From NCBI RefSeq assembly GCF_007362475.1, contig NZ_CP041687.1, positions 2,852,001 to 2,916,000 of the forward strand: a DNA stretch of 64,000 nucleotides. Reading direction: 5' to 3'. Under the pieces are notes generated by a model. The model did not search any database. It worked only from the letters and a program-made list of their open reading frames with translations, and was not told where the DNA came from. Below, in pieces: positions 1 through 64,000 of the stretch. Position 1 is the first letter of the stretch, and the number at the start of each line of letters is the position of its first letter. The DNA comes from Chryseobacterium sp. SNU WT5 (GTDB taxonomy: Bacteria > Bacteroidota > Bacteroidia > Flavobacteriales > Weeksellaceae). The translations under genes were made by a program, and so were the position numbers.

Positions 1-1
1 A

Positions 2-394
2 CAAAAACCGCATATCAATTATAATTTGATTCCAGGTGTTGTTTACACTTGGCCAGAAGTTGCTGCTGTTGGTAAAACGGAAGAGCAGTTGAAAGCGGAA
101 GGTGTTGCCATTAAAGTGGGTAATTTCCCGATGCGTGCTTTAGGAAGAAGCCGTGCTTCCGGTGATGTTGATGGTTTCATCAAAGTAATCGCTGACGAAA
201 AAACAGATGAGATTTTGGGAGTTCACATGATCGGAGCGAGAGCAGCAGATTTAATAGCAGAAGCGGTTGTGGCAATGGAATACAGAGCAAGTGCTGAAGA
301 TATTTCGAGAATGTCTCACGCTCACCCAACGTATGCAGAAGCTGTGAAAGAAGCGGCTTTGGATGCGACTGGCAAGAGAGCGATTCATTTTTAG
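2..394 (+). CDS. lpdA: Dihydrolipoyl dehydrogenase, C-terminal part (5' end outside window)
   Basis: This is the C-terminal dimerisation domain of dihydrolipoyl dehydrogenase, the E3 flavoprotein that reoxidises lipoamide in 2-oxoacid dehydrogenase complexes. The reading frame is open from base 2, so the start lies before the window; a TTG at 26 is internal. The visible 130 residues hold the interface pattern GVVYTWPEVAAVG, then GVHMIGARAADLIAEAV, and the active-site segment SHAHPTYAE, whose His-Pro-Thr and following Glu form the catalytic His/Glu pair in this family. A strong hairpin terminator follows about 75 bases downstream, so the transcript ends here. The FAD and NAD domains cannot be inspected. 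Mercuric or glutathione reductases share the fold, but the HAHPTYAE context and typical E3 ending make lipoamide dehydrogenase the best call. Confidence 0.93.
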   Translation, partial: QKPHINYNLIPGVVYTWPEVAAVGKTEEQLKAEGVAIKVGNFPMRALGRSRASGDVDGFIKVIADEKTDEILGVHMIGARAADLIAEAVVAMEYRASAEDISRMSHAHPTYAEAVKEAALDATGKRAIHF

Positions 395-470
395 GAAGAG
401 CCAAGTAATAAGGAAAAAGAGCCAAGATGAATTCAAGCATTTTTTGGCGGATCAGTTTATTATAATATAA

Positions 471-498
471 AAGAGAAGTTTCGGCTTCTCTTTTTTTT
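471..498 (+). terminator. Rho-independent terminator after lpdA
   Basis: An 8-bp perfect stem, AAGAGAAG (471-478) and CTTCTCTT (485-492), closes a TTTCGG loop and runs into eight T residues. Confidence 0.85.
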
Positions 499-517
499 GG
501 TTAAAATCATTAAATTT

Positions 518-586
518 ATTTAGAATAATTAAAGATAGTGTTGAAATATTTTTTATATTTGCCGCCTATTTAAAACAATTCTAAAT
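518..586 (+). promoter_or_regulatory. Promoter with two Fur-like dyads before the siderophore receptor
   Basis: A -7 element TATATTTG sits at 554-561. It is flanked by two imperfect 9-1-9 palindromes with the same half-site. At 518-536 the left arm ATTTAGAAT is complete and the right arm is degenerate. At 568-586 the right arm ATTCTAAAT is complete and the left arm has two mismatches. The downstream dyad covers the expected transcription start just before the ATG at 592. From memory, ATTTAGAAT-n-ATTCTAAAT resembles Fur boxes described in related Flavobacteriia; iron control is inferred from this and from the gene content. Confidence 0.55.
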
Positions 587-591
587 AACCT

Positions 592-2772
592 ATGAGAAAA
601 ATAGTTTTGCCGATTGCAGTTATAATGACGTCTGCCGCAATTTATGGTCAAAAAACAGATACTTTAAGATTTGAAAGTATTGATGAAGTCATTCTGAACA
701 ATATCAGAAAAAATGATATTGAATCTTCCAATAAGATGCCGTTGAAATATATTGAGAATACGCAGGTTTATTCTTCGGTCGATAAAACAGTTTTACAAAA
801 TCAGAATATTTTTACGGTTGACGATGCTTTTCGTAACGTGACCGGATTACAGAAAATGTGGAACGCCACGAACCGTTCTGGAGATGGTGGAACCTATATT
901 AATTTAAGAGGTTTTATCGCTTCTAATGGAATGAGAAATGGTATGGTATCTCCTGTTTCTGGTACCATTGATGCTGTGAATTTAGAGAAATTTGAAGTTT
1001 TAAAAGGACCTTCTGGAACTATTTTCGGTAGTAATATTACTTCGTATGGTGGAATTGTAAACCGGGTTACAAAAAAGCCATTTGACAAATTGAAGGGTCA
1101 GGTAACCGTTGCTGGTGGAGGATATGATCTTTATCGTGCTCAGGCTGATCTTAATGTACCTTTAAATAATTCCAAATCGGTCATGTTTAGGCTTAATACG
1201 GCCTATACGACGGAAGGAAACTTCCAGAATAAATCGGTACATAATAGTTACTTTGCATTCGTCCCAAGTTTAACCTGGAAGATCAACGATCAAATTAATT
1301 TGAATGTCGACTACGAAGCATTTGAAAACCGAACTCAGGCAGAACAAAATCTTTTCTTTATTTTTTCTCCGTCTTTATACGGATTCAAAGATATGCACGA
1401 CCTGGAAAGTGCAGGGTTGCAATACAATAAACCATATATTGGGAATGATCTTTATAATAATGGAAAAAGTAGAAATCTTTTCGGCCAATTGAATTATAAA
1501 ATCAGTGATAAGATAAAGTCAACGACGTTATTGAGCAGTTCTTATAGTTTTTCAGATGGCTTCAATCCTTATTTTTATGTCACCACTGCCTCTTATTTAC
1601 CAGATGGAAGCCCGCTTGGATTATATCGCGGTGATCAATCGACCAGAAACAGTAAACAAAAGTATTTTCAGGTTCAGCAAAACTTTAATTTTGATTTTAA
1701 AGTTGGGGAAGTCAGAAACAGGTTGTTGGTTGGGGGAGATTATCTTCAGTCAAAAAGCAACCAACTTTTTGAATATGGCATTATCGACTTTGTTCCCTTG
1801 GCGGGAGATTACAATTATGATAATTTTAATGGGCAGACCGTTAGCGATTTTTATAAAACCAATAGTGTCGGATCTTACCCGATCAAAAATAAACAAAATA
1901 CATACAGCGCATATGTTTCTGAGGTTGCAACAATCGCAGACGGCTTGAATGTGATGGCTTCTTTAAGATATGAAAATAATAATTTTGAAGGAGGTATTTT
2001 AGGCGCTACGGAGGTTTCTCCATATTCACAATCTGCATTTTCCCCAAAATTTGGAGTAGTTTATGAAATTGTAAATAATAAATTTTCAGTTTTTGCGAAC
2101 TATCAAAACAGTTTCAAAAGCAATGGGTATTACATTAATTCTGCGGCAGGAACTACTGCACTTTCAGATCCGGAACGAGCCAATCAGTGGGAGGCAGGAT
2201 TTAAAACAAATTTAATCGGTGGTAAAGTAAATGCTACGGTAAGCTATTATGATATTAAAGTGAAAAATACTTTACAAACGGTAGGTTACACTTCGTCGTC
2301 ATTTGCAATTCAAGATCAAGCGGGAAAAGTAGAAAGCAAAGGAGTAGAATTTGAAGTTAATGCGTATCTGGTAAAAGGGTTTTCTGTTATCGCTGGGGCA
2401 AGCTACAATGATTCTAAATATCTGGAGGTAAACGATGAAACAATATTGGGTAAAAGACCCAATACCGCGTCTTCACCCTGGTTATTGAATTTCAGTGCGA
2501 ATTATCAGTTTGTGGATGGAAAGTTCGAAGGTTTGGGATTTGGAGTTGGCGGAAATTATGCCAATTCCAATAAGATCTTCAACTCTACGACCGCTGTTTT
2601 TGAATTGCCAAAGTATTTAATATTAAATGCCAATGCTTTTTACGATACTCCGAAATTCAGACTTGGGCTAACGGTTGAAAATCTAACTAATGAACACTAC
2701 TGGATTGGATATAGCACTGGAAATCCTCAGAAATTACTGCAGGCTGTAGGAAGCTTTACCTATAAATTTTAA
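592..2772 (+). CDS. TonB-dependent siderophore receptor
   Basis: Outer-membrane receptor that likely imports a ferric siderophore using TonB energy. The 726-residue product starts with a signal peptide (residues 1-19, cut near YG-Q). A plug domain follows at about residues 50-170, with the typical VDDAFRNVTGLQ and LEKFEVLKGPSGTIFG segments. A long beta-barrel then runs to the C-terminal aromatic ending YKF, as expected for an outer-membrane barrel. The order plug, RVTKKP and FRLNTAY matches FhuA/FpvA-type siderophore receptors rather than SusC. No SusD or carboxypeptidase-like N-terminal domain is present. The PepSY membrane protein follows 58 bases downstream and is probably cotranscribed. 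Fur-like dyads flank the promoter, implying induction under iron limitation. The siderophore itself cannot be told from sequence. Confidence 0.92.
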   Translation: MRKIVLPIAVIMTSAAIYGQKTDTLRFESIDEVILNNIRKNDIESSNKMPLKYIENTQVYSSVDKTVLQNQNIFTVDDAFRNVTGLQKMWNATNRSGDGGTYINLRGFIASNGMRNGMVSPVSGTIDAVNLEKFEVLKGPSGTIFGSNITSYGGIVNRVTKKPFDKLKGQVTVAGGGYDLYRAQADLNVPLNNSKSVMFRLNTAYTTEGNFQNKSVHNSYFAFVPSLTWKINDQINLNVDYEAFENRTQAEQNLFFIFSPSLYGFKDMHDLESAGLQYNKPYIGNDLYNNGKSRNLFGQLNYKISDKIKSTTLLSSSYSFSDGFNPYFYVTTASYLPDGSPLGLYRGDQSTRNSKQKYFQVQQNFNFDFKVGEVRNRLLVGGDYLQSKSNQLFEYGIIDFVPLAGDYNYDNFNGQTVSDFYKTNSVGSYPIKNKQNTYSAYVSEVATIADGLNVMASLRYENNNFEGGILGATEVSPYSQSAFSPKFGVVYEIVNNKFSVFANYQNSFKSNGYYINSAAGTTALSDPERANQWEAGFKTNLIGGKVNATVSYYDIKVKNTLQTVGYTSSSFAIQDQAGKVESKGVEFEVNAYLVKGFSVIAGASYNDSKYLEVNDETILGKRPNTASSPWLLNFSANYQFVDGKFEGLGFGVGGNYANSNKIFNSTTAVFELPKYLILNANAFYDTPKFRLGLTVENLTNEHYWIGYSTGNPQKLLQAVGSFTYKF

Positions 2773-2830
2773 TGTAACAAATTATTTAAAAAAACAGCTT
2801 GAAACTTTTCACAAGCATCACTCATAAAAA

Positions 2831-4048
2831 ATGAATAAAAAACACAGGAACAAAACGAAGAAATCATTTGTCAAGAGATGGATTGGCAATTTGCATTTAT
2901 GGTTTGGGCTGGGAATTGGTTTGATCGTATTTATTGTAAGCATCACCGGAGCACTTTATGTTTTTAAAGATGAAGTACAAAATTATCTGCGTAAAGATTT
3001 TATCCATCATTCCGAACAGAATATTGCACAAAAAAAAACACTTCCTTTAAAAGTTTTAGAGAAAAAAGTCGATGCCCAGGTGAAAGAGAAATTCCCTTTG
3101 CATTGGGTGGATATTCCATTGGATAAGTCACGATCTTACCAATTCCATTATTATGAAAATAATCCCGAAGGATGGAATTATTTTAATGAATTGGTGGTGT
3201 ATAAAACGGCTTATGTAAATCCATTTACAGGAAAGGTGCTCTCTGTTCAGGACGAAAAAAACGGATTTTTTAATATAGTTAAATTTATTCACTGGAGCTT
3301 TCTCTTAAAATCAACCTGGGGAAAATATATTGTGGGAATTCCGGTTTTGCTTTTTCTTTTTATGCTGATCTCCGGAATTATTTTATGGTGGCCCAAGAAT
3401 AAAAAAGCAAGAAAGCAACGTTTTTGGTTTCAATGGAAAAATATTAAAACCTGGAGGCGCAAAAATTACGATTTACACAGTATTGTAGGTTTTTATACTT
3501 CTTTCTTTGCCCTGATCTTTACCATTACAGGATTATTCTATTCCTACTTTTTTGTACAGGCGATCATGTACGTTTTGTTTTCGGGTGGCAGTACTGTTTA
3601 TCCTGACTATTCTGCCATAAAAACAACTGCACTGCTAGAAATGCGGACCGATCATACTTTAGATAAAATAGCCTCAAAAGTTGAAGCACTTTATCCTACG
3701 GCTTCTTCTTACAGTTTGGACTTCGGATATGATCATCTCGACGATCATGAACATCCTAATTATGAAGTTTTCGTAAAGCAATTAGATTATTCCTACCATA
3801 TCAATCATCAAATAATTTTCGATGAAAACTCAGGAGAGATGCTGCAAAACAGACCTCATAAAACTAAAAACTTTGGGGAGAAATATGTCGCTGCTAATTA
3901 CGACATTCATGTAGGTGCAATTTTAGGGATATGGGGTAAAATCTTTGCTTTCATTATCAGTCTTGCCTGTGCTTCACTCCCGGTGACTGGATTTTTAGTT
4001 TGGTGGGGAAGAAATAATAAAAAGAATGTGAAACTTAAAGCGATCTAA
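2831..4048 (+). CDS. PepSY-associated membrane protein (iron-uptake partner)
   Basis: A 405-residue inner-membrane protein of the PepSY_TM family (PiuB-like). It shows four hydrophobic segments: about residues 24-46, 164-189, 215-245 and 368-396. A large periplasmic PepSY-like region lies between segments 1 and 2, and another between 3 and 4. Conserved histidines occur near the membrane faces (HLWFGLGIG, FIHWSFLLKS, YDLHSIVGFY, YDIHVGAILG), in line with a possible haem or metal role. Such genes often sit beside TonB siderophore receptors and are thought to help release or reduce iron from siderophores; that function is inference. It shares the transcription unit of the receptor upstream and ends at a hairpin terminator. 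Confidence 0.88.
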   Translation: MNKKHRNKTKKSFVKRWIGNLHLWFGLGIGLIVFIVSITGALYVFKDEVQNYLRKDFIHHSEQNIAQKKTLPLKVLEKKVDAQVKEKFPLHWVDIPLDKSRSYQFHYYENNPEGWNYFNELVVYKTAYVNPFTGKVLSVQDEKNGFFNIVKFIHWSFLLKSTWGKYIVGIPVLLFLFMLISGIILWWPKNKKARKQRFWFQWKNIKTWRRKNYDLHSIVGFYTSFFALIFTITGLFYSYFFVQAIMYVLFSGGSTVYPDYSAIKTTALLEMRTDHTLDKIASKVEALYPTASSYSLDFGYDHLDDHEHPNYEVFVKQLDYSYHINHQIIFDENSGEMLQNRPHKTKNFGEKYVAANYDIHVGAILGIWGKIFAFIISLACASLPVTGFLVWWGRNNKKNVKLKAI

Positions 4049-4082
4049 TAATTTGTATTGAAAAAGAAGAAAATATTTAAAA

Positions 4083-4116
4083 AAAAGCTGTCTCAAAAAA
4101 TGAAACAGCTTTTAAA
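4083..4116. terminator. Bidirectional terminator between convergent genes
   Basis: The arms AAAAGCTGT (4083-4091) and ACAGCTTTT (4105-4113) form a 9-bp stem with A and T runs on either side, so it can end both the PepSY gene and the facing repeat-protein gene. Confidence 0.75.
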
Positions 4117-4137
4117 AATTTTATAAAAGAATTTTTT

Positions 4138-6012
4138 CTAATTCTTAATCACTTTCGTCACAGATTTCCCAACTTTAAATAAATAAATTCCATTTGGTAA
4201 ATTACTGGTATTGATTGTGTTTTTAGAATTATTATTTAAAGATTTTCTAAGAACCATTTTTCCGTTTATATCATAAACTTCTAATTGAGAGTTATCAGAA
4301 TTTTTTAGTTCTAAAATGGCTTCGTTGTGAACTGGATTTGGATAAAGAACTATATTATTTTTAGAATTACTTTCTGAAGTACTCAAAATTGGAGCACCAA
4401 TTATTGGACTAAAATCTTTCCAAACGTTCGCTGCTTGGTAAGCCGAAACGCTCGAAGAAGGAACAGTCAAACTACAGTTGCTTTGATTTACTCCACCAAA
4501 AACAGCTGCATTGACTGTTAAAGGTGTTGCAAGATTGCATATTACAGAAGTTAAATTAGTGCCATAAAAAGCATAATTTCCAATAGAAGTTACAGAATTT
4601 GGAATTGTAACTGAAGTTAAATCACTACAATCAGCAAAAGCCTGATTTCCAATAGAAGTTACAGAATTACCAATTGTGAGCGAAGATAAACTTGAACAAC
4701 CATAAAAAGCATAATTTCCAATAGAGATTACAGAATTGGGAATCGTAAGCGAAGCTAATTTAGAACAACCGTAAAAAGCTCCAGCCCCCAGAGATATCAA
4801 AGAATCTGGGAGTATAATCGAAGTTAAACCTGTACAATAAGTAAAAGCATAATCTTCAATAGAAGTTACAGAATCTGGAATGATTAGCGAAGTTAATTTA
4901 GAACAACCGTAAAAAGCTCCAGCCCCCAGAGATATCAAAGAATCTGGGAGTATAATCGAAGTTAAACCTGTACAATAAGAAAAAGCATAATCTTCAATAG
5001 AAGTTACAGAATCTGGAATGATAAGCGAAGTTAAACCAAAACAATACCCAAAAGCTCCATTTTTAATAGAAGTAACAGAACTTGGAATTGTTATGGAACT
5101 TAAAACTTTACAATCATAAAAAGCAGAAATTCCAATTGAAGTTACGCTATTACCTATTGTAACTGAACTTAAAACTTCACAACCATAAAAAGCATAATTT
5201 CCAATTGAAGTTACAGAATCTGGAATTATAACCGAAGTTAAACCTGCACAATAATAGAATGCCGCCTCTCCGATAGAAGTTACAGTATAAGTTTTTGTAC
5301 CATTGGTGACGGCAGGAGGTATCGTTGCGACGCCAGCAAAACTACTATTAGAACCAACTTCCACTTTATTGGGACCAATTACTTTGTAGTTAATTCCGCC
5401 CACTGTAAAAGTTTGAGGCTCAATTGGACTAAAAGCCATCCAAACATCCGCTGCTTGGTAAGCCGAAACGCTTCCGGAAGGAACTGTTAAACTACATGCA
5501 GACTGGTTTACGTTTTCAAAAATATTGGTGTTAATTGCTAAAGGTATTTCAATATTGCAGATCACAGAAGTTAAACCTGTACAATCATAAAAGGCATAAT
5601 CTCCAATAGAAGCTACAGAACTACCAATGGTAATCGAAGTTAGATTAGTACAGGATTCGAAAGCACTACCTCCAATATAATTTACGGAATTTGGAATTGA
5701 GATTGAAGTCAGACCAGAACAATTCATAAAAGCAGCATTTCCAATAGAGGTAATCGGTCCTTCAATTGTAAGGTTCGTTAAACCGGTACAAGACTGAAAA
5801 GCATTGTCTCCGATAGAAGTTACACTGTAGGTCATACCATTGGTTACGGTAGCAGGTATCATTGCTGCCCCACTAAAACCAGGATTTGTACTAACTTCCA
5901 CAGTGGTAGCGCCTGTGATATTGTAATTAATGCCATCCACATTAAAAGTTTGTGCAGAAGCAAAAACAGTAGTGATGAAACAAAACAAGAGAACAGATAA
6001 ATTTTTAAGCAT
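4138..6012 (-). CDS. BspA-type leucine-rich-repeat surface protein with T9SS sorting tail
   Basis: A secreted or cell-surface protein made of BspA-like (LRR_5) leucine-rich repeats of about 23 residues, such as IPDSVTSIEDYAFSYCTGLT. A signal peptide ends near ASAQ. The repeats form two blocks, each opening with a TFxVxGINYxxxG segment. The last 70 residues carry a type A T9SS sorting domain (VLYPNPVHNEAILEL, then DINGKMVL and NGIYLFKV), so export by the type IX system and surface anchoring are expected. I start it at the ATG at 6012: the longer frame from TTG at 6033 overlaps a -7 element (TAAATTTG, 6038-6031), and the paralogue at 6574-7704 starts at the equivalent Met. A 138-bp stretch is tandemly duplicated inside. 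Ligand unknown; adhesion is a possible role. Confidence 0.88.
   Translation of the reverse strand: MLKNLSVLLFCFITTVFASAQTFNVDGINYNITGATTVEVSTNPGFSGAAMIPATVTNGMTYSVTSIGDNAFQSCTGLTNLTIEGPITSIGNAAFMNCSGLTSISIPNSVNYIGGSAFESCTNLTSITIGSSVASIGDYAFYDCTGLTSVICNIEIPLAINTNIFENVNQSACSLTVPSGSVSAYQAADVWMAFSPIEPQTFTVGGINYKVIGPNKVEVGSNSSFAGVATIPPAVTNGTKTYTVTSIGEAAFYYCAGLTSVIIPDSVTSIGNYAFYGCEVLSSVTIGNSVTSIGISAFYDCKVLSSITIPSSVTSIKNGAFGYCFGLTSLIIPDSVTSIEDYAFSYCTGLTSIILPDSLISLGAGAFYGCSKLTSLIIPDSVTSIEDYAFTYCTGLTSIILPDSLISLGAGAFYGCSKLASLTIPNSVISIGNYAFYGCSSLSSLTIGNSVTSIGNQAFADCSDLTSVTIPNSVTSIGNYAFYGTNLTSVICNLATPLTVNAAVFGGVNQSNCSLTVPSSSVSAYQAANVWKDFSPIIGAPILSTSESNSKNNIVLYPNPVHNEAILELKNSDNSQLEVYDINGKMVLRKSLNNNSKNTINTSNLPNGIYLFKVGKSVTKVIKN
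4753..5028 (-). repeat. Near-identical 138-bp tandem duplication inside the LRR gene
   Basis: Two copies (about 4753-4890 and 4891-5028) differ at only a few bases. The period is exact: the decamer gaacaaccgt begins at 4763 and again at 4901. The unit is 46 codons, that is two 23-residue LRR units, so duplication keeps frame. Confidence 0.9.
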
Positions 6013-6515
6013 AATTATTATTTTGTTTTTCAAATTTATTAATAAATGTTTAAAAAACGTTTATTTATATCCTGTTTATTTTTGTCATTCTATAAAAATA
6101 AATAGATTTTATTGAATATTCTATTTTTATAAGATAGGTTTAAAGTAAATGGCAGTCTCAATCCTATGAAATCAGTAGAGATATTTAAAAAACAAAATAC
6201 GTAATGTTGCGATATTTATTAGATCTTCATTTTTAAATTATTATTTAATTCTATATCTGCAAATCGTTATTAATGTATTTTCTCTGCGAACTTTACTAAA
6301 TGAAATGCGTTTTCGAACCTTAAAAAAAAGCGTGTAAACAGCATTTATATTTTAAATCTTTGCGTCCCGATGGCTATCGGGATTGTGTTTATAATTTGAA
6401 ACATATTTGAACACGGATATACATATTAGTTAATGTCAGTTTTACTAACCTAAAATTACATATAATTTAATCCATTAAAACAAAACGAACACCGGTATGA
6501 CCCAATTTATATAGG
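6013..6515. other. AT-rich intergenic spacer upstream of the first LRR gene
   Basis: No credible coding frame is seen on either strand. The left edge holds the minus-strand -7 element TAAATTTG (6038-6031). The centre holds a dispersed non-coding repeat (6252-6420). The right end leads into a decayed copy of the cvfB start. Confidence 0.6.
6252..6420. repeat. Dispersed non-coding repeat, copy 1, with a CCCGAT/ATCGGG palindrome
   Basis: The segment is similar to 59499-59655, sharing for example TTTTCTCTGCGAACTTTACT and the following AATGAAATGC. A weaker third copy lies at 52142-52225. Copy 1 also holds the palindrome CCCGATGGCTATCGGG at 6366-6381, a form common in flavobacterial intergenic DNA as I recall. 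Confidence 0.6.
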
Positions 6516-6573
6516 TCGCAGAAAAAAATATTCTGGATTATTTCTGGAAGATGAATAGGATAAAAGATTATTT
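6516..6573 (+). pseudogene. Decayed fragment of the 5' end of cvfB
   Basis: This stretch matches the start of the intact gene at 7851 (its bases about 7881-7945, codons 11-32). The shared core includes TCGCAGAAAAAAA and GGATTATTTCTGGAAGATGAA. One single-base indel and an in-frame stop break it. Similarity continues, weaker, right up to the stop codon of the adjoining LRR gene. It is a remnant of a local duplication, not a working gene. Confidence 0.7.
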
Positions 6574-7704
6574 TTAGTTTTTCAGAACTTTCGTAACCGT
6601 TTTACCAACTTTAAATAAGTATATACCATTACTTAGACGAGAAGTATTGATTAGATTTGAAGTATTGTTATTCAATGTTTTTTCAAGAATAATTCTGCCG
6701 TTACTGTCATAAATTTCCAAATGATTGCTTTCCGAATTTTTTAATTCTAAAACGGTTTCATTGTGAACGGGATTTGGGTAAATTGAAATAGTATTTTGAT
6801 TTGCAATATTTTTAGTACTTAAAATAGGATTGCCTAATATAGGATTGAAATTTTTCCACACATCAGCCAACTGATAACTGCTAACACTATTTGTAGGAAC
6901 TGTTAAACTGCAATTTGCCTGGTTAACATTTTCAAAAACGTCAGTCCCAATGGTTAATGGTGAACTTATAGCGCAGGAAATCGAATTTAAATTCGTGCAA
7001 TTTCCAAAGCTTTTAGTGCCTATAGAAATTACAGATTCTGGTATTACAACTGATTGCAAATTGGTACAAAATTCAAATGCATAATCACCAATTGTAGAAA
7101 CCGAATTAGGAATGGTAACTGTAGTTAAATTGGTACATCTCGTAAATGCTTTATAAGGAATTGAAGTAATGCTATTAGGAATCGAAATAGAAGTTAATCC
7201 AGAAAATTCAAAAGCAGATTCACCGATGGAAGTAACCGAATTAGGAATGGTAATCGATGCTAAACCAGAACATCTTGCAAAACATTTGGTTGGAATAGCA
7301 GTTATAGAATCTGGGATAATAATGGAAGTCAAATTTGTACAAAACTCAAACCCTGATTCTCCTATAGAAGTTACAGAATTGGGAATGGAAACCGAATTTA
7401 AATTGCTGCATCTTGAAAAACTTTTATAACCAATTTTGGTAACAGTATTGGGGATGATAACAGAAGTTAAATTAGCACAAAATTCAAAGGCATAGTCTCC
7501 AATAGAAGTAACTGCATACTGCGTTCCACCATAGTCAACAGATGAAGGAATTGTTAGCGCTCCTGTATAACATGAATTGGTAACTTCTACATTAGTTGTT
7601 GCGCCAAGGACTTTGTAATTAATATCGTTTACGGTGAAGGTTTGCGCAGTTATGAATATTAAAGAAATAAAACTACATACTAAAAAAGATAAATTTTTAA
7701 TCAT
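6574..7704 (-). CDS. BspA-type leucine-rich-repeat surface protein, shorter paralogue
   Basis: A 376-residue paralogue of the LRR protein at 4138-6012. It has a signal peptide (start MIKNLSFLVCSF, cut near ITAQ), one TFTVNDINYKVLG opening segment, and about nine LRR_5 repeats of 23 residues such as IPNSVTSIGESGFEFCTNLTS. The same C-terminal T9SS sorting domain follows (SIYPNPVHNETVLELKNSES to the final VTKVLKN). It should be exported through the type IX system and attached to the surface. The sorting tail is closely similar to that of its neighbour, while the repeat number differs, so the two genes probably arose by local duplication. The decayed cvfB fragment touching its stop codon supports this. 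No catalytic domain is visible; adhesion or protein binding is a guess. Confidence 0.88.
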   Translation of the reverse strand: MIKNLSFLVCSFISLIFITAQTFTVNDINYKVLGATTNVEVTNSCYTGALTIPSSVDYGGTQYAVTSIGDYAFEFCANLTSVIIPNTVTKIGYKSFSRCSNLNSVSIPNSVTSIGESGFEFCTNLTSIIIPDSITAIPTKCFARCSGLASITIPNSVTSIGESAFEFSGLTSISIPNSITSIPYKAFTRCTNLTTVTIPNSVSTIGDYAFEFCTNLQSVVIPESVISIGTKSFGNCTNLNSISCAISSPLTIGTDVFENVNQANCSLTVPTNSVSSYQLADVWKNFNPILGNPILSTKNIANQNTISIYPNPVHNETVLELKNSESNHLEIYDSNGRIILEKTLNNNTSNLINTSRLSNGIYLFKVGKTVTKVLKN

Positions 7705-7799
7705 AATAATAAATTTTAAAAGTTATAATGTTAAAGTTACTTAAAATAACTGCAACTTAACAATACCCGAAATAGTTTTCTATCTCAATTTTATTAAAC

Positions 7800-7807
7800 T
7801 AAATTTG
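7800..7807 (+). promoter_or_regulatory. -7 element for cvfB
   Basis: TAAATTTG fits the Bacteroidota consensus TAnnTTTG. A T-rich stretch (TTTTC at 7776-7780) lies at the right distance for a weak -33 element. The expected leader to the ATG at 7851 is about 40 bases. Confidence 0.5.
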
Positions 7808-7850
7808 CATTTCTAATTCTATAAGTAGAAATCATCATTAATATAGTAAC

Positions 7851-8693
7851 ATGCAAATCGGACAAACTCAACTATTAAAAATCGCAGAAAAAAATTACTC
7901 AGGATTATTTCTGGAAGATGAAGAGGGAGAAAGATGTTTCTTACCGAAAATTTTCGCATCTGAAGACGCGGAGATTGGTGATGAAATGGAAGTTTTCGTT
8001 TATCAGGACGATGATAAATTAAAGGCAACCACGGAAAAGCCATACGCAGAAATAGGAGAGTACGCCATCATGACCTGTGTGCAGAGTTTACCAAGTGGTG
8101 CGTTTATGGACTGGGGAATCATCAAAGATTTGTTTGTTCCTTACAAACAACAGCGTGCGAAAATCATTGAAGGAAAGAAATATCTTGTTTATGTTTATAT
8201 TGATGAGTTTTTAGAATTGATCACCGGAACCACAAGATTTAAGAAAAATCCAAGTTATGAAAATCTCCCGTATCAAAAAGGGGAGAAAGTGAATTTAATA
8301 GTTGCCGGCGAAAGTGAATTGGGCTGGAATGTGGTGATCGATAAAAAATATATTGGTCTAATTTATACGTCGGATGTTTATAAGAAACTTTTTCCGTTAT
8401 CAGAAGAAGTTGGTTATATTAAAACGATACGGGAAGACGGAAAAATCGATGTTTCGCTTCAACCTGAAGGGTATGAAAATATCGATGAATTTCAGAAGAT
8501 CATCATTGACAAGCTGGAATTGAATTATGGTTTAATTTACCTTTCAGATAAATCGACACCCGAAGAAATTAAAGATGAATTGCAAATGAGCAAAAAGAAT
8601 TTCAAGAAAGCAATCGGTGGTTTATACCGGGACAAGAAAATTGAGATTTTGGAAGATAAAATAAGATTGATTACGGAAGACGAAATCAAATAA
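7851..8693 (+). CDS. cvfB: S1-like RNA-binding protein of the CvfB family
   Basis: The 280-residue product matches the CvfB/YitL family: tandem S1-like OB-fold domains in about residues 1-210, then a C-terminal winged helix (about 220-280, segment TPEEIKDELQMSKKNFKKAIGGLYR). In Firmicutes CvfB binds RNA and affects virulence-factor expression; its role in Bacteroidota is not settled. Typical segments are MDWGIIKDLFVPYKQQ and YTSDVYKKLFPLSEEVG. Length equals the family norm, and the Met at 7851 sits 43 bases after a good -7 element. The gene stands alone between divergent and convergent neighbours and ends at a strong palindromic terminator. A broken copy of its first codons lies at 6516-6573. 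Confidence 0.9.
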   Translation: MQIGQTQLLKIAEKNYSGLFLEDEEGERCFLPKIFASEDAEIGDEMEVFVYQDDDKLKATTEKPYAEIGEYAIMTCVQSLPSGAFMDWGIIKDLFVPYKQQRAKIIEGKKYLVYVYIDEFLELITGTTRFKKNPSYENLPYQKGEKVNLIVAGESELGWNVVIDKKYIGLIYTSDVYKKLFPLSEEVGYIKTIREDGKIDVSLQPEGYENIDEFQKIIIDKLELNYGLIYLSDKSTPEEIKDELQMSKKNFKKAIGGLYRDKKIEILEDKIRLITEDEIK

Positions 8694-8710
8694 TCCATTT
8701 TTAAAAATAA

Positions 8711-8739
8711 AAAAAGAGCAGAAATTTCTGCTCTTTTTT
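8711..8739. terminator. Bidirectional terminator between cvfB and the flotillin gene
   Basis: The segment around GAGCAGAAATTTCTGCTC is a perfect palindrome bordered by A and T tracts, so it reads as a terminator on both strands. Confidence 0.85.
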
Positions 8740-8755
8740 ATCTCCTGTTAGATGA

Positions 8756-10333
8756 TTATTCAGAAGAATGATCTTCTTTGTCTTTCGGTTCCTGCTGTCT
8801 AGGCTCTTCTTTCGGATTTTGTGGATACACCACTTTCGTTTTTTCTTTAACGATGGTCGCTTCTTTTGTCTCTTCCCCTTTTAAATAGGTAGGTAAATTA
8901 AGTCCAGCCATATTAAATAAATCATTCAAAGGTGGTACTGATTTCATCATCCCGGAAACAAAATTAGAAGTGGACGTGGTCCCATCAGCGTTATTTCCAC
9001 CATCCCAAACGGTTATTTTATCGATCTTGATATTCTTAACCGCTTCTACTTGAGTTTTCACCAATTCCGGTAATTTTTCAATTAAGAGTAATTGGAATGC
9101 ACTGTTAGTATCTCCGCCGGCAGCTTGTACGATTTTATCGTATCCTTGAGCTTGCTTGGTTAGTATTTCATATAAACCTTTCGCTTCGGCGTCCATTTTC
9201 GCAAATATCGCATCTGCTTCACCTCGTGCTTCCAATCTTATTTTTTCAGCATCGGCTTCAGCAGCAATAATTTGTTTCTGTTTCGCAATCTCTGCGGGAA
9301 TTACAATATTAGCATTTTGAGTTGCACGCTCTCTTTCTGCTCTGGCTTGTTCAGCACGTTGTTCTGCAACATAGGATTCTTCCAAAGCTTGTGCTGCTTG
9401 AACTTTCTCTGCAGCCATTGCCAATTTGCTGGCTTCTGCTTCTTTCTCACGGCGCAAAGCATCTGATTGTGCAATGGTAATTTTAGCCTCATTTTCCCCT
9501 TTTACAGCGAGTGAATCTGCTTCTGATGTTGCAATTCTTGATTCTTTTGCTGCAACAGCCCGACCAATACTTTCGTCTTTGGCTGCGGAAGCAATACTTA
9601 CTTCACGGTCTTTATTGGTGATGGCAATTTTAACATCACGATCTCGGTGTGTTTCTGCAATTTGAGTTTCACGTTCCCGATCAGCAATCGCTTTTCCAGT
9701 TTCCCCGATTTTTTCTTGTTCAGCAACAGAAATTTTAGCTTCGTTGATTGCTTTTGCAGCAGCTTCTTTTCCTAAAGCTTCAATATATCCAGACTCATCT
9801 TTAATATCGGTAACGTTGACGTTGATTAGCTTTAGACCAATCTTTTTCAATTCATTATCAACATTTTTTGCAATGTTTTCTAGGAATTTATCACGGTCGG
9901 AGTTAATTTCTTCAATCGTCATCATCGCAACGACCAAACGCAATTGTCCAAAAAGAATATCTTTAGATAATTCCTGAATTTGCTCTGTCGTTAATCCTAA
10001 TAGTCTTTCCGCTGCATTTCCCATAGAATCAGGTTCTGTAGAAATCGCAATTGTAAATCGACACGGAACATCAACTCTAATGTTTTGTTTTGAAAGTGCG
10101 TTGGTTAAATTAGCTTCAATGGAGATTGGTTTTAAATCAAGATATGCATAATCCTGAATTACAGGCCAAATAAAAGCTCCACCACCGTGAATACATTTTG
10201 CAGATTGACCACCTGTTTTTCCGTAAACCACTAAAATTTTGTCCGATGGACAACGTTTGTACCTTGAAATTAGGGCCAGAATAGTTACAAAAACTACGAA
10301 CGCTCCAATGCCAATAAGAATAAATCCTTCCAT
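8756..10333 (-). CDS. Flotillin-like SPFH membrane-scaffold protein
   Basis: A 525-residue flotillin (FloT/YqiK type). Residues 3-23 form one membrane segment, followed by an SPFH/band-7 domain (about 25-200). A long Ala/Glu/Lys-rich coiled coil (about 195-400) is rich in AEKxxxA and EAxA patterns, and an acidic/proline tail ends in KDKEDHSSE. Flotillins assemble into membrane microdomains and organise other membrane proteins; bacterial homologues lie on the inner membrane. The NfeD-like gene sits 14 bases upstream on the same strand, a pairing well known for this family (YuaF-FloT, YqiJ-YqiK), so the two are almost surely one operon. The start chosen gives the usual hydrophobic N-terminus. 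It ends facing cvfB at a shared terminator. Confidence 0.93.
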   Translation of the reverse strand: MEGFILIGIGAFVVFVTILALISRYKRCPSDKILVVYGKTGGQSAKCIHGGGAFIWPVIQDYAYLDLKPISIEANLTNALSKQNIRVDVPCRFTIAISTEPDSMGNAAERLLGLTTEQIQELSKDILFGQLRLVVAMMTIEEINSDRDKFLENIAKNVDNELKKIGLKLINVNVTDIKDESGYIEALGKEAAAKAINEAKISVAEQEKIGETGKAIADRERETQIAETHRDRDVKIAITNKDREVSIASAAKDESIGRAVAAKESRIATSEADSLAVKGENEAKITIAQSDALRREKEAEASKLAMAAEKVQAAQALEESYVAEQRAEQARAERERATQNANIVIPAEIAKQKQIIAAEADAEKIRLEARGEADAIFAKMDAEAKGLYEILTKQAQGYDKIVQAAGGDTNSAFQLLLIEKLPELVKTQVEAVKNIKIDKITVWDGGNNADGTTSTSNFVSGMMKSVPPLNDLFNMAGLNLPTYLKGEETKEATIVKEKTKVVYPQNPKEEPRQQEPKDKEDHSSE

Positions 10334-10347
10334 TAATATTTATGTTT

Positions 10348-10917
10348 TTAAATTTTTTCTACAAATAAAATTTGATCTTCCACTTTTACGACTTTCACAT
10401 TGTTTCCTGCATAGATCTTTTTTTCCTGCTCAGTTACTGCTTCCAATTCATGAACACTTCCATTTACACTAATCTGTACTTTTCCTGAACCCATTTTATG
10501 GCCAGGAATCGTCATATAGACTACCGCATTTTTTCCTAAAGTAGTTTTGATGTTGAAAGTGTTGTCTTCCTGTAATTTTAAAATTTGCTTAATGATAAAG
10601 AAGAATATTCCCACGAAGATAACGCCTACGACAAAAGACATGATTACCAAAATAGATTCATTTACTTTTCCATAAAAAGCTACTCCGGTCCAACCGAATC
10701 CAAGTAAGAAATTAATTAGATTTCTAAATGAAAACAATTCGAATGGCGCCTCAACATCATGAAAATCACCATCGAAGTCTGCATCTAAATCTGCAGTAGC
10801 ATCGGTTCCTAAAAAGGTCATTACAGTCTGAAAAATAAAAATTAAACTTGCAAAAAGAGAGAGGTACCAGAAGGCTTTTTGTAAAGCAGGCATCTCTGAA
10901 AAGAATTCTGTAATCAT
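10348..10917 (-). CDS. NfeD-like OB-fold membrane protein, flotillin partner
   Basis: A 189-residue membrane protein with hydrophobic segments at about residues 15-38, 68-85 and 88-112, then a soluble OB-fold domain (about 125-189). Typical sequence is TTLGKNAVVYMTIPGHKMGSG followed by a GNNVKVVKVED ending, as in YuaF/NfeD C-terminal domains. The N-terminal periplasmic loop is acidic (TADLDADFDGDFHD), resembling YqiJ-type partners. It lies 14 bases upstream of the flotillin gene and is probably translated from the same message; the two proteins are expected to interact in the inner membrane. No protease domain of the long NfeD type is present. The family call is firm; its precise activity is not known. 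Confidence 0.85.
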   Translation of the reverse strand: MITEFFSEMPALQKAFWYLSLFASLIFIFQTVMTFLGTDATADLDADFDGDFHDVEAPFELFSFRNLINFLLGFGWTGVAFYGKVNESILVIMSFVVGVIFVGIFFFIIKQILKLQEDNTFNIKTTLGKNAVVYMTIPGHKMGSGKVQISVNGSVHELEAVTEQEKKIYAGNNVKVVKVEDQILFVEKI

Positions 10918-10968
10918 AAGTGTTAAATGTGGTGCTAATATAAAGAAAAGATCTTGCTTTTGGGAGTT

Positions 10969-11316
10969 TTATTCCTTTCGTACCAGTAAAATCCAGTCAT
11001 CTTCTAGCAGTTTATATCCAATGTCATAAAGATACCTATATTCGGCACCATTTTTATAAACAATCAGGCTGGTAAAATACTCGAAATGAAAACCTTCTGA
11101 AATTAATTTATTTCGTGTTGTTTTTGCTTTTCCATCAATAAATTTTTGTTCAGAAAGAATTCGGTGGTTTTTGCGCAATCTGTTATTAATATTGCGCATT
11201 AGGTTAGATGAATCTTTGTTGTGGTTATTGTTGTAAGAATTCCGACAACCGTCATTACAAAATTTCTTATCGCTTCTGCCTATAATTTTTGCGCCACATT
11301 CTAAACAGTTTTCCAT
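10969..11316 (-). CDS. Small zinc-ribbon protein of unknown function
   Basis: A 115-residue protein with an N-terminal zinc ribbon: C4-x2-C7 (CLEC) and C20-x3-C24 (KFCNDGCRNSYNNN), a treble-clef pattern seen in many short Bacteroidota proteins. The rest is basic and probably alpha/beta, ending in a DIGYKLLEDDWILLVRKE strand pattern, and shows no other motif. The ribbon and the basic middle part (NRLRKNHRILSEQK) suggest nucleic-acid binding, but that is inference only. It starts 21 bases after the stop of the GLPGLI gene on the same strand and may be cotranscribed with it. I do not recognise a named family beyond the zinc-ribbon type. Confidence 0.75.
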   Translation of the reverse strand: MENCLECGAKIIGRSDKKFCNDGCRNSYNNNHNKDSSNLMRNINNRLRKNHRILSEQKFIDGKAKTTRNKLISEGFHFEYFTSLIVYKNGAEYRYLYDIGYKLLEDDWILLVRKE

Positions 11317-11336
11317 GATCAGACTTTTTAAAGTGA

Positions 11337-12140
11337 TTATTTCAGAAGGTCTATTTCGATGATGTTATTATCTCGAGCTATTCTTTTAAGACTCATGATT
11401 TCTAACTCTCTATAGGTATCTGCATTTACTTTTCCAAGCAGATGAGCCGTAGGATTGATACGATTTGTTTTATAGACTTTGGTGTATTCAGGATAACTAA
11501 CCGCAATCATTTCGCTCGGCTTTTTTAAATCAGGATATTTCACAGTCGTGCTGAAGTTTTTAATTCCTGCTAAAATGAATTGATGACTTGCAGTGTTGTC
11601 TTCAATTTTAACGATGAGCCCGGGTAATCCAGAAAATTTATAAGGACCATCTTGAATCGGAATATCCTTCGTAAACCAAGCGGTCCATCTTCTTCCGCCA
11701 AAGTCTGCAGTCGCTTTTTGAGCTTTATAATTCAAAACGGTAATAAATTCGGACTGTAGTTTCCAGTTGATCTTTAAGTTTTGATCGATAATATACTCGT
11801 CCTGTCCAATGCTCGAAATGTAGATGATATTCTTCGACTTATTATTTTTAATCACCCGATCGCTCACTTTCTTTCTTGATTGCGGAGGTGGAATAATATT
11901 ATTGCTTAACTGATTCAAAACCGTTGAATCCGCCAGGTATTTATTATAACTAAAATATTCTGATTGATTAGAGTTGATATTTAATATCATTCGTTCCGTG
12001 ACCACATTTGCTCGATTAGTACTGTCGGCGACGAAAGTATAATCGTATATAAACTGTTTGGTTTGCGAAAATGTGACGACATTAGATAGCATAAAGATCG
12101 CTAAAGCAATCTTTTTAAATAGAGTAGTTGTGTTTTTCAT
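11337..12140 (-). CDS. GLPGLI family exported protein
   Basis: A 267-residue protein carrying the GLPGLI signature (YKFSGLPGLIVKIED, about residues 168-182) that defines this Bacteroidota family. It has a signal peptide (hydrophobic residues 9-24, cut near FSQ). Other family features are the RRWTAWFTKDIPIQDGP segment just before the signature and the early FIYDYTFVADS strand. The family is exported and its function is unknown; some members accompany TonB receptors or peptidases, but none is adjacent here. A minus-strand -7 element (TATATTTG, 12164-12157) lies just upstream, so the gene likely starts its own transcript, which may run on into the zinc-ribbon gene. Confidence 0.9.
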   Translation of the reverse strand: MKNTTTLFKKIALAIFMLSNVVTFSQTKQFIYDYTFVADSTNRANVVTERMILNINSNQSEYFSYNKYLADSTVLNQLSNNIIPPPQSRKKVSDRVIKNNKSKNIIYISSIGQDEYIIDQNLKINWKLQSEFITVLNYKAQKATADFGGRRWTAWFTKDIPIQDGPYKFSGLPGLIVKIEDNTASHQFILAGIKNFSTTVKYPDLKKPSEMIAVSYPEYTKVYKTNRINPTAHLLGKVNADTYRELEIMSLKRIARDNNIIEIDLLK

Positions 12141-12156
12141 CAGTTCATTTGTTACT

Positions 12157-12164
12157 CAAATATA
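12157..12164 (-). promoter_or_regulatory. -7 element for the GLPGLI gene
   Basis: Read on the minus strand the sequence is TATATTTG, an exact TAnnTTTG match ending 17 bases before the ATG at 12140. No clear -33 element is seen. Confidence 0.45.
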
Positions 12165-12255
12165 TAAAATTTTGGTGTAAAAATGATCTTATTTGTACTA
12201 ATTAGCCTGTGGAAACTACTAAAAACTAATGCTTAAGTTAAATAAATAGAACGCA

Positions 12256-12666
12256 TTACATTGACACCGCATTCTGCTGGTCCAACTTATCTTTAAGCCT
12301 ATTAAAAAAATGATCAAACTCATCACGCTGACTTTTTTTGATCTGAGATTTTATAATTTTCAAAGTTTTGCCGGCAGTTTTAAAAGTATAATCATCTGCA
12401 TAGTACTTTGCTTCAACCAGTTCGCTTAAATTGACTTCTTTTGCAGGTATTGAAAAGACCGTAATTTTCTCTGAAGTTACTTCAAAGTATTTTTTTACAT
12501 ACTCGTAAAGAAAATATGATAGATAAAAGATCCCTAAAAAAAGAAATAAAGAATCAAGTAATTGCAGTTCGGGTGAAGTTAATAATTTTGATATTCCTAA
12601 AAAAGTCCAGATACAACCCAATATTAAATTGAGAGCTAATTTTTTAGTTGTAAAAGAGTATTTCAT
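12256..12666 (-). CDS. Small membrane protein with a PH-like C-terminal region
   Basis: A 136-residue protein of unknown function. Two hydrophobic helices (about residues 10-28 and 36-56) are followed by a soluble part with YFEVTSEKITVFSIPAKEVNLSELVEAKYYADDY, a pattern of short strands like bacterial PH-type domains. A basic amphipathic helix (SQRDEFDHFFNRLKDKLDQQ) ends the protein. This layout is frequent in Bacteroidota hypothetical proteins. It stands alone: 115 bases separate it from the GLPGLI promoter side and 205 from the acyl-CoA synthetase gene. Nothing in the context points to a function. A similar layout, without evident homology, is seen in the protein at 35224-35706. Confidence 0.7.
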   Translation of the reverse strand: MKYSFTTKKLALNLILGCIWTFLGISKLLTSPELQLLDSLFLFLGIFYLSYFLYEYVKKYFEVTSEKITVFSIPAKEVNLSELVEAKYYADDYTFKTAGKTLKIIKSQIKKSQRDEFDHFFNRLKDKLDQQNAVSM

Positions 12667-12819
12667 AGATTTGTGTTATTATTTCAGTATCAATTAAAAG
12701 TTAACGTTTTTTCACTACAAAAGAAGTTTTTGGAGTGAAAATGAAAGCTTGATGATTGAACTTTTATAATAAAAGAATGATCGATCAGATAAGTTGCATT
12801 GGTCACAAAAAACGACAAG

Positions 12820-12843
12820 AAACACGGCTAGAAAACCGTGTTC
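12820..12843 (-). terminator. Terminator hairpin after the acyl-CoA synthetase gene
   Basis: The arms AACACGG (12821-12827) and CCGTGTT (12836-12842) form a 7-bp stem. On the minus strand it is followed by an interrupted T-rich tract, so it is a fair but not ideal terminator. Confidence 0.55.
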
Positions 12844-12871
12844 CATTATATCTTAGATCATGACAAAGAAT

Positions 12872-14650
12872 TTAATCCTTATGTCCGTACAATTCATTAT
12901 ACAAGTGGATATATCGCTCCTTCACAGCTTTTCTTTTCAGTTTTAAAGTTGGCGTCAATAAACCTAATTCGATCGACCAAATTTCTGGAGTCAATTCAAA
13001 TTTCTTGATTTGTTCCCAATGTCCAAGTTTGGTATTCAGATAATCAATTTCTTTTTTAATTCTTTCTTTAAGTTCAGGGCTTTTTGCCATTTCTGCAGTT
13101 GCAGTTCCTACATTTATATTCTTTCTTTCAGCCCAGTTTTTAATGAAATTATAATCTGGTTGAACCAAAGCACACGGCATTTTCTCACCGTCACCTACCA
13201 CCATGATCTGCTCAATAAATTTAGAAGCTTTTGCTAAATTCTCAATAACTTGTGGTGCGATATATTTTCCACCCGACGTTTTAAACATTTCTTTTTTACG
13301 ATCGGTGATATGTAAATAGCCTTCATCATCCAGGTGTCCGATATCACCGGTTCTGAAATAACCATCTGCTGTAAATGCTTCTTTAGTCATTTCCTCATTC
13401 TTAAAATACCCTTTAAAGACAGAAGGTCCTTTTACGGTAATCTCTCCATCTTCCTGTATTTTAACGTCCAGATTGTCCAAAACATGACCTACCGTTCCGA
13501 TTTTGATCTTACCAAAACTATTCACGGCAATTACGGGAGACGTTTCCGTTAAACCATAACCTTCTAAAATGGGGATTCCCGCATTTTGGAACATTTTATT
13601 CAACCTCGTGGATAAAGCTGCAGAACCCGAAACCAGCGTGATAATATTACCGCCTAATCCCTCGCGCCATTTTGAAAATACAAGTTTGTCTGCAATGATC
13701 TGTTTCAAACCAGAAGGCTTGCCGATCTTCTCCTTCGCTTTATTGACTCCTAATGCCCAAAGAAAAATTTTAGACTTTAAGCCGCCTGCACTTGTTCCTT
13801 TGTCGTAAATTTTATCATATACTTTTTCGACTAGTCGTGGTACAACCGACATAAGATGAGGCTGTACTTCCTTGATGTTGTCACCCATTTTTTCAATACT
13901 TTCCGCAAAGTAAATAGCATAACCGTTATATTGATAAAGGTAAAAAAGCATTCTTTCAAAAATATGACAGATCGGAAGGAAACTTAAAATTTTAATATCG
14001 GTAAATTCCAAACCTTTAACCCTCGGGATTCTTGAGTTAGAAGCCAATACATTGGCCACAATATTTTGGTGTGAAAGCATAACTCCTTTTGGTCTTCCCG
14101 TAGTTCCTGAGGTGTAGATTACCGTGGCCAGATCTTCTGAATTGATCGCGTTTGATAAATCTTCAACTTCATTTTGTGTAGCATCATCACTTCCTAAATC
14201 AATAATCTCGCGCCAGTTAGGAGCACTTTCTATTGCATCAAAAGTGAAAACACCTTGTAAACTTTCTACTTTCGATCTGATTTTCATTACTTTATCATAA
14301 AGTTCACGATCGGAAACGAAACAGTATTTTACATCTGCATTATTAAAAATAAAATCATAATCTTCAGCAGATATACTAGGGTAAACAGGAACCGATACAG
14401 CACCAATTTGGGCAATACCCAAGTCCATAACTGCCCATTCTGTTCGGGTTGCAGTGGTAATTAATGCAATCTTATCTCCTGGTTTAATACCTAACTTTAG
14501 TAATCCCCTGGAAATCTTATTTCCTAGTGTAGTTAATTCTACAGTAGAGGTTTTCTGCCACTTCCCATCATACTTCGTGACGAACATATCGTCTCTAGAA
14601 TATTTTTCTAATGCATTGTGGGCAAAATCAAAAGTTCTTTTTATTGTCAT
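12872..14650 (-). CDS. Long-chain acyl-CoA synthetase (AMP-forming)
   Basis: A 592-residue adenylate-forming ligase that activates fatty acids to acyl-CoA through an acyl-AMP intermediate. The family signatures are all present: VIYTSGTTGRPKGVMLSH (about residue 180), GYGLTETSPVIAVN, YFRTGDIGHLDDEG, and TDRKKEMFKTSGGKYIAP with the hinge and catalytic lysine region. Length and the CHIFER plus LVSGSAALS segments fit the long-chain FadD/ACSL class rather than acetyl-CoA synthetase. It is divergent from an acyl-CoA dehydrogenase gene, with 169 bases between them. The pair can feed exogenous fatty acids into beta-oxidation or lipid synthesis. The chain-length preference cannot be read from sequence. 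Confidence 0.93.
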   Translation of the reverse strand: MTIKRTFDFAHNALEKYSRDDMFVTKYDGKWQKTSTVELTTLGNKISRGLLKLGIKPGDKIALITTATRTEWAVMDLGIAQIGAVSVPVYPSISAEDYDFIFNNADVKYCFVSDRELYDKVMKIRSKVESLQGVFTFDAIESAPNWREIIDLGSDDATQNEVEDLSNAINSEDLATVIYTSGTTGRPKGVMLSHQNIVANVLASNSRIPRVKGLEFTDIKILSFLPICHIFERMLFYLYQYNGYAIYFAESIEKMGDNIKEVQPHLMSVVPRLVEKVYDKIYDKGTSAGGLKSKIFLWALGVNKAKEKIGKPSGLKQIIADKLVFSKWREGLGGNIITLVSGSAALSTRLNKMFQNAGIPILEGYGLTETSPVIAVNSFGKIKIGTVGHVLDNLDVKIQEDGEITVKGPSVFKGYFKNEEMTKEAFTADGYFRTGDIGHLDDEGYLHITDRKKEMFKTSGGKYIAPQVIENLAKASKFIEQIMVVGDGEKMPCALVQPDYNFIKNWAERKNINVGTATAEMAKSPELKERIKKEIDYLNTKLGHWEQIKKFELTPEIWSIELGLLTPTLKLKRKAVKERYIHLYNELYGHKD

Positions 14651-14819
14651 ATCTAAATATTTTTTACTGATAAATTATAAATAACCAATGGAACACTGAT
14701 TATTTGTAAAAATATCATTTTTATTTTAACTCGCAAGAACATTTATAAAGGAATATTTGTTTTAATTTTTTACTTTTTAGAAATATTGTAAATTTACCAC
14801 CAAACAATTTTTAAACTTT

Positions 14820-15959
14820 ATGAATTTTAATTTATCTGAAGAACAGTTAATGATTCAGCAAGCGGCAAGAGATTTTGCTCAAACTGAACTTTTACCAGGA
14901 GTAATAGAAAGGGATAACGCTCAGAGGTTTCCGCACGAACAGGTAAAGAAAATGGGGGAACTTGGATTTTTAGGAATGATGGTTGATCCGAAATATGGTG
15001 GTGCCGGTATGGACAGTATATCTTATGTTTGTGCCATTGAAGAAATTGCCAAAGTAGACGCTTCCGCTGCGGTCGTAATGTCTGTAAACAATTCTTTGGT
15101 TTGTGCGGGCTTGGAAAAATATTGTAACGAAGAGCAAAAAATGAAATATTTAGTGCCTCTTGCAAGTGGGGAAGTGATTGGTGCTTTCGCTTTATCTGAG
15201 CCAGAAGCTGGTTCTGATGCCACTTCTCAGCAAACTACAGCGGTAGACAGAGGAGATCACTATATATTAAACGGTACCAAAAACTGGATTACCAATGGTG
15301 GAAACGCTACTTACTATATTGTTATTGCACAAACTGATCCCGAAAAGAAACACAAAGGAATTAATGCCTTTATCGTAGAAAAAGGATGGCCAGGTTTTGA
15401 GATCGGACCAAAAGAAGATAAATTAGGAATTCGTGGGAGTGATACCCATTCTCTATTATTCACGGATGTGAAGGTTCCTAAAGAGAATAGAATCGGAGAA
15501 GATGGTTTCGGATTTGCATTTGCAATGGGAGTTTTAAATGGTGGTAGAATCGGGATTGCTTCTCAGGCTTTAGGAATCGCTTCTGGTGCTTATGAGCTGG
15601 CATTAAAATATGCGAAAACCAGAAAAGCTTTTAAAACGGAGATTATCAATCACCAAGCGATCGCTTTTAAATTAGCAGATATGGCTACATCTATTATGGC
15701 AGCCAGAATGTTATGTTATAAAGCAGCGGTTGAAAAAGATGAAGGAAAAGATATTTCTGAAATCGGTGCGATGGCGAAATTATATGCGTCGCAAGTCGCA
15801 ATGGATACTTCAATTGAAGCGGTCCAGATCCATGGGGGTTATGGATACGTAAAAGAATACCATGTAGAAAGAATGATGCGTGATGCGAAGATTACCCAAA
15901 TATATGAGGGAACTTCTGAAATCCAAAAAATTGTTATTTCCAGAAGTATCGCCAAATAA
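14820..15959 (+). CDS. Acyl-CoA dehydrogenase
   Basis: A 379-residue FAD-dependent acyl-CoA dehydrogenase catalysing alpha,beta-dehydrogenation of acyl-CoA in beta-oxidation or branched-chain amino acid breakdown. The usual three domains are present: helical N-terminus, middle beta domain with GAFALSEPEAGSDA and NWITNGG, and C-terminal helical domain with QIHGGYGYVKEYHVERMMRDAK. The catalytic Glu lies in QIYEGTSEIQ near the end, the position used by short-chain (butyryl-type) enzymes. Length is normal. The gene starts at 14820 behind a weak -7-like TAAATTTA (14789-14796), divergent from the acyl-CoA synthetase gene. A short membrane-protein gene follows after 22 bases. Substrate is probably short-chain but is not proved by sequence. 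Confidence 0.93.
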   Translation: MNFNLSEEQLMIQQAARDFAQTELLPGVIERDNAQRFPHEQVKKMGELGFLGMMVDPKYGGAGMDSISYVCAIEEIAKVDASAAVVMSVNNSLVCAGLEKYCNEEQKMKYLVPLASGEVIGAFALSEPEAGSDATSQQTTAVDRGDHYILNGTKNWITNGGNATYYIVIAQTDPEKKHKGINAFIVEKGWPGFEIGPKEDKLGIRGSDTHSLLFTDVKVPKENRIGEDGFGFAFAMGVLNGGRIGIASQALGIASGAYELALKYAKTRKAFKTEIINHQAIAFKLADMATSIMAARMLCYKAAVEKDEGKDISEIGAMAKLYASQVAMDTSIEAVQIHGGYGYVKEYHVERMMRDAKITQIYEGTSEIQKIVISRSIAK

Positions 15960-15981
15960 CTACTATAAATAAAAATTTGCC

Positions 15982-16344
15982 ATGAAAAAAGTTTGGATCA
16001 TTGTTGTTGCCGTTCTCCTTGTTTTGGGAGGTTTTATGTGGTACAAGTATTTTTTCGTATTCGCTGAAGGAGTAAAATCCGGATATCTTAATTATGCGAA
16101 CAAGAAAGGATATATTTTTAAAACCTATGAAGGTAAATTAATTCAGGAAGGTTTTGGCCGTGGAAAAACGGGTGGCTTGACCAGTTATGAATTCGAATTT
16201 TCTGTCGAAAACGAAGCTGTTTTTAAACAACTCGAAGAAAACAGTGGAAAACAATTCGATCTGCATTACAAAGAATACAATGGTGCTATCCCGTGGCGAG
16301 GAAATACCAAATATGTGGTTGATAAAGTTGTCAACATGAAATAA
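15982..16344 (+). CDS. Small single-span exported protein, function unknown
   Basis: A 120-residue protein with one N-terminal hydrophobic segment (residues 5-24, signal anchor or signal peptide). A compact soluble domain follows, containing GYLNYANKKGYIFKTYEGKLIQEGF and a repeated aromatic pattern ending in GAIPWRGNTKYVVDKV. Proteins of this type in Bacteroidota databases sometimes carry the label 6-phosphogluconate dehydrogenase. Nothing here supports that: there is no Rossmann motif and the real gnd gene is at 53987-55423. The gene starts 22 bases after the acyl-CoA dehydrogenase stop and probably shares its transcript, which ends at a very strong terminator immediately downstream. Confidence 0.8.
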   Translation: MKKVWIIVVAVLLVLGGFMWYKYFFVFAEGVKSGYLNYANKKGYIFKTYEGKLIQEGFGRGKTGGLTSYEFEFSVENEAVFKQLEENSGKQFDLHYKEYNGAIPWRGNTKYVVDKVVNMK

Positions 16345-16346
16345 AA

Positions 16347-16385
16347 GAAAATCCTTTCAGCATCTGAAAGGATTTCTTATTTTTA
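16347..16385 (+). terminator. Strong rho-independent terminator
   Basis: A 12-bp perfect stem, AAATCCTTTCAG (16349-16360) with CTGAAAGGATTT (16364-16375), has a 3-base loop and a T-rich tail. It ends the acyl-CoA dehydrogenase transcript five bases before the next gene starts. Confidence 0.88.
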
Positions 16386-16389
16386 AAAA

Positions 16390-16632
16390 ATGAAAGAATA
16401 TTTATTAAAGAGAGAAAGAATATTTCACTTTTTGTCATTGGCACTCATCGCCGGTTCCTTATTTCTAAAAGATCCGATCCAGAAAATGACCATTTTAGGT
16501 TTAGGAATCGTTGGCCTTCTTTTGTTATCAATACTAAAGAAACAAAAAGCTCTGACCGTCATTTACTTGGCTCTTTTACTTTTGTCTGGGCTTGGCTATT
16601 ATTTAATTACGACCGGAAAACTTCAGTTTTAA
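16390..16632 (+). CDS. Small three-helix membrane protein
   Basis: An 80-residue protein consisting almost wholly of three hydrophobic helices (about residues 12-25, 31-45 and 53-76) with short basic loops (DPIQK, KKQKA). No motif beyond membrane topology is visible, and I do not recognise a family. It starts just after a strong terminator, so either it has its own promoter embedded there or it is expressed by read-through. It ends 25 bases before the convergent DUF4349 gene. The even hydrophobic pattern and absence of stops suggest a real gene, but the call rests on length and topology only. Confidence 0.6.
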   Translation: MKEYLLKRERIFHFLSLALIAGSLFLKDPIQKMTILGLGIVGLLLLSILKKQKALTVIYLALLLLSGLGYYLITTGKLQF

Positions 16633-16657
16633 CATTCACTCTTTAAGAAACTTTTAC

Positions 16658-17803
16658 TTATTTTTTAGGTAGATATTTCGAATAATCCGGCTCATTAGTA
16701 GGTTGATTATTTTCGTTTTCTATAATTTCTGATGGAGAAGTTACGCGAGTTGTTTCATGTTGAGTATTTATTTGGTTTCCTAAATCCTTTATTTTCCTTT
16801 TGTTTCTATTTCTTCGTATAAAAAACAAGATCAGGCCTGCAATAAGAAAAATAGGCCAAAAGGGTAGGACTGCGATCGTTATTTCTTCTAAAACTCTAAA
16901 TCCACTCATAAATGCGTTAGTTGATTTATCACCGAAAGAGTCTTGTCTTCCGTCGGTATCATTCCCGATAATACGAGTTTCGGCGAATTTCTCATTTTGT
17001 ATGAAGGTTAGTTCAATATCACACATCTGGTTAGAATCATACTCTGTTCCTTCACTTGCAGTACTTTTAAGCTGTACGTCTCCAAATTCTTTAGAAAGTG
17101 TTTGGCTTAACTGATCGAAATTTTGCAGCGGAACTTTTATAGAAATGTTTTCTCGTTGAATTCCCTCATTCTGACTAAAATTTTCACTAACAATATTTGC
17201 ATTGCTTTCACTAATCTTCAGATTCAACAATGATTTTGCATTCGGAAGTTCTTCTACTTTAATTTCAAATCTGGCAGATTTTACCAAAGGATCTTTATGA
17301 ACAATTGGTGGAATAACAACTGTGTTGTTTCGATTAATCTGTGGATTTTGACTTTCAGAATTTGGTGGCGTAGTTACTTTTTGGGTTTGCGTTTGTTGAA
17401 GTATTTTGTCAGCCGTTTTGCTTAAAACTGAAATTGCATTTTCACCATTCTTTAATAACTGACTAGCAGAATCTAATGTTTTTGCAACATCAGTTCCTGT
17501 TTTTACATGTTTTGTGATCTCAGCAATATCTTTGTTAATGGAATCGATCTTCCAAGTTCCAGACTTCAGAGTACTGTCGATTCTTTTGGTCTGTTTTTCA
17601 ATTTCTGGAATGATGACTTTTTTGGCAATTCCGTTGGAATCGTTCACCCTTTTCGAAATGGAATCCAAAATCTTTAAACCATCTCTTGCTTTGGTGAAAA
17701 GGCTATCCGCGGTTTTAATGGAACTGGTCGTATCATTAAATTCCTGCTTGCTACAGGAAAAAAGCAACATAAAAATAGAAAGAAACGCAATTATATTTTT
17801 CAT
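16658..17803 (-). CDS. DUF4349-type lipoprotein with coiled-coil region
   Basis: A 381-residue lipoprotein: the lipobox LLFSC places the lipidated Cys at residue 17. A long helical stretch (about 25-145) follows, built of Asp/Ser/Lys-rich heptads (DSISKRVNDSNG, ITKHVKTGTDVAKTLDSASQ) and likely coiled coil. The DUF4349 domain occupies about 175-285 (KSARFEIKVEELPNAKSLL and EGIQRENISIKVPLQNFDQL). A membrane helix near 300-325 and a basic cytoplasmic-like tail end it. The presence of both a lipobox and a C-terminal helix is common in this family, whose function is unknown. It stands between convergent and codirectional genes with no clear partner. Confidence 0.8.
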   Translation of the reverse strand: MKNIIAFLSIFMLLFSCSKQEFNDTTSSIKTADSLFTKARDGLKILDSISKRVNDSNGIAKKVIIPEIEKQTKRIDSTLKSGTWKIDSINKDIAEITKHVKTGTDVAKTLDSASQLLKNGENAISVLSKTADKILQQTQTQKVTTPPNSESQNPQINRNNTVVIPPIVHKDPLVKSARFEIKVEELPNAKSLLNLKISESNANIVSENFSQNEGIQRENISIKVPLQNFDQLSQTLSKEFGDVQLKSTASEGTEYDSNQMCDIELTFIQNEKFAETRIIGNDTDGRQDSFGDKSTNAFMSGFRVLEEITIAVLPFWPIFLIAGLILFFIRRNRNKRKIKDLGNQINTQHETTRVTSPSEIIENENNQPTNEPDYSKYLPKK

Positions 17804-17932
17804 TATTTTTTTTAATTGTAATCGACGCTAGATAATCAAATAGTATTCCCTTCGGTATTGCAAAAGACTCCTAAAATATTTAAGAGTCTGTATATCTATT
17901 CCTTGCAAATCAGTTTACAAAACCTTTACAAA

Positions 17933-19528
17933 TTAATCTTGTTTAAATTCACTTATAAAATGCAGTTTCACATTTGGGAACTTCTCCTGAGTCATATGAA
18001 TCGTAAATGCTGAATCTGCTAAAAATACCATTTGACCGTATTTATCTCTACACATAAAGCGCTGTTTCAATCTCGCAAACTCTTTAAATTCCTCAGATTT
18101 TTCGTCAGCTTCAATCCAACATGCTTTGTGAATCGAAAGAGGTTCGTAATTACATTTCGCTCCGTATTCATGCTCGAGACGGTATTGAATAACCTCGTAT
18201 TGAAGTGCTCCAACGGTTCCAATGATTTTTCTGTTATTCATTTCTAGGGTGAATAATTGAGCGACTCCTTCATCCATTAACTGATCGATTCCTTTGGCCA
18301 GCTGTTTCGCTTTTAACGGATCGTCATTATTAATATATCTGAAATGTTCAGGAGAGAAATTTGGTATTCCTTTGAAACTTAATTTTTCGCCACCTGTTAA
18401 GGTGTCTCCGATCCTGAAATTTCCGGTATCGTGAAGTCCTACAATATCACCAGGGAAACTTTCGTCAACGACTTCTTTTTTATCAGCGAAGAAAGCGTTA
18501 GGAGAAGAAAATTTCATTTTTTTATTTTCTCTTACTAACAGATAGTTTTCATTTCGTTTGAATGTTCCGGAAACGATTTTTACGAAAGCCAATCGATCGC
18601 GGTGTTTCGGATCCATATTGGCATGAATTTTAAAAATAAATCCAGTGAAATCTTTCTCTTCCGGTTTTACAATTCTGGAATCACTTTCTTTTGGTTGTGG
18701 ATTTGGTGCGATTTCGATAAAAGCATCTAACAATTCGCGAACACCAAAATTATTCAAAGCAGATCCGAAGAAAACCGGTTGCTGATTACCATTCATGTAA
18801 TCTTCACGATTAAATTCGGGATAGACTTCGCTAATTAATTCCAATTCCTCGCGCATCGTTTCAGCAGCTTTCGAACCAATTGCTTCATCGATCTTTGGAT
18901 CATTAATATCATCAAATTTTACGGCTTGACCTACTCTTTGTTTTTTTTCCTCTAAGAATAGCTGAATATTATGTTCCCAAATGTTATAAATACCCTGGAA
19001 ATCACTTCCCATACCAATTGGCAAAGAAAGTGGAACGACAGTTAAACCTAATTTTTGCTCCACTTCATCTAACAAATCGAAAGCATCTTTTCCTTCGCGG
19101 TCTAATTTATTAATGAAAACAATCATAGGGATGTTTCGCATTCTACAAACCTGAACCAGTTTTTCGGTTTGTTCCTCAACTCCTTTTGCAACATCAACAA
19201 CCACGATTACAGAGTCAACAGCTGTTAAGGTCCGGTAGGTGTCTTCTGCAAAGTCTTTGTGACCAGGAGTGTCCAGAATATTGATTTTGTGACCTTTATA
19301 TTCAAAAGCCAAAACCGAAGTTGCAACAGAGATTCCTCTCTGTCTTTCAATTTCCATGAAATCAGAAGTAGCTCCTTTCTTAATCTTATTGGATTTTACA
19401 GCCCCTGCTTCCTGAATTGCACCTCCGAAAAGCAATAATTTTTCCGTAAGTGTGGTCTTTCCAGCATCGGGATGTGCGATAATTCCGAAAGTTTTTCTTT
19501 TTCCTATTTCTTTAAGTAGATCTGACAT
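17933..19528 (-). CDS. prfC: Peptide chain release factor 3
   Basis: A 531-residue translational GTPase that recycles RF1/RF2 from the ribosome after peptide release. The G motifs are complete: G1 AHPDAGKTT (near residue 20), the switch region RGISVATSV, G3 DTPGHKDFAEDT and G4 NKLDREG. The RF3-specific LGLTVVPLSLPIGMGSDFQG and the C-terminal ALQYEVIQYRLEHEYG and FAFLKQRF-like region separate it from EF-G and LepA. Length matches the family. The ATG at 19528 is preceded by a weak -7-like sequence on the minus strand. It is a single gene, divergent from the CPBP protease gene. Confidence 0.96.
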   Translation of the reverse strand: MSDLLKEIGKRKTFGIIAHPDAGKTTLTEKLLLFGGAIQEAGAVKSNKIKKGATSDFMEIERQRGISVATSVLAFEYKGHKINILDTPGHKDFAEDTYRTLTAVDSVIVVVDVAKGVEEQTEKLVQVCRMRNIPMIVFINKLDREGKDAFDLLDEVEQKLGLTVVPLSLPIGMGSDFQGIYNIWEHNIQLFLEEKKQRVGQAVKFDDINDPKIDEAIGSKAAETMREELELISEVYPEFNREDYMNGNQQPVFFGSALNNFGVRELLDAFIEIAPNPQPKESDSRIVKPEEKDFTGFIFKIHANMDPKHRDRLAFVKIVSGTFKRNENYLLVRENKKMKFSSPNAFFADKKEVVDESFPGDIVGLHDTGNFRIGDTLTGGEKLSFKGIPNFSPEHFRYINNDDPLKAKQLAKGIDQLMDEGVAQLFTLEMNNRKIIGTVGALQYEVIQYRLEHEYGAKCNYEPLSIHKACWIEADEKSEEFKEFARLKQRFMCRDKYGQMVFLADSAFTIHMTQEKFPNVKLHFISEFKQD

Positions 19529-19652
19529 AATTAAATTTGAGACTGCAAAAATCGCTTTTTTTTATCGAAAATGAAAATGACGTCTATTTTGACTTTATTT
19601 TGTTTTCTCTTAAAAAGTTGAGTTCTTATTACGACCTTTTGATTTATAAATT

Positions 19653-19660
19653 TATATTTG
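19653..19660 (+). promoter_or_regulatory. -7 element for the CPBP protease gene
   Basis: TATATTTG is an exact consensus match 17 bases before the ATG at 19677, giving a very short leader. Confidence 0.5.
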
Positions 19661-19676
19661 TGGAAATTAAATTTTT

Positions 19677-20510
19677 ATGGAAGAAAATCGACTGAAGAAT
19701 AAGGGTATTTTTGATGGTTATGGAGCTATGGCATTAATTGGAGGCTTGGTTGGAGGTAGCATTATTGTTGCCGTTTTCAACTTTATTGCGATGTACGTTT
19801 TTAAAGTTAATTTCCAGTATGATGATATCTATTTGATCATTTCTCAAATTGCCACATTTGGTGGAGCAATTTTCGCCTTCGATTATTTCGTCTATCGACC
19901 TAATACTGGGAGAAAACTTAATTTTAATTTTTCCCCTACCAATTTAATGACTTATTTTTTAATTTTTCCAATGATGTTCGGAATGATGCTCATTGCTGAA
20001 TTTGTTACCATGCAAATTCCTACTTCTGGGCCTGTTTTTGGGGAAATGTATCGCTATTTTTCGAAGTTAATGGACCAAATGTCAAGTGATCCTGCTACTT
20101 TAATACTTTTAGCCGTTATCTTGGCCCCGATATTTGAGGAGATTGTTTTTCGTGGTATTATTATGAAAGGTCTTATCAATAAAGGAATGAAACCGAAAAA
20201 GGCTATTATTATTGCTGCAGTGGTTTTTGGTTTGGTTCATGCTAATCCTTGGCAATTTGTAGGCGCGGTATTATTAGGTTTGGTTTTGGGCTTGGTTTAC
20301 TATAAAACAAAGTCCTTATTATTACCCATCTTATTGCATGCCTTTAACAATTTGATTTCCGCACTGCTCATTTTTAATGGTAATACAGAAAGTCTCGCAG
20401 AAACTTTTCATATATCTGAATGGATCCTGTTAGGTGTAGGTGTCATATTATTCACTTCCTTCTATATTCTTTTTGCTAAAAGATACCGTGTACACTATGC
20501 CGAGGCTTAA
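19677..20510 (+). CDS. CPBP family intramembrane glutamic protease
   Basis: A 277-residue integral membrane protein with about eight hydrophobic segments and the three motifs of the CAAX/bacteriocin-processing (Abi, Rce1-like) family. They are the Glu-Glu-x3-Arg motif in FEEIVFRGI (about residues 158-166), the FGLVHAN motif with its His (about 185-191), and the later HAFNN motif with its His/Asn. All catalytic residues (E, E, R, H, H) are therefore present and the enzyme is probably active. Substrates in Bacteroidota are unknown. It is monocistronic or weakly linked to rdgB, which starts 75 bases downstream; a TATATTTG -7 element stands directly before the start. Confidence 0.9.
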   Translation: MEENRLKNKGIFDGYGAMALIGGLVGGSIIVAVFNFIAMYVFKVNFQYDDIYLIISQIATFGGAIFAFDYFVYRPNTGRKLNFNFSPTNLMTYFLIFPMMFGMMLIAEFVTMQIPTSGPVFGEMYRYFSKLMDQMSSDPATLILLAVILAPIFEEIVFRGIIMKGLINKGMKPKKAIIIAAVVFGLVHANPWQFVGAVLLGLVLGLVYYKTKSLLLPILLHAFNNLISALLIFNGNTESLAETFHISEWILLGVGVILFTSFYILFAKRYRVHYAEA

Positions 20511-20584
20511 TTTCTTTCTATAAAATCAAAGTACTATTTAATAATTCCATTATACCAAAATTTGTCGCTCATTAATAAAAATCT

Positions 20585-21160
20585 ATGAAAAAAGAAATCC
20601 TCATTGCAACTCATAATACTCACAAAAAAGAAGAAATTCAGCAAATATTAGGAGATAAATTTACCGTCACTTCGCTTACAGACTATGATATTCATGATGA
20701 AATTGTAGAAGATGGATCTAGTTTTCATGCCAATGCTTTGATCAAGGCACAATATTGTTTTGATAAAACTGGAAAACCAAGTTTGGGAGATGATTCAGGT
20801 CTAGTTGTTGAAGCTTTAGATGGAAGACCTGGGATTTACTCTGCGCGCTATGCTGGAAATCATGATTTTGCAAAAAATATGGCGAAAGTTTTGGAGGAAT
20901 TAGACGGCATAGAAAACCGTAAAGCCTATTTCGTAACGGTGATGTGTTTGGTTGATGAATTTGGAACTAATTATTTTGAAGGTAGAGTATATGGACATTT
21001 AACTAAAGAGATTCGCGGTGAAAAAGGATTCGGTTATGATCCTATTTTTATTCCAGACAATCACGAAATCACCTTTGCCCAAATGCGTGCTGAGGATAAA
21101 AATAAGATCAGTCACCGTAAAAAAGCGATCGAACAGTTTTTGAGATTTATGGAGAATTAG
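20585..21160 (+). CDS. rdgB: XTP/dITP diphosphatase (RdgB/HAM1 family)
   Basis: A 191-residue nucleotide pyrophosphatase that hydrolyses ITP, dITP and XTP to monophosphates, keeping deaminated purines out of DNA and RNA. Family signatures are visible: N-terminal ATHNTHKKEEI for phosphate binding, the GDDSGLVVEALDGRPGIYSARYAG block (catalytic Asp and metal ligands, about residues 66-90), GFGYDPIFIP and KNKISHRKKA near the end. Length is typical. It lies between the CPBP gene and pheS, each with its own promoter signal; the 91-base gap before pheS holds a separate -7 element. Confidence 0.95.
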   Translation: MKKEILIATHNTHKKEEIQQILGDKFTVTSLTDYDIHDEIVEDGSSFHANALIKAQYCFDKTGKPSLGDDSGLVVEALDGRPGIYSARYAGNHDFAKNMAKVLEELDGIENRKAYFVTVMCLVDEFGTNYFEGRVYGHLTKEIRGEKGFGYDPIFIPDNHEITFAQMRAEDKNKISHRKKAIEQFLRFMEN

Positions 21161-21221
21161 GTAAAGTCATTTAAATGAAATTTTAGTGAAATTCCGGTAT
21201 GAGTTTTTAAACGAAATATCG

Positions 21222-21229
21222 TATTTTTG
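21222..21229 (+). promoter_or_regulatory. -7 element for pheS
   Basis: TATTTTTG matches TAnnTTTG, 22 bases before the ATG at 21252. Confidence 0.45.
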
Positions 21230-21251
21230 CACTCACTTATATTAAAAAGAA

Positions 21252-22262
21252 ATGTTAGAAAAGATTGATGAATTATTGGTTGACGTAAATAAATTCAGTT
21301 CAGCAAATAAAGATGAGATAGAACAGTTCCGCATCAAATTCAGTGGGAAGAAAGGAATTATAAATGATATCTTTTCTAAATTTAAAGAAGTTCCTAACGA
21401 ACAGAAAAAAGAGTTTGGCCAGAAGATAAATGCATTGAAACAAGCAGTAGAAGCTAAACTTGAAGATTTAAAGAATACAACAAGTTCTACATTGATCCTT
21501 GAAAAAGATGATTTGACCAAACCTGGTTTTCCATCCGAATTGGGTACACGTCATCCTATCAATTTAGTAAAGAACAGAATTATAGAAATCTTCAGATCAA
21601 TCGGTTTTGCTGTTGCAGATGGACCAGAAATTGAAGATGACTGGCATAATTTTACCGCGTTGAATCTTCCGGAATACCACCCTGCAAGAGATATGCAGGA
21701 TACCTTTTTCATCGAAACCGCTCCAGATATTTTATTAAGAACGCATACTTCTTCAGTGCAGATCCGTTATATGGAGGAAAATGAACCACCGATGAGAATT
21801 TTATCTCCTGGACGCGTATTTAGGAATGAGGCGATCTCATCACGTTCACATTGTATCTTCCACCAGATCGAAGGTTTATATATCGACCAAAATGTAAGTT
21901 TTGCAGATTTGAAACAAACGATCCAATATTTTACCACGGAACTTTTCGGAAAGTCAAAAATTAGATTACGGCCTTCTTATTTCCCCTTCACAGAACCAAG
22001 TGCAGAAGTAGACGTTTACTGGGGTTTAAACTCAGAAACTGACTACCGAATTACAAAAGGTACGGGTTGGCTGGAAATTATGGGGTGTGGAATGGTTGAT
22101 CCTGCCGTTTTGACCAATGTGAATATAGATCCTGATAAATTCTCTGGTTATGCTTTTGGAATGGGGATTGAAAGAATAGTGATGTTGCTCTATCAAATGA
22201 GTGATATCCGTATGTTCTTTGAAAATGATAAAAGAATGCTCGAGCAGTTTAAGTCGCTTTAG
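21252..22262 (+). CDS. pheS: Phenylalanyl-tRNA synthetase alpha subunit
   Basis: A 336-residue class II aminoacyl-tRNA synthetase subunit that, with PheT, charges tRNA-Phe. An N-terminal coiled-coil arm (about residues 1-85) precedes the catalytic domain. The domain has GTRHPINLVKNRI (motif 1 region), RVFRNEAISSRSHCIFHQIEG (motif 2 with the tRNA-contacting Arg), FTEPSAEVDV, and motif 3 GYAFGMGIERIVMLLY. Length and all three class II motifs are normal. The beta-subunit gene pheT is not next to it; a terminator follows at once, so the two subunits are unlinked here, as is common in Bacteroidota. Confidence 0.97.
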   Translation: MLEKIDELLVDVNKFSSANKDEIEQFRIKFSGKKGIINDIFSKFKEVPNEQKKEFGQKINALKQAVEAKLEDLKNTTSSTLILEKDDLTKPGFPSELGTRHPINLVKNRIIEIFRSIGFAVADGPEIEDDWHNFTALNLPEYHPARDMQDTFFIETAPDILLRTHTSSVQIRYMEENEPPMRILSPGRVFRNEAISSRSHCIFHQIEGLYIDQNVSFADLKQTIQYFTTELFGKSKIRLRPSYFPFTEPSAEVDVYWGLNSETDYRITKGTGWLEIMGCGMVDPAVLTNVNIDPDKFSGYAFGMGIERIVMLLYQMSDIRMFFENDKRMLEQFKSL

Positions 22263-22279
22263 CATTTTTAAAATAAAGA

Positions 22280-22315
22280 AAAAGACCGTTTCAATAATTT
22301 TGAAGCGGTCTTTTA
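22280..22315. terminator. Bidirectional terminator after pheS
   Basis: The arms at 22280-22294 (core AAAAGACCG, then TTCAA) and 22300-22314 (TTGAA, then CGGTCTTTT) pair over 14 of 15 positions, with A and T tracts on both sides. Confidence 0.85.
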
Positions 22316-22358
22316 CTTTGTTATGTTCTATTGATTGTTATGACATTTTCTAAATAGC

Positions 22359-24785
22359 CTAAGCTTTCTTCTTAAACAGGTTTTTCGTTTTATTGTAATC
22401 TAGATAGTAAGTAACTTTTAACGAAATGTTGTTTAGCATTTTCTCATTGAATAATCGGTCAAAATTATCTTTAAATTTCAATCGCGAAACACCTAAATAA
22501 TCGTCAACGGCATTTCTATATAACAATGTAAGTTGACTCCCAGGTGCAAACCACCAGGAATATCGCAGATCTACATTCCAGGAGTTATAGGTTCCATTTA
22601 AATTTTTGGTAAATAAGTTAGTATCTGCCAAACTACCGTCGTGATTCAGCGTGTAGAAATTTTTATAAGTAACATCTGAATAATAGTGTCGAAATTCCAG
22701 TGACAAAGACATTTTATCGTTAAAAGTGTAGCGTGAACTTAGACTGTTTTCATAGGTATTTCTCTGCCTTCTTCCAATAAAGATCTCACCACCATCACTT
22801 CCTGCAAATCCCGTTTCATTGTTGCTGAAAGAGGGGCTGAAACTATAGCTGGTACTGAACTTATCTGAAAAACGGTATTTCAAATTAATATTCGATCGAA
22901 CTAAATTTCGTCCTTGTTCATCAAAAGCATAATAATCCAAGTCGAAATTGTATTGAAACTTTTTTCGACTGTCACTATTGATCCAAATCCATGGATTAAT
23001 ATATGCAGGATTTTTCAGAAACCGTCCGACTGTTCGTGGCTCGTAAGTATCATTCTCTCCAAAGGGACTCGTTTCTAAACCTGCTCCATAATTTCTAAAA
23101 TCTTTTGTCGTGAACTGCAAATTACTGTTTAGAACGATTTTTTTATTTAAAAATGGCTGTAATTGGTGTGCATATGAAAGATTGATATTTGCATTAATGG
23201 AATTAAATTTTTCAGTTGGTTGCAGTGTACGGTAATTATAGTGAGTGCTATAGTTCACATAATTTGTACTTGTAGAAAAACCTAAATCATTAATATCCCA
23301 ATTTTTATCTTTATAATTAGCATTTATCCCAAATCTATTTTTCCCGGCGTTTTTATCAAATCCTATTTCACTACTGGATCCAAATTTAGTATCACCATCC
23401 ATCACCCAACTTCCTTTGAGATTTCCGTAGTAATTAAAAATATTTTTTTTGTCATTGATACTCCATAATAAACCAGTTGAATTAGCATCCCGAAATTTTC
23501 CTTCGCGCATCACATTCGTATTAACGAGTGTAACTGATGAGTTTTTATTAAATCTTTGATCCAGAACTAAAACATTGTAATTGGCCCAAGGTTCAACGAT
23601 CTCTTGTCTCGTTTGCCCACTTTGATCATTTACAATGGACGCTTCCATTTCTTCTGTAATTCCATTAAAAAAACCAATACCTAATCCCTTGTTTGTTCTT
23701 CCTGAAATTTTAAAAGCATTAAACAATTTTACTTTAGATGGATAATTAATGACTGTTTCATCTATAGAAGTAGTTGGGTAATTAGAGGGCGATCCCCCAA
23801 TACGTCGGGAGTAGAAAAGATTACCTTTACTAAACAGTTCGGTACCTTCTGTAAAAAAAGAACGTTGCTCACCAAATTGCTGTTCAAACGGACCCAGATT
23901 TAAAATTGCAGGATCAAAACTGGTTTGCCCAAAATCTGGTATCAAAGTCATATCCAAAGTGAACGCATCATTAATTCCATATTTGATGTCCATTCCACCA
24001 TTAAAATTAGTTGTAGTTTTTTCATCATAGTTATTTACATAACTTGAAAAATAAGGAGTTAGTGACAATCTTAAAGGAGGTTGGATGTCTTTTATTCCTT
24101 CTAAAGTACCGTCATACATTAAATAGTCTCCTTTCTTATTATCAACAAAATTCCAACTAAGATTTTGATTTGTTTTCTGAATGATTCTCATCATATTAAG
24201 TCCCCAAGTTTGAATGTCTTTTTTGGGAAAACGCAGCTCAGAATAAGGAATTTTAATTTCTGCGGTCCATCCGTTTTCATTTATGTTTACCGCTGAATAC
24301 CACACTGGATTCCAGGAGAAATCATCATTGGAATTGGACATTATTTTAGCATCTGCTTGCACTCCGGAAGCTTGTAATATGAAAAAAACACCTTGTTGTT
24401 GATCATTATAACCATTGATCGTTATTGCAAAAGCATCGTCATTGCCAATGTCGTCTCTTTCTACCAGTTCTCTTTGTATATTTTCAGGATGAGGATCATA
24501 CATTGTTGCACCGAAATAGACCCCGGTATCATCATACATGATTTTTACGACCGTCTTAAAGTCTTCGGGTTCTGGTTTGCCGTTGGAAGGGTTTCTTTCT
24601 ATAAAGTTTTGCGCAATTGGTGCAGTTTTCCAGACTTCTTCATCTAAAATACCGTCAATTTTTGGTGCTTGGCTAATCTTTGAGAGACTGATTCTCTTTC
24701 TATCAATACTGTCTTTAATCTTAGTTTGGCCAATTAGGTTTATCGCGCTGAAGGAGATCAGCATTGTTGCAAGCAGAACTTTCAT
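22359..24785 (-). CDS. DUF5916 outer-membrane protein with N-terminal carbohydrate-binding-like domain
   Basis: An 808-residue exported protein of a large Bacteroidota family. A signal peptide (residues 1-19, cut near LIGQ) is followed by a CBM9-like domain (about 35-220: APKIDGILDEEVWKTAP, then DDTGVYFGATMYDPHP and ELRFPKKDIQTWGLNM). The DUF5916 region (about 225-800) is rich in alternating aromatic strands such as FNYYGNLKGSWVMDGDTKFG and YSDVTYKNFYTL, which looks like a large outer-membrane beta-barrel. No T9SS tail is present. The family is abundant but functionally unassigned; the CBM9-like part suggests glycan contact. A minus-strand gene for a DUF3108 protein lies upstream but is separated by its own terminator. 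Confidence 0.87.
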   Translation of the reverse strand: MKVLLATMLISFSAINLIGQTKIKDSIDRKRISLSKISQAPKIDGILDEEVWKTAPIAQNFIERNPSNGKPEPEDFKTVVKIMYDDTGVYFGATMYDPHPENIQRELVERDDIGNDDAFAITINGYNDQQQGVFFILQASGVQADAKIMSNSNDDFSWNPVWYSAVNINENGWTAEIKIPYSELRFPKKDIQTWGLNMMRIIQKTNQNLSWNFVDNKKGDYLMYDGTLEGIKDIQPPLRLSLTPYFSSYVNNYDEKTTTNFNGGMDIKYGINDAFTLDMTLIPDFGQTSFDPAILNLGPFEQQFGEQRSFFTEGTELFSKGNLFYSRRIGGSPSNYPTTSIDETVINYPSKVKLFNAFKISGRTNKGLGIGFFNGITEEMEASIVNDQSGQTRQEIVEPWANYNVLVLDQRFNKNSSVTLVNTNVMREGKFRDANSTGLLWSINDKKNIFNYYGNLKGSWVMDGDTKFGSSSEIGFDKNAGKNRFGINANYKDKNWDINDLGFSTSTNYVNYSTHYNYRTLQPTEKFNSINANINLSYAHQLQPFLNKKIVLNSNLQFTTKDFRNYGAGLETSPFGENDTYEPRTVGRFLKNPAYINPWIWINSDSRKKFQYNFDLDYYAFDEQGRNLVRSNINLKYRFSDKFSTSYSFSPSFSNNETGFAGSDGGEIFIGRRQRNTYENSLSSRYTFNDKMSLSLEFRHYYSDVTYKNFYTLNHDGSLADTNLFTKNLNGTYNSWNVDLRYSWWFAPGSQLTLLYRNAVDDYLGVSRLKFKDNFDRLFNEKMLNNISLKVTYYLDYNKTKNLFKKKA

Positions 24786-24845
24786 TTACCAGTTTTCTTA
24801 TAAGACAATAAAAGCTACTTAAATGTTACATTGAATTATAAATTT

Positions 24846-24875
24846 TTTAAAAAAAAAACGAACCGAAGTCCGTTT
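24846..24875 (-). terminator. Terminator with UUCG tetraloop after the DUF3108 gene
   Basis: On the minus strand ACGGAC and GTTCGT pair (one G-U) around a TTCG tetraloop, followed by a run of ten T residues. Confidence 0.8.
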
Positions 24876-24902
24876 ATAATAATTTATGCCATAATAATAA
24901 AT

Positions 24903-25670
24903 TTATTTTACAAAACTTAAAGGATATTTTACATTCGAATAAGACTCAATATCTGCTTTTAATGACCCTACTGCTAATTCAGCTTTAATTGAAACAGGAA
25001 CGTGGTTAGCATCGTTTGTTACCCAAAGAGTAACTCCTTCTTTATCTTTAAAAACACGGCCACTAATTACTTGCGGAATAATTTTGAGACAGTTTATATT
25101 TCCAAATTTGGTCTTTAGATTTTCAACACCTATAACTTTAAGTTGAAAAGGGAACATTTCATCATCAATCCATACATCTACTTTTTTCACAGCTCCAACT
25201 TTAAGGTCAGAATCACTTAAGGTTCTAAGATAATAGAAAGCAGACAACATGTCCTGAATACCTTTGACCGAATTCAATTTTTTTGTTTCATTTTTCTCCT
25301 TATCAGTTAAGAGAAGGGTTTGATTACTTTGGTTAAAAACTGTTTCAAAATGTTGGGTGTAATTTCCTTCTTTTACATTACGTACATAGAAACTTGGTAA
25401 AGCAGTATTATAATTAATAAAACTTTCATAATGATCTTCCACTTTAAAAAATGCACGAACTGCACCTGTTGTTTTTCCATAACCCTTTACGTACAAGTGC
25501 GGCTGCCCTTGATAATTTACTTTTAAAGTGGTCAGGCTTGCGGTCCCTGCATTCAATAATCCGTAATGAATTCTATATTTTAGCACTTCTCCGGATTGGA
25601 TATTCTGGAGTTTTTGCCCGCTTGAAAACAGCATGGTAATAACTCCAAACAATAATAAAATCTTTTTCAT
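24903..25670 (-). CDS. DUF3108 domain exported protein
   Basis: A 255-residue protein with a signal peptide (residues 1-18, cut near FSSGQ) and one DUF3108 domain. The domain opens with GEVLKYRIHYGLLNAGTASL and carries YHVEDHYESF-like and VDVWIDDEMFPFQLKVIG segments, predicting an all-beta periplasmic fold. Family members are exported and of unknown role; some lie near LPS or cell-wall genes, but not here. A minus-strand -7 element (TAATTTTG, 25703-25696) precedes the gene, and a UUCG hairpin terminator follows, so it forms its own transcript. It is divergent from the ferredoxin reductase gene, and a CRP-like palindrome lies between them. Confidence 0.82.
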   Translation of the reverse strand: MKKILLLFGVITMLFSSGQKLQNIQSGEVLKYRIHYGLLNAGTASLTTLKVNYQGQPHLYVKGYGKTTGAVRAFFKVEDHYESFINYNTALPSFYVRNVKEGNYTQHFETVFNQSNQTLLLTDKEKNETKKLNSVKGIQDMLSAFYYLRTLSDSDLKVGAVKKVDVWIDDEMFPFQLKVIGVENLKTKFGNINCLKIIPQVISGRVFKDKEGVTLWVTNDANHVPVSIKAELAVGSLKADIESYSNVKYPLSFVK

Positions 25671-25695
25671 GCGGATGCTTTTGCAAATAATTTGC

Positions 25696-25703
25696 CAAAA
25701 TTA
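25696..25703 (-). promoter_or_regulatory. -7 element for the DUF3108 gene
   Basis: Read on the minus strand the sequence is TAATTTTG, an exact TAnnTTTG match 26 bases before the start at 25670. Confidence 0.4.
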
Positions 25704-25730
25704 CTAAACATTGAAATTGGATATAAAATA

Positions 25731-25746
25731 TATGACAATTGTCACA
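25731..25746. promoter_or_regulatory. CRP/FNR-like palindrome between divergent genes
   Basis: TATGACAATTGTCACA contains the perfect 12-bp palindrome TGACAATTGTCA (25733-25744). It matches the CRP-family pattern TGTGA-N6-TCACA at nine of ten positions. It lies about 32 bases before the reductase -7 element, a position suited to activation. Binding is inferred from sequence only. Confidence 0.45.
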
Positions 25747-25777
25747 TGCGCTCACCGAGGTTTTCTTTTAAATTTTG

Positions 25778-25785
25778 TAAATTTG
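25778..25785 (+). promoter_or_regulatory. -7 element for the ferredoxin reductase operon
   Basis: TAAATTTG, an exact consensus match, lies 27 bases before the ATG at 25812. Confidence 0.5.
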
Positions 25786-25811
25786 TGAAAATATTCCCTA
25801 ATTTTTAATTA

Positions 25812-26864
25812 ATGATTACTACAGATATATTAATAATAGGCGCTGGTCCAACAGGACTTTTTGCAATTTTTGAAGCAGGTTTGTTAAAAATGAAATGTCA
25901 TCTTATCGACGCACTCCCACAACCTGGCGGGCAGCTAACAGAGCTTTATCCTAAGAAACCTATTTTTGATATTCCTGGTTTTCCCTCTATCAATGCTGGT
26001 GCGTTGGTTGATAATTTAATGGAGCAAACGAAGCAATTTCAGCCAGGATTTACTTTGGGTGAAACTGCTCAGACCCTGACCAAACTCGAAGATGGAACTT
26101 TTGAAGTGATTACTAATAAAGGAACCATTCATCGTGCGAAAGCAGTTGCAATTGCGGGTGGTTTAGGAACTTTTGAACCTAGAAAACCTACTTTGGAAAA
26201 TCTTTCAGATTTTGAGGAGAAGGGAATTGAATATTTTATCAAAGAACCTGAGCATTTTAGAGATAAGAAAGTAGTAATAGCTGGTGGTGGAGACTCCGCG
26301 TTGGACTGGAGCATTTTCTTAGCCGACATTGCGAGTGAAGTAACCTTAATTCACCGTAGAAATGAATTTCGTGGGGCTTTGGATTCTGTAGAAAAAGTAC
26401 AGGTATTAAAAGATCAGGGGAAGATCAATTTAATTACTCCTGCAGAAGTTACCGGTTTAAAAGGTGACGGTAAATTGTCTGCAATTACTGTTGAAAAAGA
26501 AGGAGAAACTTTCGATGTAGAAACCGATTATTTTATTCCTCTATTTGGTCTGACTCCTAAATTGGGAGATATCGCAAACTGGGGTCTGGAAATTGAAAAA
26601 AATGCAATTGTTGCAAATAATGCTTTGGATTACCAAACCAATATTCCTGGAGTGTATGCAATCGGTGATGTGAATACATATCCAGGCAAATTGAAATTGA
26701 TTTTGTGCGGTTTTCATGAAGCGACCTTAATGTGCCAAAGTGTTTATAATATGTTGAACCCAGGTAAAAAATTCGTCTTAAAATATACAACCGTAAGTGG
26801 AGTAGATGGTTTTGATGGAAGTCGGAAGCAAGCTGAAAAAGCGGTTGTCATGAAAATTAACTAA
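25812..26864 (+). CDS. Ferredoxin--NADP+ reductase, thioredoxin-reductase-like
   Basis: A 350-residue FAD/NADPH flavoprotein. Residues 1-35 hold the FAD-binding GAGPTGLFAIFEA motif; about 150-165 hold the NADPH-binding VIAGGGDSALDW motif; IGDVNTYPG near 295 is the second FAD contact. The protein resembles thioredoxin reductase, but the redox-active CxxC pair of TrxB is missing from the NADPH domain. This makes it a TrxB-like ferredoxin-NADP+ reductase (YumC type), which moves electrons between NADPH and ferredoxin. The 2Fe-2S ferredoxin gene 48 bases downstream is its likely partner. A CRP-like palindrome and a good -7 element precede the gene. Length is normal. Confidence 0.92.
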   Translation: MITTDILIIGAGPTGLFAIFEAGLLKMKCHLIDALPQPGGQLTELYPKKPIFDIPGFPSINAGALVDNLMEQTKQFQPGFTLGETAQTLTKLEDGTFEVITNKGTIHRAKAVAIAGGLGTFEPRKPTLENLSDFEEKGIEYFIKEPEHFRDKKVVIAGGGDSALDWSIFLADIASEVTLIHRRNEFRGALDSVEKVQVLKDQGKINLITPAEVTGLKGDGKLSAITVEKEGETFDVETDYFIPLFGLTPKLGDIANWGLEIEKNAIVANNALDYQTNIPGVYAIGDVNTYPGKLKLILCGFHEATLMCQSVYNMLNPGKKFVLKYTTVSGVDGFDGSRKQAEKAVVMKIN

Positions 26865-26912
26865 TACCATTCCACGTTTCGTCAAACTTTAAACTATTAT
26901 ACAAGTAGAGCA

Positions 26913-27245
26913 ATGCAGGATATCAATCTTAAAATTACAGATAGAAACGGGCAAATTCATGAGGTGGTTGCACCCACTGACATGTCAATGAACCTTATGG
27001 AAGTTATTCGTTCTTACGAATTGGCAGAAGAAGGGACAATTGGGGTGTGTGGTGGAATGGCAATGTGTGCGTCCTGTCAGGTTTACGTAGTTGATGGAGC
27101 AGATAAATTGCAGGAAATGGGAGATGAAGAGGATGCCATGTTAGGTGAAGCTTTTCACGTAAAAGAAAACAGCCGTTTAGGTTGCCAAATTCATATTACC
27201 GATTTAATTGATGGTTTGGAAGTGCAGATCGCACCTTATCCGTAG
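26913..27245 (+). CDS. 2Fe-2S ferredoxin (adrenodoxin-like)
   Basis: A 110-residue electron carrier. Four cysteines follow the spacing C46-x5-C52-x2-C55-x35-C91 (VCGGMAMCASCQVYV and LGCQIHI), the ligand set of vertebrate/bacterial-type 2Fe-2S ferredoxins such as adrenodoxin and Fdx. The DxLxEV-like acidic helix (AMLGEAF, EEDAM) that docks reductases is present. It lies 48 bases after the ferredoxin reductase gene with no terminator between, so both are likely cotranscribed and act together. A strong hairpin ends the transcript 23 bases downstream. No isc or suf genes are nearby, so a dedicated iron-sulfur assembly role is less likely than general electron transfer. Confidence 0.93.
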   Translation: MQDINLKITDRNGQIHEVVAPTDMSMNLMEVIRSYELAEEGTIGVCGGMAMCASCQVYVVDGADKLQEMGDEEDAMLGEAFHVKENSRLGCQIHITDLIDGLEVQIAPYP

Positions 27246-27268
27246 TCATTGGAGGAAGTAAAAACAGG

Positions 27269-27302
27269 AAGGAAAGAAAATTAATTTTTCTTTCCTTTTT
27301 TA
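27269..27302 (+). terminator. Terminator after the ferredoxin gene
   Basis: The 12-bp stem AAGGAAAGAAAA (27269-27280) with TTTTCTTTCCTT (27286-27297) is followed by further T residues. Confidence 0.8.
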
Positions 27303-27740
27303 TTTAATAGCAGATTGAGAAACTTAATCTGAGTACCAAATTTTAGATGACACCTTATTCATTAACTTTGCTTAAAGTAATTTTCAAAAGATATTATTTC
27401 AAATTTTCTAAGATCTAAAAGAATGAAACGATAAAGAACTTCAGCAGGCACCGCAACAATTTGCTTTTAATGAGATGAGTAGCTGATGATAACTAACCGC
27501 TTTGATAAAAAATAAAATTTGAGAAATTATAAATCGCTGGAAGATACCATTACAGGTTCTTTTCAATAAAAATGTAAATTTTTAACGGAAATGACACAAG
27601 TATTTTATTTATAAATGCCTTTTCGTATTTTTCTAAGTTCTCAAAGCTATTCCATTTTGCAAAATTGCAAATATTTTGGAATTATCACTAATTAGGGATT
27701 TACAAGGATATTTTTAGTAATTTAATAAAAAATATTTATC
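27303..27740. other. Gene-free AT-rich spacer before exonuclease III
   Basis: About 440 bases without a convincing reading frame on either strand. Short open stretches with ordinary codons (around 27435-27480) are quickly closed by stops, so a decayed gene is possible, but I recognise no family. No -7 element of consensus form stands before the ATG at 27741. Confidence 0.5.
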
Positions 27741-28514
27741 ATGAAAATTGCAACATATAATGTCAATGGAGTAAATGGTAGATTGCCCGTTCTTTTACAG
27801 TGGCTGACTGCAGAGCAACCGGATGTAGTTTGCCTACAAGAATTAAAAGCTCCTCAAGATAAGTTCCCCGAACATGAAATTATGAAAGCAGGTTATCATG
27901 CTGTTTGGGTTGGACAAAAAAGTTGGAATGGAGTGGCAGTTTTAACCAAATCTAAGAAAGCGACTGTCATCCGAACTAACCTTCCTGGAGATGAAACAGA
28001 TGAGCAGAGTAGATATTTGGAAGTAAAGGTGGATGACCTAACAATTGTGTGTATTTATGTGCCTAATGGAAATCCAACGCCAGGCGATAAATTTGATTAT
28101 AAACTCAATTGGTTACAGAGATTAGATGCTCAAGCTGAACTTTTAATCAGTTCTGGAAAACCAGTAATCATCACTGGTGATTTTAATATTATTCCCACAG
28201 AGGAAGATGTGTATAAACCTGAAAAGTATAAAAAAGACGCTCTTTTTCTACCTGAAGTTCGTACGGCATTTGAGAATTTAATTGATCAAGGTTGGACCGA
28301 TGCTCTGCGACATCTTTACCCAAGAGAGACAATTTATACTTTTTATGATTATTTCCGAAATGCTTATGAAAGAGATGCGGGGATGCGAATCGATCATTTT
28401 CTCCTTTCCCCTGACCTTTTACCTACTTTAGAAAGAGGTGGTGTAGATAAGAAGGTTCGAGGTTGGGAGAAAACGAGTGATCATGTTCCAACCTGGATTG
28501 AGGTTAGGGAATAG
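27741..28514 (+). CDS. xth: Exodeoxyribonuclease III
   Basis: A 257-residue DNase of the endonuclease/exonuclease/phosphatase fold that cleaves at abasic sites and removes 3' blocking groups in base-excision repair. It starts KIATYNVNGVNGR with the active-site Asn. Further on are CLQELK (catalytic Glu near residue 37), YVPNGNP, TGDFNIIP (Asp/Asn pair near 147) and the final SDHVPTW (Asp/His). The full motif set and the length match ExoA/XthA. It is convergent with the Fpg/Nei-like glycosylase gene, 17 bases between stops. The two enzymes act in consecutive repair steps, so the proximity is biologically sensible though they are not one operon. Confidence 0.95.
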   Translation: MKIATYNVNGVNGRLPVLLQWLTAEQPDVVCLQELKAPQDKFPEHEIMKAGYHAVWVGQKSWNGVAVLTKSKKATVIRTNLPGDETDEQSRYLEVKVDDLTIVCIYVPNGNPTPGDKFDYKLNWLQRLDAQAELLISSGKPVIITGDFNIIPTEEDVYKPEKYKKDALFLPEVRTAFENLIDQGWTDALRHLYPRETIYTFYDYFRNAYERDAGMRIDHFLLSPDLLPTLERGGVDKKVRGWEKTSDHVPTWIEVRE

Positions 28515-28531
28515 CAAATGCGGAGAGTAAA

Positions 28532-29254
28532 TTACTGATAAACTTTCTGCACTTTCTCTACAACGTAGGTTTTTCGTTTAATTTTTGGAGCTACATATTC
28601 GAGGACCTTTTCCTTTTTCCACTCTTTTTTCTTGTAAACGGAACTTGAAGATTTCCAGATTTTTTGTTCAATTAATTCAACTGAAGCTGATGAAAAGTCT
28701 TTAATATTACGAAGCAATTCATCAACTTTTTTTGCCGGAATTTTATTAACTGTACTTTCAGGGTGAATTTTACTTAAAAATAAGACCTCATTTCTGAGGA
28801 TATTTCCCAAGCCTGGAAATACATCTTGATTCAAAAGAACATCACCAATTTTGTTTTCGGAATATTTTTCGAGTAAAAGTTGGTGTGTTTTTTCTAATTC
28901 ATATTTTTCAGAGAATACATTAAGTTGCTGATCAAAAGAATCTCTATTATCTAATTTTTTGATTTTAACTACATAGAAGTTGATGAAATTTTTATCAAAA
29001 AATAATGAAAAACTTGCATTAACCTTTTTCGTATCATCAATTAAAAAACTGCCAAATAGACCAAAATGAACGGTGATAATAAAATGATTGAAATCGAGAA
29101 GTAGATACTTTCCGTATGTTTCAATATCTTTTAAAATTTTGCCAGAAATATCTTCAGCAAAAGGATTGTTGTAACCGCCGCTTTCAGTCACTTTCCGTCC
29201 TTTAAACTTTTGCATTCTCTTTTGGAAAACTACAAGTGTTGGTCCCTCCGGCAT
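28532..29254 (-). CDS. Fpg/Nei-family DNA glycosylase with a zincless finger
   Basis: A 240-residue bifunctional DNA glycosylase/AP lyase of the Fpg/Nei family, expected to remove oxidised bases. The N-terminus MPEGPT supplies the catalytic Pro2 and Glu3. The helix-two-turn-helix is intact (NQDVFPGLGNILRNEVLF, about residues 143-160). The C-terminal finger keeps the exact family spacing 2-16-2, but its four metal positions are W212, E215, V232 and V235 instead of cysteines. Arg227, five residues before the third position, is the conserved DNA-contacting Arg. The whole protein contains no Cys. This is a zincless finger like that of vertebrate NEIL1, so the enzyme may well be active. The start codon shares one base with the stop of the topoisomerase IB gene upstream, implying coupled translation. 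Confidence 0.9.
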   Translation of the reverse strand: MPEGPTLVVFQKRMQKFKGRKVTESGGYNNPFAEDISGKILKDIETYGKYLLLDFNHFIITVHFGLFGSFLIDDTKKVNASFSLFFDKNFINFYVVKIKKLDNRDSFDQQLNVFSEKYELEKTHQLLLEKYSENKIGDVLLNQDVFPGLGNILRNEVLFLSKIHPESTVNKIPAKKVDELLRNIKDFSSASVELIEQKIWKSSSSVYKKKEWKKEKVLEYVAPKIKRKTYVVEKVQKVYQ

Positions 29255-30369
29255 TATTTAGGCTTTTCGTTCTGTAGAATTTTCATCACAATCTGTTCTT
29301 CTTTAGTCAAACCTGCTTTGCCATCGTCAACTTCAATTTCATCTAATTCGCTCAAATATTTTTTAATAGAATTATTTTCATAAAGATTGATAATAAGTGG
29401 ATGAATATAATATTTACGACACACCGTACTGGTATTTCCCAATTCACAAGCGACCCGTTCAATGGCATGTTTGATTTTGGTTTTTTGATTGTCTTCGTTT
29501 TCCTGCATATCGATCTCCTTAAAAGCTATTAATGCGTTTACTGTTCCCGACCAGGTCCGGAAATCTTTTGCGCTAAAGTTTTCACCACTGATTTCCTTAA
29601 TATAATCATTCACCATTCCACTGTCGATGGCATGCCTCTTTCCCTCCTCATCATAAAATTGAAATAATTCTTTTCCTGGGATATCACGGCAGTTTTTAAC
29701 GGCTTTTGCAAGTTTTGCATTTTTTAAATCGATATCATGGTAAATACCCTTCTTGCCTTTAAAGGAAAATTTTATTTTTTGACCTTTAACGTTCACATGT
29801 TTATCTTTCAGAGTTGTTAAGCCGAATGAACCATATAATTTTTCATAGATATTATTACCGATTCGAATATTCGTTCGTTCCATCAAACTTACCACCAGCG
29901 CTAGAACTTTACGTTTATCTAATTTACGATGAGCAAGATCCTGTTCTAAATTGAGACGAATCTGTGGAAGTGCATCGCCAAACTTAAGCATTCGATAAAA
30001 TTTGGTATGATTTCGAAGTGCGTTCCACAGTGGGTGATAACGGTATTGTTTTCTTTTTTTTGCATCAAGACCGGTTGCTTGTAGATGTCCGTTTTGTAGG
30101 GCACAAATCCAAACACATTCCCAAGCAGGAGGAATAGCAAGCTTTTGAATACGCTCTATCTCCTCCTTATCATTTATTTTGATCCCCTTGTAAAAATAAG
30201 TGAATTTTTCACCTCTTTTTTTTCTTACAAAACCGTTATCTTCCGCATCTGTAGTATAGATTAAGTTGACTGCCTTTGCAGATTTCACCGGATCCTCCAT
30301 GATTTTGACTAATTTGGACGGAGTTATCTTGGTGATAATCTCTAAATTAAGTGGCTCAGGCTTCATCAC
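29254..30369 (-). CDS. DNA topoisomerase IB (poxvirus-like bacterial type)
   Basis: A 371-residue type IB topoisomerase that relaxes supercoils through a 3'-phosphotyrosyl bond. Two domains are visible: an N-terminal DNA-clamp part (about residues 1-130, with EIERIQKLAIPPAWECVWIC and DAKKRKQYRYHPLW) and a catalytic part. The catalytic Arg lies in MERTNIRIGN, the Lys in the KDKHV beta-hairpin, a second Arg in FRTWSGTVNAL, and the nucleophile Tyr in CRKYYIHP (Tyr320/321). Length and order match bacterial TopIB. The downstream glycosylase gene overlaps it by one base, which suggests joint expression of a supercoil-relaxing and a base-repair enzyme. The ATG at 30366 is an equally possible start. 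Confidence 0.94.
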   Translation of the reverse strand: MMKPEPLNLEIITKITPSKLVKIMEDPVKSAKAVNLIYTTDAEDNGFVRKKRGEKFTYFYKGIKINDKEEIERIQKLAIPPAWECVWICALQNGHLQATGLDAKKRKQYRYHPLWNALRNHTKFYRMLKFGDALPQIRLNLEQDLAHRKLDKRKVLALVVSLMERTNIRIGNNIYEKLYGSFGLTTLKDKHVNVKGQKIKFSFKGKKGIYHDIDLKNAKLAKAVKNCRDIPGKELFQFYDEEGKRHAIDSGMVNDYIKEISGENFSAKDFRTWSGTVNALIAFKEIDMQENEDNQKTKIKHAIERVACELGNTSTVCRKYYIHPLIINLYENNSIKKYLSELDEIEVDDGKAGLTKEEQIVMKILQNEKPK

Positions 30370-30376
30370 TTAAAAA

Positions 30377-30541
30377 TTAATTTTTGCCTCTGGTAAATAA
30401 CCATAGAATAACGGCAATTACACCACCAATCAAAATAAATGCCCACCACATTCCAGCTTTAAAAATAGTTCCGATTGCATCACAACCTGTTAACATCATG
30501 ATTGAAAGAATTGCTAAATAAAGAAATGTAAACTTTTTCAT
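30377..30541 (-). CDS. Small 54-residue lipoprotein/membrane protein
   Basis: A short open frame of 54 codons. It begins MKKFTFLYLAILSIMMLTGC, a signal sequence with a lipobox (LTGC, Cys20). A short linker and one hydrophobic helix (about residues 31-49) follow, and the protein ends in RGKN. It is on the same strand as the topoisomerase IB gene, seven bases upstream of it, so it probably leads that operon. Comparable tiny phosphatidate-like or Lmo0937-like membrane proteins are frequent in Bacteroidota and often stress-linked, but I cannot assign a family. The clear signal peptide plus spacing make a real gene likely despite its size. Confidence 0.7.
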   Translation of the reverse strand: MKKFTFLYLAILSIMMLTGCDAIGTIFKAGMWWAFILIGGVIAVILWLFTRGKN

Positions 30542-30585
30542 AATAGTAAATTTTAATGTTTATATAATTTTAATGTTTAATAGTA

Positions 30586-31023
30586 TTAAATTCGATGGAG
30601 GTCTGGTTTCCACTGAGTGATTGATTTTTTGATTTCGTCACCAGATATTTTAGATTTTAACGCTTTATCGAGCAAAGTTTTAAATTCGTCGTCATACGCA
30701 AACCTAAGTGCAGCGATTTGGTCAAATTTAAGTTGGTTTTCCACTTCATCAGAACGCTTACCAAATAGTTCAAAATATCTTTGTTTAAATTCTAAACGAA
30801 CAATTCGATTTTGATTTCCTAATGCATAATGCTGCCGAAGCATCAACGTTAAATATAAAATTAGGAAAGTTAAAATTGAAAATAAAATCCAAATCAACTG
30901 ATGGGCTTCGTCAGAGAAAATCTTCCAAATTCCAGTCACTTGCAGGATCATAAGCAAGGGCAGATAAATGAAATGATGAGGAGGATAAAATTTAATATGA
31001 TTTTTATAGTTCTGAGTTTTCAT
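30586..31023 (-). CDS. DUF6526 family membrane protein
   Basis: A 145-residue protein with an opening typical of this family (NYKNHIKFYPPHHFIYLPLL). Two hydrophobic helices (about residues 17-33 and 42-62) are followed by a cytoplasmic helical part with LRQHYALGNQNRIVRLEFKQRYFELFGKR, then LRFAYDDEFKTLLDKAL. These are characteristic of DUF6526 proteins in Bacteroidota. The function is unknown. It lies 44 bases upstream of the small lipoprotein gene on the same strand and could head the same transcript as that gene, topoisomerase IB and the glycosylase. Confidence 0.82.
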   Translation of the reverse strand: MKTQNYKNHIKFYPPHHFIYLPLLMILQVTGIWKIFSDEAHQLIWILFSILTFLILYLTLMLRQHYALGNQNRIVRLEFKQRYFELFGKRSDEVENQLKFDQIAALRFAYDDEFKTLLDKALKSKISGDEIKKSITQWKPDLHRI

Positions 31024-31141
31024 ATTTAATCCTTATCAAATAATTAACCAATCTTTAAAATTTTAGCGATTAAAAGATAATTAATGTCTTTTTATTAGTT
31101 GTTTTAAGCGTTAAAAAAATATTTAAAAATGAAGGGAATTA

Positions 31142-31210
31142 AAAAAAAAGCCGGTATATTCGAAACATGTTTACTTAAAATAAGTTACCATTTCGAACGT
31201 ACCGACTTAA
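31142..31210 (-). terminator. Long three-tier hairpin terminator after the M28 peptidase gene
   Basis: On the minus strand the stem AAGTCGGTA pairs with TACCGGCTT (one mismatch). A small bulge separates it from TTCGAAA pairing with TTTCGAA, and an inner TAACTTA/TAAGTAA stem caps it. A nine-T tract follows directly. The total span is about 60 bases, unusually long for a terminator. Confidence 0.8.
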
Positions 31211-31240
31211 CTTTACGAATTAGAAAATAAATTCTATTTT

Positions 31241-32791
31241 TTACTCAAGGCCACCTTTTCTTGTGGGCTCTTTAACTTCTGGCCATTTCATAGCTTCGCC
31301 ACTTCTATTATCTATTGGCATTTTAATTCTTTCAGAGGAAGTTTTTTCTGGGTCTTCACTAGCCATATATGTTAAGATTGCAATCGTTGCAACATTACTT
31401 TTTAAGTCATCAAAAACTATTTTGTCATACGTATCGCGGTTGGTATGCCAAGTGTAATTAAAATAACTCCAGTTCAATGAACTCAGCATAAATGCCGGAG
31501 CTCCTGCTGCAATAAACGACGCATGGTCTGATCCTCCACCGCCTGGAAATCCGGGATAGGATGTTTTAATATCTTTTGTTAATTCTTTTGGAACTGCATT
31601 TAACCATCTTCCCATATAATCATAAGAGTTCAGAAAACCTTGACCGCTAATATTTGCGATTCTTCCGGTTCCATTATCTTGATTGAAAACGGCCTGCACA
31701 TTGGCCATTTGGTCTTTATGATCCCAAACATAACCTCTTGAACCATTCAAACCCTGCTCTTCACTCCCCCAAAGACCAATTACAATCGTTCTTTTAGGAT
31801 TTGGATAATATTTTTTAAGAATTCTGGCAACTTCCATCATAGTAACGGATCCTGTGCCGTTATCGGTAGCACCTGTTCCTCCGTCCCACGAATCCAAATG
31901 TGCAGAAAGGATCACGTACTCATTTGGCTTTTCAGAACCTTTAATCGTCGCAACCGTATTAAAAGTAGGAGCAATTCCCAGGTCTTTTGAATTTGCTTGA
32001 ATTTTAACTTTTGGAGTAGTTCCATGCTTTATCATTCTGTATAATTGACCATAATCTTCTAAAGCTACGTCAAAAACAGGAATCTTCTTAGTTCCAGCAG
32101 CAAATATCTTATTCACACCAAAACCTTGAGACCAATAAGAAGACAAAATTCCCGAAGCTCCTGCCTGTTCTAACTTCTCATTTAAAGTTCTGGATGTTTC
32201 ACCCGTTGCCTGCATTGATTTTCTCCAGGTCTGTGCATTTTCTTGAGCTTCTTTTTTCATTTTTTCCAAAGATTCCGGCGTTGCAAACTCTTTCCAGTTA
32301 TACTCAGGCCTTCCAGTTGGTTGATATTGAGAAACCATTACGATCTTACCCTTGATGGTTGTTAACCATTTGGTAAATTCATCTTTGGTATTGAATAATG
32401 GCAACATCATAACCTCTGCGGTCAAACCTTTGGATGGAGTAGAAGGGCTCCACGCCAGTTGCATTCCTTCCAGCGATTTTGCGTAAGGGTAAACCATCTC
32501 AACAGATGATGTCCCTCTTTCCCAAGATTTCCATTCTCCCCATTTCTCATTTTTAGCAGATATTCCCCAGTTTTCAAAACGCTTCACTGCCCAGTCATGA
32601 GCCTGTTGCATTTTTGGACTTCCTACTAATCTTGGTCCGATACCATCCATCAACTCATAAGAAAGGGTTTCCAACTGTGAATTGTTGTAAGTTTCATCCA
32701 TGATGGATTTTACTACTTGATCTTGGGTTTGCGCATTTAAGCTGACCGCAAAAATGGTAGTGACCATCAATAATTTAGCGTAATTCTTCAT
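31241..32791 (-). CDS. M28 family exported metallopeptidase
   Basis: A 516-residue secreted zinc aminopeptidase/carboxypeptidase. It has a signal peptide (residues 1-20, cut near LNAQ), an N-terminal part with a PA-type insertion (about 110-265), and a catalytic M28 domain. The zinc ligands and catalytic residues are visible in SAHLDSWDGGTGATDNGTG (His, Asp, Asp), GLWGSEEQGLNGSRGY (Glu-Glu), FNQDNGTGRI, and GGGSDHASFIAAGAPAF (His). All are conserved, so activity is expected in the periplasm or outside. No T9SS tail is seen. The gene has a dedicated long terminator, and exported M1 and S9 peptidases lie a few kb away, which suggests a local group for peptide use. Confidence 0.93.
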   Translation of the reverse strand: MKNYAKLLMVTTIFAVSLNAQTQDQVVKSIMDETYNNSQLETLSYELMDGIGPRLVGSPKMQQAHDWAVKRFENWGISAKNEKWGEWKSWERGTSSVEMVYPYAKSLEGMQLAWSPSTPSKGLTAEVMMLPLFNTKDEFTKWLTTIKGKIVMVSQYQPTGRPEYNWKEFATPESLEKMKKEAQENAQTWRKSMQATGETSRTLNEKLEQAGASGILSSYWSQGFGVNKIFAAGTKKIPVFDVALEDYGQLYRMIKHGTTPKVKIQANSKDLGIAPTFNTVATIKGSEKPNEYVILSAHLDSWDGGTGATDNGTGSVTMMEVARILKKYYPNPKRTIVIGLWGSEEQGLNGSRGYVWDHKDQMANVQAVFNQDNGTGRIANISGQGFLNSYDYMGRWLNAVPKELTKDIKTSYPGFPGGGGSDHASFIAAGAPAFMLSSLNWSYFNYTWHTNRDTYDKIVFDDLKSNVATIAILTYMASEDPEKTSSERIKMPIDNRSGEAMKWPEVKEPTRKGGLE

Positions 32792-32919
32792 TAAGTATAA
32801 ATTTTGCGATGAAGATAATAAATTTTTAACGATAACCTCCCGTGTTTAGGGCTAAAAAGAAAATCGCGTATATTATTGTTAAATCGTAATATTTTTATAA
32901 TTTTATAAAAAAATAGATT

Positions 32920-33264
32920 ATGAATTTACTTATTAGACTACTTGTTACCGCAATTGTCGCCTTTCTTCTTACTAAAATTTTGACGGGAGTTCATATTGAT
33001 GGATTCGCTACAGCTTTGGTATTTGCTTTAATTTTGGGTGTACTCAATTTAATTGTAACTCCCATTCTTAAAATTTTGGGACTACCTCTCACCATTTTAA
33101 CATTAGGGCTTTTTTCTTTAGTGATTAATGCTCTGGTTGTATTATTGGCTGCAAACTTCGTTAGCGGAATGGCTATAGATGGCTTTTGGTGGGCATTTAT
33201 TTTCAGTATTTCGCTGTCATTAATAACCTCGTTATTTAACGGACTTATTACTTCTGATAAATAA
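32920..33264 (+). CDS. Phage-holin-family 4 membrane protein (housekeeping type)
   Basis: A 114-residue membrane protein with four hydrophobic helices and the conserved pattern TKILTGVHIDGFATALVFALILGVLNLIVTP with LGLFSLVINALVVLLAANFV and a final ISLSLITSLFN. This is the holin-like family 4 superfamily (YvlD type), widespread in non-phage loci. No lysin, capsid or integrase genes are near, so it is not evidence for a prophage. Function is unknown; YvlD-like proteins are membrane-stress linked in Bacillus. It is divergent from the M28 peptidase gene and closed by a strong terminator. Confidence 0.85.
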   Translation: MNLLIRLLVTAIVAFLLTKILTGVHIDGFATALVFALILGVLNLIVTPILKILGLPLTILTLGLFSLVINALVVLLAANFVSGMAIDGFWWAFIFSISLSLITSLFNGLITSDK

Positions 33265-33287
33265 AAAGTTTTTACGATTGAATTTAT

Positions 33288-33318
33288 AGCGGTTCTGATT
33301 TTTTCTGAACCGCTTTTT
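33288..33318 (+). terminator. Terminator after the holin-family gene
   Basis: The stem AGCGGTTC (33288-33295) with GAACCGCT (33307-33314) runs into a T tract. Confidence 0.82.
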
Positions 33319-33349
33319 AATTAAATGATATCTCTTAAAAAAAATAGTC

Positions 33350-35212
33350 ATGTATAAAATTACAAGTTCTTTATTATTCGTCCTCTTTACCACTTTTGCT
33401 TTTTGTCAGGAATTATATATGCCTAGAAATATTGTTCAGGCGTACGAAAATAATACAAGATCTTTAGATGGAAAACCGGGAAAGAATTATTGGCAAAACT
33501 CGGGCGATTATAAAATTGCGTTTCACGTAGATCCAGTTACCAAAATAGTTTCTGGTACCGAGAATATTGTTTATGAAAACAATTCACCAGATGCACTGAA
33601 ATCGATTGTTATAAAATTTGTGAACAACGTCCACAAACCTACCTCCCCACGAGCTGCAAAAGCTTCTGCTGATTTTCTTAGTAAAGGATTATCTGTTAAG
33701 TCGCTTTCAATTAATGGAAAAAGTTATGAAGTGGACTCAGAAGACTGGGAGACTTTCTATGAACTACCATTAAGCGCAGTCATTCTACCAAAATCTAAAA
33801 ATATCATCAAGATAGAATGGGATTTTCCCTTATCAAAAGAAAGTGGGAGAGAAGGACAGGTAGACGAAAATACTTTTTTTGTTGCTTATGCTTATCCAAG
33901 AATTGCAGTGTATGATGATTACAATGGCTGGGATAAATTGCCACACAATGGTCGTCAAGAATTTTACAATAATTTCAATAATTATGATGTCTCAATTACC
34001 GTTGCTAAAAATTATGTGGTATATGCGACTGGAGTATTACAAAATCCAGAAGAAGTTCTACAGCCAAATGTTTTAAATAAATTTAGATCTTCTTTAACTT
34101 CCGATCAACTAATACATGTTGCGACGAAAGAAGAAATTGAGAATAATAAAGTCACTAAGCAAGAAGCCTTTAATACTTGGAAATTTAAAGCGGATCATAT
34201 TACCGATTTTACTTTTGGACTTAGTTCTACTTATGTTTGGGATGCATCAAGCGTACAATTAAAATCCAAGCGGGTGAGCACTCAGGCAACTTATAACGCG
34301 GGAACTGCAGACTTTGAAAAATACGTGGACTGGGAAAGATACAGCATCAAATGGTTTTCTGAAAACTGGCCGGGAATTGAATATCCCTTTCCGACAATGA
34401 TCGGCTTTCAAGGGTTTGCAGATATGGAATATCCAATGATGGTAAATGATACCGCTATTCCTGATAATTTTGAAGATTCCCGCCAGACTGTCGACCATGA
34501 AATTGCGCATACCTATTTCCCATTTATGATGGGGACCAATGAAACCCGTTATGCGTTTATGGACGAAGGGTGGGTAACTGCTTTTGAGTACTTAATTGGG
34601 GAAGCTGAAAATGGAAAAGAGTTTAACGATAAAATGTATACGGATTTCCGAGTGAAAAGATATATTAATGATCGATCTGCCGAGCAGGATCAGCCTATTA
34701 TTTCAATGAGCAGTCAGCTGTCCGGAATTGGGTATGGCAGCAATGCCTACATAAAACCGGCGTTTGCTTATTTGGCTTTGAAAGATATGCTTGGTGATGA
34801 TCTTTTCAAAAAAACGCTTCATCATTATATGGATACCTGGTCAGGTAAACATCCTACGCCATGGGACTTTTTTTACAGCATGAATCTTGGCAGTGGGCAA
34901 AATTTAAATTGGTTTTGGAACAATTGGTTTTTCACCAATAATTACATTGATTTAAAAGTGACTGCGTTAAATGATGTAGGTGATAAAGTCAGTGTAGTGA
35001 TCGAAAATGTAGGTGGTTTTGCAATACCTTTTGAAATGGAAGTAACTTATCAGAATGGAAAAGTTACTAAAAAACACTTTACTCCCAACGTCTGGAAAAA
35101 CGGTAATCATTATCAACCGGAAATGGAACTGAGCGATAAAGTAAAATCCGTTAAAATTAATGGTGGAATTTTTATGGATTATACTCCAGCCGATAATTTT
35201 TGTGAATTATAA
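33350..35212 (+). CDS. M1 family exported metallopeptidase
   Basis: A 620-residue zinc aminopeptidase of the gluzincin M1 family with a signal peptide (residues 1-19, cut near FCQ). The zinc motif is exact: HEIAH at residues 383-387, then Glu406, giving HExxH-x18-E. The substrate-binding loop appears as GFADMEYPMM instead of the usual GAMEN, as in many Bacteroidota M1 members. An N-terminal beta domain with KIAFHVDPVTKIVSGTENIVYEN precedes the catalytic domain; a short C-terminal beta segment follows, and the full ARM-repeat domain is absent, in line with this shorter class. It is expected in the periplasm or at the surface. A PH-like protein gene follows 11 bases later. Confidence 0.93.
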   Translation: MYKITSSLLFVLFTTFAFCQELYMPRNIVQAYENNTRSLDGKPGKNYWQNSGDYKIAFHVDPVTKIVSGTENIVYENNSPDALKSIVIKFVNNVHKPTSPRAAKASADFLSKGLSVKSLSINGKSYEVDSEDWETFYELPLSAVILPKSKNIIKIEWDFPLSKESGREGQVDENTFFVAYAYPRIAVYDDYNGWDKLPHNGRQEFYNNFNNYDVSITVAKNYVVYATGVLQNPEEVLQPNVLNKFRSSLTSDQLIHVATKEEIENNKVTKQEAFNTWKFKADHITDFTFGLSSTYVWDASSVQLKSKRVSTQATYNAGTADFEKYVDWERYSIKWFSENWPGIEYPFPTMIGFQGFADMEYPMMVNDTAIPDNFEDSRQTVDHEIAHTYFPFMMGTNETRYAFMDEGWVTAFEYLIGEAENGKEFNDKMYTDFRVKRYINDRSAEQDQPIISMSSQLSGIGYGSNAYIKPAFAYLALKDMLGDDLFKKTLHHYMDTWSGKHPTPWDFFYSMNLGSGQNLNWFWNNWFFTNNYIDLKVTALNDVGDKVSVVIENVGGFAIPFEMEVTYQNGKVTKKHFTPNVWKNGNHYQPEMELSDKVKSVKINGGIFMDYTPADNFCEL

Positions 35213-35223
35213 AAGATGAAATT

Positions 35224-35706
35224 ATGAATGAATTTAAGACTGCCTCAATGGACGGTACAACAAAAATGATTACGATCGTTATTGTACTTTTCCTTATTAT
35301 ATTTCCGATTTTATCATTTTCTTTTGATCCTCCAAAACCAATAATTTCTATAACAAGTATGATCCTGATGTATGGCGTAATCATCATTTCGTATTGTTTT
35401 GTACCTAAAAGAATCGCTTTATCCGACAATCAGGTTTTAATTAAAAATTTATATGGTTCAGTTATCATCAACCTGAGCGATATACAATCATTTGGTAAAA
35501 TTGAAAAAACGGGTTTAAACTTGCGAACTTTTGGGGTCGGAGGATTATTTGGTTATTTTGGATATTTTAATGGTGGAGATGTTTGGTATGTAACTAATAC
35601 GCATAAAAAAGTAAAAATCATTTTAAATTCCGGCAAAGTTTATATGATCAGTCCAGAAAGCCCCGATGATTTTTTAACTCACCTTAAACAAAGAATGGAA
35701 GAATGA
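35224..35706 (+). CDS. Membrane-anchored PH-like domain protein
   Basis: A 160-residue protein of unknown function. Two hydrophobic helices (about residues 17-36 and 44-62) are followed by a small beta-rich domain with RIALSDNQVLIKNLYGSVIINLSDIQSFGKI and then the strand VWYVTNTHKKVKIILNSGKVYMISPESPDDFLTHL. This layout matches bacterial PH-type (bPH2/YdbS-like) proteins. Its start lies 11 bases after the M1 peptidase stop, so the two are probably cotranscribed, although no functional link is known. The S9 peptidase gene downstream has its own -7 element. Confidence 0.78.
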   Translation: MNEFKTASMDGTTKMITIVIVLFLIIFPILSFSFDPPKPIISITSMILMYGVIIISYCFVPKRIALSDNQVLIKNLYGSVIINLSDIQSFGKIEKTGLNLRTFGVGGLFGYFGYFNGGDVWYVTNTHKKVKIILNSGKVYMISPESPDDFLTHLKQRMEE

Positions 35707-35736
35707 TTTTAGGGAAATCATCTTCAATGAAAATCC

Positions 35737-35744
35737 TATATTTG
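35737..35744 (+). promoter_or_regulatory. -7 element for the S9 peptidase gene
   Basis: TATATTTG is an exact TAnnTTTG match 30 bases before the ATG at 35775. Confidence 0.5.
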
Positions 35745-35774
35745 TATTATGCTAAAAATTAAAATTAAATTCTA

Positions 35775-37772
35775 ATGAAAATAAAAAATACTTTAGTCGC
35801 TCTTGCGGCACCTTTTCTTATGAATGCACAAAATGTGATGACGCCCGAGACGTTATGGACCTTGAATAAGATTGGAGTTTCTGCAGTTTCGCCTGACCAG
35901 AATTCACTGATCTACAGTATAGGAAAAACGGATTTAAAGACTGAAAAAAACAATAAAAAGAACTACCTCTTTAATATCAAAAATTCCGCAGCAACTGCTT
36001 TGGACTTAGGCAAGAAATCTTTAATTCAGTGGGATGATAATGGAATCTATGCACTAGAAGGTGAACAGATTTATCTTTCAAAAGATGCTGGAAGAACCTG
36101 GTCCGAATTTTACAAAATCGGAAAAGCAGACAATATCGTGATTTCCCCAGATGGTAAAAAAGTTGCGTTCAGTAAAGAGGTTTTGGTGGAGAAAGTGATG
36201 GGTAAAGATAAATATGAAGACACTCCTAAAACCACTGCTCATATCTATACGGACTTGAATCACCGTCATTGGGATTATTTTAACGAAGGAAAATATAATC
36301 ATGTTTTCTTGGTTGATGTAGCTGCAAACGTAGAAAGCGCAAAAGATTTATTGAAAGGAAAACCTTGGGATTCCCCACAAAGACCTTTTGGTGGAACTGA
36401 AGATTTTATTTGGACGCCCGATTCCTCTCAACTGTTATATGTTACTAAGCCATTTAGCGGGGCAGAATATGCTTTCTCTACGAATACTGATGTTTTTGCC
36501 TACGATGTCGCTTCTGGGACCATCAAAAACCTTACTGAAAGCAATAAAGGTTATGATGTTTCACCTCGTTTCTCACCGGATGGTAAATATCTTTATTGGT
36601 TGTCAATGGAAAGAGATGGATATGAAGCAGATAAAAACGATTTGAAAATCATGGATTGGAAATCGGGTAAAATAACGAATCTTACTAAAAATTGGGATGA
36701 AAGTGTAACCGGTTCCGTATTTTGGTCAAAAGATTCTAAGAATATTTATTTCACCAGCGCTTGGAAAGGAGTGAAGCAGTTGTTTGCTTTGGATCCTAAA
36801 ACGAGTAAAATCCAACAAATTACCAAAGGTGATGTTGATCTTAATGATATTTATGCACTCAACAAAAATTCGCTTTTGGTATCCAGAACAGATATGAATC
36901 ACAACGCGGATCTATTTAACGTTGATGTGAAAAAGGGTTCTATGGTACAGGTCACGGATGTAAATAAAAAAAATTATGAACATATAAAGCCGTCCAAAAC
37001 AGAACTTAAAATGGTGAAAACAACGGATGGAAAGGAAATGGGAGTTTGGTTTATTTATCCGCCTAACTTTGATCCTGCTAAAAAATACCCGACGTTACTA
37101 TACTGTCAGGGTGGACCGCAATCTGCTCTAACTCAAACTTTCAGTACACGGTGGAATTTTGCTTTAATGGCAGCGAATGGTTATGTTGTAGTGGCACCTA
37201 ACCGCCGTGGAATGCCAGGCTGGGGAACCGAATGGAATGAAGCAATTTCTAAAGATTGGGGTGGACAGGTGATGAAAGATTACTTATCGGCAGCAGATTA
37301 TGCAAAAACACTTTCTTATGTAGATGGTGACAGAATGGGAGTAGTTGGTGCAAGTTATGGTGGATACAGCGCTATGATGTTAGCTGGTATTCACGAAAAC
37401 CGTTTCAAAACATTTATCGCCCATGATGGACTTTTCGATATGAAATCCTGGTATTTAACAACAGAGGAATTATTTTTCGCAAAATGGGACCTAGGTGGTT
37501 CACCATATGATGAACCAACACCAAAAGCATATACAGAGTTTAATCCATCCAATTATGTAAATAAATGGAATAAACCCATGATGATTATTCAGGGTGGCAT
37601 TGATTACAGAGTTCCTTACGAACAAGGTCAAGAAGCTTTTCAAGCTGCTAAATTAAAAGGGTTGAAAACTAAATTCCTATATTTCCCAAATGAAAATCAT
37701 TGGGTATTACAACCACAAAATGGTATTGTTTGGCAAAGAGAATTCTTTGAATGGTTAAAAGAAACCTTATAA
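35775..37772 (+). CDS. S9 family prolyl-oligopeptidase-type serine peptidase
   Basis: A 665-residue exported serine peptidase with a signal peptide (residues 1-18, cut near MNAQ). An N-terminal beta-propeller (about 40-400, with WD40/TolB-like repeats such as VSPRFSPDGKYLYWLSMERDG) precedes an alpha/beta-hydrolase domain. The catalytic triad is complete: Ser527 in GASYGGY, Asp610 in QGGIDYRVP and His642 in NENHWV. The layout resembles acylaminoacyl/dipeptidyl peptidases (S9C/DPP5-like) that release dipeptides in the periplasm. Together with the M1 and M28 genes close by it suggests peptide scavenging. A -7 element precedes and a hairpin follows the gene, so it is monocistronic. Confidence 0.93.
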   Translation: MKIKNTLVALAAPFLMNAQNVMTPETLWTLNKIGVSAVSPDQNSLIYSIGKTDLKTEKNNKKNYLFNIKNSAATALDLGKKSLIQWDDNGIYALEGEQIYLSKDAGRTWSEFYKIGKADNIVISPDGKKVAFSKEVLVEKVMGKDKYEDTPKTTAHIYTDLNHRHWDYFNEGKYNHVFLVDVAANVESAKDLLKGKPWDSPQRPFGGTEDFIWTPDSSQLLYVTKPFSGAEYAFSTNTDVFAYDVASGTIKNLTESNKGYDVSPRFSPDGKYLYWLSMERDGYEADKNDLKIMDWKSGKITNLTKNWDESVTGSVFWSKDSKNIYFTSAWKGVKQLFALDPKTSKIQQITKGDVDLNDIYALNKNSLLVSRTDMNHNADLFNVDVKKGSMVQVTDVNKKNYEHIKPSKTELKMVKTTDGKEMGVWFIYPPNFDPAKKYPTLLYCQGGPQSALTQTFSTRWNFALMAANGYVVVAPNRRGMPGWGTEWNEAISKDWGGQVMKDYLSAADYAKTLSYVDGDRMGVVGASYGGYSAMMLAGIHENRFKTFIAHDGLFDMKSWYLTTEELFFAKWDLGGSPYDEPTPKAYTEFNPSNYVNKWNKPMMIIQGGIDYRVPYEQGQEAFQAAKLKGLKTKFLYFPNENHWVLQPQNGIVWQREFFEWLKETL

Positions 37773-37778
37773 ATTATG

Positions 37779-37812
37779 GAAGTTCAGAGTTATCTGGACT
37801 TCTTTTTTTTGT
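37779..37812 (+). terminator. Terminator after the S9 peptidase gene
   Basis: The stem GAAGTTCAGA (37780-37789) pairs with TCTGGACTTC (37794-37803) with one G-U, followed by eight T residues. Confidence 0.85.
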
Positions 37813-37920
37813 AGTAAAATGACAATTCATAATCTACATCCCTTTTTCTTGCTAGTTTAAATTTTTTCTCTAATCAAAAAGTTCCTTAAAAGTCAACATT
37901 GTTTTAAAGTGCCTATTTAC

Positions 37921-37951
37921 TTGACTTTGCCTTTTCAATGTCGTATATTTG
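37921..37951 (+). promoter_or_regulatory. Promoter of queA
   Basis: A TTGAC-type upstream element (37921-37925) and TATATTTG (37944-37951) have 20 bases between the TTG and the -7 box, close to the Bacteroidota arrangement. The leader of about 50 bases contains CCGAA/TTCGG arms (37956-37975) able to form a small hairpin. Confidence 0.55.
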
Positions 37952-38004
37952 CAAACCGAAATTTCACGCGTTCGGACTAATTTTTAAACCGTAATTTAAA
38001 AAGA

Positions 38005-39054
38005 ATGAAAACATCCCATTTTGACTTTGATCTGCCAGAAGAACTTTTAGCAGAACATCCATCAGAACATAGAGACGATGCGAAACTCATGGTTCTTAAC
38101 CGTAAGACGCAAACGATTGAACATAAACTTTTCAAAGATGTCGTAGATTATTTTGATGAGAAAGATCTCTTCATCTTCAATAACACGAAAGTATTTCCTG
38201 CAAGATTGTATGGAAACAAAGAAAAAACTGGTGCAAAAATCGAAGTTTTCTTATTAAGAGAATTAGATAAAGAAACCCGAGTTTGGGATGTACTGGTAGA
38301 TCCAGCAAGAAAAATCAGAATCGGAAATAAATTATTTTTCACTGAAGATGAAGGTTTAGTTGCAGAGGTTATAGATAATACTACTTCAAGAGGGAGAACT
38401 TTAAGATTCTTATATGATGGCTCCTACGAAGAATTTCGTACCAAATTGAAAGAACTGGGTGAAACTCCACTTCCGAAATATTTCAAAAGAGAAGTTGAAC
38501 CAGAAGATGCAGAGCGTTACCAAACGATTTATGCAAAACATGAAGGTGCTGTTGCAGCTCCAACTGCAGGTTTACACTTTTCAAGACACTTGATGAAAAA
38601 ACTTGAAATCAAAGGAATTGATTTTGCAGAAATTACGCTTCATGTTGGTTTAGGGACATTTAATCCAATAGAAGTGGAAGATTTATCGAAACACAAAATG
38701 GAATCGGAAGAGGCTATTATTGATCAGAAAAATGCCGATATCATTAACAAGGCTGTGGCAGAAGGTAGAAGAGTTTGCGCCGTTGGAACTACAACCATGA
38801 GAACGATAGAAACTTCAGTATCATCAAACAAAAAAATTGGACCTTACCACGGGTGGACCAATAAGTTTATTTTCCCTCCTCATGATTTTGGAGTTGCGAA
38901 TTGTATGATTACCAACTTTCATATGCCAAAATCTACTTTGATGATGATGGTTGCCGCATTTGCAGGAAAAGATTTCTTGATGGAAGCTTACGCAGAAGCA
39001 ATTAAGCATAAATACAAATTCTATTCTTACGGTGACGCCATGTTGATCATCTAA
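38005..39054 (+). CDS. queA: S-adenosylmethionine:tRNA ribosyltransferase-isomerase
   Basis: A 349-residue enzyme that transfers and isomerises the ribosyl part of SAM onto 7-aminomethyl-7-deazaguanine in tRNA, making epoxyqueuosine in the queuosine pathway. Typical segments are [27 protein letters not shown] at the start, [37 protein letters not shown], and TTTMRTIE plus [15 protein letters not shown] at the end. The length equals the family norm. It is probably cotranscribed with rlmN 90 bases downstream, another tRNA/rRNA modification gene, although AT-rich inverted repeats between them could form an attenuator. No preQ1 riboswitch is seen upstream. Confidence 0.97.
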
Positions 39055-39069
39055 GAAATTATAAATGAA

Positions 39070-39140
39070 AGATTTTAAATTTTAGATTAAACTCACTTCC
39101 GTGTTTTTAATCTAAAATTTATCATTTAAAATCTAAAATT
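39070..39140. repeat. AT-rich inverted repeats between queA and rlmN
   Basis: A perfect 15-bp inverted repeat, AAATTTTAGATTAAA (39077-39091) and TTTAATCTAAAATTT (39106-39120), surrounds a 14-base loop. A second pair, AGATTTTAAA (39070-39079) and TTTAAAATCT (39125-39134), overlaps its left arm, so two alternative hairpins are possible. No T-run follows, hence not a classical terminator. Confidence 0.7.
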
Positions 39141-39143
39141 ATT

Positions 39144-40178
39144 TTGAAGGACATCCGAACTTTATCACTCGAGCAACTGCAGGAATATTTCGTCTCTTTA
39201 GGCGAGAAACCTTTTCGTGCAAAACAGGTCTATGAATGGCTCTGGAGCAAAAATCTGCACTCGATCGAGGAGATGACGAATCTTTCGAAAGATTTACGGG
39301 ACCGTATTTCAAAAGAATATATCATCAATCCGATTTCGGTAGATCAACTTCAAAAATCAACAGACGGGACTATTAAAAACGGAGTAAAATTACACGACGG
39401 ACTTTTAGTAGAATCTGTTTTAATTCCAACCGAAACAAGAACTACGGCTTGTGTTTCTTCTCAAGTTGGTTGTTCTCTTAATTGCGAGTTCTGTGCAACA
39501 GCACGACTCAAAAGGATGCGAAATTTAGAAGTCGCAGAGATCGTAGATCAAGTGGCACTTATCGATAAGCAAAGTAAATTGTACTTCGACCGACCTCTTT
39601 CAAACATCGTGTTTATGGGGATGGGAGAGCCAATGATGAATTATAAAAACGTTGTTGAATCCATAAGAAAAATTACCGAACCTTCAGGTTTAGGAATGTC
39701 ACCAAGACGAATTACCGTTTCAACATCCGGTATTCCCAAAATGATAAAAATGCTGGCTGATGAAGATATCAAAGTCAAATTAGCACTTTCTTTACATTCT
39801 GCTATCGAGAAAAAAAGGAATGACATCATGCCTTTTTCTGATAAATTTCCATTGACGGACATCATGGATTCTCTAAAATACTGGTATGAAAAAACCGGAA
39901 ATATTATCACTTTCGAATACTGTGTGTGGAAAGGCATTAATGATGAAGATGAAGATATAAAAGCGTTGATACGATACTGTAAGCAGATTCCAAGTAAGGT
40001 GAATTTAATACAGTATAACCCGATCGGAGATGGCAAATATGACCAATGTAATAAGGCAGCGGAAGAAAACTATGTTCGACAACTGGAAAAAGCCGGAATT
40101 ACGGTTCTTATCCGAAGAAGTCGGGGTGGAGATATCGATGCAGCTTGTGGCCAACTTGCTAATAAAAGCAGTGAGTAA
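39144..40178 (+). CDS. rlmN: 23S rRNA / tRNA adenine-C2 methyltransferase
   Basis: A 344-residue radical-SAM enzyme that methylates A2503 of 23S rRNA and A37 of some tRNAs. The 4Fe-4S motif is C110-x3-C114-x2-C117 (GCSLNCEFCATA). The catalytic methyl-carrying Cys is probably C335 (DAACGQL), and further blocks are VFMGMGEPMMNY and ITVSTSGIP. The start is a TTG at 39144: the first residues (KDIRTLSLEQLQEYF) belong to the family, and no ATG lies near. Its stop TAA overlaps the ATG of the next gene by one base, suggesting coupled translation. It follows queA by 90 bases. Confidence 0.96.
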   Translation: MKDIRTLSLEQLQEYFVSLGEKPFRAKQVYEWLWSKNLHSIEEMTNLSKDLRDRISKEYIINPISVDQLQKSTDGTIKNGVKLHDGLLVESVLIPTETRTTACVSSQVGCSLNCEFCATARLKRMRNLEVAEIVDQVALIDKQSKLYFDRPLSNIVFMGMGEPMMNYKNVVESIRKITEPSGLGMSPRRITVSTSGIPKMIKMLADEDIKVKLALSLHSAIEKKRNDIMPFSDKFPLTDIMDSLKYWYEKTGNIITFEYCVWKGINDEDEDIKALIRYCKQIPSKVNLIQYNPIGDGKYDQCNKAAEENYVRQLEKAGITVLIRRSRGGDIDAACGQLANKSSE

Positions 40179-40897
40179 TGTTTTCTCACGTCGGGAAAAC
40201 CAGAACTCCAGAACATAATCTTGGCATTGCGTCCTTACTTTCATTTGTTGCAGGATTAGTCAATGTAGTAGGTTTTTTCTCTGTTCAGAAATTAACTACC
40301 AACGTTACCGGTCATTTCGCTTTTTTCGTGGATGAAGTTTTTAAACTTAATTTCGAAAATGCTTTTCACGTAGCACTGTTTGTAATTTTCTTTTTCTTGG
40401 GAGCTTTCTTTGCCAATTTCATGGTAGAAACCTATTCCCGAATTCGCGAAAGTGAAACCTATATTTTCCCAATCATCACCGAAGTAGTAATTCTTGCAAT
40501 TGTTGCTATTTTTGGAAACTATCTAATCAAAGAAAACCCTGATGTGATCGCCTACAGTTTACTTTTTGCCATGGGAATGCAAAACTCACTAGTTACCAGT
40601 ATTTCGAAGTCTATTGTTCGTACAACACACTTAACCGGACTTTTCACCGATATGGGAATTGAATTTTCTCAGCTCTTCTTTTATAAAGATCAGTTTCATA
40701 AAAGACGATTAATCAAGTCCATCAAATTAAGACTTACTATTATTTTTATGTTCTTTGTCGGCGGCGTTTCTGGCGGAATTTTGTTTGAACATTTCGGCAT
40801 AAAAAGTTTAATTTTAGGTTCGGTCATATTATTGGGTGGGTTATTTTATGATTTCATGAAAATTCAGTTTCTACTTTTAAAAAGGCGAAGGAAATAG
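40178..40897 (+). CDS. YoaK/DUF1275 family membrane protein
   Basis: A 239-residue integral membrane protein of the DUF1275 (YoaK) family. About six hydrophobic helices include LGIASLLSFVAGLVNVVGFFSVQKLTTNVTGH, with the conserved NVTGH block at the start, and NSLVTSISKSIVRTTHLTGLFTDMG in the middle. Both are family signatures. Its role is unknown; a transport role has been proposed for related proteins, but I have no evidence here. The start ATG shares one base with the rlmN stop codon, so translation is probably coupled. A palindromic non-coding element follows the gene. Confidence 0.88.
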   Translation: MFSHVGKTRTPEHNLGIASLLSFVAGLVNVVGFFSVQKLTTNVTGHFAFFVDEVFKLNFENAFHVALFVIFFFLGAFFANFMVETYSRIRESETYIFPIITEVVILAIVAIFGNYLIKENPDVIAYSLLFAMGMQNSLVTSISKSIVRTTHLTGLFTDMGIEFSQLFFYKDQFHKRRLIKSIKLRLTIIFMFFVGGVSGGILFEHFGIKSLILGSVILLGGLFYDFMKIQFLLLKRRRK

Positions 40898-40910
40898 AGA
40901 ATTTCAGATT

Positions 40911-41005
40911 TTATTTGGGCAGACATTTCCGCCTTCCACTCCCGCTTTTTTGTTCCGCTTCGCTACACAAAAAGAGCTCCGCTTAAGTCGGGCTGCGATT
41001 TTCGC
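40911..41005. repeat. GC-richer palindromic intergenic element
   Basis: The region after the YoaK gene differs from its AT-rich surroundings. It is built around an imperfect hairpin at 40944-40976 (GCTTTTTTGT and ACAAAAAGAGC around a TCCGCTTCGCT loop) and ends with TCGGGCTGCGA. Sequences of this type (a TTTTTGTtccgct...ACAAAAA core between GGGCAG and TCGGGCTG) are, as I recall, repeated in many Chryseobacterium genomes. Only one copy is in the window. Confidence 0.55.
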
Positions 41006-41044
41006 TTTTTAATAAAGTGATTGCTAATTAATTAAAAATAGTAA

Positions 41045-41929
41045 ATGAATAAGTTTTTCCTTTTAATTTTGATGTTTATTTCATTGGGCTTTTCTGCTCA
41101 GCAGGACTACAATTGGTTCAAAATCAATAAATACCGGAGCGCAGTTTTAAATGATTCCATCGGTGAAAATTCTGGACTGGATTTTTTCAATAATCGCTTG
41201 TTCACAATTAATGACAGTGGGAATAGTTCCGAAATATTTGAGATCAGTAAGGAAACGGGGAAAATAGACAAGGTTTTTAAAACCGATTTGATCAATAAAG
41301 ATTGGGAAGCAATTACTTCAGATTCTACCAGTTTATATATTGGTGATTTTGGAAATAATGTTGGTACAAGGAAAGATCTAATAATTTACAAAATCCCTTT
41401 TGACTCTGCGTTAGTGGCTCCGAAATCGACTGATACTCAGAATATTTCATTCTATTATCCTGAGCAAAAGGATTTTATACCGAGAAATATTAATAATAAT
41501 TTTGATGCCGAAGCGATGATTTTCCTTCATGGAAAGATTCACGTTTTTACCAAAGAATGGACTTCAAAATCAACCACTCATTACACGATCGATCCCAATA
41601 TTGAAGAGAATCAACCAGCTCAAAAGATCGAAACCTATAGAACGGGTTACGTTGTTACCGATGCAGCATTCTTTGACCGTAAATTGTATTTAATTGGTTA
41701 TACCAAAAAGGCAGAAGTTTTTTTAACAGTTTTTTTCGAATCTGAGTCGGGTCTTTTCTTTAATGTAGCACCCAAAAAGTATTATCTTGGAAGTGTTACA
41801 AAGGTCGGCCAGATCGAAGGTATTGCTGTAAACCAAGAAGGAATTTATCTGACTGGTGAAAAATTTCAGCGTTCGATTATTAAAGTAAGACCCTATTTAT
41901 ACCTTATTCCAGCCACAAACCTCAAATAA
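41045..41929 (+). CDS. Exported beta-propeller-like protein, function unknown
   Basis: A 294-residue protein with a signal peptide (residues 1-18, cut near FSAQQ). The body shows repeated strand patterns as in propellers: NSGLDFFNNRLFTINDSGNSSEIFEISKETGKI, then DWEAITSDSTSLYIGDFGNN, DAEAMIFLHGKIHVFTKEW, and the final QIEGIAVNQEGIYLTGEKF. The G-D-F-G-N-N and D-A-E-A-M segments recur in Bacteroidota hypothetical proteins related to SdiA-regulated or esterase-like propellers; I cannot name a family with certainty. No T9SS tail is present. It is probably a single-gene unit between a repeat element and the polyprenyl synthase promoter. Confidence 0.75.
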   Translation: MNKFFLLILMFISLGFSAQQDYNWFKINKYRSAVLNDSIGENSGLDFFNNRLFTINDSGNSSEIFEISKETGKIDKVFKTDLINKDWEAITSDSTSLYIGDFGNNVGTRKDLIIYKIPFDSALVAPKSTDTQNISFYYPEQKDFIPRNINNNFDAEAMIFLHGKIHVFTKEWTSKSTTHYTIDPNIEENQPAQKIETYRTGYVVTDAAFFDRKLYLIGYTKKAEVFLTVFFESESGLFFNVAPKKYYLGSVTKVGQIEGIAVNQEGIYLTGEKFQRSIIKVRPYLYLIPATNLK

Positions 41930-41976
41930 AAGCACATTCAGAATCTAATCGTTCCAAGATATTCTTTTTTTATAAT

Positions 41977-41984
41977 TATATTTG
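41977..41984 (+). promoter_or_regulatory. -7 element for the polyprenyl synthase gene
   Basis: TATATTTG lies 37 bases before the GTG start at 42022; no clear -33 element is seen. Confidence 0.5.
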
Positions 41985-42021
41985 TGTCTGTTTATCCATT
42001 ATCATCACCTATAACAAATCC

Positions 42022-42999
42022 GTGGCAAATATTGTAGAAGAAATAAAGAGACCGATTAATGCTGAAATGAAACTTTTTGAACAAAAGTTTTATGAATCCA
42101 TGCAGAGCAATGTAGCACTTTTGGATAAGGTTACTCGATTTATTGTGACTACAAAAGGGAAGCAGATGCGGCCCATGTTTGTATTTCTCTGTGCAAAATT
42201 GGTTGGTAATGTGAACGAGAAAACATTTCGTGGAGCTTCCATGATTGAACTGATCCATACGGCTACTTTGGTGCATGATGATGTAGTGGATGAAAGCTTC
42301 AAACGTCGTAACTTTTTTTCAATCAATGCTTTGTGGAAAAATAAAATTGCAGTTCTTGTAGGTGATTACTTGCTTTCAAAGGCAGTTCTGCTTTCTACTG
42401 ATCATAAAGATTATGATTTGCTCGCTGTGATTTCCAGAACGATTCGCGAAATGGCTGAAGGAGAATTATTGCAATTGGAGAAAGCGCGAAAATTAGATAT
42501 TACTGAAGAGGTTTACTACGAGATCATCCGGCAGAAGACTGCGACCTTAATTGCAGCATGTTGTGAAATCGGCGTGCTTTCCGCGAGTGCAGATGAGACT
42601 TTAGCCAAGAAAATGATGGAATTTGGTACGCTTACTGGAATAGCTTTTCAAATTAAAGATGATCTGTTCGATTATCTAACTTCTAATATTATTGGCAAAC
42701 CCGTCGGAATTGATATTAAAGAAAAAAAGATGACTTTGCCTTTAATCCATGCCTTAAAAAATGCCAACGAAAAAGACCGCAAATATTATTTCAATACCAT
42801 TAAGCGTTATAACAACGACAAAGCTCGTGTAAAAGAACTTATCGAATTTGTCAAGAATTCTGGTGGATTGGATTACGCGATCAGCAGAATGAAAGATTAC
42901 CAACAGAAAGCCAAGAATATTTTGGATAATTTTCCCGATTCCGAAGCAAAAACATCTCTGCAATTAATGTTGGATTACGTAATCGAAAGAAAGTTCTAG
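42022..42999 (+). CDS. Polyprenyl diphosphate synthase (trans-type, quinone side chain)
   Basis: A 325-residue trans-prenyltransferase that elongates allylic diphosphates with IPP, very probably making the menaquinone side chain. The two Asp-rich motifs are D86-D87-x2-D90 (LVHDDVVDES) and D213-D214-x2-D217 (FQIKDDLFDYL). The first-motif neighbourhood (IHTATLVHDDV) and GKPVGIDIKEKKMTLPL match the IspB/HepT class. The start is GTG at 42022, since MANIVEEIKRPI is the usual family beginning and lies in frame. Chain length cannot be predicted with confidence. The stop codon lies inside the stem of a long terminator shared with the convergent copA. Confidence 0.92.
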   Translation: MANIVEEIKRPINAEMKLFEQKFYESMQSNVALLDKVTRFIVTTKGKQMRPMFVFLCAKLVGNVNEKTFRGASMIELIHTATLVHDDVVDESFKRRNFFSINALWKNKIAVLVGDYLLSKAVLLSTDHKDYDLLAVISRTIREMAEGELLQLEKARKLDITEEVYYEIIRQKTATLIAACCEIGVLSASADETLAKKMMEFGTLTGIAFQIKDDLFDYLTSNIIGKPVGIDIKEKKMTLPLIHALKNANEKDRKYYFNTIKRYNNDKARVKELIEFVKNSGGLDYAISRMKDYQQKAKNILDNFPDSEAKTSLQLMLDYVIERKF

Positions 43000-43037
43000 T
43001 TTTTTATATCAGTCTTTTTTCATCAAACTAGAACTTT
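42990..43037. terminator. Bidirectional 13-bp-stem terminator between ispB-like gene and copA
   Basis: AAAGTTCTAGTTT (42990-43002) pairs perfectly with AAACTAGAACTTT (43025-43037) across a 22-base loop. T and A runs on each side allow termination from both strands. The TAG stop of the prenyl synthase is part of the stem. Confidence 0.75.
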
Positions 43038-43050
43038 TGTTCCTTAACTT

Positions 43051-45573
43051 TTATTCTATCTTCAAATTGGTGTTGTTCAATCTCAATGAATTTAAGATCA
43101 CAGAAACAGAACTGAAGCTCATCGCCGCTGCCGCAATCATTGGACTCGTTAAAATCCCAAAGAAAGGGTAGAGCAGTCCTGCAGCGATCGGAATTCCCAA
43201 AATATTATAGATAAAAGCAAAGAAGAGATTTTCTTTAATGTTTTTGAGCAATTTTTCACTTAGTATTTTCGCTTTTGCAACCCCTAACAAATCTCCTTTC
43301 AATAATGTAAAGTCCGCACTTTCAATGGCAATATCAGTACCCGTTCCCATAGCGATTCCCACATTTGATTGGGCTAAAGCGGGTGCATCATTAATCCCAT
43401 CGCCCGTCATCGCAACTATTTTTCCTTCGCTCTGTAATTTTTTAATTTCTGCTAGTTTATCCTGTGGAAGACAGTTTGCAAAATATTTTTCAATTCCCAA
43501 CTCCTGAGCAACGGCTTTGGCAGTGTGTTCGTTATCACCCGTCATCATCACGACTTCTATCTTGTTTTCTTGCAGGTATTTGATTGCACGTTTGGAGCTT
43601 TCCTTGATATTATCCGAAAAAGTAAGCATTCCCAGTACCTGATTTCCTTTGGCTAAATAAGAAATTGTTTTTGCTCTATTTTCATTTTCTTCAATGGCCT
43701 GTTTTAAAGAACCCGGTAATTCGATATTAAATTGTTTCAGAAGAGAAGCATTTCCGAGCAAAACAGTTTCACTACCAATCGTTCCTTTTACTCCTTTTCC
43801 GGAAATATTTTCAAAATTTTCTACTTTTTTAAAATCCTGATTTTCTTTTTTAAATTCAGTTAAAACGGCATTCGAAAGCGGATGTTCAGAATTTTGATTT
43901 AGAGACGCTGCTAATTTTAAAACTAATAATTTGTCACTATGGTCGGCTGGAATCACTTCATCCAATTTTGGCTTTCCTTCTGTTAGAGTTCCTGTCTTGT
44001 CGGTAATTACAACATCTACTTTATGCATCTGTTCAAGTGCTTCAGCATTTTTTATCAGGATCCCATTTTTTGCTCCTTTCGCAATTCCTACGGTTAAAGC
44101 CATGGGCGTTGCCAAACCCAGTGCGCATGGACAAGCCACAATCAAAACTGCAACTGCGTTGACTAACGCGTAAATCAAAGCATTTTCCCCACCAAATATT
44201 CTCCATAAAATAAAGGTAAGAATTGAAATTCCAATCACGGTTGGAACAAATATTTTCGAAATTTTATCTGCTAACTTTTGGATGGGTGCTTTACTTCGGC
44301 TTGCGTCGTTGACCATCTTGATGATTTGCGAGAGTAGGGTGTCAGAACCTACTTTTTCAGCTTTCATTAAAAAAGTTCCGTTTCCGTTAATAGTGCCGGA
44401 GGTGACTTTCATATCAACGTTTTTCTCAACTGAAATTGGTTCTCCAGTAATCATGCTTTCGTCTATGTTTGAATTCCCTTCCATTATTTTTCCATCAACT
44501 GGAATTTTTTCGCCTGGTTTTACCCTTAATAGATTTCCGATTTTTACTTCCGAAAGTGGAATTTTCTTTTCTACATTATCAGTAATTAAATTGGCTTCAT
44601 CAGGGGAGAGATTCATTAATTCTTCGATCGCTTTTCCAGTTTTTTGATGGGCTCTGGCTTCGAGCATTTGCCCCATGATGACCAAAGTTAAAATAACAGA
44701 TACCGACTCGAAGTAGAGCGGAATTTTACCACCGTGTGTAATTTCATGTGGCAAAATTTCAGGAAATATTAGGGCAATGATACTAAACAGAAAAGCTGCG
44801 GCTGAGCCTAGGGCGATCAAAGAAAACATATTAAGATTCCAGGTTTTAAAGGAAACCCAGCCACGTTTTAGTAAAAACCATCCTGCATAGAAAATCACCG
44901 GAATTGAAAGAACCAATTCTAAAATCCCCTGTACTTTATTAGAAAAAGGAAATTCGAACCACATTCCACCCATTGATAAAATGAAAACGGGAATAGTAAA
45001 TATTAAAGCAATAAGGAATTTATTCCTCAACAATTTATAGGTGTCTTCACCAGAATTATCTTCTCCTTTTTCTGGAATTTTAACCAAATCCATTCCGCAC
45101 ACCGGACAACCAACATTTGAATCATAGACTTTGTCGCCTTCGCAAAACATGGGACAGTAATATTTTCCTGCGTTCTGTGACTGGTCAATAACTGGTTCTG
45201 ATTTGTTATAATGCAAATGATCGTGATGATGATGGCTGGATGCCGCCACTAAATCCTTGGTTATTTCTTCCAAATGCATTTGGCAAACCGGACATCCTAC
45301 ATCAGAAGGATAAGTTTTATCACTTTCGCAAAACATGGGACAAAAATAATCACCGATTTTATTTTCGAAACTTTCAGGGAGATTCGTCATGGAATAAGTC
45401 TGCGGTTTATTTTTGTAATCGGCTCTTTCCTCGATGGGAACGAGATACATATTACATACAGGACACCTTTTCCCCTGCGTGAAATATACTTTTTCACCTT
45501 CGCATTCCATGGGGCAATAGTAAACGGAACTTGGTGAGATTCTTTCGGACGGAGGTATATTATTTTGAGACAT
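43051..45573 (-). CDS. copA: Heavy-metal (copper-type) P1B-ATPase with three N-terminal metal-binding ribbons
   Basis: An 840-residue metal exporter of the P1B-1 class. The N-terminus has no HMA domain but three copies of a heavy-metal-binding ribbon (YYCPMxCEGxKxY...CPVCxMxL) at about residues 18-47, 75-102 and 137-165. A His-rich linker ([12 protein letters not shown]) lies between the last two. The pump core is complete: CPC at 481-483, the phosphorylation motif D525-KTGT, HPLSNAV, and [21 protein letters not shown]. The CPC triad and the ribbons fit Cu(I)/Ag(I) transport. The HMA-like/AraC regulator gene lies 114 bases upstream on the same strand. A TGTAAAT-TTT-ATTTACA palindrome stands right before the start codon and may be an operator. 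Confidence 0.93.
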
Positions 45574-45577
45574 TTTG

Positions 45578-45594
45578 TGTAAATTTTATTTACA
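45578..45594. promoter_or_regulatory. Perfect 7-3-7 palindrome before copA
   Basis: TGTAAAT-TTT-ATTTACA lies four bases upstream of the copA start codon (45573), so a bound protein would cover the translation start or transcription start. Operator function is inferred. Confidence 0.45.
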
Positions 45595-45686
45595 AATTTC
45601 CTGCTTTTTCTTTGAAAGCTGTTATAAAGATAAGGAAGTTTGTTATAAAATTTAGAATAAAATAAGGCGCCGGAAGTTGAGGAAAG

Positions 45687-46247
45687 CTAAATCTTATCAA
45701 GCGAGATCCTGTTTTTGGATTTCAAATTTTTAAAAGAGGTTGGGGTGTAACCTGTAGTATTTTTGAACTGAGTAGAAAGATGCTGTACGCTTCTATAGCC
45801 TAATTTTTGAGAAATTTCTGTCAAAGAGAATTCATTATACAGGAGAAGTTCTTTGGCTTTTTCAACTTTTTGTAAAATAAAATACTGTTCCAACGTCATA
45901 TTTTCGTTCACCGAAAAAATTTTCGAGAGCGAACTGTAGTCTTTTGACAAATTCTCAGCAATGAATTTTGATAAAATAAAATCCTCGGCAATATCTAAAT
46001 CATTAATCTTTAGAATGATAAGTGTTTTAATCTTTTCAATCTGCATCTTTGTTACATCTTCGAGAATTTGGAATCCTAACTTAGTTAAATGATGATCAAG
46101 AATATTGATCTCGTTTTTACTGAGATCATGTTGGGTCACTATTTCACCTAATTCCAGAGTTATTAACGGGATTTTTAAATTATCAAAAATATTTTGAACG
46201 GCTGAAATACAGCGGTTACAGACCATATTTTTAATGTTGATTTTCAT
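45687..46247 (-). CDS. AraC-family regulator with HMA-like CxxC domain
   Basis: A 186-residue protein joining two parts. Residues 1-75 resemble a heavy-metal-associated domain, with NMVCNRC giving the M-x-C-x2-C metal site (Cys10, Cys13). Residues 95-186 are an AraC double helix-turn-helix (LTEISQKLGYRSVQHLSTQFKNTTGYTPTSFK). Such a fused sensor suggests a regulator responding to a soft metal such as Cu(I). It is the upstream neighbour of copA on the same strand, 114 bases away, so it may control the pump. Its start overlaps the last 17 bases of the thioesterase gene. A paralogue of equal length is at 48719-49279. Metal binding is inferred from motif and context. Confidence 0.85.
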   Translation of the reverse strand: MKINIKNMVCNRCISAVQNIFDNLKIPLITLELGEIVTQHDLSKNEINILDHHLTKLGFQILEDVTKMQIEKIKTLIILKINDLDIAEDFILSKFIAENLSKDYSSLSKIFSVNENMTLEQYFILQKVEKAKELLLYNEFSLTEISQKLGYRSVQHLSTQFKNTTGYTPTSFKNLKSKNRISLDKI

Positions 46248-46638
46248 TTTTGTCTTTCAACCGGTTGGCCACAAATTCTATCTGCGTTTTTCCGTGTTTG
46301 GTTGGTTTTCCTTGCTCATCAACACCTACGAAAACTATTTTATCAATATTTAGGATTGTTTGATGCGTCATTTTATTTCGAACATTACATGTTAAAGTGA
46401 TAGAAGTATTTCCAAATTCTGTCGCTTCGATGCCTATTTCGATGATATCGCCTTGTCTTGCCGAGCTGATGAAGTTGATCTCTGAAATAAATTTAGTCAC
46501 GCATCTCGGCGTTTCCAACTGAATAATTGCGTAGAGTGCAGATTCTTCGTCAATCCACTGTAGCAATCTTCCACCAAATAAGGTTTGATTAGGATTAAGA
46601 TCTTCTGGTTTAATCCATTTTCTGGTATGATAGTTCAT
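46231..46638 (-). CDS. Acyl-CoA thioesterase, hotdog fold (YciA-like)
   Basis: A 135-residue hotdog-fold thioesterase likely hydrolysing acyl-CoA. Conserved segments are NPNQTLFGGRLLQWIDEESALYA (about residues 16-38) and CVTKFISEINFISSARQGDIIEIG (about 46-69), which form the substrate pocket and the catalytic Asp/Glu region of YciA/BFIT-type enzymes. The ending has the usual IVFVGVDEQGKP strand. It is longer than the minimal hotdog unit by its short N-terminal extension. The HMA-like/AraC gene overlaps its last 17 bases, an overlap that suggests coupled translation of apparently unrelated functions. The yaaA gene lies 15 bases upstream on the same strand. Confidence 0.9.
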   Translation of the reverse strand: MNYHTRKWIKPEDLNPNQTLFGGRLLQWIDEESALYAIIQLETPRCVTKFISEINFISSARQGDIIEIGIEATEFGNTSITLTCNVRNKMTHQTILNIDKIVFVGVDEQGKPTKHGKTQIEFVANRLKDKNENQH

Positions 46639-46653
46639 TTTTATATTTTTAAT

Positions 46654-47412
46654 TTATCTTGTGAAAACAAGTTTTGTTTCCGTACAAAGGCTTTCATCGA
46701 TGCGATAATTTTCGAGATTGAAACCTTTCACTTCATTTAAAGTTTTTACTTGATTTTGCGCACAATATCTCGCGACTAATCCTCTCGCATGTTTTGTGTA
46801 AACCACTATAGTCTTTAGTTTTCCTTCTTTATAATCGTAAAATTCAAAGTCGATGATCGGTGCTTTAACTTTGGTCTTATCAATGACTTTAAAATATTCT
46901 TTACTCGCTAAATTGAGAACCAAATCATTAGTTTTCAGTTCATTATTAAGTTGTGCGGTAACTTTGTCTTTCCAGAACTCATAGAGATCTTTATGACCAT
47001 CGAATTTAAATTTCCTTCCCATTTCCAAACGATAGAGCATGATTCGATCCGAGGGTTTTAGCAATCCATACAGGCCAGAAAGCATTCGGTAATTTCTCTG
47101 AAGATATTTAACTGCGTTTTTGTCCAATGATTTTGCATCCAAGCCACGGTAAACTTCTCCTGAGAAAGCCATTAAAGCTGGAGCTGATTCTTTGGAAGAA
47201 GGTTTTGATTTCCAGTTTTGATTTCTTTCCCAGTTTTCATCCGCCAGTTTGATGGAAATTTCCATGAGTTCTGAGAGGTATTTTGGTGATTTCTTTTTTA
47301 AGGTTGTTTGAATTAAGTCGGCTTCCTCAATAAAATGAGGTTGAGTTAGTTTTAAAAACTCGGTTGAGTTTTCGATATTCATGAGTTTTGCAGGAGAAGA
47401 AATGATTTTCAT
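46654..47412 (-). CDS. yaaA: YaaA family peroxide-stress protein
   Basis: A 252-residue protein of the YaaA/DUF328 family, which in E. coli limits intracellular iron and damage during peroxide stress and binds DNA. The hallmark segments are KIISSPAKLMN at the N-terminus, SGLYGLLKPSDRIMLYRLEMGRKF (about residues 115-138), LNLASKEYFKVI and ARGLVARYCAQNQ. Length equals the family norm. It heads a minus-strand run yaaA, thioesterase, HMA-like/AraC regulator, with gaps of 15 and -17 bases, and copA follows after 114 bases. A joint role in metal and oxidative stress is tempting but not proved by sequence. Confidence 0.95.
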   Translation of the reverse strand: MKIISSPAKLMNIENSTEFLKLTQPHFIEEADLIQTTLKKKSPKYLSELMEISIKLADENWERNQNWKSKPSSKESAPALMAFSGEVYRGLDAKSLDKNAVKYLQRNYRMLSGLYGLLKPSDRIMLYRLEMGRKFKFDGHKDLYEFWKDKVTAQLNNELKTNDLVLNLASKEYFKVIDKTKVKAPIIDFEFYDYKEGKLKTIVVYTKHARGLVARYCAQNQVKTLNEVKGFNLENYRIDESLCTETKLVFTR

Positions 47413-47526
47413 TGGTGAAATTTCAGATAAACAAATTAAACTAAAAAAGGTACTGAATTTAGGGCTTGCTGAAGATGTTAACAGATAGGTTTAGGCTATC
47501 ACTAAAATATAATATTAAAAAATAAT

Positions 47527-48138
47527 TTATAATTGTCCCTTACCTTGACGTAATATTTCAGGTTCACCGCTTGAGAGATCAACGATTGTGGAAGCAATAT
47601 TATCACCATAACCTGAGTCAATAACGATATCTACAAAATGATCATATTTTTCTGCTATTAATTCAGGATCAGTAGAATATTCGATTACTTCATCATCATC
47701 CTTAATAGAAGTGGATGCAATCGGGTGACCTAGCTTCTCAACAATTAACTGTGGGATGATATGCTCAGGGACACGAATACCAACAGTCTTTTTGCCTTTA
47801 TAAGCGAGTGGTAAATTCTTGTTGGCTTCTAAAATAAAAGTAAATGGTCCTGGTATATTATTCTTTAAATATCGAAAAATACTGGTGTCGATTGGTTTTG
47901 TAAATTCAGAAAGATGGCTTAAATCATTACAAATAATAGAGAAGTGTGCCTTATCTAATTTAATTTTTTTTATTTGAGCCAGTTTTTCCATCGCTCGGAT
48001 ATCAAAAATATTACAGCCTAAAGCATAAACGGTGTCGGAAGGATAAATAATTATTCCGCCATTTTTCAAGGTGCGAACAACCTCATCTATAAGGTTTTCC
48101 TGTGGATTGTCAGGATATATTTTTAAAATTTTTGCCAT
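47527..48138 (-). CDS. Sua5/YciO/YrdC-type threonylcarbamoyl-AMP synthase
   Basis: A 203-residue YrdC-fold enzyme that probably makes threonylcarbamoyl-AMP, the first step of tRNA t6A37 formation. It shows YPSDTVYALGCN near residue 33, KKTVGIRVPEH near 113 and the SIIC/TF segments of the RNA/nucleotide-binding cleft. The protein is the short form without the C-terminal Sua5 domain, close to YciO, so a divergent role is possible. I place the start at the ATG at 48138: a TTG two codons earlier would lie inside a -7 element (TAAATTTG, 48149-48142). That promoter would place transcription start very near the ATG, so the message may be leaderless. Confidence 0.9.
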   Translation of the reverse strand: MAKILKIYPDNPQENLIDEVVRTLKNGGIIIYPSDTVYALGCNIFDIRAMEKLAQIKKIKLDKAHFSIICNDLSHLSEFTKPIDTSIFRYLKNNIPGPFTFILEANKNLPLAYKGKKTVGIRVPEHIIPQLIVEKLGHPIASTSIKDDDEVIEYSTDPELIAEKYDHFVDIVIDSGYGDNIASTIVDLSSGEPEILRQGKGQL

Positions 48139-48141
48139 ATA

Positions 48142-48149
48142 CAAATTTA
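48142..48149 (-). promoter_or_regulatory. -7 element directly before the Sua5-type gene
   Basis: Minus-strand TAAATTTG ends only four bases before the ATG at 48138, leaving almost no leader. Confidence 0.45.
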
Positions 48150-48184
48150 GCGAAAATAGATGAATTAATATTTTTTAGAAACAA

Positions 48185-48215
48185 TTTGGAGGTTTAGAGA
48201 AAAGTTGTATATTTG
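48185..48215 (+). promoter_or_regulatory. Promoter of initiator tRNA copy 1
   Basis: TTTG (48185-48188) and TATATTTG (48208-48215) with exactly 19 bases between match the Bacteroidota -33/-7 promoter well, 11 bases before the tRNA. Confidence 0.75.
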
Positions 48216-48226
48216 CACCACAATAA

Positions 48227-48299
<73 letters not shown>

Positions 48300-48306
48300 C
48301 TAAGTA

Positions 48307-48338
48307 AAGAGAATCATTTTATATGGTTCTCTTTTTTT
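48307..48338 (+). terminator. Terminator of initiator tRNA copy 1
   Basis: The arms AGAGAATC (48308-48315) and GGTTCTCT (48325-48332) pair with one mismatch and end in a seven-T run. Confidence 0.8.
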
Positions 48339-48498
48339 GTGGAGTTTAATCGGTTTTTTGGGGAAATTTTTTTTCAATAGGGATTTGGGAATTGATTAAA
48401 TAACTCAGATAACTTATTCATATAGAGTCCAGAACAGTGTGCTGTTTAAATTATTTGATCATAACAAATATTTTCAAGCTATTTACATAAAATTGTTG

Positions 48499-48506
48499 TA
48501 TATTTG
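48499..48506 (+). promoter_or_regulatory. Promoter -7 element of initiator tRNA copy 2
   Basis: TATATTTG stands 11 bases before the tRNA, within a short conserved stretch shared with copy 1. No TTTG is found 19 bases upstream, so the -33 element is weaker. Confidence 0.6.
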
Positions 48507-48517
48507 CACCATAATAA

Positions 48518-48590
<73 letters not shown>

Positions 48591-48597
48591 CTAAGTA

Positions 48598-48628
48598 AAG
48601 AGAATCAAGAAATTGGTTCTCTTTTTTT
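48598..48628 (+). terminator. Terminator of initiator tRNA copy 2
   Basis: The same arms AGAGAATC (48599-48606) and GGTTCTCT (48615-48622) are followed by T residues; only the loop differs from copy 1. Confidence 0.8.
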
Positions 48629-48718
48629 GTGCTCCAATATGGTAGGGATATTAATACCTTCAGCAACACACTAAAGTCTTAATTCGCATACAAGGTTAAT
48701 CTGTGATCTTCTAATATA

Positions 48719-49279
48719 CTACAAATCCTCCAGGTTTCTCAGGCGTTTCTTTTTTAAACCCTTAAAATAAGTTGGCGTGAGTCCAGTGATCTTTTTAAAT
48801 TGATTAGATAAATGGGCGACGCTGCTATAATGTAGTTTATATGATATTTCTGTGAGATTCAACTCATTATACATGAGAAGTTCTTTCGCTCTTTCAATTT
48901 TGTTGAGAATGATATATTGCTGAATCGTGATTCCTCTCACTTCGGAAAATGTATTGGCAAGATAAGTATAGTCATATCCTACTTTCTCACTAATGTAATC
49001 TGAGTAGTTTACTTTGGGTACTTCATCGGAATAATGAACCATTTCGATAATAAGCGCCTTTATTTTTTCGATGATAATATTACGTTTATTATCAAGAATT
49101 TCTAATCCGTAAGATCTTAAATTCGCATCAAGCTTCTCCTTTTGGGATTCGGTAATATTCTCTAAGATTTCAATTGTTCCCAGATCTACATTTAAATAAT
49201 GTAAACCTAGTTTTTGAAGTTCTTGCTTTACAACCATCTTACAGCGCAAGCTAACCATGTATTTAACGTATATAAACAT
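48719..49279 (-). CDS. AraC-family regulator, paralogue with degenerate HMA-like domain
   Basis: A 186-residue protein of the same length and layout as the regulator at 45687-46247: an N-terminal HMA-like part followed by an AraC double helix-turn-helix (LTEISYKLHYSSVAHLSNQFKKITGLTPTYFK, about residues 140-172). The metal motif is altered to MVSLRC, so the first Cys is Ser and only Cys13 remains. It therefore probably does not bind metal as the paralogue does, or binds a different ligand. It is a single gene between the second initiator tRNA terminator and the 319-base spacer ahead of tkt. Its targets are unknown; it could act on the divergent pentose-phosphate cluster, but this is inference. 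Confidence 0.82.
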   Translation of the reverse strand: MFIYVKYMVSLRCKMVVKQELQKLGLHYLNVDLGTIEILENITESQKEKLDANLRSYGLEILDNKRNIIIEKIKALIIEMVHYSDEVPKVNYSDYISEKVGYDYTYLANTFSEVRGITIQQYIILNKIERAKELLMYNELNLTEISYKLHYSSVAHLSNQFKKITGLTPTYFKGLKKKRLRNLEDL

Positions 49280-49598
49280 TGGTTTCGTCGATCTACTTTT
49301 ATAAATTAAAAGAAAGGTAAATATCTTAAATGTGATTTATATAAGTCTTTCTCTACCAGGTATAAAAAAATTAAAGAAAATATTATTACCTTTTGTTAAT
49401 CCTTAAGGCACATCAGTTTGTGAAATAAAAAATACGGTAAAAAAGCTTATAACAGATATTTTTTTTGGTCTTTCTCTATTTTATAGACTTTTTAAACATA
49501 CAAAAATCTATCCAATAGTATTATTAGGGATAATTTGTTTAGCTATAAATGAACAAATAATTTGAGAATAAAGTTGATATATTAAAAAGCTATAGAAA
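49280..49598. other. Spacer between divergent regulator and the tkt cluster
   Basis: No coding frame is seen in 319 bases. It must contain the promoters of both flanking genes, but no exact TAnnTTTG is present. An inverted repeat ATTTGTT (49533-49539) and AACAAAT (49552-49558) with a 12-base centre, plus an overlapping CAAATAATTTG palindrome, lie 40 bases before tkt and might be an operator. Confidence 0.5.
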
Positions 49599-51608
49599 AT
49601 GGAAAATAAAAATTTAATTCAGAAAAGTATTGATACCGTAAGAGTTTTATCCGCCGATGCCGTTCAGAAAGCCAATTCCGGACATCCTGGAACACCAATG
49701 GCTTTAGCTCCTTTAGGTCATGTTCTTTGGTCAGAGGTGATGAAGTACAATCCGAAAAATCCTGACTGGGTAAATCGTGATCGGTTTATTCTATCTTGCG
49801 GTCACGCCTGTATGTTGCAGTACAGTTATTTACATTTAACCGGTTACGAAATTTATTTAAAGGATATCGAAAATTTCCGTCAGATTCATAGTATTACGGC
49901 GGGACATCCAGAATACGGACTCACTCCTGGAATCGAAGTTACCACCGGACCTTTGGGACAAGGATTTGCCAATGGAGTAGGAATGGCAATTGCGCAACAA
50001 TATATGGCGAAACGTTATAATCAACCGGATTTTAATATCTTCGATTATCATATTTATGCGATCTGCAGCGATGGTGATTTAATGGAAGGAGTTTCCGCAG
50101 AAGCCGCCTCTCTTGCCGGTCATTTAGGTTTGGGAAATATGATTTATTTCTACGACAGTAATCACATCACGATAGAAGGTGATACCGATTTGGCTTTCGA
50201 TGAAGATGTCTCCAAACGTTTTGAAGCTTACGGATGGCATGTTCAAAACCTTCCAGATATTAATGACTTAGAAGCAATTAATGCCGCAGTTAAAAACGCA
50301 AAAGATGAAACAACTCGTCCTTCCTTAATTAAAGTTCGAAGCATTATTGGTTACGGAAGTCCTAACAAACACGACACTGCTGCAGCTCATGGTTCGCCTT
50401 TAGGAAAAGATGAAGTTCGTTTGGTAAAAGAAAATTTCGGCTTTGATCCTGACAAAAGCTTCATTATTCCTGAAGAGGTGGCAGATTTTTATCATAAAGC
50501 TGGAAAGAAAGCAGCTAAAAATGAAACTGAATGGAACGAACTTTATAATAATTACAAGAAACGTCATCCTGAACTTGCCAAAGAATATGAAAATATAACT
50601 TCCGGAAAATTACCTGATGGATGGAAGGAAAAACTTCCTGTATTCCAACCGGGTGAAGAATTAGCCACCAGAAAAGCTTCTGGTAAAACTTTGAACGCCA
50701 TTGCTGAATATTTCCCACAATTAATTGGGGGTTCCGCCGATTTAGCGCCATCCACAGATACAAATCTCGACGCCTACGCATCTTTTTCACCAAAACACCG
50801 CGACGGGAGAAACTTTCATTTTGGAATTCGTGAACATGCGATGGGAGCAGTTTTAAACGGAATGGTGCTCAGCAATTATCTGATTCCATACGGCGCAACA
50901 TTTCTTATTTTTTCAGATTATATGCGACCTCCACTTCGATTAGCTTCGATTATGAAAATCAGGCCTATTATGGTTTATACCCACGACAGTATTGGTTTGG
51001 GTGAAGACGGAACAACGCACCAACCGGTTGAGCAATTAATTGGATTGCGAACAGTTCCAAATATGACTGTCATTCGGCCAGCTGATGCAAATGAAACCGC
51101 GCAAGCTTGGCGCGTTGCAATCGAACACAAAGATGGACCGGTTTGTATTGTCTTGACTCGACAGGGAATTCCGATCATTGATCAGAAAAAATATACCAGT
51201 GCAAAAAATTTAGAAAAAGGAGCTTATATTCTTTCTGATTGTGAAGGCGAACCAGATCTAATTCTCATTGCGACTGGTTCAGAAGTTCAATTGATTTTGT
51301 GCGCTCAAGAAGAATTAAAGAAAAGTAAAATTCGATCACGGGTAGTAAGTATGCCATGTTGGAATTTATTTGATGATCAAAATGCGGCCTATAAAGAAAA
51401 GGTTTTCCCAAAAAAAATTAGAAAACGATTGGCTGTAGAAGCCGGCTCACCTGTTGGCTGGATGAAATATACAACTGATGATGGAGACGTTATCGGAATT
51501 GAAAAATTTGGTGAATCTGCACCTGCAGAAGAAATATTCAAGGAGTACGGCTTTACGGTAGAAAATGTGGTGAAAAGAGCACGGGATTTGCTTTTAAAGA
51601 AAGATTAA
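49599..51608 (+). CDS. tkt: Transketolase
   Basis: A 669-residue, full-length single-chain transketolase that moves two-carbon ketol units between pentose-phosphate and glycolytic sugars using thiamine diphosphate. Motifs: ANSGHPGTPM (near residue 25) and GHPEYGLTPGIEVTTGPLGQG, then the ThDP/Mg motif CSDGDLMEGVS with its downstream Asn (DSNHITIEG). The C-terminal half has the catalytic Glu in FGIREHAMGA and THDSIGLGEDGTTHQPVEQ. Length and motif order are those of bacterial TktA, not the split type common in many other bacteria. It is the first gene of the cluster tkt-rpiB-tal-HAD-gnd-zwf-pgl-pgi, with rpiB 53 bases downstream. No -7 consensus is seen before it, but a palindrome lies there. 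Confidence 0.97.
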   Translation: MENKNLIQKSIDTVRVLSADAVQKANSGHPGTPMALAPLGHVLWSEVMKYNPKNPDWVNRDRFILSCGHACMLQYSYLHLTGYEIYLKDIENFRQIHSITAGHPEYGLTPGIEVTTGPLGQGFANGVGMAIAQQYMAKRYNQPDFNIFDYHIYAICSDGDLMEGVSAEAASLAGHLGLGNMIYFYDSNHITIEGDTDLAFDEDVSKRFEAYGWHVQNLPDINDLEAINAAVKNAKDETTRPSLIKVRSIIGYGSPNKHDTAAAHGSPLGKDEVRLVKENFGFDPDKSFIIPEEVADFYHKAGKKAAKNETEWNELYNNYKKRHPELAKEYENITSGKLPDGWKEKLPVFQPGEELATRKASGKTLNAIAEYFPQLIGGSADLAPSTDTNLDAYASFSPKHRDGRNFHFGIREHAMGAVLNGMVLSNYLIPYGATFLIFSDYMRPPLRLASIMKIRPIMVYTHDSIGLGEDGTTHQPVEQLIGLRTVPNMTVIRPADANETAQAWRVAIEHKDGPVCIVLTRQGIPIIDQKKYTSAKNLEKGAYILSDCEGEPDLILIATGSEVQLILCAQEELKKSKIRSRVVSMPCWNLFDDQNAAYKEKVFPKKIRKRLAVEAGSPVGWMKYTTDDGDVIGIEKFGESAPAEEIFKEYGFTVENVVKRARDLLLKKD

Positions 51609-51661
51609 GATCTATTTAATTTCTTTTCCTTTCATCATTTCTAACGAATTCAAATAAAAAA

Positions 51662-52123
51662 ATGTCCAACGAAACCCTTAAAATAGGAATTTGTGCAGAT
51701 CACGGAGGTTTTGAACTCAAAGAGAAAATTGTTTCCTTTTTAATAGAGAATAATTTTCAACCGGTTGATTTTGGTGCAAAGCAACTTGATAATTCGGATG
51801 ATTTTCCGGATTACGTTATTCCGCTCGCGAAAGCGGTTTCGGCTGGAGAAGTTTTTCGTGGAATTGCCATTTGCGGAAGTGGAGTCGGTGCCTGTGTTGC
51901 AGCAAATAAAATATCCGGCGTAAGAGCGGCTTTAATTACCGATTATTTTTCGTCGCATCAAGGCGTGGAAGATGATGACATGAATTTAATTTGTCTCGGT
52001 GGTCGCGTAACAGGATATGCAAGTGCCGAAGAGTTGGTTTTGGCTTTTTTAAACGCAAAATTTATAGGTGCTGATAGACATTTACGGCGTCTCAAGAAAA
52101 TTGAAAGCATAGAAAAAAAGTAA
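51662..52123 (+). CDS. rpiB: Ribose-5-phosphate isomerase B
   Basis: A 153-residue RpiB-type sugar-phosphate isomerase that converts ribulose 5-phosphate and ribose 5-phosphate. It shows the ADHGGFELK phosphate site, YVIPLAKAVSAGE, and the active-site CGSGVGACVAANK with its Cys (near residue 71), then the late CLGGRVTGYASAEELV segment. In many RpiB proteins the middle segment reads CGTGIGMSIAANK, so CGSGVGACVAANK is a slightly divergent variant. Length equals the family norm. It belongs to the pentose-phosphate cluster, between tkt and tal, and forms the isomerase step; the epimerase is missing from the cluster. Confidence 0.92.
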   Translation: MSNETLKIGICADHGGFELKEKIVSFLIENNFQPVDFGAKQLDNSDDFPDYVIPLAKAVSAGEVFRGIAICGSGVGACVAANKISGVRAALITDYFSSHQGVEDDDMNLICLGGRVTGYASAEELVLAFLNAKFIGADRHLRRLKKIESIEKK

Positions 52124-52141
52124 GACTTAGTTACAGTTTCC

Positions 52142-52225
52142 TTTACGAAGTGTAACGCCTTTGCCGACTTAATTAAGCACAATGTTTAAAAAATCTTTGC
52201 GAAACTTTGAGTTAAAAGACATTTA
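52142..52225. repeat. Dispersed non-coding repeat, copy 3 (weak)
   Basis: It shares patches with the repeats at 6252-6420 and 59499-59655, for example CTTTAC then GCCTTTGC, and later AATCTTTGCGAAACTTTGAG. It lies in the gap between rpiB and tal. Confidence 0.4.
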
Positions 52226-52269
52226 TAGAAGTTGAGCAAACTCATATAATAATTTTTAAAACAAACAAA

Positions 52270-53358
52270 ATGAATCCTTTAAATCAAATACGAAATTTAG
52301 ATCAAAGTATATGGCTCGATTTATTAGATCGGGAAATCATGACTTCCGGCAAATTGCAAAGTCTTATTGATAATGACGATCTGGGTGGACTTACTTCCAA
52401 TCCTTCTATTTTCGAAAAAGCCATCAGCGGAAGTTCAGATTACAACGAAGATATTGGAAATCTGGCGCAAACCAAAACGGATAATTCAGCGATATTTTTC
52501 GATTTAGCGATTGCAGATATTCAGAAAGCTGCTGATATTTTTAAACCCGTTTACGATAAAACGAATGGGAAAGATGGTTTCGTAAGTTTGGAAGTTTCGC
52601 CTTATCTCGCACGGGATACCGACGGAACGATCGAACAGGCAAGAGAACTTTGGATAAGAGTGGATCGTAAAAATGTGATGATCAAAATCCCGGGAACAAA
52701 AGAAGGTTTAATCGCCATTCGGGAATGTTTGCGCGAAGGAATTAACATCAATGTCACCCTGCTTTTCGGACTTCCACGTTATCGGGAAATTACCGAAGCT
52801 TTTATGGGCGGCCTGGAAGATCGCCTCGCAGAAGGAAATTCTATTAAAGACGTAGCCTCTGTTGCAAGTTTCTTTTTAAGCAGAATTGATGTCATGGTCG
52901 ATCCAATGTTAAAAGAAAAAGGCGCAGAAAATTTAAATGGAAAGATCGCGATTGCTTCTGCAAAACAAGCGTATCAGATCTATCTGGAAATGATTTCCTC
53001 TGATCGTTTTAAAAAGCTTGAAGAAAATGGTGCCCAAAAACAACGCGTACTTTATGCAAGTACGGGAACAAAAGATCCTTCCTTCAGTGATGTGCTTTAT
53101 GTAGAGAGTATTATCGGAAAAGATACCATCAACACGCTTCCGATTGAGACGATCGACGCTTTCCGTGATCATGGAAAAGCAGAAGAAACTCTGACAACCA
53201 ATCTGGAGGAGGCGAAAAAAGCCATGGCTGAATTGAAAGAGAAAGGAATCGACATTGATAAAATTACGCAGAAACTGGAAGATGAAGGAATTGAAAAATT
53301 CAATCAAGCTTATGAAAAACTCATCAAAAGTATCGATAATCAAAAACGTAAACTATAA
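52270..53358 (+). CDS. tal: Transaldolase
   Basis: A 362-residue transaldolase of the long (TalB/actinobacterial-type) class that moves dihydroxyacetone units through a Schiff base. It opens with QSIWLDLLDREIMTSGKL and GGLTSNPSIFEKAI. The catalytic Lys is in the strand VMIKIPGTKEG (near residue 141), followed by INVTLLFGLPRY and SFFLSRIDVMVD, then ASTGTKDPSFSDV near 260. All motifs and the length fit. A long spacer of 146 bases with a weak repeat separates it from rpiB, whereas the HAD pseudogene follows after three bases, showing tight coupling to the rest of the operon. Confidence 0.95.
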   Translation: MNPLNQIRNLDQSIWLDLLDREIMTSGKLQSLIDNDDLGGLTSNPSIFEKAISGSSDYNEDIGNLAQTKTDNSAIFFDLAIADIQKAADIFKPVYDKTNGKDGFVSLEVSPYLARDTDGTIEQARELWIRVDRKNVMIKIPGTKEGLIAIRECLREGININVTLLFGLPRYREITEAFMGGLEDRLAEGNSIKDVASVASFFLSRIDVMVDPMLKEKGAENLNGKIAIASAKQAYQIYLEMISSDRFKKLEENGAQKQRVLYASTGTKDPSFSDVLYVESIIGKDTINTLPIETIDAFRDHGKAEETLTTNLEEAKKAMAELKEKGIDIDKITQKLEDEGIEKFNQAYEKLIKSIDNQKRKL

Positions 53359-53361
53359 ACA

Positions 53362-53985
53362 ATGATTGATTTTGATGTTTCGAAAATTAAGGTAGTTTTC
53401 ATGGATATCGGCGGAGTTTTGCTCACCAATGGTTGGGATCACGAATCTCGGGAAAAAGCTTCGAAAGTTTTTGGCTTTGATTATACCGAAATGAACATTC
53501 TCCACAATTTCATTTATAATGTTTTTGAAATTGGCAGTATTTCTCTTGAAGAGTATTTGGATACCGTTTTATTTCATCAACCCAGAGATTTTTCAAAAGT
53601 CGATTTCAAACAGTTTATGCTCGCTGAATCTCTGGAATTACCCGAAATGCTCGAGTGGTCAAAATCCTGGAAAGAGCAAACTAATTTAGCCCTGTTTGCG
53701 CTAAGTAATGAAAGCGAGGAACTTAATGATTACCGAATTAAGACATTTAAATTACACGATCTCTTCGACGGATTTTTTTCCTCCTGTTATTTAAAAATGC
53801 GAAAACCTGACCCCAGAATTTACAAAAGAGCGATGGAAATTGCATAGGTTAAACCCGAAGAATGTGTTTATTTAGATGACAGACCCATGTTGATCGCTGC
53901 AGCTCAAAAATTAGGCATGAATTCTATCCTTCATCAGGATTTTGAATCATCAAAAAATGTTTTAGAAAACTTTATAAGAAAATAA
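53362..53985 (+). pseudogene. HAD-superfamily hydrolase interrupted by one in-frame TAG
   Basis: An apparent 207-codon HAD hydrolase gene closed early by TAG at 53845-53847 (codon 162). The upstream part carries motif I FMDIGGVLL, motif II LFALSNES and the Lys of motif III (RKPDPRIYK). The downstream 45 codons stay in frame and hold motif IV (CVYLDDRPMLIAAAQKLG), then the final TAA one base before gnd. Thus the whole gene is readable except for one codon; TAG differs from CAG (Gln) by one base. Without motif IV the 161-residue product would lack the metal-binding Asp pair, so it is probably inactive unless TAG is read through. It may be a sequencing error. Position between tal and gnd suggests a sugar-phosphate phosphatase. 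Confidence 0.85.
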
Positions 53986-53986
53986 A

Positions 53987-55423
53987 ATGATGAACGAAAA
54001 TAAAAACCAAAACGCTTTTGGAATGATCGGTTTGGGAACAATGGGTTCTAACCTTTTACAAAATATTGCAGACCACGGCTATCGCTGTGCTGGATACGAT
54101 AATAATACGAAAACCGTTGACAATCTCAACAATTTAAAAAATGAAAACATCTATGGATTTTCGAATTTAAAGGAATTTACAGAAAGTCTTAAAAGTCCGA
54201 AAGTTGTCATGATGTTGGTTCCAGCCGGCGAAATAGTAGACAGCGTGATCAAAGATTTACTCACCGTTTTAGATAAAGGAGATATCATTATCGATGGTGG
54301 AAATTCACATTTTACCGATACTGAAAGACGGTATTTGGAACTGGAAAAAGAAGGTTATCATTTCGTTGGAATGGGAGTTTCTGGTGGTGAAGAAGGTGCG
54401 AGAAGAGGTCCAAGCATGATGCCGGGTGGAGATAAAGATGCCTATGAAGTTTTGAGGCCGATCCTTGAAAAAATTGCCGCTCATGTCAATGGAGAACCAA
54501 CTGTTGCTTTTATGGGAGAACGTTCTGCCGGACATTTTGTAAAAATGGTTCACAACGGAATTGAATATGCGATCATGCAACTGATTTCTGAAACGTACGA
54601 GATCATGAAGAATGGGCTTGGAATGGAGAATGATGAAATTCAAAAAGTGTATAAAAAATGGAATGAAGGCAAATTAAAATCCTATTTAGTAGAAATTACG
54701 AGTGATATTTTCGACTACAGAAATGAAGGTGAAAAAGATCTATTATTAGACAGTATTCGTGATCAGGCGAAAGCAAAAGGAACGGGTAAATGGACTTCTC
54801 AGGCAGCGATGGATTTACATCTTCCGACTCCGATTATCGATATTGCGGTTTCCATGCGGGATCTTTCGAGCTTAAAAGAGTTACGTCTAGAAGCTTCCAA
54901 AATATATCCGGATTCTACGGAAATGCATTACAAAACGAACAACGGGGATTATTGCAAAAAGTTGGAAGAGGCGTTCTATTTTGCCACGGTATCAGCTTAT
55001 GCACAAGGAATGCATTTGCTTTATCAGGCGAATATTGAATTTAAATATAATTTGAATTTAGATATCATTGCAAAAATTTGGCGTGGTGGCTGTATTATCC
55101 GGTCTGAATTTTTAGAAGATATTTACGCAGCTTATAATAGAAACCCCGAATTAAAACATTTGCTTTTAGATGATAAAGTTGCACAGGACGTTAATTCCAC
55201 TATTCCAGCGGTTCGTGCTATCGTTTCAGATGCAGTGATTCATGGGATCTCAACTCCTGCATTTTCTGCGGCCTTAAGTTATTTTGATGATTTTAGAAAT
55301 GAAAATATGCCGACCAATTTGATTCAGGCACAACGCGATTATTTCGGATCTCATACCTATGAACTGAAAGCGAAAGAGGGCGTTTTTCACACCAAATGGA
55401 TGATGGAAAACATCAAGGAGTAA
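53987..55423 (+). CDS. gnd: 6-phosphogluconate dehydrogenase (decarboxylating)
   Basis: A 478-residue NAD(P)-dependent enzyme converting 6-phosphogluconate to ribulose 5-phosphate and CO2, the last oxidative step of the pathway. The nucleotide-binding GLGTMGSNLLQN (about residues 16-27) is followed by IIDGGNSHFTDT, MGVSGGEEGARRGPSMMPGG (substrate-binding, near 130), KMVHNGIEYAIMQL (catalytic Lys) and the C-terminal dimer segments. Length matches the long tetra/dimeric form. Its ATG follows the HAD stop by one base. zwf lies 33 bases downstream, so the oxidative branch is encoded in one unit. The cofactor choice cannot be read confidently. Confidence 0.97.
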   Translation: MMNENKNQNAFGMIGLGTMGSNLLQNIADHGYRCAGYDNNTKTVDNLNNLKNENIYGFSNLKEFTESLKSPKVVMMLVPAGEIVDSVIKDLLTVLDKGDIIIDGGNSHFTDTERRYLELEKEGYHFVGMGVSGGEEGARRGPSMMPGGDKDAYEVLRPILEKIAAHVNGEPTVAFMGERSAGHFVKMVHNGIEYAIMQLISETYEIMKNGLGMENDEIQKVYKKWNEGKLKSYLVEITSDIFDYRNEGEKDLLLDSIRDQAKAKGTGKWTSQAAMDLHLPTPIIDIAVSMRDLSSLKELRLEASKIYPDSTEMHYKTNNGDYCKKLEEAFYFATVSAYAQGMHLLYQANIEFKYNLNLDIIAKIWRGGCIIRSEFLEDIYAAYNRNPELKHLLLDDKVAQDVNSTIPAVRAIVSDAVIHGISTPAFSAALSYFDDFRNENMPTNLIQAQRDYFGSHTYELKAKEGVFHTKWMMENIKE

Positions 55424-55456
55424 ATTCTTTTTTAATATTTAGATAAACATTAAACA

Positions 55457-56968
55457 ATGCCAAACACAATCAACATACAACATCCGACCGTTCTCATTAT
55501 TTTTGGAGGTAACGGAGATTTAACAAAAAGGAAGATTATCCCAGCTTTATATAATCTTTTTCTTGAAAAGCGATTGCCTGACAAATTTGCGATTATTGGA
55601 ACTTCAAGAACGAAATTCACCGATGAAAAGTATCGCAGTATGCTATTGGCAGGAATCAATGAATTTTCCCGAACAGGTAAAGCAAAGAAAGAAGATTGGG
55701 CAATATTTTCTGCGAATATTTCTTACCAGGCGGCGAATATTAAAGACGTTGCTTCCTACAATGATTTTGAAGCAAGCATCACTAAACTCAAAGAAGAGTG
55801 GAAAGAAGATCCTGCTATTTTATATTACTGCGCAGTTTCGCCCGATTTATTTTGCACCATCGCAGAGAATGTTTCAAAAAGTAAATTAGAAAATAATAAA
55901 GAAACAACACGCATCATCATCGAGAAACCATTTGGTCGTGATCTCGAATCTGCAAAAACTTTAAACGCCAAATTGCTTACTATTTTTGATGAAAAGCAGA
56001 TCTACAGAATCGATCATTATCTAGGAAAAGAAGTCGTTCAAAATGTAATGGCTTTCCGTTTTGCAAATACAATTATGGAACCTTTGTGGAACCGTACTCA
56101 TATTGAACATGTGCAGATTTCGGTTACGGAACAAATCGGTGTTGAAGATCGCGGAAGTTATTTTGATCATGCCGGAATTTTGCGCGATATGATTCAAAAT
56201 CACTTGCTTCAATTGTTGTGTATTATCGCGATGGAACCACCTGTGAACTTTGATGCAGATCTCGTACGTGATAAAAAAGTGGAAGTGTTAAAAGCGATTC
56301 GCAAAATTATTCCGGGAATGATCGATAAGATTGCAGTTCGTGGTCAGTATGGTGCTGGTTGGGTAGAAGGAAAAGAAGTTCCGGGTTATCGAGTCGAAGT
56401 TGATGTTGATCCAAATTCCAATACAGAAACGTACGCCGCTATGAAATTTTATGTTGATAATTGGCGTTGGCAAGGAGTTCCGTTCTATTTGCGTACTGGG
56501 AAAAGATTATTTAAGTCGGCTTCTCATATTATCATTCAGTTTCGGGAAGTTCCACATAATATGTTCAATCACAAAGAAGAAAATCTGCCAAAACAAAATC
56601 GATTGATTATCAGTATTCAACCCGATATGGCGATCAAATTTCAACTGGAAAGTAAAACGCCAGGTTTGGAAATGACGTTGAATACGGTAGATATGGTTTT
56701 TGATTATTCCGGAAAAACAAAAATAGATTCGCCCGAAGCGTACGAAACGCTTTTACTGGATGTAATTTCGGGAGATCAAACATTATTTATGCGGGCAGAT
56801 CAGGTAGAAGCTGCCTGGGAAGTGGTGATGCCGGTTCTTGATTATTGGGAAAATAATAAGATGCCCGATTTTCCTAATTATCCTGCCAATTCCTGGGGTC
56901 CGGAAAATGCCGAAGCTTTGATTGCAAAAGATGGTTTTCACTGGATAAATTTACCCGATAAAAATTAA
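55457..56968 (+). CDS. zwf: Glucose-6-phosphate 1-dehydrogenase
   Basis: A 503-residue dehydrogenase that oxidises glucose 6-phosphate to 6-phosphogluconolactone and reduces NAD(P). The Rossmann motif is FGGNGDLTKRKIIPALYNL (residues about 15-33), the active site RIDHYLGKE has Asp186 and His187 (R184), and the EKPFGRDLESA segment is typical. The C-terminal domain has FYLRTGKRL and the final motif near PVLDYWE. Length is normal. It lies between gnd and pgl, each gap being under 40 bases, so these three oxidative-branch enzymes are made together. Confidence 0.97.
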   Translation: MPNTINIQHPTVLIIFGGNGDLTKRKIIPALYNLFLEKRLPDKFAIIGTSRTKFTDEKYRSMLLAGINEFSRTGKAKKEDWAIFSANISYQAANIKDVASYNDFEASITKLKEEWKEDPAILYYCAVSPDLFCTIAENVSKSKLENNKETTRIIIEKPFGRDLESAKTLNAKLLTIFDEKQIYRIDHYLGKEVVQNVMAFRFANTIMEPLWNRTHIEHVQISVTEQIGVEDRGSYFDHAGILRDMIQNHLLQLLCIIAMEPPVNFDADLVRDKKVEVLKAIRKIIPGMIDKIAVRGQYGAGWVEGKEVPGYRVEVDVDPNSNTETYAAMKFYVDNWRWQGVPFYLRTGKRLFKSASHIIIQFREVPHNMFNHKEENLPKQNRLIISIQPDMAIKFQLESKTPGLEMTLNTVDMVFDYSGKTKIDSPEAYETLLLDVISGDQTLFMRADQVEAAWEVVMPVLDYWENNKMPDFPNYPANSWGPENAEALIAKDGFHWINLPDKN

Positions 56969-56980
56969 AAAAAAGTAAGG

Positions 56981-57703
56981 ATGAATTTGAGAATTTATAA
57001 GAATATTGACGACGTAATATCTGCTTTGGCAGAAAATATTTGCGAAGTTGCCAAGGAATCAATTCAAGCGAGAGGACAATTTAATTTTGTACTTTCAGGT
57101 GGAAGTTCACCCAAGAAATTATACGAGTTACTCGCTTCCGATTCTTTTAAAAATAAAATCGATTGGGATAAAACCTATTTTTTCTTTGGTGATGAACGGT
57201 TTGTTCCTGCCGATGATTCTCAAAGGAATTCTGTCATGGTGGAAGAAGCTTTATTTAAACCTTTAAAAATTAATAAATCGAATATTTTTAAAATTGATAC
57301 CACTGGTTCGCCCGAAGAATCTGCGCAGAAATACTGGCAATCAATTTTGAAACATTTTGATGGGAAACCGGTGAAATTTGATTTCAATCTTTTAGGTTTG
57401 GGTGATAATTCCCATACCGCTTCACTTTTCCCAAATACCTCAGTTCTAAAGGAAACTGAAGCGACCATTAAATCTATTTTTGTAGAAGAAGTTGATATGG
57501 ATCGAATTACGATGACGGCACCTTTAATTAATGATTCCAGACATATTGCATTTTTAGTTTTCGGGGAAGGAAAAGCAGAAGCGGTTTTTCATGTTTTAGA
57601 AGATCAGTCGGGTTCTGCAACTGAATATCCAGCTCGTTTAATTACAAAGGACGAAAATAAAGTTCAGTGGTTTTTAGATGGAATGGCCACATCTCGATTA
57701 TAG
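56981..57703 (+). CDS. pgl: 6-phosphogluconolactonase (SOL/DevB type)
   Basis: A 240-residue lactonase hydrolysing 6-phosphogluconolactone to 6-phosphogluconate. It has the SOL/DevB (NagB-like) fold with VLSGGSSPKKLYELLA at about residues 38-53, FFGDERFVPADDSQRNSVM (about 69-87), and NLLGLGDNSHTASLFP (about 140-155), holding the conserved Asp/His substrate contacts. Length equals the DevB norm; the unrelated seven-bladed (YbhE) type is excluded by these motifs. It starts 12 bases after zwf and precedes pgi, in the same direction. Confidence 0.95.
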   Translation: MNLRIYKNIDDVISALAENICEVAKESIQARGQFNFVLSGGSSPKKLYELLASDSFKNKIDWDKTYFFFGDERFVPADDSQRNSVMVEEALFKPLKINKSNIFKIDTTGSPEESAQKYWQSILKHFDGKPVKFDFNLLGLGDNSHTASLFPNTSVLKETEATIKSIFVEEVDMDRITMTAPLINDSRHIAFLVFGEGKAEAVFHVLEDQSGSATEYPARLITKDENKVQWFLDGMATSRL

Positions 57704-57769
57704 AAATTGAATTATTGTTAAAACATGAACGCTGATAAATGTATTTTTAAATATTTAAAGAGTTAAAAA

Positions 57770-59422
57770 ATGTTCCCTAAAATAAACCCAACTGAAACGA
57801 CTGCTTGGAAAGAATTAATTGCTCACCAAGCGGAAATGAAAAAAGTGCAAATGACAGACCTTTTCAAAAAGGATACAAAAAGGTTTGAGAAAATGAATAT
57901 TCAGTTTGATGATATTCTTTTTGATTATTCTAAAAATATTATGAATGACGAAACGTTGCAAAAACTTTTGAATTTGGCGGAAGATTGCAAGGTAAAAGAG
58001 GCGAAAGAAGCAATGTTTGCCGGAGAAAAAATAAATCAGACTGAAGATCGTGCCGTGATGCATACTGCCTTAAGAAATTTTTCAGTAGAGCCCATTATAA
58101 TTGATGGCCACGATATTATGCCTGAAATTCGTAAAACCCGACAAAAGATGAAATCTTTTTGTGAAAAAATTCACAGTGGAGAATGGAAAGGATATTCAGG
58201 AAAGAAAATTAAAAATATCGTCAACATTGGAATTGGAGGAAGTGATCTCGGTCCAGTAATGGTGACTGAAGCTTTGAAACCTTATTGGATTGAAGGAATT
58301 GAAGCACACTTTATTTCGAATGTAGATGGTACTCAAATTGTAGAAACGCTCAAAAGTTTAAATCCCGAAGAAACGCTTTTCACCATTGCCTCAAAAACAT
58401 TTACGACTCAAGAAACAATGACCAACGCTCATACAGCGCGAGATTGGTTCTTGCAAACGGCTAAAGAAGAGAAATTTATCGTTCAACATTTCGTGGCACT
58501 TTCTACCAATGAAAAAGGAGTGCAAAAATTTGGAATCGCACCCGAAAATATGTTTGTATTTTGGGATTGGGTAGGAGGTCGTTACAGCATATGGAGCAGT
58601 ATTGGGCTTTCTATCGCGCTCACGATTGGCTATGACAATTTTGAGAACTTATTGAAAGGAGCTGAATCAACCGATAAGCATTTCCAAAATACCGATTTTA
58701 AGGAAAATATTCCTATAATCATGGCACTGATTGGTATATGGTATACTAATTTTTTCGGTTCAGAAACTGAGGCGATTTTTCCATATGATCAGTATATGCA
58801 TCGTTTTCCAGCTTATTTTCAACAAGGTAATATGGAAAGCAACGGTAAACATACCGAGCGGAATGGGAGATCGGTGACTTACAGTACAGGACCAGTAGTC
58901 TGGGGAGAGCCTGGCACGAATGGTCAGCACGCATTTTATCAGTTAATTCATCAGGGAACTCATTTAATTCCGTGTGATTTTATTGCTCCCGCAATCAGTC
59001 ATAATCCGATTGGTCTTCATCATCAAATTTTAATTTCTAATTTTTTTGCACAAACAGAAGCGCTGATGAATGGAAAAACTGCAGAGCAGGTATTTTCTGA
59101 ATTGATAGAAGAAGAAATAAAGAAATTAGAAATGGAACAATTGATTCCATTTAAAGTATTTACAGGAAACAAGCCGACGAATTCTTTTTTAATGAGAAAA
59201 ATTACACCATTTTCTTTAGGAGCATTGACAGCACTTTATGAACATAAAATCTTTGTTCAGGGGGTTATATGGAATATTTTTAGTTTTGACCAATGGGGTG
59301 TTGAGCTGGGTAAACAGTTAGCCCAAAAAGTTCTTCCTGAACTACAAAATAATGAACAGGTAGAATCTCATGATGCTTCTACAAACGGATTGATTAATAC
59401 TTACAAAAGATGGCGCGTATAG
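57770..59422 (+). CDS. pgi: Glucose-6-phosphate isomerase
   Basis: A 550-residue isomerase interconverting glucose 6-phosphate and fructose 6-phosphate. Long-form Pgi features are visible: [18 protein letters not shown] (phosphate site, about residues 150-167), [77 protein letters not shown] (catalytic Glu/His region) and the terminal Lys in [15 protein letters not shown]. Length and all motifs are normal. It is the last plus-strand gene of the cluster; a weak AT-rich stem and a non-coding repeat follow. glk lies opposite and convergent, 349 bases away. Confidence 0.97.
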
Positions 59423-59771
59423 TATATTTTTAAAAGATTTAAAATTTAATAAAAAGTTTATTTAAATCAGAACTACTTATTTGTGCATTTTTTGATGTAT
59501 ATCCGAAAATCGTCATTATTGTATTTTCTCTGCGAACTTTACTCAATGAAATGCCTTTGCAAAGCTCAAAAAAGCGTGTAAAAACAGAATTTTTTGTAAT
59601 TAAATCTCTCGAACTTCGCGTTTAAAATTTGCAACAGGATTGAAAACGGATTTACATTATTCTTTTTAATTATATTAAATAATACAAAATATTTCATTCA
59701 CATTTCATAGAATTTGGCTAGAATGAGCAGTATAAAGTAAATTTATTGCTGGTGAAATAACAGATATTAAT
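59423..59771. other. Convergent spacer between pgi and glk
   Basis: The 349 bases have no coding potential. They hold a weak inverted repeat (GATTTAAA 59436-59443, TTTAAATC 59461-59468) and copy 2 of the dispersed repeat (59499-59655). Confidence 0.6.
59499..59655. repeat. Dispersed non-coding repeat, copy 2
   Basis: It matches the element at 6252-6420, sharing TTTTCTCTGCGAACTTTACT, then AATGAAATGC, then AAAAAAGCGTGTAAA and the TTTGAAA/GGATT ending. It lies in the same + orientation. Confidence 0.6.
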
Positions 59772-60848
59772 TTAATTTGAAATCCCCATCGCAGCGTAAT
59801 ATGCTGCACCCATTAATGCTGTTTTATCATTGAGCACAATTTTTACGGGAATTGTTTTTAGCAAATGTTTCATTCGGCCAACGTTGGTGAAGTTTTTATA
59901 AAATTCATTTTTATCTATCAAATCGAGAACTTTCGGAGCTATTCCCCCGCCAATATAAATCCCACCCGTCGCTTTTGCTTTTAAAGCGAGTTGCGCTGAT
60001 TCTGTTGCGAGATATTTTAAGAATAATTTGAGCGTTTCCACACAGGTGGAATCTTTATTTTCTAAAGCTGCGGAAGATATTGCAATAGCTGCATCTTCAT
60101 TTTTGATTTGTTCTGTGAGCCATTCCGGTTCTTTCTCACCTTTGTACTTTCTTAAAAATTGATAGATATTTTTTATTCCCTGTCCGGAAACAACTCTCTC
60201 CCAACTTACATGATCAAATTCATCGTTTAAATATTCCCATAATTTCATATCCAGATCATTGCTTGGACCAAAACTGCAATGCCCGCCTTCTGTTGCATAA
60301 GGATGATATTTCGAACCATCCCAATACATTCCTGCTTCGCCGAGTCCTGTACCAGGAGAAATGATTGCGGCATTTCCTTCTCCTTTTTTGTCTTCAGTTA
60401 AAACGATAAAGTCAGATTCTTCGAGTGCTGACAATCCAAAAGCATTAGCCTCCAAATCATTGATAAGAAGAATACGTTTAATATTTAACTCCTTTTCCAG
60501 CTTTGTAGCATCTATTTCCCAGGCAAAGTTGACTCCATGTACTTTATTTCCTTCTACTGGTCCTGCAACCCCAAAACAAGCACAGTCTATAGTGGATATT
60601 TCATCGCCGTAGAATGCGCGAAATGCATTAATAAAAGAGTCATGATCACTGGTTGGGTAGCGTTCAATTTTGATAGAAATCAATTGACCATCTTCAATTT
60701 GGAAAAGAGCAAGATCAGTTTTAGTCCCGCCCACATCCGCAGCCAAAATAGTACCAGAGCTTGGTAAGCTATTTTCACGAGAAGGGTAGGCCATCGCTAA
60801 TTTTAGGACTCTAATATCAGGTAAGGAAATTGTTTTGTAATTTTCCAT
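59772..60848 (-). CDS. glk: Glucokinase (Glk type)
   Basis: A 358-residue ATP-dependent glucokinase that makes glucose 6-phosphate, the substrate for zwf and pgi opposite. The ATP-binding ADVGGTKTDLALF lies at about residues 36-48 and the later GPVEGNKVHGVNFAWEID block is substrate binding. The LLINDLEANAFGL segment carries the catalytic Asp, and SPGTGLGEAGMYW is typical. The sequence is closest to the Glk family (PF02685), not ROK, as the CxCGxxGC zinc motif is absent. The first 18 residues are an unusual leader; a start at a later Met near residue 19 would give a more standard N-terminus, so the start is uncertain. It ends the cluster from the opposite strand. Confidence 0.93.
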   Translation of the reverse strand: MENYKTISLPDIRVLKLAMAYPSRENSLPSSGTILAADVGGTKTDLALFQIEDGQLISIKIERYPTSDHDSFINAFRAFYGDEISTIDCACFGVAGPVEGNKVHGVNFAWEIDATKLEKELNIKRILLINDLEANAFGLSALEESDFIVLTEDKKGEGNAAIISPGTGLGEAGMYWDGSKYHPYATEGGHCSFGPSNDLDMKLWEYLNDEFDHVSWERVVSGQGIKNIYQFLRKYKGEKEPEWLTEQIKNEDAAIAISSAALENKDSTCVETLKLFLKYLATESAQLALKAKATGGIYIGGGIAPKVLDLIDKNEFYKNFTNVGRMKHLLKTIPVKIVLNDKTALMGAAYYAAMGISN

Positions 60849-60893
60849 AATTATTTGGTTCTGTAGTCAACACTATTTATTTTCAATCAATTT

Positions 60894-62643
60894 CTATAAA
60901 GCTTTCTCCAGAAATCTACCATATTTTTGGGATTTCGCATAGTTATCGATAAACTTTTCATTTTCAAAAATGGTCTTTCCTCCAACTAAAACTCTTGAGA
61001 CAACACCATTATTTCTATTCACTAACCGTTCATAATGACCAAACTCTTCTATAGGTTCAATTTCGACATTTTCAGTAATATTGTTAAATTTAGTAGGATC
61101 GATGATCACTAAATCTGCTATTTTTCCTTTAGCTAAGTAGCCACAGTCCAAATTAAACCAATCTCCCTGTTCTTTGGTCAATCTCCAAATGCACTTTTCC
61201 ATGGTCATTATAGGAGTTCCTTTGTCAATAGACTCTTGTACTGTTTTTATCATTTTCAAAGGAAAGTTGTAGAAAGCCATATTGTTAAGATGTGCACCAG
61301 CATCTGAAAAACTAATTAAATTGTAAGGAAAGTTATATAGTTTTTTATACTTCTCTTTTCTGTCATTAGCAATAGTTGTGGTCCACCGTATTTTTTTATC
61401 ATATTGAATAATAGTGTCTAAAAATACATCCACAGGATGCATATTTTTTTCTTCTGCTATTTCATAGAAGTTTTTTCCTATTAAACTCGCATCCGGAGAA
61501 TCGATAATCACCGCTTTACTTAAGTCTTTATGCCATACTTTAGGAGCGAATTTTCTCTTTATTTCCTTTTTAAAATTCTCGCGAAACTGTGGATTTTTTA
61601 TTAATACATTTCTTTTTTCAAGCTCTTTTGCTAGATCTCTAAGCGCTTCACCACTAGGAAATTCCTCAAACATTACAGAATCTACACCGTCATAATAAAC
61701 CGTAAAGGGACAAGGTGGCGATTGCATTCTAAAATCGGCCTTTCCCAATACATTAATTCCCTTTGAGGCAAATGCGATAATGGGATATATATACCGATCC
61801 CCAATTAAGTCCATCATTGCGATCATGGTCGTTTTTAAAGGTTTTCTAAAGAGACCGGTACTTGCCAGCATATAATTAAATGCATTAATTCTCGTTACCA
61901 GATTAGGAGCACCTTGAAGAACTGCATCTCTCTTTCGAAGTAGTTCAATTAAACTCTTTCTTTCTTTCTTTCCAGGAAGAGTAAAAAGATGGGGTTTTAT
62001 GCGACCAATATTTATCTCCATCCATTTTGTCCCACGGGTTGTCCATGGTTGAAAGTCCTATAAAACCCTCATCCAGAGCATCGTTAAGCATTTTAAGCAT
62101 CAACTCCTCTTCTTGTTTGGTGGCTGTTTCACCATCTTTCAAAGAACGCTTAATCCCCATTGCCTTCATTCGAATATCGGAATGACCTACAAAAGAAGCG
62201 ATATTGATTCCTAACGGTAATTTATTGATATAATCTTTCCACTCTTTTGGGGAATTCCAGGTTTTTTCTTTTTCCAGTAAAGGAAGCATTACCTCTCTGG
62301 GAATTGCTTCTACTCGGGTAAAGGCATCAGCGGTATCTTCTGGATTATTAAATATAGCAGAAACGGAACAGCTTCCTAAAATTATCGTCGTAACACCATG
62401 TCTTGCCGACTCTTTGAGGCCGGGAGAAGCAATAAGCTCCGCATCATAATGCGTATGTGAATCGACAAAACCAGGAACGACCCATTGTCCTTCCGCATCA
62501 ATGATCTCAAAGCGCTCATCAAAACGTATATCTGAAGCTATTTCTTGTATTCGGCCATTGTCATCAATTAATAAATCCTGTTTAATCGCTTTTTGATTTG
62601 GCAATCCAGAAAAAAATAATCCATTTTTGATAAGAGTGCTCAT
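60894..62643 (-). pseudogene. D-aminoacylase-like amidohydrolase, frameshifted at a (CTTT)4 repeat
   Basis: A single amidohydrolase gene split in two frames: 62643-61945 (232 residues) and 62021-60894 (375 residues). The first half begins MSTLIKNGLFFSG and has the zinc motif DSHTHYD (His63, His65, Asp67) and GVTTIILGSCSVS. The second has SFSDAGAHLNNMAFYNFPL and the closing KGKIADLVIIDP, typical of N-acyl-D-amino-acid deacylases. Both frames read KERK where they meet, over four AAAG units on the minus strand (61971-61956). Removing one unit joins WKERK to SLIELL and gives about 580 residues, the family length. So the allele is off, phase-variable, or a sequencing error. Substrate is uncertain; a D-aminoacylase or related dipeptide hydrolase are options. 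Confidence 0.88.
61956..61971. repeat. Tetranucleotide tract (CTTT)4 at the amidohydrolase frameshift
   Basis: Four perfect CTTT units (AAAG on the coding strand) lie precisely where the two reading frames meet. A length of three units would restore the frame; slippage at such tracts is the classical basis of phase variation. Confidence 0.85.
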
Positions 62644-63044
62644 GATTTCATTTATTAATTTGTGTATGGCTAAAGTTTATTCTATTGCTTAATAGATTTA
62701 GCAACTAAATTACTAATAACAAATCATATTTAAATATGTTATCTGTAAACCTTTTAAATATTACGATGGATAGCAGTTAAACAGCGTCTTTTTACTCTAA
62801 TAGTATAAAACGCTTCTTAGATCCTATAAATCAAAGTTATGTGATAACTAGAATAAATATTGATATTTTGGATTGATATTTTTTATTAAAAATAAATCGT
62901 ATCATCTTATTTTTAAAAAAAACGGTTGGTATATTGACATAAAGAAAGGAATTCCGATTCTGGAATTCCTTTTCATTTACTGAAAATTGTATTTTAAAAA
63001 ACTTCTTTATAAGAAAGTATTGAAATATTGGAAAATACTAATTC
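62644..63044. other. AT-rich spacer upstream of the amidohydrolase gene
   Basis: No coding frame is seen in 401 bases. A possible minus-strand -7 element TAACTTTG lies at 62839-62832, far from the start. The terminator of the glycoside hydrolase gene is at 62945-62974. Confidence 0.6.
62945..62974 (-). terminator. Terminator after the glycoside hydrolase gene
   Basis: AAAGGAATTCC (62945-62955) and GGAATTCCTTT (62962-62972) form an 11-bp perfect stem with a six-base loop. It lies about 75 bases past the stop of the minus-strand gene. Confidence 0.7.
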
Positions 63045-64000
63045 CTACATTTTTTTAGATTCATAGTCACTTTCATTTCCTAAACGATCAACTGACTTTA
63101 CCGCAATGTTATTTAGTTTTTTACCATTCTTAGTTACAGGTAAAATTTTGGAATTCATCGTTTCATCTAAAATTTCAGTTTCCCAAGTCTCTCCATATTT
63201 TAGGTACAGGATCCACTGAAATACTTTCTTAGGCTGTGGAGAATTCCATTTTAAATTAATTGAATTACTGCTGCTTTCTGCAAAAAGAATTGGTTTCACT
63301 AAAGGATCCGTTGTAATCCAAGGAGTCAGTGGGGTTAGCGCTTTGGTTTTATAAATGTTTTTAACAGCATTGTACATGTTCATATTTTTTGATAAACCGT
63401 CTACACTATAGTGAATTGTCCCAGCATTATCTTTTAAAGTATTTCGGGTAGTGTTAATCTGACTTACAATTTCTGCAGGACGATCGGATACATCGCGCAT
63501 TCCAATCGTATTTAAGCCAGGCCACAGATGACGCTTCATTGTGTTTTCACTTTTCCACCAACTGAGTAAAGCATTAAAACTTTGTGGACCATCATTTTTC
63601 CAATACAGTTGTGGTGAGAAGTAATCTACCCAACCTTGATTCAACCATAACTTAGCATCCGCAAACAGTTCATCATATTGTGATGACCCTTTAATTCCTT
63701 CTGGAAAACCCGGTTTCCAAATTCCAAACGGACTGATTCCGAATTTCACATAACTTTTTTCCTGTTTAATTTCATCATGAATTCTCTTGATGAATTTATT
63801 TACGTTTGCTCTTCGCCAATCTGCTCTGGAGAGATTTCCTCCTCGTTTAAGATAGTCATTCCAGGTTCTGTTATCTGGAAAATCTTTACCACCATTATAT
63901 TCTTTATACGGATAAAAATAATCATCAATATGAATGGCATCGATATCATATCTTTTTACCAAATCTTTGATTACAGCTGCCGTATGATCTTGAGTTTTCT
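63045..64000 (-). CDS. Family-10-like glycoside hydrolase (GHL10/DUF187), 5' end outside window
   Basis: The C-terminal part of a glycoside-hydrolase-like family 10 protein (GHL10, formerly DUF187), an exported (beta/alpha)8-barrel enzyme probably acting on peptidoglycan-related or other glycans. The frame is open to the window edge; a TTG at 63962 is internal, as the codons before it are also in frame. Visible motifs are IDAIHIDDYFYPY (strand with the Asp pair), WRRANVNKFIKRIHDEIK, FGISPFGIWKPGFPEG, and the YFSPQLYWKND segment. The end (from about residue 215 of the visible part) looks like an Fn3-type beta domain (NSINLKWNSPQP, IAVKSVDRLGNESDY). No T9SS tail is visible. A hairpin terminator follows 75 bases downstream. 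Confidence 0.88.
   Translation of the reverse strand, partial: KTQDHTAAVIKDLVKRYDIDAIHIDDYFYPYKEYNGGKDFPDNRTWNDYLKRGGNLSRADWRRANVNKFIKRIHDEIKQEKSYVKFGISPFGIWKPGFPEGIKGSSQYDELFADAKLWLNQGWVDYFSPQLYWKNDGPQSFNALLSWWKSENTMKRHLWPGLNTIGMRDVSDRPAEIVSQINTTRNTLKDNAGTIHYSVDGLSKNMNMYNAVKNIYKTKALTPLTPWITTDPLVKPILFAESSSNSINLKWNSPQPKKVFQWILYLKYGETWETEILDETMNSKILPVTKNGKKLNNIAVKSVDRLGNESDYESKKM

Follow-up and report, generated by a model that had tools for sequence, protein, structure and literature searches.

The window, a stretch of 64,000 nucleotides from the Kaistella bacterium Chryseobacterium sp. SNU WT5, carries a gene whose product belongs by its domains and residues to the Fpg/Nei (H2TH) DNA glycosylase superfamily, and in which all four zinc ligands of the finger have been replaced. 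The product is probably an active bifunctional glycosylase/AP lyase with a predicted zincless finger. It looks like a working enzyme with a metal-free finger, because all of the ligands are gone and because the loss is common to related species and under strong selection. The gene and its neighbours are the following:

28532..29254, minus strand: zincless-finger Fpg/Nei (H2TH) DNA glycosylase, 240 aa (assigned from the ORF, Pfam, clade, dN/dS, AF2 and tree)
29254..30369, minus strand: DNA topoisomerase IB (topoIB), directly upstream of the glycosylase gene (Pfam Topoisom_I, 3.9e-39)
27741..28514, plus strand: exodeoxyribonuclease III (xthA), convergent neighbour (TIGR00195, 1.5e-77)

The glycosylase ATG at 29254 shares one base with the topoIB stop (TAATG), as the first-pass annotation had it, and xthA is by family an AP endonuclease of base-excision repair. 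Pfam matches the window protein to the Fpg N-terminal domain (PF01149; 36.8 bits, cut-off 25.5, 6.7e-9) and the H2TH domain (PF06831; 51.3 bits, cut-off 34.7, 1.2e-13), and found no zinc-finger domain in it. The scores lie below the cut-off of the Fpg/MutM equivalog TIGR00577 (66.2 bits versus 203.3) and far below that of the endonuclease VIII/Nei equivalog NF007763 (53.5 bits versus 252). A four-ligand zinc finger is lacking, and membership of the superfamily still stands since this also includes zincless members. The residues concerned, all on the minus strand, are these:

29246..29254, minus strand: Met1-Pro2-Glu3, the N-terminal catalytic residues, invariant in the clade
29108..29110, minus strand: Lys49, conserved active-site lysine, invariant in the clade and aligned with E. 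coli Nei
28802..28804, minus strand: Asn151 of the H2TH motif, invariant in the clade
28535..28630, minus strand: zincless finger, residues 209-240 (alignment with E. coli Nei and zinc-type relatives; AF2 hairpin)
28619-28621, minus strand: former ligand position W212 (alignment)
28610-28612, minus strand: former ligand position E215 (alignment)
28574-28576, minus strand: finger Arg227, which aligns with E. coli Nei Arg252
28559-28561, minus strand: former ligand position V232 (alignment)
28550-28552, minus strand: former ligand position V235 (alignment)

The ORF and its alignment, for which the E. coli Nei sequence was confirmed against PDB 1k3w, bear out what had been read from the DNA, namely that Pro2, Glu3, the H2TH motif and Arg227 are present and that W212, E215, V232 and V235 stand in place of the four ligands. 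The 2-16-2 finger spacing reported in the first-pass annotation is shared with E. coli Nei in the alignment. The nearest relatives, however, have 2-18-2, which leaves the window finger shorter by two residues and makes the register of E215 less secure. It is also true that the whole protein has no Cys, although this is weak evidence on its own and we rejected it as evidence in itself: 10 of the 47 window ORFs of at least 150 aa are Cys-free, and at the window's Cys rate the chance of finding none in 240 aa is 0.16. What goes beyond chance, on the aligned sequences, is the loss at four ligand positions common to 12 genomes.

The homologue search covered 149 relatives, then 36 Kaistella genomes and then 320 Weeksellaceae genomes. 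Zincless proteins were found in 12 genomes including the window's own (11 of the 36 Kaistella and one from a related genus), among them Kaistella antarctica, K. yonginensis, Chryseobacterium salipaludis and Chryseobacterium sp. FF12, with 60-79% identity to the window protein. In a tree built without the finger columns they form one clade with support of 100/100, sister to the group II zinc-type enzymes, so that the clade with common substitutions that had been predicted does exist. The ligands are lost in all 12 members, L010 retaining the first Cys only. P2, E3, K49, N151, W200, K226-R227-K228-T229, E233 and Q236 are invariant in all of them, the former ligand positions vary (W/Y/F/C; E/K/Q/L/D; V/N; V/I/T/L), and residues 217, 221, 230 and 231 remain hydrophobic or aromatic.

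Frames are open in all 12 genomes, and pairwise dN/dS between the nearest clade pairs is roughly 0.03-0.14 over the whole gene and roughly 0.02-0.09 over the finger (last 40 codons). In deeper clade pairs dS is saturated, and between these members the finger evolves faster than the core; one very recent pair (L008/L009), which differs by few changes, has a ratio of 0.34. The first-pass annotation had named decay beside four-Cys homologues, or an assembly error in the last 100 bases, as readings that would overturn it. We found no sign of decay and a low dN/dS, and since 11 other genomes carry the zincless gene a local assembly error is not the explanation; together with the open frames this rules out an assembly error or a pseudogene. 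The sequences thus define a real and conserved clade of predicted zincless-finger H2TH glycosylases in Kaistella.

AF2, given the window protein and six relatives, returned a model with pLDDT 86.7 and pTM 0.82. The finger is modelled without metal as a hairpin (218-221/228-231), with pLDDT of only 51-86 by 10-residue block, which is compatible with the prediction of a metal-free fold; on a zinc-type relative the finger pLDDT was <50, a comparison biased by an alignment of mostly zincless rows. Aligned along its full length, the model has NEIL3 (Z 25.4) and NEIL2 (Z 24.9) as its best fold matches, followed by Mimivirus L720 (Z 22.8), E. coli Nei (Z 22.6), Lactococcus Fpg (Z about 22) and Arabidopsis Fpg (Z 21.6). 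Comparison with a profile of the family gives the same two best matches, NEIL3 (1.8e-40) and NEIL2 (1.5e-33), with Fpg at 2.7e-16 and Nei at 6.3e-14. By profile the 240-aa Bacteroidota family as a whole (window 28532-29254 and L013-L050) is nearer NEIL3/NEIL2 than bacterial Nei or Fpg. Ahead of the finger, the linker is without the long loop typical of Fpg, and the HxxL[YF]G loop is Nei-like, from which we infer a Nei/NEIL-like substrate range.

The closest known relatives are the group II zinc-type enzymes of Kaistella and near genera (for example L018 and L056), which resemble the window protein in length, catalytic residues and H2TH, share the finger tip KRKT[YF] with its clade and are 39-46% identical. 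They differ in having a CPKD/H...CxxC finger (three Cys plus Asp/His) two residues longer than that of the window protein, and their genes, unlike those of the window clade, are not adjacent to topoIB. Group I homologues come next, with a CPxCG ... C-x-x-C/D finger. Asp or His often replaces one Cys in the zinc-type relatives L013-L030 and L041-L048 (the second ligand in group II, the fourth in much of group I), and three-Cys fingers are common in the 240-aa family.

E. coli Nei has the MPEGP start, H-x-x-L-[YF]-G loop, 2-16-2 spacing and equivalent arginine (Arg252/Arg227) in common with the window protein, but carries a Cys4 zinc finger and is about 19% identical. NEIL3 and NEIL2 both have zinc-binding fingers, that of NEIL2 being CHCC (PMC3188539), and identity to the window protein is only about 25%; NEIL3 moreover has further domains. 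The known zincless fingers of NEIL1, AthFpg1 and Mimivirus L720 are hairpins that carry a phosphate-clamping Arg and lack zinc ligands (PMC3188539, PMC9266487, PMC4176347), a form that the window finger is predicted to share, and zincless and zinc fingers are superimposable (PMC4176347). NEIL1, plant/fungal Fpg and Mimivirus L720 are however probably separate lineages: in the Bacteroidota trees the window clade nests within an otherwise zinc-type 240-aa family, and its best profile matches are NEIL3/NEIL2 and not NEIL1.

Two H2TH proteins are encoded in the window genome, the window protein and L031 (L031 998-1723; in its own genome G000:C1:663576-664298). In L031 the zinc ligands are intact, but residue 2 is Ser, Asn151 is replaced by Pro and the finger Arg is deleted; its gene sits at the same locus as the active group II genes of other species. 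Because L031 is catalytically incomplete, the window gene appears from these sequences to be the only Fpg/Nei homologue of its genome whose active site is complete. Also encoded there are a Ku and two HhH-GPD proteins of 205 and 348 aa, which in size correspond to Nth and MutY. Zinc ligands are kept and catalytic positions lost in L031, L032-L037, L044, L049 and L112; the losses affect Pro2 in most, the H2TH Asn and the finger Arg, and Lys49 in one lineage. On the tree, catalytic loss at the group II locus arose twice, and dN/dS of 0.08-0.18 in the set with L031 indicates purifying selection.

An active group II gene is present in 1 of 11 genomes with the zincless gene versus 19 of 25 without it (Fisher p 2.7e-4). 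The exclusion loses its significance when independent pairs on the species tree are compared, and we rejected it on that ground. That the zincless gene drove group II decay is likewise unsupported, as the loss in the G003/G014/G034/G024 lineage is common to species without a zincless gene.

In 12 of 12 zincless loci topoIB is immediately upstream of the glycosylase, an arrangement absent from every zinc-type relative that was checked. In ten of these loci the two genes overlap or stand 2 bases apart, and in two they are separated by about 34 bases. Co-expression of the two genes is probable, presumably from a common transcript. TopoIB is widespread in relatives without the zincless gene, and G007 and G018 have an empty site, where about 84-117 bp separate xthA from topoIB and no glycosylase gene intervenes. 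XthA is a neighbour in part of the clade only; in G028, G061 and G021 the topoIB-zincless pair is near LigD. G021 and G024 (L152 and L054) share a block of at least 9 kb holding LigD-topoIB-zincless that is 95.6% identical, whereas identity is 77% in their pheS and pgi regions, and the pheS region of G024 matches that of G034, a genome without a zincless gene, at 93.6% identity. These values show horizontal transfer of the block. G024 also has a second topoIB about 30 kb away.

The species markers were pheS and pgi, since transketolase is not universal in these genomes. In the window (49599-59422), transketolase has a full-length high-scoring match in only 14 of the 36 Kaistella genomes and the glucose-6-phosphate isomerase copy is found in 4 of 36, with zwf between isomerase and transketolase.

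Could the ligands have been lost because the enzyme no longer works? L031, from a sister lineage in the same genome, has lost catalytic residues, so that catalytic loss does occur in this family here. A decaying or non-catalytic homologue is nevertheless unlikely, as the catalytic residues of the zincless protein are invariant in 12 genomes, its frames are intact everywhere and purifying selection extends to the finger. We regard it as slightly less likely still that the finger binds metal by means of a different set of ligands (Glu, Asp, Asn, His or backbone). Asp/His is already in use at the second position in group II relatives, and Glu215 and the invariant Glu233 are near former ligand positions, but the four positions show no quartet of candidate ligands conserved throughout the clade.

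There is a somewhat greater, albeit still small, chance that the glycosylase is specialised with topoIB or a LigD end-joining neighbourhood, for example on topoisomerase-trapping damage, and does not serve general base excision repair. The pairing with topoIB holds in 12 of 12 loci, although the outer neighbour is xthA in some and LigD in others, and LigD, topoIB and the zincless gene have moved together in the transferred block; however, topoIB occurs without the zincless gene in most relatives, and pairing of genes alone is no proof of a common pathway.

The reading that we favour is that of a functional zincless glycosylase, probably co-expressed with topoIB. Attack on the sugar of a damaged nucleotide would fall to Pro2, assisted by Glu3 and Lys49, while two residues, Asn151 in the H2TH motif and Arg227 at the tip of the finger, would grip the phosphates next to the flipped base. 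In place of zinc, a small core of hydrophobic and aromatic residues (W/Y/F212, V217, V221, Y/F230, V231 and V232) would hold the hairpin of the finger together. Zincless NEIL1 resists 2-thioxanthine, an oxidant of Fpg zinc-finger thiolates (PMC4176347), and the likely benefit of the arrangement would be a grip on DNA independent of oxidisable thiolates and of zinc supply.

A Bacteroidota survey gave 60 H2TH matches, one of them false. Seven of these proteins (L245, L251, L253, L254, L263, L264, L268) have no ligands at all and five (L255-L257, L258, L302) have the first Cys only. These ligand-less and one-Cys Fpg are of the MPELP type, and in a quick tree with long branches they fall on a different major branch from the window clade, which implies at least two zinc losses in Bacteroidota; on these sequences there have probably been more than two. 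The first-pass annotation had called a zincless finger unexpected in Flavobacteriales. The clade is real, but other Bacteroidota Fpg lineages, one of them in the same order, also have zincless or one-Cys fingers, and near relatives already carry Asp or His at the second ligand position; its zincless reading is thus supported overall, with the rarity overstated and metal-free function being a prediction. A wider scenario, which we offer as speculation and think improbable, is that Bacteroidota repeatedly drop the Fpg/Nei zinc finger and that the Kaistella zincless gene and topoIB, sometimes with LigD, form a mobile two-gene unit that serves lineages with a catalytically dead resident zinc-type enzyme, both products acting on the same lesions.

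Bacterial Fpg/Nei clades have been described as having four perfectly conserved Cys (PMC3188539), and zincless fingers have been placed in animals (NEIL1), plants/fungi and Mimivirus (PMC3188539; PMC9266487). Our search of the open-licence literature found no paper on Bacteroidetes Fpg/Nei fingers, on Bacteroidetes with NEIL2/3, on topoIB with LigD or on Kaistella with Fpg, and earlier reports elsewhere are possible. In the open papers searched, zincless fingers are reported from those three groups alone, and the bacterial clade is an addition to them. It is about 40% identical to its zinc-type sisters, with Asp/His variants in between, which makes the transition from zinc to zincless finger directly testable, and the several further losses in the phylum suggest that this transition is recurrent. 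The window protein itself offers a small, Cys-free glycosylase that is predicted to be metal-independent, and the closeness by profile of the 240-aa Bacteroidota family to NEIL3/NEIL2 is a lead on the origin of NEIL2 and NEIL3.
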